From the IMG/VR virus record IMGVR_UViG_3300047322_000171, positions 1 to 28,555 of that record: a DNA stretch of 28,555 nt. One strand, 5' to 3'. Under the pieces are notes generated by a model that saw nothing but the letters and a program-made list of their open reading frames with translations, did no database searches and was not told the DNA's origin. The stretch comes from a virus. Both the position numbers and the translations under genes were made by a program. Positions 1 to 28,555 of the stretch are shown one piece after another (position 1 is the first letter of the stretch; every line of letters begins with the position of its first letter).

Positions 1-24
1 GATGAACTATTGAGCCCGAGGGTT

Positions 25-41
25 TTTTTGACAGTCAAAAA
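25..41. promoter_or_regulatory. 17-bp palindrome upstream of the terminase genes
   Basis: TTTTTGACAGTCAAAAA is a perfect inverted repeat with 8-nt arms around a central A at position 33. It ends directly before the AAAGGA ribosome binding site of the small terminase gene (ATG at 54). It could be an operator, or part of a terminator tail from a gene left of the window (a run of seven T's precedes it). Nothing else in bases 1-53 is recognisable. Confidence 0.4.
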
Positions 42-53
42 GGACCGAAATCG

Positions 54-551
54 ATGGGAAAACGCGGCCCGCCGCCAAAACCGACGCATTTGAAATTGTT
101 GCAGGGCAACCCGGGAAAACAGGCGATTAACCGCAACGAGCCGCAGCCGGAACGCGCCTCGACGCTGCCGCCCGCGCCGGGAATGCTCACCGGCTACGCG
201 GTCGAGGAATGGGATCGCGCGGTTGCCGAGCTTTATCACATGCGGTTGCTGGCCCGTGTCGACACGCAAATACTGGCCGCGTATTGCACGAGCTATTCGA
301 TCTGGCGCACGGCGGTCGAAACGTTCGACGCGAGCGCCAAGCATTTCCCCGACATGCACCGGCTCGTCGTACGCAAGGCGAACGGCGATCCGATACAGAA
401 TCCGTTGCTCCGCACCATCCACGACGCCGCCGCCGCGATGGCGCGGTATGCCGCAGCGTTCGGATTCACACCGGCCGCAAGATCCAGCATCATCGTTCCG
501 CGTGAGGGCCAAGGTGCCGAGAGCAAATTCACCGGCCTACTCTCGGGCTAG
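54..551 (+). CDS. terS: Phage terminase small subunit, P27 family
   Basis: This is the DNA-recognition subunit of the packaging motor. It binds phage DNA and hands it to the large subunit. The start MGKRGPPPKPTHLKLLQGNPGK is typical of the P27 family: a basic, proline-rich N-terminus with the 'LKLLQGNPGK' signature. A helical core with 'EEWDRAVAELYHMRLLARVD' follows, and the length of 165 aa is normal. The start has an AAAGGA ribosome binding site 9 nt upstream. The 3' end overlaps the start of the large subunit gene by about 40-50 nt in another frame, as expected for a translationally coupled terS-terL pair. The identification rests on sequence recognition and on the adjacent terL. Confidence 0.93.
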   Translation: MGKRGPPPKPTHLKLLQGNPGKQAINRNEPQPERASTLPPAPGMLTGYAVEEWDRAVAELYHMRLLARVDTQILAAYCTSYSIWRTAVETFDASAKHFPDMHRLVVRKANGDPIQNPLLRTIHDAAAAMARYAAAFGFTPAARSSIIVPREGQGAESKFTGLLSG

Positions 552-2145
552 GCGTACCGCCAAGGGCAAAGAGCGGGCCGCCAAGGTAATCCGCTTTATC
601 GAAAAGCTGATCGTTCCGAGTGGGCGCGGTGCGGGCAAGCCGTTCGTTTTGCAGAAATGGCAACGCGAGTTCATCGAGGACATTTACGAGCCGACTCTGC
701 CGGATGGCCGCCGCGTTGTGCGGCGCGCGATCCTGTCAATGGCGCGCAAGAACGGCAAGACGGCGCTCATTGCGGCGATTGCGCTGGCGCACCTGATCGG
801 CCCCGAGGCGATCCCGAACGGCGAGATTTATTCGGCCGCCAACGACCGCGATCAGGCGTCGATTATATTCAAGTTCGCGCGCCAGATCGTCGAGGCCGAC
901 GCCGAGCTGCGCGCAAAGATCGAGATTATCAACTCGACCAAGACAATGCTGGTGCGCTCGCTCGGCGCGATCTACCGGGCGATCTCGTCCGAGGCCGGGA
1001 CCAAGCACGGCTACATGCCGAGCCTCGTGATCTACGACGAGCTGGCGCAAGCCAAGAACCGCGATCTCTACGACGTGCTCGACACGAGTTTCGGGGCGTG
1101 CGCCGAGCCGTTGTTCATCGTGCTCTCGACGCAATCGAACGACCCCGAGCATATCCTTTCGCAATTGATCGACGACGGGCAAGCGGGCGTCGACCCGACC
1201 ATCGTGTGTCACCTGTTCGCGGCCGCCGAGGGCTGCGATCTCGACGACAAGCGGCAATGGAAAGAGGCGAACCCGGCGCTCGGCGTGTTCCGCGACTACG
1301 CCGACCTCGAGTCCGCTATCGACAAGGCCAAGCGAATGCCCGCCGACGAGCCCAAGGTGCGAAACCTTTTGCTCAATCAGCGGATCTCGCCGTCGGCGAT
1401 CCTGATAAGCCGCCGCGAGTGGATGGCGTGTGCGGGCCGCGCCGAGTTCACGGATGGAGAGGCGGTCTATCTTGCCCTTGACCTATCGAACACGCTCGAC
1501 CTGTCGGCTTTGCTCATGGGCTCGGACGATGACGTCACGCGTGTTAAGGCGTTTTTCTGGAAGCCCGCCGACCAGCTCGCCGAGCAATCGTTCCGCGACT
1601 TTGGATCGGGTAACTACCGTTACGTCGAATGGGAAAAAGCGGGTTATCTCGAAGCGCCGCGCGGCCGCTCCATCGACAAGGAAGCAATAGCGCGCCGCAT
1701 CGCCGAATTGTGCGGGCGCTACCATGTGCGCGCGATGGCCTACGACCGCTGGCGCATGGATGATATCTTGCGCGAGTTCGACCGCATCGGTTTCCGCGCC
1801 TACAAGGACGCCACCGACGACGACCCGGCCAAGCTATCCAAGAGCTTGCCGCGCGAGGGCTTGCGGCTGGTGCCGTGGGGCCAAGGGTTCAAGGACATGG
1901 CCCCGGCCATTGATGCGCTTGAGAGCGCGGTCGTCGAGCGCAAGCTCATGCACCCGAACAACCCGTGTCTCAACTGGAACATGGCGAACGCCATCGCCGT
2001 GATGGATCCAGCGGGCGGCCGCAAACTCGACAAGGACAAGTCGCGTTTCCGTATCGACGGCGCGGTCGCGCTGGCGATGCTCATGGGCTTACGCGCCCGC
2101 CATCGGCAACAGCGCGTCGTCGATCTGGAAACTTTAATCGGATAA
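514..2145 (+). CDS. terL: Phage terminase large subunit (ATPase/nuclease)
   Basis: This is the packaging motor ATPase and headful/cos nuclease that docks on the portal. The protein of about 543 aa has a variant Walker A motif ARKNGKT (Lys82 counted from the start chosen here), a Walker B motif LVIYDELAQ (Asp175-Glu176) and an ATPase coupling segment 'LSTQSN'. The C-terminal nuclease part has acidic positions in 'LALDLSNTLDLS', 'YDRWRMDD' and 'IDGAVALAM'. The frame is open upstream to 223, but that part overlaps terS. GTG 514 was chosen because GAGGG lies 5 nt upstream; GTG 502 is a plausible alternative. The protein belongs to the P27/HK97-like group of large terminases. Confidence 0.95.
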   Translation: MPRANSPAYSRARRTAKGKERAAKVIRFIEKLIVPSGRGAGKPFVLQKWQREFIEDIYEPTLPDGRRVVRRAILSMARKNGKTALIAAIALAHLIGPEAIPNGEIYSAANDRDQASIIFKFARQIVEADAELRAKIEIINSTKTMLVRSLGAIYRAISSEAGTKHGYMPSLVIYDELAQAKNRDLYDVLDTSFGACAEPLFIVLSTQSNDPEHILSQLIDDGQAGVDPTIVCHLFAAAEGCDLDDKRQWKEANPALGVFRDYADLESAIDKAKRMPADEPKVRNLLLNQRISPSAILISRREWMACAGRAEFTDGEAVYLALDLSNTLDLSALLMGSDDDVTRVKAFFWKPADQLAEQSFRDFGSGNYRYVEWEKAGYLEAPRGRSIDKEAIARRIAELCGRYHVRAMAYDRWRMDDILREFDRIGFRAYKDATDDDPAKLSKSLPREGLRLVPWGQGFKDMAPAIDALESAVVERKLMHPNNPCLNWNMANAIAVMDPAGGRKLDKDKSRFRIDGAVALAMLMGLRARHRQQRVVDLETLIG

Positions 2146-2163
2146 CCAAAGGAAACACCGAAC

Positions 2164-2895
2164 ATGAGATGCCTCTTTGCTATTGCTTTCGCCGCCGTCT
2201 TGCTCGTTGCCGTTCCGGCGCGCGCCGACACGGTTAACAATCTGAGTATCGGCGCGCTGCCGAATCCCGTTCCGCAATCGTTGAGCAACCCGTGCATCAT
2301 TTGCGGCACGACGGCACCGGGACAACCGGCGAATTTTGGTTATAACAATTTCTCGAATACCGGCAGCGATACCTCGTTCAATACGTTCTCGACCGACATT
2401 CTCGGCGGTGGCCCGTTGCTCGGTAATCTGGAAGCGAACGCGTTGCCGTACAGCGGCGCATTGCTCGACGCGTTCCTGCAAGGCGCTGGCGACGTATCGC
2501 TCAAGTTCGGCGTCGCCATCGACGTGAACACCGCACACAACGGCGAGACGCTTGAGCAATTCCAATTGATCGACCTGTCGCTGCCAGCCGGTCAGCGCGT
2601 GATATTTGATATCGACGGCCCGATTGCCTTGCCCGATATTAACAACGGCAACGGCAAGGGCGACTACCTGATAACCGGGTTTGATCTCTCCAACGTCAGC
2701 GCGGGCGACCTGTTGCTGTTTCATGCCTCATGGTCGGGCGCATCCGACGGCGCGGAAAGTTTCTACATCGTGCCGTTGCTGGCGACCGATACGACGCCGA
2801 TCCCCGGCGCGGCGTGGCTGTTCGTGAGCGGCCTCGGCGTGCTCACCATGCTCGGCCGCCGCCGCCAACGCACCCCGATAGCGGGCCGAACCTGA
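2164..2895 (+). CDS. Exported protein with VPLPA/PEP-CTERM-like sorting signal
   Basis: This 243-aa protein has a clear Sec signal peptide: a hydrophobic core at residues 4-18 and a predicted cleavage after Ala-Arg-Ala (residue 21). Its C-terminus is an exosortase-type tripartite signal: the motif PIPGAAWLF starting at Pro212, a hydrophobic helix to about residue 230, then the basic cluster RRRQR (232-236). The middle is Asn/Gly/Ser-rich and beta-strand-like, with a CIIC pair at residues 44-47, and resembles secreted PEP-CTERM proteins. In known systems such proteins are exported, then cleaved and anchored or released by an exosortase. None is encoded here, so a host enzyme would be needed. 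AAAGGA lies 10 nt before the ATG, and the gene sits 18 nt after terL in the same direction, so it is probably cotranscribed. Function is unknown; a moron acting on the host surface is an inference. Confidence 0.85.
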   Translation: MRCLFAIAFAAVLLVAVPARADTVNNLSIGALPNPVPQSLSNPCIICGTTAPGQPANFGYNNFSNTGSDTSFNTFSTDILGGGPLLGNLEANALPYSGALLDAFLQGAGDVSLKFGVAIDVNTAHNGETLEQFQLIDLSLPAGQRVIFDIDGPIALPDINNGNGKGDYLITGFDLSNVSAGDLLLFHASWSGASDGAESFYIVPLLATDTTPIPGAAWLFVSGLGVLTMLGRRRQRTPIAGRT

Positions 2896-2903
2896 CCCGC
2901 TAT
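2878..2903 (+). repeat. Hairpin spanning the stop codon of the CTERM-like gene
   Basis: ATAGCGGG (2878-2885) and CCCGCTAT (2896-2903) can pair as an 8-bp stem with a 10-nt loop. A similar hairpin, ATAGCGAG/CTCGCTAT, follows the next gene at 3336-3357, and both are followed by TCC/CC-TCGCG-like sequence. No T-run follows, so a classical terminator is unlikely. RNA processing, 3'-end protection or a duplicated element is possible. Confidence 0.45.
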
Positions 2904-2989
2904 TCCTCGCGTCGCGGAGCCCGCTCTCCCGCTGGAAAGCGCCACAACCCGCGACGTGAGGGTCAATTATCAAAACATGGAGTCCAGCT

Positions 2990-3331
2990 ATGCCGCTCGC
3001 AATTGTTGACGGCCCGACCATCGCCAAAGGTGAATCGCTTTCCGATGGCGTCGATTGCTCGGCCGGAAAGATCGTTCGCATTACCGTGCCGCAAGAGTTC
3101 ACCGACGCTAACCTGACGTTCCAAGTGTCGACCGACGGCAATTTCTACAACGACCTCTACAACAGCGACGGCGAGGAAATCACCATCGCGCCCGAGCCCG
3201 ATACGGCGATCATCGTCAGCGAGGTTTGGACGCGCTCGATTGTGTTCATCAAATTCCGCTCGGGCACGCGCACGCACCCGGTCGAGCAAGACGAGGATTG
3301 CAAGTTCGCCATCGCAATCGAAACCCCATAA
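2990..3331 (+). CDS. Small phage protein of unknown function
   Basis: This 113-aa acidic protein begins MPLAIVDGPTIAKGESLSDG. Its pattern of short hydrophobic strands (IVRITV, LTFQVS, AIIVSEVW, SIVFIKF) suggests a compact beta-sandwich. GGAG lies 7 nt upstream of the ATG. The position between the terminase and capsid genes suggests a minor virion or decoration-type protein, but I recognise no motif that fixes a role. It is the last plus-strand gene before the minus-strand pair and is followed by a hairpin at 3336-3357. Confidence 0.8.
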   Translation: MPLAIVDGPTIAKGESLSDGVDCSAGKIVRITVPQEFTDANLTFQVSTDGNFYNDLYNSDGEEITIAPEPDTAIIVSEVWTRSIVFIKFRSGTRTHPVEQDEDCKFAIAIETP

Positions 3332-3335
3332 AGGA

Positions 3336-3357
3336 ATAGCGAGCCAGCCCTCGCTAT
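3336..3357 (+). repeat. Hairpin after the small unknown gene
   Basis: ATAGCGAG (3336-3343) and CTCGCTAT (3350-3357) form a perfect 8-bp stem with a 6-nt loop, 5 nt after the stop codon at 3329-3331. It has no T-tract. It closely resembles the hairpin at 2878-2903. It could slow or end plus-strand transcription ahead of the convergent minus-strand genes. Confidence 0.5.
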
Positions 3358-3421
3358 CCGTCGCGCCGTTGCGCCCACCTTCCCCGTAAGGCGTGGCGCT
3401 ACAACGCGCGGCGCGGCGGTC

Positions 3422-3454
3422 AAAATAAAACCGCCGCCCGGTTAGGGGCGGCGG
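3422..3454 (-). terminator. Intrinsic terminator of the minus-strand genes
   Basis: CCGCCGCCC (3431-3439) and GGGCGGCGG (3446-3454) pair in a 9-bp GC stem with a 6-nt loop. On the minus strand the stem is followed by TTTTATTTT (3422-3430). This is a standard rho-independent terminator, placed about 30 nt beyond the stop of the 3486-3890 gene. Confidence 0.88.
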
Positions 3455-3485
3455 GTACTTGTTGAAACGCCCGAGGCTGGCAGAC

Positions 3486-3890
3486 CTAAGCCGTTGCCTT
3501 AGCCTTTTTGCCCTTGCCTCGGATGGCGTCAAGCGCGGCGCGTCCGGTTAGCGGCATTGCCTTGCGGGCCTCGGCCTCGGCGGCCTTGCGGGCGGCCGTC
3601 ATGCGCTCGGCGACGAGCGGATCCTTGCGATCCAAGAACGGCGGGATCGCCAGCTCGTCGACCTTGGCCGTCGGCACCGGCTCGGCCCGCAATGCGCGGT
3701 CGAGCTTGTCGTCAAGCGCCGCCGCCCCAACCGTACCGTCCTTGACCGGGGCTTGACCCAATTTGACGGCGAGCGAGCGCCGCTTGCGCGAGAGCTTGCT
3801 CACCATGTTCGTCGCTCGCCTTAGCCGCGTCTCCCATCGGCGCAGCTTGGTATCGACGTCGGCGAGTTGTGTGATAGTGTCGGTTTTCAT
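3486..3890 (-). CDS. Basic helical protein of unknown function
   Basis: This 134-aa protein starts MKTDTITQLADVDTKLRRWE. Residues 8-45 form a strongly basic, coiled-coil-like helix (DTKLRRWETRLRRATNMVSK), and a second helical stretch near residues 95-115 is rich in Ala, Arg, Lys and Glu. The C-terminus is very basic (GKGKKAKATA). On the minus strand AGGAG (3899-3903) lies 8 nt before the ATG. It is the second gene of a short minus-strand unit with 3952-4290 and ends at a good terminator. The basic tail and helices would suit nucleic-acid binding, but no named family is recognised. Confidence 0.78.
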   Translation of the reverse strand: MKTDTITQLADVDTKLRRWETRLRRATNMVSKLSRKRRSLAVKLGQAPVKDGTVGAAALDDKLDRALRAEPVPTAKVDELAIPPFLDRKDPLVAERMTAARKAAEAEARKAMPLTGRAALDAIRGKGKKAKATA

Positions 3891-3915
3891 TGTAGAGACT
3901 CCTGTTGCTGAAAGG

Positions 3916-3945
3916 GGCCCGCTGATCCTGACCGATCAGCGGGCC
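3916..3945 (-). terminator. Strong hairpin between the two minus-strand genes
   Basis: GGCCCGCTGATC (3916-3927) and GATCAGCGGGCC (3934-3945) form a perfect 12-bp stem with a 6-nt loop, only a few bases beyond the stop of the upstream minus-strand gene. On the minus strand it is followed by CCTTTC, a weak T-tract, so it may attenuate rather than fully stop transcription into 3486-3890. Confidence 0.6.
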
Positions 3946-3951
3946 GGTTCG

Positions 3952-4290
3952 TTACACGGTTTCGGTCACGTCCTCCCAATTGGCTTTAAAGATCTGATAC
4001 GTCCGGCCTTTGACGCCGGGCGCTTCGATCATGCCGCCGACCTTTCGGCGTGACCCGCTTGCCATTTGGCGAGTCGTTTCCGGTCGGCCGTCTTGCATGA
4101 GCGCGAGCACGCCGTCCCATGTGGTAGCGATGCCAAGATAACCGCACCATGAATGCCGTTCGGTTACCTTGCCGTCCTTGTCGCGGATGATGCGGGCCGC
4201 GATCTCGTCGCCGGTGATTTTGTAAACCGACCAACCGCCGACCGGCCATACGTCGTTCGCTTCAAAATGTTGGATATGATACGAGGACAT
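3952..4290 (-). CDS. Small protein of unknown function
   Basis: This 112-aa protein starts MSSYHIQHFEANDVWPVGGW. The open frame extends to 4374, but the start at 4290 has AAGGA at the right distance on the minus strand and begins a compact, well-formed protein, so it is preferred. The sequence has strand-like segments (WSVYKITGDEIAARIIRD, SWCGYLGIATTWDGVLALM) and a C-terminal part containing 'VKGRTYQIFKANWEDV'. I recognise no family. It is the first gene of the minus-strand pair and is probably transcribed from the control region at 4291-4590, away from the capsid operon. Confidence 0.75.
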   Translation of the reverse strand: MSSYHIQHFEANDVWPVGGWSVYKITGDEIAARIIRDKDGKVTERHSWCGYLGIATTWDGVLALMQDGRPETTRQMASGSRRKVGGMIEAPGVKGRTYQIFKANWEDVTETV

Positions 4291-4415
4291 TCTGCATTCC
4301 TTTTTTGATTCAGTTTTCAAACAACTCGGGCAACGCGCCCGCGTCACTCGGCTAATCCCGACTGACAAAAACATTTTAGCATGGAAATTTTTGCCGAATT
4401 TCGTTTCGCGGTTTC

Positions 4416-4574
4416 GTCAATGGGTTAGCGAGTCAACATCATTGATAAGTCACGCAAACAAAATTTCAAAAGCTGCCACAATTACATTTTGACGTTCGTC
4501 GAAACGGAATCGGTCAATGGGTTAGCTCCGATTCCGTGAGTGAGAATCCTTGTTTTGTTGAGGCTGCCACAATT
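4416..4574 (+). repeat. Two-part direct repeat in the control region
   Basis: GTCAATGGGTTAGC occurs exactly twice (4416-4429 and 4513-4526). Each copy is followed by GCTGCCACAATT (4472-4483 and 4563-4574), with gaps of 42 and 36 nt. The order and near-equal spacing suggest a diverged tandem duplication of about 95 bp or a pair of binding sites for one regulator. Confidence 0.7.
4504..4537 (+). promoter_or_regulatory. Hairpin with the repeated motif in its loop
   Basis: ACGGAATCGG (4504-4513) and CCGATTCCGT (4528-4537) form a perfect 10-bp stem. The 14-nt loop TCAATGGGTTAGCT contains the second copy of the repeated motif. It has no T-run. It lies about 50 nt upstream of the capsid-gene start, in what is probably the 5' leader, so it could be an operator or an RNA regulatory element. 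Confidence 0.6.
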
Positions 4575-4590
4575 CGCGGGAGTGAAAATC

Positions 4591-6693
4591 ATGCCGACAA
4601 AAGACGACGATATGCAGCCCGATGATGATGAGAGTTATTTAGATTGGATGGATCGTTGCGGCGACTCGCTCGACGAGGATACCTGCCAAAACATTTGGGA
4701 TGAAAAACACGGCAACAACGGCATTGTGATCCGCAAGACACACGCCTCGACGAACAAGGCCGACGGCCTCGACTTTGTGTTGAGCGACGAGACGCCGGAT
4801 CGCTACGGCGACGTTATCGCCGCCGACGGCTGGATCCTCAACAATTTCAAGCGCAACCCGATTGCCTTGTTCGGGCATAACTCAAGTTTTCCGATTGGGA
4901 GCTGGAAGGATCTGCACGTCGAGAACGGCGCGCTACGCGGACACTTGCAGCTCGCCCCGGCTGGCACGAGCGAACGGATCGACGAGATCCGCAAGCTGGT
5001 CGAGGCCGGGATCTTGCGGGCGGTATCGGTCGGTTTCCTGCCGGTCGAATCGCGCGCGAAATCCAAGACCGAGCCCGGCGAGCTATACGTCAAGCAAGAG
5101 CTGATCGAAACGTCGCTTGTGTCGATCCCGGCGAACCCGAACGCGCTCGCGGTTGCCAAGAATCTGCACGTCTCCGACGCAACGCTGCAAATGGTGTTCG
5201 GCAAGCACGCCGTCAGAAACACCGCGCGCAGTGTGCGCCGTCACGGCGAGAACGCCGAAACCTCTCGCAATGGAAAGTCGAAACCCATGTCAACGCTCGC
5301 ACAACGCATCAAGGATGCGGAGCAACGACTCCTCGAAAGCCGCGACAAGCTCTCGGCACATTTGGACAAGTCAGACGACAACAACGTCACCGACGCCGAC
5401 CTCGAAACCCGGCAAACGCTCAACACCGAGATCGTCACGGTCGAACGCACGCTCGCCAGCTTGCGCGAGTCCGAAAAGCATCTCGGACAATCGAGCGACG
5501 ACGGCGGCAGCCGTGCGCTCATCGTGTCAAACGCCGAGCGCGCAAAGAACGGCACGGCGCTGTCGCCGCGTCCGTTTAGCGTCTCGCCGAAAAAGGTATC
5601 GCCGCTCGACTTGCTTTGTCGGGTTGGCGCTTTGCAGGTCGTCGCGCACCGCGAACGCAAGCCGGTCGACGATATCCGCCGCATGGTGTACGGCGACGAC
5701 GAGGCGACCAAGGCCGTGCTCGAATGGCAAATGAAAGCCGCAAGCGCGCCCGCAATGACGACCGTCACCGGATGGGCTGCCGAACTCGTGCAGCAAATCG
5801 TCGTCGACTTCATGGCAACGCTCTACCCGAAAGCGATCTACCCGCGCTTTTCGAGCATGGGTCTGTCGCTGACGTTCGGCCGCAACGGCAAGATCATCAT
5901 TCCGACCCGCTCGCGAACGCCCACAATCGCGGGGTCATTCGTCGGCGAAGGTCTGCCGATCCCCGTGCGTCAAGGCGCGTTCACCTCGCAAAGCCTCACG
6001 CCGAAAAAAATGGCGGTCATTACGACGTGGACCCGGGAAATCGACGAGCATTCGATCCCGGCCATTGAGGGCTTGCTGCGCGACGCGATTCAGACCGATA
6101 CCGCTATCGCTCTCGATAGCGTCCTGATCGACACAAACCCGGCGACCGCGATCCGGCCCGCCGGTATCCTCAACGGCGTCTCCGGCTTGACGCCGGTTGC
6201 GGGCGGCGGCTTTACGGCGCTCACGGGCGATATCAAGGCGCTCTCGGGCGCGTTGCTCACCGGCACGCTCGGCAACGTGCGCAATCCGTGCTGGCTGATG
6301 AACCCGCAACAGGTCAACAGCGCGGGCCTCGTGGCAGCACCGGGCGCGGGCGTGTTCCCGTTCCGCGACGAGATCTCGCGCGGCAGCCTCGGCGGCTGGC
6401 CAATCATCGACTCCGGCACCGTGCCGCTCGGCACCGTGATCGCGGTCGACGCCGCCGATTTTGTCAGCGTCACCGGCGACGGGCCTCGGCTGGAGGTTTC
6501 GGATACGGCAACACTTCACATGGAGGATACTAGCCCGAGCGACATTTCGACGGCGGGCTCGCCCGCTGTTGTTGCGTATCCGGCGAAATCCATGTTCCAG
6601 ACCGATATGCTGGCGCTCCGGTTAATCATGCCGATCAACTGGGCGCTCCGGCGTACCGGCGTCGTCGCATGGGTGGCCGGGGTCACGTGGTAA
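4591..6693 (+). CDS. Fused HK97-type prohead protease and major capsid protein
   Basis: This 700-aa protein joins two virion functions. Residues about 45-190 are a U35-type prohead protease, with the catalytic His in 'LFGHNSSFPIGSW' (His96) and the catalytic Ser in 'AVSVGFLP' (Ser146), followed by 'ETSLVSIPANPNALA'. Residues about 235-310 are a charged coiled-coil, scaffold-like delta region (MSTLAQRIKDAEQRLLESRD). The remainder, about 345-690, is the HK97-fold capsid protein, with 'VGEGLPIPVRQGAFTSQSLTPKK' typical of the phage_capsid family. ATG 4591 was chosen for GGGAG 8 nt upstream; GTG 4540 is open but lacks a good site. An in-frame ATG at 5287 could start the capsid part alone. The protease would release the capsid subunit during prohead maturation. 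Confidence 0.92.
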   Translation: MPTKDDDMQPDDDESYLDWMDRCGDSLDEDTCQNIWDEKHGNNGIVIRKTHASTNKADGLDFVLSDETPDRYGDVIAADGWILNNFKRNPIALFGHNSSFPIGSWKDLHVENGALRGHLQLAPAGTSERIDEIRKLVEAGILRAVSVGFLPVESRAKSKTEPGELYVKQELIETSLVSIPANPNALAVAKNLHVSDATLQMVFGKHAVRNTARSVRRHGENAETSRNGKSKPMSTLAQRIKDAEQRLLESRDKLSAHLDKSDDNNVTDADLETRQTLNTEIVTVERTLASLRESEKHLGQSSDDGGSRALIVSNAERAKNGTALSPRPFSVSPKKVSPLDLLCRVGALQVVAHRERKPVDDIRRMVYGDDEATKAVLEWQMKAASAPAMTTVTGWAAELVQQIVVDFMATLYPKAIYPRFSSMGLSLTFGRNGKIIIPTRSRTPTIAGSFVGEGLPIPVRQGAFTSQSLTPKKMAVITTWTREIDEHSIPAIEGLLRDAIQTDTAIALDSVLIDTNPATAIRPAGILNGVSGLTPVAGGGFTALTGDIKALSGALLTGTLGNVRNPCWLMNPQQVNSAGLVAAPGAGVFPFRDEISRGSLGGWPIIDSGTVPLGTVIAVDAADFVSVTGDGPRLEVSDTATLHMEDTSPSDISTAGSPAVVAYPAKSMFQTDMLALRLIMPINWALRRTGVVAWVAGVTW

Positions 6694-6725
6694 GCGTGCC
6701 ATTTAATCGCACCGCGAATGAATGG

Positions 6726-6758
6726 AACGGCCGGGCGCGCGCCCGGCCGTTGTTTTTC
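6726..6758 (+). terminator. Strong intrinsic terminator after the capsid gene
   Basis: A perfect 26-bp palindrome (6726-6751, arms beginning AACGGCCGGGCGC) is followed by TTGTTTTTC. It lies 33 nt after the capsid stop codon and before the next ribosome binding site. This is a typical rho-independent terminator, which would set the very high capsid expression apart from the portal genes. Confidence 0.9.
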
Positions 6759-6784
6759 CTGCACTTAAACAAGGGATTAAGCCA

Positions 6785-7125
6785 ATGACCGATACCGAAC
6801 AATCGAAAGCCGACGCGACGGCCAAGCAACGGACGGACGATCAAAAGAAACACGCCGAGGAAGCCAAAAAGAAACTCGGCGAAGCGCGCGAGGCGCGCGA
6901 AAAGGCGAGCAAGGAACGCGAAAAGACGGCGGGCGCGACCAAGCCGACGCCGACGCAAGAGGAAAACGATCTGGCCGCGATGGGCGTACAGGTCGCCGAG
7001 CACGAGGACGACGGCAGCGGGCCGGATCCGAACGTGCCCGCGCCCGACGCACACGGCCACACGACAAAACAAATGGAAGCGGGCAAACCGACGGCGAAGC
7101 CCGGCTATCAAACCAAGGCGACCGC

Positions 7126-7129
<4 letters not shown>
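6785..7129 (+). CDS. Highly charged small protein of unknown function
   Basis: This 114-aa protein starts MTDTEQSKADATAKQRTDDQ. It is almost all polar: residues 15-50 are Lys/Glu/Ala-rich and predicted to be one long helix (EEAKKKLGEAREAREKASKE), followed by a disordered acidic and proline-rich tail (NVPAPDAHGHT). Its place between capsid and portal, and its composition, would suit a scaffold-like or capsid accessory role, but this is inference. The stop overlaps the portal start (GTGA). The upstream in-frame ATG at 6722 lies inside the terminator hairpin and was rejected. Confidence 0.75.
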
Positions 7130-9355
<2,226 letters not shown>

Positions 9356-9359
9356 GGCG

Positions 9360-9995
9360 ATGCAATCGACCATCGTCGTTACCACCCCGGCGACGTCAAT
9401 CGACCTGATCGCGCTCGACGAACTCAAGCGCGCGCTAAACATTACCTCGACCGTGCAGGATCAAATGCTCGCGGATCTCATTACGCGGGTATCCGATGAA
9501 ATTGCCGCCTATTGCAGCCGCGTCTTTGGCTACGAGACCGTGGTCGAAACCTTTACCGAAATCCCCGACGACAAGGCGCGGCTTTTTCTGGCGCGCTTTC
9601 CGATCCCGCAAGACTCAACCGGGATCACCTCGATCACCAGCGGCGGCACGGCGCTGGCCTATCCCGATGGCATGTTGCTCGATTCATTGTGGGGCAAGCT
9701 GACGTTGCCGTCGGGCGTCTACACCACGCAAACAGTTATCAACTATTCGGGCGGCTATCATCTGCCCGACGAGGCTCCGCCCGCGCTCAAGCAAGCGGCC
9801 GTGATCCTCATGCGCGAGGCGTACTACGCCACCATTCGCGGCGACGCCACCGTGCGCATGATCGGCCACAAGGAAAGCCGCATCATTTATTTCGATCCGA
9901 ACTTGCTGGCGCGCGGCATCGCCGGATCGGGCGGCACGCCCGCGCAACGCGCGGTCGGCGACTTGCTGACGAGTTTCACGCGCTACGAGGCTTGA
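9360..9995 (+). CDS. Head-tail connector protein (gp6-like)
   Basis: This 211-aa protein begins MQSTIVVTTPATSIDLIALD. The pattern 'LIALDELKRALNI...QDQMLADLITRVSDEIAAYCSR' is the start of the gp6/phage_connect family, which forms the adaptor ring under the portal and closes the head before tail joining. 'HLPDEAPPALKQAAVILMREAYY' is also typical of the C-terminal helix region. The ATG follows AAGG very closely; a TTG start at 9330, overlapping the preceding gene, is possible. Position directly after the portal block supports the role. Confidence 0.85.
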   Translation: MQSTIVVTTPATSIDLIALDELKRALNITSTVQDQMLADLITRVSDEIAAYCSRVFGYETVVETFTEIPDDKARLFLARFPIPQDSTGITSITSGGTALAYPDGMLLDSLWGKLTLPSGVYTTQTVINYSGGYHLPDEAPPALKQAAVILMREAYYATIRGDATVRMIGHKESRIIYFDPNLLARGIAGSGGTPAQRAVGDLLTSFTRYEA

Positions 9996-10001
9996 CGAAC
10001 A

Positions 10002-10514
10002 ATGCTGCATGTCACGCTCGATCCGTCGCTGCGCGACATGAAGCAATGGTTAAAAGAGGCGCTTTATACCGATATCAATAAACATTTTAAGCATCGGCTG
10101 CCCGACGAGGTGGTGATTTTCAGGAACGTTCGTTACGCGTGGAAAAAACGCTACGACGACAACGATCTCGTCAAGATCGTGACGGCCAACGACGGTGACG
10201 TGTGCAAATTCTGCATCGATATGGTGCAACATAATCCGTACCGATACGGCGACGCGAAAAAAATGTTGCCGCATCATCCGAAATGCCGCTGCCAAATCCG
10301 CTCGCTGCGCGCGACCGATCCCGGCTACCTCATGCAACCGACAGTCAAGAAAGCGCGCGCCTACGCGAAAGTATGGCTCAAGCGTCACCTCAACAAAGGC
10401 AAGACGCCGCAGCGCGGCGCGACGATCAAGCGAATCCGCAAGAAAAAGGGCCGCCGCGTGGTCGCGCCGAGCGGCTACCGCGCGATCCGAATCCGCACAA
10501 GCCGAGGCAGCTAA
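10002..10514 (+). CDS. Small MuF-like protein with Cys/His cluster
   Basis: This 170-aa basic protein contains 'DGDVCKFCIDM' (Cys68, Cys71) and 'HHPKCRCQIR' (Cys95, Cys97), separated by 23 residues. The CxxC...HPxCRC pattern is the signature of the C-terminal segment of the SPP1 gp7/MuF minor head proteins, but the usual N-terminal portal-linked domain is absent and the protein is much shorter. Residues 110-170 are very basic (KRIRKKKGRRVV). It probably binds a metal ion and sits at the head-tail interface. Adjacent genes are joined with 0-6 nt gaps. The family link is by motif only. Confidence 0.75.
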   Translation: MLHVTLDPSLRDMKQWLKEALYTDINKHFKHRLPDEVVIFRNVRYAWKKRYDDNDLVKIVTANDGDVCKFCIDMVQHNPYRYGDAKKMLPHHPKCRCQIRSLRATDPGYLMQPTVKKARAYAKVWLKRHLNKGKTPQRGATIKRIRKKKGRRVVAPSGYRAIRIRTSRGS

Positions 10515-10895
10515 ATGCCGGTCAACTTTTCCGATCTCGTTTACCTGCCGAATTTCAACACGTTCGCGCGCGCGATCTTTATTACGCCGCTCGCCAGCCA
10601 GCCGGGCCAGCCGGTCTATCAGGCGCGCGGCATATTCGACACCGTGCCGATAGACGTGGTGGCGCTCGACGGCTCGATCATTTCCGAGCAACGCACGATT
10701 CTCGATCTGCGCGAGGTCGAGTTTGCGGTGCTGCCGGTGCAAGGCGATCAGTTCGCCATTCCGGCCGACGGCGGGCTGCCCGACGCTGGCAATTGGGAAG
10801 CCATCGACACCTCGCGCAACGGCGGCGGCGAGACGACGCTCACGCTGCGCAAATTGATGACGGCAAAACCGTCGCTGCGCGTGGTTCATAAATGA
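10515..10895 (+). CDS. Head-tail joining protein, lambda FII-like
   Basis: This 126-aa protein begins immediately after the stop of the previous gene. It has a compact beta pattern: 'ARGIFDTVPIDVVALDGSII', 'QRTILDLREVEFAVLPVQGD', and 'NGGGETTLTLRKL' near the C-terminus. This resembles the Phage_attach/FII group, which fills the junction between the connector and the tail end. Its place between connector and tail-completion genes agrees. I rate the family assignment as probable rather than certain. Confidence 0.68.
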   Translation: MPVNFSDLVYLPNFNTFARAIFITPLASQPGQPVYQARGIFDTVPIDVVALDGSIISEQRTILDLREVEFAVLPVQGDQFAIPADGGLPDAGNWEAIDTSRNGGGETTLTLRKLMTAKPSLRVVHK

Positions 10896-11542
10896 CGCAA
10901 ACCCCGGCGCTGATTATGCGCGATGCGATCTACGAGCGCGTTAAGGCGATGCCGTTCTTTGCCGGGTTCACGTTCGCAAAAAACAAGATGCTGCGCGTGC
11001 AACCCGCCGATCTGCCCTATTGCGGCATTTACAAGATCAACGAGTTGATGCTGCCCGAGGGCGACCCGAACGCGGGCGATATCCGCTTGCGCGATTCGGC
11101 GCGCTACGGCTTTTCGGTAATCATCGTCGACAATGAGAACGAGGACGGCGAGGCGACGCTCGATGCGGCGTTCGCCGAGATCACGAACGGCTTGTTAACC
11201 GACACGACGCTGACCGGGTTCAATCATAAATTGCTGCAAGGGATCACGCGGGTTGAGTCAATGAACGTTTACGGCTCGGTCGCGCTCGACAACGAAACGC
11301 CGGTGCTCGAATTGCAAGTCGATATCACCGCCGACCTCGGCACCGCGATATTCAAGCCAACCATCGTCGACGACTTTATCACGCTGCACGTCGACGCCCG
11401 ACCGATCCAAAACCCCGACGCACCTATCGTCGAGATGCAATGGAATATGCAGACCGGCGAGATCAGCACAAAAGCGAGGAAGCCAAATGGCAAAAATAAA
11501 AGTGACACCAAACCGCGACGACGTGCCGCCGCATCCGATTGA
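10892..11542 (+). CDS. Tail completion/terminator-like protein
   Basis: This 216-aa protein starts with an ATGA overlap with the previous gene. The N-terminal part 'ALIMRDAIYERVKAMPFFAG' and the beta-rich centre (YGFSVIIVDNENEDGEATLD, then LDNETPVLELQVDITADLG) follow the layout of tail completion or terminator proteins in phages with this gene order. A basic, disordered tail follows (KPNGKNKSDTKPRRRAAASD). The last 56 nt overlap the start of the DUF2635 gene. The role is inferred mainly from position. Confidence 0.65.
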   Translation: MTQTPALIMRDAIYERVKAMPFFAGFTFAKNKMLRVQPADLPYCGIYKINELMLPEGDPNAGDIRLRDSARYGFSVIIVDNENEDGEATLDAAFAEITNGLLTDTTLTGFNHKLLQGITRVESMNVYGSVALDNETPVLELQVDITADLGTAIFKPTIVDDFITLHVDARPIQNPDAPIVEMQWNMQTGEISTKARKPNGKNKSDTKPRRRAAASD

Positions 11543-11720
11543 CGGGGCCATGCGCCCCGAGGGCTGCGAGTGGACGGCCGATCAATACACGTTCCGGCTC
11601 ATTCGAGACGGCGACATTAGCGAGGTGCCACCCGAGGGCAGCGGCGACCCGCAACGGGCCGCCCGCCACGCCTCGACCGCCGTCGAGGCTGACGACGGCG
11701 GCAAAAGAAAACCCCGCTAA
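11487..11720 (+). CDS. DUF2635 protein (Mu gp38-like)
   Basis: This 77-aa protein contains 'MRPEGCEWTADQYTFRLIRD' followed by 'GDISEVPPEGSGD'. In Mu-like phages a small DUF2635 protein of this type ends in '...RRLRDGDV' and lies directly before the tail sheath gene. Here AGGAAG precedes the ATG, and the sheath follows after a homing endonuclease insertion. Function is unknown, although the conserved position links it to contractile tail assembly. The N-terminal part is encoded inside the end of the previous gene. Confidence 0.78.
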   Translation: MAKIKVTPNRDDVPPHPIDGAMRPEGCEWTADQYTFRLIRDGDISEVPPEGSGDPQRAARHASTAVEADDGGKRKPR

Positions 11721-11733
11721 ATCGGAAAAATCC

Positions 11734-11760
11734 CGGCCCGCGCAAGCGGGCCGTTTCATT
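11734..11760 (+). terminator. Terminator with GCAA tetraloop before the homing endonuclease
   Basis: CGGCCCGC (11734-11741) and GCGGGCCG (11746-11753) form an 8-bp stem closed by a GNRA-type GCAA loop, followed by TTTCATTTCC. It ends only 4 nt before the start codon of the endonuclease gene, so it may limit both transcription into that gene and access to its start. Confidence 0.8.
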
Positions 11761-11764
11761 TCCG

Positions 11765-12451
11765 ATGCACGAGTACGTCGTTTATTGGCTGTTCGACGAA
11801 ACATGCGTTTCGCCGCAACGACACGGCTACGTCGGCGTAACCCACAATCTAACACGGCGAACGCGTGAGCACCGTCGCCGTGGCCGCTTCCCACCAACCG
11901 TCAAGGTGCGGGTGCTCACTCAAGGGACACTCGCCGAGTGTCGCGCCGTCGAATGGTTATTGCGGCCCGTGTCGTTCATCGGCTGGAATTTCGCGGTCGG
12001 CGGCAAACCGTCAGTTAATCACACCGACGAGGTGCGTGCGAAATTGAGGGCCGCGCAGCTCGGGCGAAAGTATTCGGCAGAAAGCATCGAACGGCGGCGC
12101 GTCGCCTCTCGCGGCCGAACAAATAAAGGTCGCCTCGGTCAAAAAAAATCGCCGGAGGAGCGCGCCAAAATTGCAGCGGCGCAGATCGGCCGAACAGCGT
12201 CGGAAGCAACCCGCGCAAAAATCGCCGAAAGCAAACGCGGCAATAAAAACAGGCTCGGCAAACATCACTCCGAAACGACGCGCGAACTAATCCGACTCAA
12301 GAAATCCGGTGTTCCGATTCATTCCGACGAGCACAAGCGCGCACTCGCGGAGCGGATGAAGGGGAACGCTTACACAAAGGGCAAGCCGTGGTCGGCCGCC
12401 CGTCGTCTTGCATCAATTGAAAGGAGATCACGTCATGCCGATTTCGTTTAA
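11765..12451 (+). CDS. Free-standing GIY-YIG homing endonuclease with NUMOD3 repeats
   Basis: This 228-aa protein carries the GIY-YIG core as 'EYVVYWLF' (Tyr7) and 'HGYVGVTHNLTRRTREH' (Tyr22, Gly24, a catalytic Arg at 31/32, His36), then 'AECRAVEWLL' with the metal-binding Glu, probably Glu63, and 'GWNFAVGG'. Residues 84-215 hold four NUMOD3-type DNA-binding repeats (for example TDEVRAKLRAAQLGRKYS and SPEERAKIAAAQIG). Such enzymes cut a related genome lacking the insertion and are copied in by repair. No intron or intein border is visible, so it is an intergenic, free-standing form. It has no clear ribosome binding site, and a terminator hairpin lies directly upstream. Its last 17 nt overlap the sheath gene. 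Confidence 0.92.
   Translation: MHEYVVYWLFDETCVSPQRHGYVGVTHNLTRRTREHRRRGRFPPTVKVRVLTQGTLAECRAVEWLLRPVSFIGWNFAVGGKPSVNHTDEVRAKLRAAQLGRKYSAESIERRRVASRGRTNKGRLGQKKSPEERAKIAAAQIGRTASEATRAKIAESKRGNKNRLGKHHSETTRELIRLKKSGVPIHSDEHKRALAERMKGNAYTKGKPWSAARRLASIERRSRHADFV
12420..12434 (+). promoter_or_regulatory. Strong ribosome binding site of the sheath gene inside the endonuclease gene
   Basis: AAAGGAG lies in the 3' coding end of the homing endonuclease gene, 8 nt before the sheath ATG at 12435. It fixes the sheath start and ties the endonuclease 3' border to expression of an essential tail gene. Confidence 0.85.
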
Positions 12452-13955
12452 CAGCATTCCATCGGGTTGGAAGCTCCCATTAGTGTACATTGAAGTTGAC
12501 CCGAGCCAAGCGGGCACCCCGACGTCGCAGAAATATGCGTTGCTCGTCGACTACAAGCTGACGGCTGGCGTCGCGCCGACCGATATTCCAATTGCGTGCG
12601 GCTCGATCTCGGACGCGAACAATCTCGCGGGGCAGGGCTCGCCGCTGGCGCGCATGTATGCGGCGTTCTTTGCGCTCAACAAGTCGACGCCGGTCCTGTT
12701 GCTGCCGATGGGGCAACCGGCCGCTGGCGTTGCCGCGACCGGCACCATCACCGTCGCCACGCCCGCGACGCAAGCCGGACAAATCGACCTCTATATCGCC
12801 GGGCAGCACATCGCCGTCGGCGTTGCCGCCGCCGATCCCATCGCCACAGTCGGCACCAACATCGCGGCCGCCATCACGGCAATGCCGGATCTCCCGGTTA
12901 CGGCGGCGGCGGCCGGTGCCGTTGTTACGGTCACGGCCAAATGGAAGGGCATCACCGGCAACGATATTGCCATCGACTACAACGTGCTCGGCCCGAACGG
13001 CGGCGAACAATTCCCGCCCGGCCTCACGCTCACGCCAGCGGCGGGGGCCAACCTGACGGGCGGCGTCGGCTCGCCGGTCTGGACAACGGCCATCGCCAAC
13101 CTCGGCGACGAGCCCTACGAATATGTGGGCTTAGGCTTCAACGATAGCGGCTCGCTGATCGCGTGGGAGACCGAATACGGCTTCAGCGACTCCGGCCGGT
13201 GGGGCTGGCTGCGCGAGGTCTACGGCCATTTGATCTCGGCCAAGCGCGACACCTACGCCAATCTCTTTAGCTACGGCCCGACCAACAACAGCGGCGTTTT
13301 GTCGTTGCTGGCAATCGAACCGGATTCGCCGACGCCGATTTATGAATGGATCGGGGCCTATGCCGCGCGCGCGGCCGGGGCCTTGTCAATCGATCCGGCG
13401 CGGCCGCTGCAAACTTTGACGCTCGATGGTGTTACGCCAGCGCCGAAAAACTTGCGCTTCAACAAGACGCAGCTCAACGCAATCGCTGGCGTCGGCTTGG
13501 CCGTGCAAGGCGTGGTTGCTGGCGGCGCAGCGCCGTCAATCGCCCGAGAGCAAACGACCTACCAAAAGAACACGCTCGGGCAAGCCGACAATGCCTACGA
13601 GTTGATGACGACGCTCGCCACGCTGGCCGAGCTGTTCCGGCGTATGCGGCAATCGATCACCAACAAATATCCACGCAGCAAACTTGCTGATTCGGGGACT
13701 CGTTTTGGCCCCGGGCAAGCCATCGTGACGCCGAACATCATTCGCGCCGAGCTCGTCGCCGAGTACCGGCAATGCGAATACGACGGCCTCGTCGAGAACG
13801 GCGATGCGTTCAAGGCGGCGCTAATCGTCGAGCGCGACGACGTAGATCCGAACCGCGTCAATGTCCTCTATCCGCCCGACGTCATTAACCAAATGAGAAT
13901 GTTCGCGGTGCTCGCGCAATTCCGTCTGCAATTCCCACTCTCACTCGCCGCCTAA
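12435..13955 (+). CDS. Contractile tail sheath protein, Mu gpL-like
   Basis: The sheath surrounds the tail tube and contracts to drive it through the cell envelope. The 506-aa protein begins MPISFNSIPSGWKLPLVYIE, the standard opening of the Mu-like family ('I P ... P ... Y I E'). It has the family's C-terminal segments 'NAYELMTTLATLAELFRRM', 'YPRSKLADSGTRFGPGQAIV' and the closing 'RVNVLYPPDVINQMRMFAVL'. Residues about 100-210 form an Ala/Thr/Val-rich beta domain, an outward-facing insertion typical of the group. The upstream in-frame ATG at 12408 was rejected because of the AAAGGAG site. The gene is followed by tube and chaperone genes in the order seen in Mu. Confidence 0.95.
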   Translation: MPISFNSIPSGWKLPLVYIEVDPSQAGTPTSQKYALLVDYKLTAGVAPTDIPIACGSISDANNLAGQGSPLARMYAAFFALNKSTPVLLLPMGQPAAGVAATGTITVATPATQAGQIDLYIAGQHIAVGVAAADPIATVGTNIAAAITAMPDLPVTAAAAGAVVTVTAKWKGITGNDIAIDYNVLGPNGGEQFPPGLTLTPAAGANLTGGVGSPVWTTAIANLGDEPYEYVGLGFNDSGSLIAWETEYGFSDSGRWGWLREVYGHLISAKRDTYANLFSYGPTNNSGVLSLLAIEPDSPTPIYEWIGAYAARAAGALSIDPARPLQTLTLDGVTPAPKNLRFNKTQLNAIAGVGLAVQGVVAGGAAPSIAREQTTYQKNTLGQADNAYELMTTLATLAELFRRMRQSITNKYPRSKLADSGTRFGPGQAIVTPNIIRAELVAEYRQCEYDGLVENGDAFKAALIVERDDVDPNRVNVLYPPDVINQMRMFAVLAQFRLQFPLSLAA

Positions 13956-13971
13956 CTAACGGAGTCAACCA

Positions 13972-14346
13972 ATGTCGAACAGATTTGCGGGCGTTGCCTA
14001 TTGGAGCGTCGACGGGCGGCAACTGGCCGTGCGCGGCAATCTTGAGGTCATGCCGTCACGCTACGAACGAACCGGAATCGCCGGGCAAGACGCGGTGCAT
14101 GGATATTCCGAATTGCCGGTGGTGCCCTATATCGCTGGCGACGTCTCGACGCTGGAGGGAACGTCGGTCGAGAATATCGACGCCGTTACCGACGCGACCA
14201 TCACGGTCGAGATGGCGAACGGCAGCGTGTTCGTTCTCCGCAACGCGTGGCGTGCCGAACGCTCGACCGTCAACACGCGCGATGGGCAATTTCATGTGCG
14301 GTTTGAGGGCCTAAGCTGCGATGAACTTGTAGCGGCGGCCGCATGA
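13972..14346 (+). CDS. Tail tube protein, Mu gpM-like
   Basis: The tube subunits stack inside the sheath and form the DNA channel. This 124-aa protein starts MSNRFAGVAYWSVDGRQLAV and contains 'VMPSRYERTGIAGQDAVHGY', both typical of the Phage_tail_tube (gpM) family, with a beta-rich body ('DATITVEMANGSVFVLRNAW') and 'GQFHVRFEG' near the end. CGGAG lies 8 nt upstream. It follows the sheath by 16 nt, and its stop overlaps the chaperone start (ATGA). Confidence 0.93.
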   Translation: MSNRFAGVAYWSVDGRQLAVRGNLEVMPSRYERTGIAGQDAVHGYSELPVVPYIAGDVSTLEGTSVENIDAVTDATITVEMANGSVFVLRNAWRAERSTVNTRDGQFHVRFEGLSCDELVAAAA

Positions 14347-14708
14347 GCGTGACCGATCTCAAGGCGCGCGAGGCAAGCGCGCCGCCATTGCCCGAGGAAA
14401 CGCCGCCGCCGATCCCGGGCTACACGCTTGAGCTCACAAAACCCATCGAGGCGCACGGCCAGCAAATTAGCAAGATCACGTTCCGCGAGCCGACCGGGCG
14501 CGACCTGTTGAACGTCGGCAACCCGGTCGTGTTCGATCCGATCTCGGATCCGCCGAAAGTCGTTCACGACGAGCGGCGCATGAACGCGATGCTCTCATTG
14601 CTCGGCAACGTGCCGCCGTCGTCGATCTTGGCGCTCTCGCCGCGCGATTGGATCACGTGCGCATGGGGCATAACCCCTTTTTTTATGCCGTGGCCCGGCA
14701 AGGTGTAG
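14343..14708 (+). CDS. Tail assembly chaperone, short form (Mu gp41-like)
   Basis: This 121-aa product belongs to the Mu gp41-like tail assembly chaperone group. A proline-rich start is followed by 'YTLELTKPIEAHGQQISKIT', 'FREPTGRDLLNVGN' and 'ILALSPRDWITCAWG'. Chaperones of this kind coat the tape measure before the tube forms. The reading frame passes through a run of seven T's at 14678-14684 and ends shortly after, while a second frame continues to 14848. This is the usual layout for a chaperone gene that makes two products in a fixed ratio by frameshifting, as G/GT in lambda. It sits between tube and tape measure, as expected. Confidence 0.88.
   Translation: MSVTDLKAREASAPPLPEETPPPIPGYTLELTKPIEAHGQQISKITFREPTGRDLLNVGNPVVFDPISDPPKVVHDERRMNAMLSLLGNVPPSSILALSPRDWITCAWGITPFFMPWPGKV
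14678..14685 (+). other. Probable -1 ribosomal frameshift site (T7 slippery run)
   Basis: The zero frame reads CCT TTT TTT ATG. The heptamer T-TTT-TTT lets both the P- and A-site tRNA(Phe) re-pair after slipping back one base, so reading continues as TAT GCC GTG. A small 5-bp hairpin (TGCCG/CGGCA, 14686-14700) follows immediately. The fused product would have 168 aa. The position in the chaperone gene matches known conserved frameshifts. Confidence 0.85.
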
Positions 14709-14848
14709 AGGTCGATCTCGTCGGCGATTGTTGTCGGCTCGCGGTGACGTTCCAATGCAGCCCGACGCTATTCCTCGATCTGCAAATGTCACAACTCTGG
14801 CGGCTCATGGAAAGGGCCAGCGACGTCGTTGAGGAAATGCGGAGATAA
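14684..14848 (+). CDS. Frameshift extension of the tail assembly chaperone (T domain)
   Basis: This is the -1 frame continuation after the slip at 14678-14684: 54 residues starting YAVARQGVEVDLVGDCCRLA and ending with an amphipathic helix (LWRLMERASDVVEEMRR). It has no good start of its own; the ATG at 14648 in this frame lies deep in the zero-frame coding region and lacks a clear ribosome binding site. In other phages the extended form binds the tape measure. The stop lies 6 nt before the tape measure start. The alternative is a sequencing error in the T run, which would fuse the two frames permanently; the reported layout matches recoding better. Confidence 0.82.
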   Translation, partial: YAVARQGVEVDLVGDCCRLAVTFQCSPTLFLDLQMSQLWRLMERASDVVEEMRR

Positions 14849-14854
14849 AACGCA

Positions 14855-16921
14855 ATGGCGACCGAGCAAGATGAAGTCGTAAAAATAACCCTTGAGGTCG
14901 TCGACAAGTTTTCCAAGCCGCTCGACAATTTGATGCGCGAGCTTGACAAGATCGACAAGCAAGACGCGGGCGGCAAGACCAAAAAGAGTTTTGACGGCTT
15001 AAAAGATTCGGTAAACGGCGTCGCGGGCGCGTTCAGGTTACTCACGCCCGGCCTCGGCGGCACGCTCGGAATGTTCACGTCGATTGCCGCCGCAATCGGC
15101 GGCATCTCGAAAGCGATGCACGATTTTGCCGGGAACATCGAGTCAGTTCAACGCTTGAGCACCGCAACCGGATTCTCGGTGGAACGGATCCGCGAACTCG
15201 ATGCGGTCGCGCGCCGGTTCGGCGTGACGGCGGGCGAGGTCCACGCCGGAATGCGCGGGCTCGCCGACTCGTTTCACGATATCAAGCGCGGCGGCCCGAT
15301 ATTCCAAGAACTCGCGCGCAGCGGCTTGCCGAATTTTGCGAACCAGTTGCGCGCCGCCAAGACCGACGCCGAGCGGCTTGAACTCGTGTTTAAGCAACTC
15401 GACCGGCTCAAGGATCCTTACGAAAAACGCCGGTTGATCGAGGGCATCTTGCACGGCCCCGCCGTGTTTGCCGACGCGACCGGCCCCGAGCGCAAGCGGT
15501 TAGAGGAAGAATATCGCAAGACCAATCCGCCGCTCGACAAGGAAGGAATGGACAAGGTTAAGCGATACGAGGACTCGCTCTGGAAATCCGGCAACGCGTT
15601 CGACGCCATCGTGCAAAAAAACGTCGGCGATCTCGACACGCTGGCGACGCAACTCGATTTGATGGCGCAAGGCACATTGAAGGCGAGCGACGCGCTCGGC
15701 TCGTTTAACAAAACGATGGACGCCGTTCGCAAGAACGCCGAGGACACGACAGGCGCGTGGGGCAAAAAGATTCCGAAATCCCCGGGCCGCCCGCTCACGA
15801 TTTGGGAACAATTGTTCGGCCTCAAGCCCGAGAATCAATCGTACAACGACCCGGGCGGCGGCAAGACCAAGGACGTTATTAAAAGCGCGACCGCCGAGGG
15901 CGTGGTCGACGGCTTTCTCAAGTTCGCAATGCTTGTGGGAAATCGCGGCGGCGGCGATGGCGGCGCGCGCACGATCCCGGCGTCCTACACGCCCGGCAGC
16001 GGCGGCAACCGCATACGCCGGTTCGTTACGACACCGCCGCCGCAAGACAATGCGCCGCAGCCATCGCCACAACCGCAACCGGAACCGCAGCCAGCAACGC
16101 CGCCGCCAAGGCGCGGCCGGCCGAAAATCGCCGGGCAACCGGAACCGCAACCGGAACCGCAACCCGCAACGCCGCCCCGTCCGGCGCGGCCGAAAATCGC
16201 CGCGCGGCCGCCGCCTGATAAGCCCGGCGCGGCAAACCCGCCGCCGCCATCGTCGGCCGGGCCGATGGGTGCGGATCCGAACCAGCGCGACCGGCCCTAT
16301 CGTATCGGCGGTCAAGTGACGATGGACGGCAAGACCTACACTTGGGGCTCGGGCGGCATCAAGCGCGGCTCGATTCCCTATGGCGATTTTCCGATCAACG
16401 TCGGCAAAGGTGATATCGGCAGCGTCGGTAAACGCATCGGCTCGATAGCAACCATCGGCGGCCCGTGGGGCACGATTAACGATCCTAAATATCCCGGGCA
16501 CCCGCGCGGCGGAATCCAGATCCATGCCGGGAGCGGCTCGACGCTCGACCGGCTTTATTCGGAAGGCTGTTTTGCGGTTTCGCGCGCGCAATGGCCCGCG
16601 TTCAAAAAGGCGTTGCTCGAAAAGGCGCAGCACGGCCAATTGATGCTGCATATCGGCCGCGACGGCATGGCGACGATCACGACAAAAGGCGAACGCGGCA
16701 AGCCCGAGATGGCAAAGCCGCCCGAGCCACCAACCAAGCCGCGCGAAAAAATGCACGACCCGCGCACGCAATCGGCCGCGATCAAAGGCGATGCAACCGT
16801 GCGGATCGACGTCAACGGTCTGCCACGCGGTTCGCGCATGGCGGCCTCGTCGAGCGGAATCTTTTCCAGCGTCGAGCTCCATCGCGGCAGCACGTTGCCG
16901 CTCGCCAGCGAGACCGGATAA
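14855..16921 (+). CDS. Tape measure protein with C-terminal YkuD-like domain
   Basis: The tape measure sets tail length and is ejected ahead of the DNA. The 688-aa protein begins with a helical part (KITLEVVDKFSKPLDNLMRE) and a hydrophobic Gly-rich segment near residues 50-90, followed by 'NIESVQRLSTATGFSVERIR' typical of tape measures. Residues about 392-479 form a Pro/Gln-rich linker with a 23-residue duplicated unit. Residues about 500-605 then form a compact domain with 'GGIQIHAGS' (His557) and 'SEGCF' (Ser569-Cys572), matching the His...SxGC active-site pattern of L,D-transpeptidase-like (YkuD) folds. This suggests peptidoglycan cutting or remodelling at entry. The protein is short for a tape measure, which predicts a short tail if the linker and domain do not count towards length. 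Confidence 0.88.
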   Translation: MATEQDEVVKITLEVVDKFSKPLDNLMRELDKIDKQDAGGKTKKSFDGLKDSVNGVAGAFRLLTPGLGGTLGMFTSIAAAIGGISKAMHDFAGNIESVQRLSTATGFSVERIRELDAVARRFGVTAGEVHAGMRGLADSFHDIKRGGPIFQELARSGLPNFANQLRAAKTDAERLELVFKQLDRLKDPYEKRRLIEGILHGPAVFADATGPERKRLEEEYRKTNPPLDKEGMDKVKRYEDSLWKSGNAFDAIVQKNVGDLDTLATQLDLMAQGTLKASDALGSFNKTMDAVRKNAEDTTGAWGKKIPKSPGRPLTIWEQLFGLKPENQSYNDPGGGKTKDVIKSATAEGVVDGFLKFAMLVGNRGGGDGGARTIPASYTPGSGGNRIRRFVTTPPPQDNAPQPSPQPQPEPQPATPPPRRGRPKIAGQPEPQPEPQPATPPRPARPKIAARPPPDKPGAANPPPPSSAGPMGADPNQRDRPYRIGGQVTMDGKTYTWGSGGIKRGSIPYGDFPINVGKGDIGSVGKRIGSIATIGGPWGTINDPKYPGHPRGGIQIHAGSGSTLDRLYSEGCFAVSRAQWPAFKKALLEKAQHGQLMLHIGRDGMATITTKGERGKPEMAKPPEPPTKPREKMHDPRTQSAAIKGDATVRIDVNGLPRGSRMAASSSGIFSSVELHRGSTLPLASETG
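16053..16202 (+). repeat. 69-bp in-frame duplicated unit in the tape measure linker
   Basis: CCGAAAATCGCCG recurs at 16121-16133 and 16190-16202, exactly 69 bp apart, with matching flanks encoding P/E/Q-rich segments followed by RPKIA. This is a 23-residue tandem repeat in the Pro-rich linker and a likely site of length variation by recombination or slippage. Confidence 0.8.
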
Positions 16922-17506
16922 ATGGCGACACCTCTCTGGCGGCAATTGCTGGTGCCATCGTTCTTTCGCATGGCCCCGTTTCACGTCGACGTTAATTCGC
17001 GGGCGTCGGGGCGGCGCACCGTGCTGCACGAGTTTCCGAAACGCGACACGCCCTACGCCGAGGACATGGGCCGCAAGGCGCGCTCGTTTCCCGTCACCGG
17101 CTATGTGATCGGCCCCGACTATCAGATCTGGCGCGAGTTGTTAGTCGCCGCGCTGGAAATGGAGGGGCCGGGCTTGCTGATCCTGCCGACGCTGTTGCAG
17201 CGCGACACCATCATGGTACAGCCGCGCGACTACACCGTGCGCGAGATGCGGACACAAGGCGGCATGGCGGAATTTGAAATGAATTTCGTCGAGTCGGGCG
17301 ACTCGCTGTTTTCCACGATCATTGATTCCATCGGGCAAGCGCTCGGCGCGGCCGGGGGATCCGAGGGACAAGCGATTGCCTCGTCGGGCGCGGAACTCAC
17401 CGGCAACAGTTTCGGCGCGGGCGGTGCCGAGAGTAGCGTATTCGGCACCGGGACCGGCGAGGTCACAATCGGCGACCCCGAAATCGGCGTCGGGACCGAC
17501 GGCTAA
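16922..17506 (+). CDS. Mu gpN/DNA-circularisation protein, N-terminal half
   Basis: This 194-aa protein contains the DNA_circ_N signature: 'RMAPFHVDVNSRASGRRTVL', 'HEFPKRDTPYAEDMGRKARS' and 'FPVTGYVIGPDY'. In Mu-like phages the gpN family protein is a tail/baseplate component, and its name is historical. The C-terminal half normally present in the same chain is encoded by the next gene, which starts with a 1-nt TAATG overlap. The end of this protein (residues about 145-194) is Gly/Ser/Glu-rich and probably disordered. The start follows the tape measure stop with no gap. Confidence 0.85.
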   Translation: MATPLWRQLLVPSFFRMAPFHVDVNSRASGRRTVLHEFPKRDTPYAEDMGRKARSFPVTGYVIGPDYQIWRELLVAALEMEGPGLLILPTLLQRDTIMVQPRDYTVREMRTQGGMAEFEMNFVESGDSLFSTIIDSIGQALGAAGGSEGQAIASSGAELTGNSFGAGGAESSVFGTGTGEVTIGDPEIGVGTDG

Positions 17507-18177
17507 TGCAAGCCACCGCGCGCGAGGAAGCGGCCAAGGTCGTCGTGATGGTGCTCGACGATCTTATGGCGACGATCACCATTGACCCCGGCCGACCCGG
17601 TTCGATGTTGCGGCTGGCCGTTGGTGATCTCTTGGCCGACGCCGAGCTGTTGATCGACAGCGGCCAGATCGCCGCGCCGCTCGCCAACGTGTTCGATCTG
17701 GCGCGACAGGCGGGCGCAACCGTCGAGCAAATGGAAACGGTGCGCACGCACACGACCGCAATCGTGGTGAGCTCGTTCCCGGCATGGTCGGTCGGAAATA
17801 CCTGCGTGCGGTTCGCGCTGGTGCAGATGGCGCGGATCCTCGCCGCCATGACGTTCACCAGCCGCCCGCAAGTCGACGGCTACCTCGACCGCATCAACGC
17901 GGCTTTCGATAACTCCGAAATCATCGCGGCAAATTTCAAGGATCAGACCAGCTATCAATCGCTGATCGCGCTGCACGCGGCGGTGACGTTCGACCTCACC
18001 ACGCGCGAGCGCACGCTGCCGACGATCATCGTCTATGATTTCGTGGTATCGCGGCCCTCACTCTGGATCGCCAACCGGCTTTACGGCGACGCCGAACGCA
18101 ATCAAGAGTTGGTCGACGAGAACATGCCGGTTCACCCCGCTTTTTGTCAGTCGCCGATTCGCGCGTTGTCGCAATAA
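17506..18177 (+). CDS. Mu gpN/DNA-circularisation protein, C-terminal half
   Basis: This 223-aa protein matches the C-terminal part of gpN-like proteins, seen best in 'RPSLWIANRLYGDAERNQEL' followed by 'VDENMPVHPAFCQSPIRALS', the family's usual ending. The helical centre (TVEQMETVRTHTTAIVVSSF) is also compatible. It starts on the stop of the N-terminal half (TAATG), so the two halves are translationally coupled and probably assemble together. Both halves look intact, with no sign of decay, which favours a stable gene split over a recent frameshift mutation. Confidence 0.78.
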   Translation: MQATAREEAAKVVVMVLDDLMATITIDPGRPGSMLRLAVGDLLADAELLIDSGQIAAPLANVFDLARQAGATVEQMETVRTHTTAIVVSSFPAWSVGNTCVRFALVQMARILAAMTFTSRPQVDGYLDRINAAFDNSEIIAANFKDQTSYQSLIALHAAVTFDLTTRERTLPTIIVYDFVVSRPSLWIANRLYGDAERNQELVDENMPVHPAFCQSPIRALSQ

Positions 18178-19310
18178 TGGTCAGCCCCTTAGAGGTTTGC
18201 ACCGTTCAAGCGGCGGGCATCGAATACAAATGGTGGAAAGAGGTCGAGGTCGTCCGCGATCTCAACAACTGGATCTCGTCAGCGACGTTGGTCGTCGCCG
18301 AGATCGGCGACCTCAATAAAGGGTGGGGCGCGCTCAAGCTCGCGCCCGGCGTCCCGGCCAAGGTCATGCTCGCCGGGCAACTGGCCGAGACCGGCGCGGT
18401 CGCGGTGCGTCAGGTATCCTATGACGCCGACTCGCATAACGTCCGCATCATCATTCAGTCGAAAGTCGCCGATCTGATAAAGGCGACGCTCGATATGCCG
18501 CCCGGGCAATTCAAGAATCAAACGCTGAAGCAACTCGCCAACGCCGCAGCCGGGCAATACGGCGTCGGCCTGACGCTCAAGGGCGCGATTGACGGTGCGG
18601 AAAAAGTGTTCGAGCGCGTCAGTATTCACCTCGGCGAGTCGCCGTTTCAGTTCATCACGCGGCTGGCGCAGATGCGGAATGTGCATATCACCGACGACGA
18701 AACCGGGAACCTCGTCGGCCAGCGCGGCGGCGGCACCACGGTTGCCGAGTTGCAAGAGGGCCGCAATATCCTCTCGGCCGAGCTGATATGGTCGAACGAC
18801 ACGGCGGTCGACAAGTTTACCGGCGACGCCGATCTGCCCGGGAATGACGATCATTGGAGCGACAAGGCGCGCGCAACATCAGCGCAAGCGACGAGCAAGA
18901 GCTCGCAACCGGGTTTTGCCAAAATTATTCAACGCATTATTGCGCCGATGCCGGGCGATTCCAAAGACGTGCAAATGTTCGTCAACCACGCCATCAACTT
19001 GAACGCGGCGACGCAATTCGAGGCCAACATCACCGTGCGCGGCTGGCTGCGCGGCGCGGGCCAGATCTGGCTTAAAGAGGTCGGCAACCTGATCGACCTG
19101 TATTCGCCGATGCTGTTGCCGCAGCAACGCGCGACGCTCGGGATCCAGACCGTGACGTGCCGACAGAGCGACTCGGCTGGCACCACCACCACGCTCGGGC
19201 TGGTGCTGCCGGATCGGCTCGGCAATTCCGACGCATTCAAGAGCGGCGGCGACGGCGCTGCGCCGCAGACGCCCGAGCCAGCCAAAGCCTACGCACCGCA
19301 GGATGCCTAA
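18177..19310 (+). CDS. Baseplate hub protein, Mu gpP-like
   Basis: The 377-aa protein begins MVSPLEVCTVQAAGIEYKWW and continues 'VEVVRDLNNWISSATLVVAE', the opening of the Mu gpP hub family. It also has 'VRIIIQSKVADLIKATLDMP', 'GESPFQFITRLAQMRNVHIT' and a late beta domain (FEANITVRGWLRGAGQIWLK). The hub joins tube, spike and wedges and is related to T4 gp27. The start was placed at 18177 because it overlaps the previous stop as TAATG, as at the two neighbouring junctions. The upstream in-frame ATG at 18144 lies in the previous gene. Confidence 0.9.
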   Translation: MVSPLEVCTVQAAGIEYKWWKEVEVVRDLNNWISSATLVVAEIGDLNKGWGALKLAPGVPAKVMLAGQLAETGAVAVRQVSYDADSHNVRIIIQSKVADLIKATLDMPPGQFKNQTLKQLANAAAGQYGVGLTLKGAIDGAEKVFERVSIHLGESPFQFITRLAQMRNVHITDDETGNLVGQRGGGTTVAELQEGRNILSAELIWSNDTAVDKFTGDADLPGNDDHWSDKARATSAQATSKSSQPGFAKIIQRIIAPMPGDSKDVQMFVNHAINLNAATQFEANITVRGWLRGAGQIWLKEVGNLIDLYSPMLLPQQRATLGIQTVTCRQSDSAGTTTTLGLVLPDRLGNSDAFKSGGDGAAPQTPEPAKAYAPQDA

Positions 19311-20101
19311 TGAGATTCAGCTCACGCACCATCGGCGACCGGATGCACAACGCAATCAAGCGCGTCACGGTCGAGGACACGAACGAGGATCCGCTGTTCC
19401 GCGAGTCGACGCTCTCGCTCTACACCGAGGAAAAGCAAAAAGAGATCGAGCATATGGAACCGTACGGTTTCAGCTCGCGCGTCAAGAAACCGACCGGCGA
19501 GGCCAACAATAAGAAAAAGGCCGAGGGCCTTATGGTGTTCACCGGGGGCAACCGTTCGCACGGCGTCCTGATCGTCAACGGCGACCGCCGTTATCGGCTG
19601 CGCGGGCTAAAGGAGGGCGAACTCGCACTGTTCGACGATCAAGGGCAACAGGTTCACTTTACTCGCGACGGCATTGTGACGAGCGCGCCGAGCGGAAAAA
19701 AGATCGTAACGCAAGTCATGAAAGGCGATAAAGCGCCGCCGCCGCCGCAAAGTTCGTCGAGTTCGTCGTCGGCCCCGAGCACGGGATCGTCGAGCGGGCA
19801 GACCGACTCCAAAAAATACGGGCAGTCGGCGCAAGCCACGCAAGAGGTGCTCACAAGCCTGACGCTCACGAAAGACTCATGGGTCGTCAATCATCCGACC
19901 AAAATCGAGCTAACGGTCGGCAACAATACGGTTTTGATCGATACCGGCAAGATCATTTGCAAATTCGGCGGCGACGACAACAAATCGATGCGCGTCGACG
20001 GCAGTCACACGCATATGAAGTTCGGGGGCAATTCGATTTTTGTCGACGCGGGCGGATGCTGGTCGACCGTTCCAATACAGATTAAAGCGGATCCGCAGTA
20101 G
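19310..20101 (+). CDS. Baseplate spike protein, Mu gp45-like
   Basis: This 263-aa protein begins MRFSSRTIGDRMHNAIKRVT and has the OB-like segment 'MEPYGFSSRVKKPTGEANNK' followed by 'RSHGVLIVNGDRRYRLRGLK' and 'EGELALFDDQGQQVHFTRDG', which identify the gp45/gpV spike group. A Pro/Ser-rich stretch at residues about 140-165 (QSSSSSSSAPSTGSSSG) lies before the C-terminal beta-helix. The tip contains GSHTHMKFGG: His233-Thr-His235 is the HxH motif that in related spikes binds an iron ion from three subunits. The start overlaps the hub stop (TAATG); the longer open frame from 19157 lies inside the hub gene and was rejected. Confidence 0.9.
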   Translation: MRFSSRTIGDRMHNAIKRVTVEDTNEDPLFRESTLSLYTEEKQKEIEHMEPYGFSSRVKKPTGEANNKKKAEGLMVFTGGNRSHGVLIVNGDRRYRLRGLKEGELALFDDQGQQVHFTRDGIVTSAPSGKKIVTQVMKGDKAPPPPQSSSSSSSAPSTGSSSGQTDSKKYGQSAQATQEVLTSLTLTKDSWVVNHPTKIELTVGNNTVLIDTGKIICKFGGDDNKSMRVDGSHTHMKFGGNSIFVDAGGCWSTVPIQIKADPQ

Positions 20102-20107
20102 GCAGCC

Positions 20108-20611
20108 ATGCCAGACTTGAGATTGTTCGATATCGTGACGCCGTTCGTGGTCACGTTCGACCTGTTGCAACGGCCCGACAACCTGATCGATGAGACGCAA
20201 GCTTTTGCGACCGCCGTCATTGTCGCGCTCGGCACCAACAAGCGCGCCAACGCCGACGACATTTTGCCGAACGCCGAATCCGATACTGACCGGCGCGGCT
20301 GGTGGGCCGACACCAACGTCGAGACGATATGGAACGGCTGGCCCATCGGTTCGCGGCTATGGTTGCTGGAGCGCCACAAGATCACCGACAACACCGCGCG
20401 GCAGGGTTCGACGCTGGCGCGCGTCGACGCCTATATTCGTGAGGCGTTGCAGCCGTTCATAACGAACCAAATGGCGTCGCGCATTGACGTCACCGTAACG
20501 CGGCCCGAGCTGCAAAAGATCGTCGCGACCATCGTGATTTATCGGGGGCCGCTGCCGACAATACAGTTGCAGTACCAATCGCTCTGGACCGAGATCGAGG
20601 GGAACGCCTAA
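20108..20611 (+). CDS. Baseplate wedge protein, Mu gp46-like
   Basis: This 167-aa protein has the family landmark 'ESDTDRRGWWADT' at residues 56-68 followed by 'GSRLWLLERHKITDNTARQG', and it ends in a beta segment (DVTVTRPELQKIVATIVIYR). Gp46-type proteins are related to T4 gp25 and initiate sheath polymerisation at the baseplate. It lies between spike and gp47, the conserved Mu order, with a 1-nt gap to the next gene. Confidence 0.92.
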   Translation: MPDLRLFDIVTPFVVTFDLLQRPDNLIDETQAFATAVIVALGTNKRANADDILPNAESDTDRRGWWADTNVETIWNGWPIGSRLWLLERHKITDNTARQGSTLARVDAYIREALQPFITNQMASRIDVTVTRPELQKIVATIVIYRGPLPTIQLQYQSLWTEIEGNA

Positions 20612-20612
20612 G

Positions 20613-21674
20613 ATGCCGTGGTTCACGCCTAGCCTCGACGACGTGCGCAAACAGAATCGTGACTACATCACGGCGCGGCTGCACTCGGCGGCGATGATCC
20701 CGAACAGCGCCTTGCGCGTGCTCTCGGACGCGAACGCCGGTTTGGCCTTTCTCAACTTGCTCTATATCGACTGGCTTTCGCGCCAATTGCTGCCCGACAC
20801 GGCCGAGACGGAATGGCTCGACCGTCACGCCGCGATCTGGCTACCGAACGGCGGCCGCAAGCCCGCAACCTTTGCGTCGGGATCCGGCACCGTCACGGGC
20901 ATTGGCGGCAGCATCGTGCCGAACGGCACGCAACTGTCGTCACAAACCGCCGTGCTCTATCAGACCACCGAGCAAATTACCGTCGGCACGTCGCCGACGC
21001 CGGTTACGATCCGCGCCATCGACCCCGGCAGCGTCGGCAATCTCGACCCGGGCTCAAGCCTCGGTTTCGTGAGCGCGATCCCCGGCGTCGACGGTACCGT
21101 GACCATTGTCACGATGGACGGCGGCGTCGATATCGAAACCGACGATGAGTTGCGCGTGCGCGTCTTGCAGCGGATCCAGCAACCGCCGATGGGCGGCGCG
21201 CAATACGACTACGTTGCGTGGGCCATGCAGGTTCCGGGCGTGACGCGCGCATGGGCCTCGGCCGAACAGGGCACCGGCACCGTTACCGTGCGATTCCTCA
21301 TGGACGATTTGCGCGCATCCGACGACGGATGGCCGACGCCCGCCGACGTGACGACGGTCGCCAGCTATATCGATCTCAAGCGGCCGGTTGCGCTGAAAGA
21401 CTGTTACGTGCTCGCGCCGATAAAATTCTTCCTCGAAATGACGATCACCGATCTTGTTACCGACGACGAGGCGACGCGCGCAGCCATCGAGCAATCGATA
21501 GAGGCCATGCTCTACATTCAAGCCGCGCCCGGGCAAACGATCTACCGCTCATGGATCGAAGAAGCGATCTCCAACGCCATCGGCGAGGATCATCACACGC
21601 TGACGTTTGACGATGCGGTGATGCCCGCGCCCGGTTATATGGCCGTCCTTGATACGATTCTCTACGACGAATGA
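20613..21674 (+). CDS. Baseplate J-like wedge protein, Mu gp47-like
   Basis: This 353-aa protein contains the J-like family pattern 'TAETEWLDRHAAIWLP...RKPATFASGSGTVTG' and a string of beta segments (GGSIVPNGTQLSSQTAVLYQ), then 'ETDDELRVRVLQRIQQPPMG' and 'VPGVTRAWA'. These are the most conserved parts of gp47/gpJ. The protein builds the wedge together with gp46 and gp48 in P2- and Mu-like baseplates. The next gene starts on its stop (ATGA). Confidence 0.95.
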   Translation: MPWFTPSLDDVRKQNRDYITARLHSAAMIPNSALRVLSDANAGLAFLNLLYIDWLSRQLLPDTAETEWLDRHAAIWLPNGGRKPATFASGSGTVTGIGGSIVPNGTQLSSQTAVLYQTTEQITVGTSPTPVTIRAIDPGSVGNLDPGSSLGFVSAIPGVDGTVTIVTMDGGVDIETDDELRVRVLQRIQQPPMGGAQYDYVAWAMQVPGVTRAWASAEQGTGTVTVRFLMDDLRASDDGWPTPADVTTVASYIDLKRPVALKDCYVLAPIKFFLEMTITDLVTDDEATRAAIEQSIEAMLYIQAAPGQTIYRSWIEEAISNAIGEDHHTLTFDDAVMPAPGYMAVLDTILYDE

Positions 21675-22444
21675 CCGACAAGCATATCCGGCGCAGCGGC
21701 GACGATTATATCGACGCGCTGGCGGCGCTATTGCCGTTCGGCCCGGCATGGCCGCGCGAATACGACTCGACCTTGATGAAACTCGTCGGCGGCTTTGCGC
21801 AAGTGTGGGGCGATCCGGTCGACAAGCGCGCGGCCGATTTGCTGGAAATCGAAAGCGATCCGCGCACGACGACGGAATTGCTGCCCGATTGGGAACGCAA
21901 TTTTGGCTTGCCGGATCCTTGCTACACCGCGCCGCAAAGCGTCGGCCAGCGTCAGCTCGCGCTCGTCATGCGCATGACGATGCTCGGGGCGCAATCGCGC
22001 GCGTTCTTTATCGAGGTCGCGGCCATGCTCGGCTACACCATCACGATTACCGAGTACCGCGTATTCGTGGTCGGCATGGACGGTTGCGGCGACTGCCGCG
22101 TTCATGGCGTGGTGCCGCCCGATCCCATGCGCAACGTGTGGGGCGTTCCGATCATGGACGCCGAGGGTGACGCGCCGGTCAGGAACGGCGACTTGTCCGA
22201 ATGGCCGAACTACGGCCTCGGGCCGCCGGGTAACAGATCCTATTGGACCGTTCACGTCAGCGGCGCATCGCTGACGTGGTTCCGCGTCACCAAGGGACAA
22301 ACCGGCGTTGATCCGCATTTGCGCATCGGCCTCGCCGACGATCTCGAATGTCTTTTGAACCGCTGGAAGCCGGCGCACACCGAAATAATTTTCGACTACA
22401 GCGGGCTAGGCGATCCCGGCGACCCGATGGCCGGTACACCATGA
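21671..22444 (+). CDS. Baseplate/tail protein, Mu gp48-like (YmfQ, DUF2313)
   Basis: This 257-aa protein starts MTDKHIRRSGDDYIDALAAL and has 'LLPFGPAWPREYDSTLMKLV', then 'ELLPDWERNFGLPDPCYT', the diagnostic part of the YmfQ/DUF2313 family. A C-terminal segment includes a CGDC pair, and the last part (RLADDLECLLNRWKPAHTEI-like) is typical for the family's end. Gp48 links the wedge to the fibre network and always follows gp47. It is longer than the usual ~190-200 aa; the extra central part (about residues 125-225) holds the cysteines. It is the last gene of the Mu-like tail block before base composition changes. Confidence 0.92.
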   Translation: MTDKHIRRSGDDYIDALAALLPFGPAWPREYDSTLMKLVGGFAQVWGDPVDKRAADLLEIESDPRTTTELLPDWERNFGLPDPCYTAPQSVGQRQLALVMRMTMLGAQSRAFFIEVAAMLGYTITITEYRVFVVGMDGCGDCRVHGVVPPDPMRNVWGVPIMDAEGDAPVRNGDLSEWPNYGLGPPGNRSYWTVHVSGASLTWFRVTKGQTGVDPHLRIGLADDLECLLNRWKPAHTEIIFDYSGLGDPGDPMAGTP

Positions 22445-22454
22445 CGAGGAAAAA

Positions 22455-23765
22455 ATGAAATATGAACCGCCCTATGGAGCACCGGGATCAAACGACCCGT
22501 ATATCAACGGCAACCCTGCCACCGGCACAATGGGGTCAATCCCGCCAGCCGCGTCGATTGAATATCCGCAACGCGAGATTGTTAATGTCATAAGCAAGAG
22601 CGGACTAACACCCACTGATTCCGACCTTGGGCAACTTTGCAAAAGCATCCAGAGCGGTGTGATTAATACCTGTACTGATACCGGCACACCAAATGCAGTT
22701 ATCATTACACCAAATCCAGCCGTTTCAAGTTATTGGCTCGGCCAGTATTGGCGCATCAAGGTTGCCAACCTCAACACGGCGGCGGCAACCATCAATGTTA
22801 ACGGCCTCGGCGCAGTGGCGCTGGTTCATGCCGACTTGACCCCATTGACCTCATGGGAATTGTTCGTCGGTCAGATGATCGATGTTGTTTATGACGGTGC
22901 CGGTCATTTTCAATTGTTGTCGGGCGGCCCATCTTCGACGCAGCCGGTACTTACTGCGGCGCGATCAGTTTATGTAAACCCGGTGACCGGCAATGACACG
23001 ACGTTAGATGGTTCACAGGCAACCGTTTCGGGTGCGCATGGCCCATTTCAGACGTTGCAAAAAGCTCTGGCCACGATGACGAAATATAACCTTGGTGGTT
23101 GGAGTTTTAACATCTATCTGGCGGACGGCAATTATACGACTACATCCGTCATTCGAGCACCGTTACCGAATGGCTCTGGTACAGTTTTCATCGTCGGCAA
23201 TCACGCAAGCCCGCAAAATGTGGTGATCTACAACACCAATCAAGGCAGTGCATTATTTGTTGAGTACGGCGGCAACTATTATATCGACGGCGTTTCGTAT
23301 CGTACAACGGCACCGATGGCCGGTGATCCCGGTCATGGATTGTGGGCGGCGGGCGGCTCGACGTTATCGGTCTATGCATCGGCATTTTATTATTGTGCGG
23401 GTTTGCACATCGCCATTCAGGATGGCAGCGTCCTCTTTATGGTCGGACCCGTTACGCTGTATGGCGGCATCGGCACGTCGCATATTGGCGTATTCACCAA
23501 TGGTATCTATGGCAATTATCAAATTGCACCGGGACCGCCGTTGATGACGTTTGCCGTTGCAGGGTTAAATTGGCCACAGGGCTTTGTGCAATGTACCGGC
23601 GGCGGTTACGCGCAAGTTATTTATTCAGGCTTCACCGGCTTTTCGACAAGCGGCTATCGATACTCGGTGGCATCCAACGGTGTCATTGAAACTGGCGCTA
23701 GAGGCATAAATTATTTGCCGGGCGATACTGCTGGACTCGTCGCGAGCGGAGGGCAATACACATGA
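22455..23765 (+). CDS. Tail fibre or tailspike with beta-helix-like body
   Basis: This 436-aa protein has an N-terminal part used by phage fibres ('YGAPGSNDPYINGNPATGTM', 'IPPAASIEYPQREIVNVI'), which probably attaches it to the baseplate. From about residue 170 it has short repeated strand-turn units ('SVYVNPVTGNDTTLDG', 'GPFQTLQKALATM', then GNYTTTSV, GNHASPQNVVIYNT) typical of pectin-lyase-like right-handed beta-helices. Such proteins bind, and sometimes cut, surface polysaccharides; no catalytic residues can be assigned by eye. GAGGAAA lies just before the ATG. The next gene begins on its stop (ATGA). Confidence 0.83.
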   Translation: MKYEPPYGAPGSNDPYINGNPATGTMGSIPPAASIEYPQREIVNVISKSGLTPTDSDLGQLCKSIQSGVINTCTDTGTPNAVIITPNPAVSSYWLGQYWRIKVANLNTAAATINVNGLGAVALVHADLTPLTSWELFVGQMIDVVYDGAGHFQLLSGGPSSTQPVLTAARSVYVNPVTGNDTTLDGSQATVSGAHGPFQTLQKALATMTKYNLGGWSFNIYLADGNYTTTSVIRAPLPNGSGTVFIVGNHASPQNVVIYNTNQGSALFVEYGGNYYIDGVSYRTTAPMAGDPGHGLWAAGGSTLSVYASAFYYCAGLHIAIQDGSVLFMVGPVTLYGGIGTSHIGVFTNGIYGNYQIAPGPPLMTFAVAGLNWPQGFVQCTGGGYAQVIYSGFTGFSTSGYRYSVASNGVIETGARGINYLPGDTAGLVASGGQYT

Positions 23766-24370
23766 ATATTCTGGATCATTATTGGATCATTGATGGTTCG
23801 ACTACGGACGTTTATCAGAGCAAGACAAACACGCTGGTTGCTATCGATGACGAGGCGTACCTAGCTTGGACTCTTAACAATGTTGCAACCCCTATCGGGA
23901 GCGAAAGCGAACTTGCGGAGGTTATAACCCCTTACAATTTACTGCCGTACTGGCTGTTTAATGCGGAGTCATTCATTCAGCCAACACCGACCACCTACAC
24001 AAAAAGCCAGCTTGCGGCCTATAGCGGTGATGCGCGTTATCGCCGCGAAAATAGTGGCGTCACGATCACCAGCATCGGCGGCAGTGTTCCGTTTGCGAGT
24101 GATTTAGCTGCACGCAATGCCGTCGATACCGCATGGGGTTATATGAACGCCAAGGGCACGGTTAATTCTATCAGTTGGAAAATGCCCGACGGATCATTCA
24201 TCACGATGACAACGGCGCAGGTCACAACCTTGATGGGCCATCTTTCGACATTCATTCAGGCATGTTTTGAATGTGAGAGTGACAACCTCGCCCCCATCAA
24301 TGGCGCTACGATGACAACGCAAGCAGAAATCGACGCGGCGTTTGCGGCAATTCCAAACGTGTTCCCTTAA
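23762..24370 (+). CDS. Tail fibre assembly-like protein (DUF4376)
   Basis: The last two thirds of this 202-aa protein match the DUF4376 pattern: 'YSGDARYRRENSGVTITSIG', 'VPFASDLAARNAVDTAWGYM' and 'TMTTAQVTTLMGHLSTFIQA'. The N-terminus (MNILDHYWIIDGSTTDVYQS) is a beta-like segment. DUF4376 is often found at the end of fibre assembly or fibre-tip proteins that lie directly after a tail fibre gene, as here. The function is probably fibre folding or attachment, which is inferred. Confidence 0.8.
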   Translation: MNILDHYWIIDGSTTDVYQSKTNTLVAIDDEAYLAWTLNNVATPIGSESELAEVITPYNLLPYWLFNAESFIQPTPTTYTKSQLAAYSGDARYRRENSGVTITSIGGSVPFASDLAARNAVDTAWGYMNAKGTVNSISWKMPDGSFITMTTAQVTTLMGHLSTFIQACFECESDNLAPINGATMTTQAEIDAAFAAIPNVFP

Positions 24371-24373
24371 AAC

Positions 24374-24721
24374 ATGGCAACCGTCAACATCACGGTCGAG
24401 AACGACGCGGATTTTTACCGCGCGTTTCAGTATGTCGCGGCAGACACCAGCGCCCCTATCAACATAACTGGCGGCACCATGGAAATGATGCTGCGCCGCC
24501 ACGCAGAGGATGCGGAAGCATTGCTGCGGCTTGCAACCGACACCGGAGAAATCATCATTACCAATGCCGCGCTCGGTACTTTCACGGTGATGATTGCACA
24601 GCCAGTGTTAGAACGGCTCGGAGTTGGCAGTTTCGACCAATCAAACATTCTGACGCTTGGCGGCCTGAAAATAAAAGTATGGTCGGGCACCCTGACCAAC
24701 AATGCGGGGCCGACGCGATGA
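24374..24721 (+). CDS. Small tail-region protein of unknown function
   Basis: This 115-aa protein begins MATVNITVENDADFYRAFQY. Two beta-rich segments (NITGGTMEMMLRRHAED and EIIITNAALGTFTVMIAQP) suggest a small all-beta fold. It resembles short proteins found beside baseplate and fibre genes, some annotated as receptor-binding accessory domains, but no clear signature is present. The stop overlaps the next start (ATGA), which couples it to the collagen-like fibre gene. Confidence 0.75.
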   Translation: MATVNITVENDADFYRAFQYVAADTSAPINITGGTMEMMLRRHAEDAEALLRLATDTGEIIITNAALGTFTVMIAQPVLERLGVGSFDQSNILTLGGLKIKVWSGTLTNNAGPTR

Positions 24722-26133
24722 GCGCGGTCGAGATCATCAATGGTGAGGATCAGTTAAGCATTGTGCCGCAAGCGGATGACGCGACCGTTGTCGTCATGGC
24801 CGAACAGGATATTACGTTCGCCATTGAGAGTGGTGAACAGGGACCACCGGGGCCACCGGGGCCGCAGGGGCCGGTCGGTGATGCCTCAATCGTGCCGGGG
24901 CCAGTAGGGCCAGCAGGGCCAACGGGGCCGCAAGGACCACCCGGCGTTAACGGCAGCGGTACTCCCGGCACTGTAGCGCCGATCATGGATGGCACCGCGA
25001 CGGTCGGCACTTCAACATCGTTTTCGCGTCAGGACCATATCCATCCAAGCGATACGTCGCGCGTTGCCAAGACCGGCGACACAATGGCCGGACATCTCTC
25101 ATTGCCGACGGGGCCAGCCGCCGCCAATGCCGTGCGAAAAGATTATGTTGATGCCGCCGATGCGACGTTGACAACCTCTGTCAACGGCAAAGTTGCCAAG
25201 GCTGGCGATATTATGACGGGTCAGTTGCAACTTAATTTTAGCAACCCGTCGCTGGCGATCAACAAGACGGCAAGCGGGCAAAACAATCTTATTTTAGGAT
25301 GCACAAACGGATTGTCTAATCAGCGGTGGGCCATCATTCCCGGCGACAACACCGCCGAAGGCGGCTCAAATAGCGGCAGCGATTTTTCAATCTATCGATA
25401 TAATGATGGTGGCTCTCCTATTGAAGCGTCGCTTCAGATAAATCGCGCAAGCGGGGCTGTTGCGATTACACAAACGATTGCCTCGGCGGGGTTCTACATC
25501 CCGACTCAAAATGCCTCTTACATTTCCGACGCCTCAAACACCTATATGATGTTTAATGGGCCGAACACTTGTTATCTCGCCTACAACAAGTCGAACGGCA
25601 ATCTTACTTATGTTGTTAACTCAGGAACGAAGGCAACTATCGACGGCAATGGAAACCTTTATGTCGTTGCGACCGGCTACAAGCCCGGTGGCGGTCCGTG
25701 GGACGCCACGTCCGACAGCCGCATCAAAAACGTCGAGGGCGAATATACGACCGGCCTTGATGCCGTTGCTCAGTTGCGGCCGATTACCTACTCATTCAAA
25801 GGCAATGACACGCCAGAACTGCCAGCGCACATAACAACACCATTTGATACCGAGACAAAAGAAGCGCCGACCGTTCCTTATCCCAACAGCCCGCATTATC
25901 AGGCGGCGCTTGATGCCAAGACATTTCATGGACTGATCGCGCAAGAGGTTGAAGCAATCTTTCCTGAAATGGTGACGCAGCGCGTCGGCTATATTGACGG
26001 TGAACCTGTCACTGACCTGCGCGATCTCAATACAACGCCGTTAATTTTTGCGCTGGTCAATGCCATCAAGGAATTGAAGACCCGCGTCGAAACGTTGGAG
26101 AGCGCAGCCGCGCAGTCGCGCAAACGGAAATGA
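24718..26133 (+). CDS. Collagen-like tail fibre with self-cleaving S74 chaperone
   Basis: This 471-aa protein has three parts. Residues 42-79 are a short collagen-like run of Gly-Pro-rich triplets ([13 protein letters not shown] and [16 protein letters not shown]). The middle contains repeated '[20 protein letters not shown]' and '[13 protein letters not shown]' motifs found in many fibre stalks. The end is a peptidase S74 intramolecular chaperone: 'SDSRIKN' with the Ser332/Lys337 dyad, then '[10 protein letters not shown]', '[16 protein letters not shown]', and a C-terminal coiled coil ([15 protein letters not shown]). In this family the trimer folds, then the chaperone cuts itself off before the Ser. 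The start at 24718 overlaps the previous stop; the open frame from 24679 was rejected. Confidence 0.92.
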
Positions 26134-26417
26134 TGACCTCGGTCAGGTCATGGTTTCACGAAAATCAGACGCTGGTTTATTTTCTTGTCGCGCAAGCCAT
26201 CGCCATCGGCGCGGCGGTACTGTCGATCACGGCTTACATGGTGCGGCTGGAAACGCGGGTCAGCACGATGGAGGTGCGCGGCTCGCCGCACCTACAGGAA
26301 ATCAACAATCGGCTGACAGTGCTGGAAAAACAGACCGAGGCCAACAAAGCGAGCCTCGACCGCGTTGTTGAAATCATGCTGCGCGAATTACCGATCAAGA
26401 AAGATGGGCCACGCTGA
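26130..26417 (+). CDS. One-TM membrane protein, holin-like or fibre-adjacent
   Basis: This 95-aa protein has one clear membrane segment (residues about 14-38, TLVYFLVAQAIAIGAAVLSI), followed by a basic stretch and a heptad-like coiled coil (LQEINNRLTVLEKQTEANKA). This layout is common for small holin-like or spanin-accessory proteins of phages, but it could also be an anchor. It starts on the stop of the fibre gene (ATGA). No lysin is recognised next to it, although the tape measure carries a candidate cell-wall-active domain. Confidence 0.72.
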   Translation: MMTSVRSWFHENQTLVYFLVAQAIAIGAAVLSITAYMVRLETRVSTMEVRGSPHLQEINNRLTVLEKQTEANKASLDRVVEIMLRELPIKKDGPR

Positions 26418-26435
26418 CAACAAGAGGACACTGAC

Positions 26436-26897
26436 ATGAGCATATCCGACGCGACCGAGTCTGCAATTCTGAAGCTGGTGTTTCAGGCCGTGGCGTGGGC
26501 CAACTACGCCGACAACGCCGCAAGCTCTCCGCAAACCAACGTGGGCATTGCGCTGCATACCGCCGACCCCGCCGATGCGGGAACGGCATCGACCAGTGAA
26601 ATGACGACCGCCGCCTATACCGGCTACACGCGCGTCAATGTCCTGCGCAATGCGACCGGGTGGGGCATTTCCGGCACCTCGCCGACAACCATTAGCCCGG
26701 CTGCCAATATCGACTTTCCGGCTGGCAGCGGCGGCACAGGTGCGACCGCGAGTTTCTTTTCCACCTCGTCGAGCAACGCAGCGCCGCCAACGGGTGCGGC
26801 GGCGATCCTGTGGTCCGGCGCTATCTCGCCAACCATTGCTTGCGGTAACGGCGTCACGCCGCGCCTGACCACGGCCTCGACCATCACACTCGACTGA
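26436..26897 (+). CDS. Beta-rich phage tail-region protein
   Basis: This 153-aa protein contains 'VGIALHTADPADAGTASTSE' followed by 'YTGYTRVNVLRNATGW', a pattern I associate with small phage structural proteins placed after fibre genes. It ends with repeated Ser/Thr/Ala-rich strands (SPAANIDFPAGSGGTGA). AGAGGA lies upstream of the ATG. Function is not known. It is probably a virion component, based on position and composition. Confidence 0.75.
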   Translation: MSISDATESAILKLVFQAVAWANYADNAASSPQTNVGIALHTADPADAGTASTSEMTTAAYTGYTRVNVLRNATGWGISGTSPTTISPAANIDFPAGSGGTGATASFFSTSSSNAAPPTGAAAILWSGAISPTIACGNGVTPRLTTASTITLD

Positions 26898-26898
26898 C

Positions 26899-27351
26899 GT
26901 GGGTGAGCATAATAACGAAATGTATCGCTGCCTTCGCGATTGCGACGTACCGGCAGCGATGCGGCTCTGGCAACATGCGCGGCCCGATATGCCGCAGCCG
27001 GAGAACACGCATCAAGCCTTGATTATGATTCACTACGCGCGCACCAAGATGCGAAAGCTGCCGAGCAAGTTGCGGTTCTATTCGCATTGCTGGCTGATCG
27101 GCGAAGGCTTGCCGTCAGGGCTGCCGGATAACATGCGCGCGCGCGCCGAGCGCATGTACCCGGTCATCGCCAATGCGGTTGGCGTTTCGTCCGGCTCGGG
27201 GCCGGGCAGCAAAGGGCCGCTCAACTTTGCAATTGAGAAAGTCATGGCCGAGGCGGTGCTGGAAGCTTACGCCGACGGCCACAGCCACGAACCGGAAATC
27301 GTCAAGGCGCGCATCCTCGAAAAGCGCGCCGAGTTCAAACGGAGAGCATAA
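26899..27351 (+). CDS. Helical protein of unknown function
   Basis: This 150-aa protein is unlike its beta-rich neighbours: it is mostly alpha-helical, with 'QALIMIHYARTKMRKLPSKL', 'LPDNMRARAERMYPVIANAV' and a long amphipathic C-terminal helix (IEKVMAEAVLEAYADG, then IVKARILEKRAEFKRRA). No domain is recognised. The GTG start at 26899 lies next to the previous stop; ATG at 26920 is an alternative. Its place inside the virion-gene run suggests an accessory or virion-internal role, but nothing in the sequence shows this. Confidence 0.68.
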   Translation: MGEHNNEMYRCLRDCDVPAAMRLWQHARPDMPQPENTHQALIMIHYARTKMRKLPSKLRFYSHCWLIGEGLPSGLPDNMRARAERMYPVIANAVGVSSGSGPGSKGPLNFAIEKVMAEAVLEAYADGHSHEPEIVKARILEKRAEFKRRA

Positions 27352-27355
27352 AACA

Positions 27356-27781
27356 GTGGCCTATTACGACGCGCTGAAAACAAAATGGGCTTCCGCTCCG
27401 GCTGGCACCACGCAATCAAAATGCGACTGGTGCAACGCGCAGACGGTGACGGGCGCGGCCATTGCAATGAAGGTGCCATATAGTGAAATCTACAACCGGC
27501 TGGTGCGGGCCGAATATAATGCGCTGGCGGTGGCGGACCAGCAATCAGTGCAGCGCATTCTCTCGCAACAGACAGTTGATTTTAGCCCAAACAGTTCGGC
27601 GCGGACGCAAATGCTGACGCTGTTTCCGTCCGGCAAGGTGTCCTACACCAACCTGCAAACCTACATCGCGACGTTCGATGCGCCCAAGATTCCGTGGCCG
27701 ACAGCAACCGTTGCGCAAGGCGGCGGCGGCCTTAACGGCCCTGTTAGCTTGAATGACGCGGCAGCGGCGGGGCTGGTCTGA
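27356..27781 (+). CDS. Small protein of unknown function with CxxC pair
   Basis: This 141-aa protein starts at a GTG with GGAGAG 9 nt upstream, giving VAYYDALKTKWASAPAGTTQ. It has a CDWC pair at residues 23-26, a helical middle (YNRLVRAEYNALAVADQQSV) and 'SPNSSARTQMLTLFPSG'. The longer frame from 27173 lies inside the preceding gene and was rejected. The next gene starts on its stop (TGATG). No family is recognised. Confidence 0.72.
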   Translation: MAYYDALKTKWASAPAGTTQSKCDWCNAQTVTGAAIAMKVPYSEIYNRLVRAEYNALAVADQQSVQRILSQQTVDFSPNSSARTQMLTLFPSGKVSYTNLQTYIATFDAPKIPWPTATVAQGGGGLNGPVSLNDAAAAGLV

Positions 27782-28269
27782 TGGTTGCAAATTTTCTCTG
27801 GAATCCCGGTACCAGCAACGTCGGTTTGACCGCGAGCGCATTCACGCTGATGGCGGATACATCGGAACTGGCTTCACTGACCAGCACATCCTACGTCGTG
27901 TCATCGGTCAGCGGCACGTCGGGCGTATTCAGCAACAGCAATTCCGCACAGGCGATTTGGGCACCGCTGTTTCTGACTTTGGGCGCGATTGGCTCGGCGC
28001 TGACGACGGGTGCAAACCTTGCGGGCTGGTTTCTGCGCTCCTATGACGGCACCAATTTTGAGCAAGCCTCGGTTGCGCCGCCACGCCCGCCTGATTTTAT
28101 CATCGCGTTGCCAGCGACAACCATCACCGGCGCGACGGTGTGGGGATCGGGACTGGTTTTGTTACCGCCGCTCAAATACAAAGTTGGCATCATGAACAAT
28201 ACCGGGCAGACGCTTGCCGCGTCGGGCAACACATTACGCGCCGCGCCCGTCAACATGCAGACGCCGTGA
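27781..28269 (+). CDS. Beta-rich phage protein of unknown function
   Basis: This 162-aa protein is rich in Ser, Thr, Gly and Ala with alternating strand patterns (SNVGLTASAFTLMADTSELA, 'GWFLRSYDGTNFEQ', RPPDFIIALPATTITGATVW). It resembles small virion proteins encoded near tail fibres. It is coupled to both neighbours by short overlaps (TGATG at the start, GTGA at the end). No specific family is named. Confidence 0.72.
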   Translation: MVANFLWNPGTSNVGLTASAFTLMADTSELASLTSTSYVVSSVSGTSGVFSNSNSAQAIWAPLFLTLGAIGSALTTGANLAGWFLRSYDGTNFEQASVAPPRPPDFIIALPATTITGATVWGSGLVLLPPLKYKVGIMNNTGQTLAASGNTLRAAPVNMQTP

Positions 28270-28555
28270 TACCGACCCGTAACCCGTTGGCTTATCCCTG
28301 CGGCGTCATGCCGGGGTTCGATCCCAACCACGCAGTACTCAGCGGACAGCTTTATTGTTCGTTTGTTGCGTTGGGGCCGACATCGCAGGGCTTCATCAAT
28401 ATTCTGACGGGGCTGCGCAGCACACCAGTAGGCGCGCAAGCTGGCGAGGTTATCGACGGCTGGATCGGGCCAAGTCACCAGACCGGTTCATTTAACCAGA
28501 GCATTATTACAGGTCTGGCGAACAATTCGACCGCATATACCGGAACGATGGCGCT
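28266..28555 (+). CDS. Partial tail-region protein, runs off the window
   Basis: An open frame starts at GTG 28266, overlapping the stop of the previous gene (GTGA), and continues without a stop for 96 codons to the end of the window. It begins VIPTRNPLAYPCGVMPGFDP and includes 'HQTGSFNQSIITGLANNSTA'. The Gly/Asn/Ser/Thr-rich, strand-like composition fits the neighbouring virion proteins. The 5' end appears complete and the 3' end is missing. No family can be assigned. Confidence 0.7.
   Translation, partial: MIPTRNPLAYPCGVMPGFDPNHAVLSGQLYCSFVALGPTSQGFINILTGLRSTPVGAQAGEVIDGWIGPSHQTGSFNQSIITGLANNSTAYTGTMA

Follow-up and report, generated by a model that had tools for sequence, protein, structure and literature searches.

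Why would a bacteriophage carry, directly behind its large terminase gene, a protein that looks like a substrate of the exosortase sorting pathway? The function of most PEP-CTERM proteins is itself open. The class was defined by Haft et al. in 2006 from a signal peptide, a motif, a helix and a basic end, and enzymes of the EpsH family were proposed to cleave this motif from the periplasmic side (PMC1569441). We analyzed a complete IMG/VR record, IMGVR_UViG_3300047322_000171, whose 28,555 bases are referred to here as the window. Its genes include terS, terL, a joint prohead protease and capsid ORF, portal, tail sheath, baseplate and fibre, and this gene content marks the record as a fragment of a contractile-tailed phage. 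The ORF of interest and the features around it are as follows.

514–2145, plus strand: terL, large terminase subunit and upstream neighbour of the ORF at 2164–2895 (PF20441, 2.2e-26, 93 bits; PF03354, 4.5e-20, 72.5 bits); the start codon at 514 is that of the ORF caller only.
2148–2153, plus strand: AAAGGA, a good ribosome-binding site, read from the sequence; GGAG/AGGAG-like sites lie at the equivalent place in relatives.
2164–2895, plus strand: exported protein of 243 aa with a C-terminal signal of exosortase type, ATG start; at least 78 viral contigs have homologues.
2164–2226, plus strand: predicted Sec signal peptide, residues 1–21, cut after A-R-A; called by sequence inspection, with the pattern retained in homologues.
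2227–2781, plus strand: conserved mature core, residues 22–206, a predicted beta-sandwich (AF2 core model, pLDDT 82.9, pTM 0.84).
2293–2304, plus strand: CxxC (C44, C47), a probable disulfide, invariant in all 50 rows of core alignment A3.
2644–2664, plus strand: NGNGKGD loop (NGxGxxD), residues 161–167, possibly calcium-binding; G162, G164 and D167 are invariant in the 50-row core alignment A3.
2797–2871, plus strand: tripartite sorting signal, made up of PIP (2797–2805), a hydrophobic helix (2806–2856) and RRRQR (2857–2871); supported by a TIGR03370 match and an AF2 helix.
2990–3331, plus strand: 113-aa protein of unknown function, a recurrent neighbour close to the exported-protein ORF in near-relative loci.

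The terL stop codon occupies 2143–2145, and the ORF begins 18 nt after it, as originally noted. The terS gene beside the ORF matches TIGR01558 (64.4 bits). The 113-aa protein, for which no Pfam or PHROG match was found, also adjoins terL in phages without the exported-protein ORF, and the order of the two genes is inverted in contigs L013 and L044. A promoter scan around the ORF found none. PEP-CTERM genes of Proteobacteria usually have a sigma-54-type upstream site, which is not required (PMC1569441); such sites numbered 0 in 65 upstream regions of the phage genes, with 0.15 expected. Elsewhere in the window, a single 700-aa reading frame (4591–6693) combines the prohead protease (PF04586) with the major capsid protein (PF05065), and a probable homing endonuclease with a NUMOD3 motif (11765–12451; PF07460, 51.4 bits) is inserted ahead of the tail sheath gene. 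Two proteins (8471–9355 and 24718–26133) contain collagen-like repeats, one matching at 56.4 bits and the other more weakly, below the cut-off; the second ends in a C-terminal Peptidase_S74 chaperone domain.

The N-terminus of the window protein, MRCLFAIAFAAVLLVAVPARA|D, shows by inspection the n-, h- and c-regions of a signal peptide and an A-R-A cleavage site. Its C-terminus, T211-PIPGAAWLFVSGLGVLTMLG-RRRQR-TPIAGRT, is tripartite, with the AF2 model placing a helix at residues 216–233. TIGR03370, the model for VPLPA-CTERM, matches residues 212–235 with an E value of 5.9e-4 and 19.8 bits, compared to a curated cut-off of 25.35; the C-terminal 64 aa alone score 22.9 bits. For this ORF taken by itself, the sorting-signal match is thus significant yet borderline, and would be no more than suggestive. 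The tail motif is PIP, not PEP. The tail contains no Cys, and so lacks the invariant Cys of the MYXO-CTERM motif before the helix (PMC11980579).

Relatives bear on whether such a tail could be accidental. Successive IMG/VR scans returned homologues in 38 and then at least 78 contigs, and a scan with the divergent member L221 returned 191, though many carrier contigs are near-duplicates and these counts overstate the number of independent events. Complete homologues begin with a signal peptide pattern (called throughout the family by eye plus a simple rule), in line with the proposal that the protein is exported. All 77 homologues with an intact 3′ end have P-x-P, a hydrophobic stretch and a basic cluster, the features of the proposed exosortase-type tail at residues 212–236 in the window. 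Three flavours can be distinguished among these tails: VPLPA-like (37), PEP (18) and PGPIVGAGxPG (22). In the divergent subfamily the strict tail pattern is present in 71 of 78 members, and the three flavours recur.

Many family members are matched by NCBIfam PEP-CTERM models. TIGR02595, whose cut-off is 16 bits, was passed by 3 of 10 members scored singly (L056, 26.2 bits; L045, 23.3 bits; L047, 20.9 bits). The proposed check against curated sorting-signal models thus comes out above the cut-off for these members and below it for the window protein itself. When 2.0 Mb of carrier contigs were scanned for a signal peptide plus tail, 77 ORFs were found, compared to 0 in the same DNA reversed. 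Because the tail is kept in 77 of 77 homologues and the reversed DNA gives no match, the tail observation exceeds chance; at the level of sequence pattern, it is confirmed and widened by the relatives. Tails of the type PGPIVGAGxPG...RRRR are frequent in these phages (L061, L067, L078, L254 and L255 among them). None of the four that were scored (L067, L078, L254, L255) exceeded the cut-off of a curated sorting-signal model, and this type is possibly an undescribed exosortase signal. Searches with the tail only gave no match in phages and, in plasmids, chance-level matches (E 9) that include one protein annotated as VPLPA-CTERM.

Between the two signals lies a core with a different evolutionary regime. 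For the window compared with L002, L003, L007 and L044, core dN/dS is 0.017–0.092, with 37–51% of synonymous sites changed, whereas the signal peptide and tail give 0.33–0.49. Purifying selection on the core is strong, and both ends preserve pattern, not sequence, as targeting signals generally do. A recent phage-to-phage transfer of the window gene was considered and rejected: the core protein is almost identical to that of L003, yet ∼47% of synonymous sites differ.

No fold match indicates what the core might bind. Fold searches against PDB (whole protein and core) and BFVD (whole protein) returned nothing under E 0.001. Partial matches to an Akkermansia enzyme domain (8pxt, E 0.03), as well as to capsid and carbohydrate-binding sandwiches, are too weak to count as evidence, and a PDB sequence search found none. 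Two pattern sets, derived from alignments A1 and A2, retrieved no core homologue from 84,980 species genomes of bacteria and archaea; these scans need exact short peptide patterns and could miss distant relatives. Nor was one found in INPHARED cultured phages, plasmids or PHROGs. Within the reach of the pattern-based genome scans, the core family appears to be virus-specific, and a bacterial origin of the gene was discarded on the same searches of species genomes, plasmids and cultured phages.

Tails, by comparison, are exchanged. On the core tree of 42 members, tail flavour switches at least 14 times, where the least possible is 2 and the mean after shuffling is 19.7; L080, for example, sits amid VPLPA-tailed kin. 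In seven phage lineages there is also a PEP-CTERM-like protein with another core, encoded directly beside the family gene or within a few hundred bases of it in six and ∼1.6 kb off in the seventh (L097). In 7 of 7 lineages the partner has the same tail type as the family member, a modest result by permutation (p 0.01–0.05). Because of this agreement, the data fit tails matched to the host enzyme.

The partners are themselves of several kinds. L052 (9231–9977), L065 (9165–9950) and L082 (9261–9980) encode a second phage PEP-CTERM family with the core LQISA...CDTNL, immediately upstream of the family gene and overlapping it; in L051, similar ends flank a different core. The protein at 11036–11608 of L096 belongs to the FxDxF PEP-CTERM family (NF038126; 74.6 bits, above the cut-off), has a PEPxxWA tail and adjoins a family member with a similar tail. 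Some phage-cassette second proteins thus belong to or resemble FxDxF PEP-CTERM or floc_PepA (NF033554), whereas the window core is a member of neither family, and matches to such models are limited to its tail.

To examine gene position without selecting on the exported-protein trait, we collected loci by a terL-only scan. An ORF with signal peptide and tail adjoins terL in 28 of 62 terL-related loci, each with at least 1.5 kb downstream, although many of these contigs are near-duplicates and independent cases are fewer than 28. No such ORF occurs elsewhere in the 553 kb of these loci, and none in the reversed DNA. The gene beside terL frequently has a 1-nt overlap with it or a gap of ∼20 nt. 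The terL-adjacent position foreseen for homologues is therefore recurrent in many phages, and the slot holds the main family as well as several unrelated cores (L181/L187, L210, L216, L239).

Other phages place the gene elsewhere. In 9 of 13 integrase-bearing carriers it lies within 2 kb of the integrase (chance ∼1e-5), and in others beside an amidase gene. PF03354 terminases are present in only 5 of 50 carrier records, some of which are fragments, indicating differing terminase types. The description of the gene as part of a packaging operon is thus apt for the window's own phage group and does not carry over to relatives in which it sits beside integrase or between modules. Slots beside terL or integrase are typical places for cargo genes. 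The former position suggests late expression in the window's phage group, and the latter suggests lysogenic cargo in other phages.

No exosortase was found in the 50 phage records or the window. For this reason, an exosortase of the host would be needed, as the original prediction had supposed. Our preferred reading, to which we assign a probability of roughly 0.7, is that the gene is phage cargo and encodes a secreted protein that relies on the Sec route and the exosortase of the host. Gene position, the signals at both ends, conservation and tail exchange are read directly from the sequences; the steps beyond them are put forward conditionally. In the window's group the protein would be translated along with the late packaging genes or close to them, and in others from an integrase-side cargo site. 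It would be exported by Sec and its signal peptide removed. The C-terminal helix and Arg cluster would then anchor it to the inner membrane, leaving P-x-P exposed to the periplasm, where an exosortase of the host with matching specificity would cut at this motif. The core would be released or re-anchored to the outer surface or exopolysaccharide. Taken jointly, export, membrane holding and exosortase cutting are steps that we consider probable. The conserved core, once displayed, would have its effect on the envelope or matrix, and the resident phage would most likely profit, through exclusion of competing phages or an altered matrix. That it serves superinfection exclusion or receptor shielding in particular is a tentative suggestion.

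A simpler account would dispense with the exosortase: after Sec export, the C-terminal helix would fix the protein to the inner membrane, making it a plain tail-anchored protein of the periplasm. A hydrophobic helix with a basic end suffices as a protein anchor, the window protein's own model score is below the cut-off, and no exosortase was seen, the phage records and window being what was searched. However, tails of all three flavours, and proteins with unrelated cores as well, have P-x-P ahead of the helix, several members and partners exceed PEP-CTERM cut-offs, and tails are swapped without the pattern being lost, so we regard this account as unlikely. It is more doubtful still that the tail acts as a decoy substrate, occupying the host exosortase and so keeping host proteins, phage receptors possibly among them, from display on the surface. 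The tail type does seem fitted to the carrier and is common to two proteins of one phage, but the most conserved part of the protein is the core, which a decoy would not need to conserve.

Location between terL and the capsid genes might instead indicate a virion or packaging protein, and the spacing is indeed tight, with 18 nt in the window and an overlap or ∼25 nt or less in many relatives. Yet all complete members have a signal peptide, 34 of the 62 terL-related loci have no such ORF beside terL, the gene lies near integrase or elsewhere in other phages, and no PHROG matches, which makes such a role highly improbable. Bacteria are where exosortase-sorted proteins are otherwise found (PMC1569441), which might point to a stray bacterial gene caught by chance or to a misassigned bacterial contig. 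The data already contradict this: phage genes lie on both sides in an order conserved in many contigs, purifying selection is strong, and no homologue was found in the 84,980 species genomes (two pattern sets) or plasmids. We see hardly any chance of this.

If the exosortase-client reading is right, how does the family compare with known systems? It resembles bacterial PEP-CTERM and VPLPA-CTERM substrates (TIGR02595, TIGR03370) in its Sec signal peptide, P-x-P/PEP motif, single hydrophobic helix and basic end, and in having a core without known relatives beyond its own family. It differs in being carried by phages whose records contain no exosortase gene, in a core family that is not found in bacterial genomes, and in the absence of a sigma-54-like upstream site. 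Phages are known to put proteins on the host surface by lipoprotein or membrane anchors. The nearest functional analogue for the final role would be Ltp, a surface lipoprotein of temperate Streptococcus thermophilus phages that excludes other phages (PMC3952083). Both are phage-encoded proteins for display on the host surface, as predicted for the window family, and many carriers here have an integrase with the gene near it, in keeping with the temperate Ltp phages. Ltp, however, is a lipid-anchored lipoprotein of a Gram-positive host, whereas the window family would have an exosortase-type anchor signal and an unrelated core, and its exclusion role is conjectural. The cleavage region VPARA|D has no Cys, and hence lacks the lipobox cysteine of Ltp-type lipoproteins.

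Phage use of exosortase sorting is not described in the open-access literature that we searched. Many unrelated soil bacteriophages appear to deliver a protein to the exterior of infected cells by host exosortase sorting. We also think it reasonably likely that phages have a superfamily of exosortase clients of their own, specific to viruses, whose tails are interchangeable and fit each host's exosortase and whose genes occupy cargo sites beside terL or integrase. If this is true, viruses make regular use of the exosortase pathway, and a major sorting pathway for biofilm and exopolysaccharide is tied to phage–host conflict. Tail type would then be a readable hint to the host of an uncultured soil phage, and phage proteins with swapped tails would be small, clear substrates for testing exosortase specificity. 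A PEP-CTERM-like protein selected by phages would also give a testable reason for surface display.
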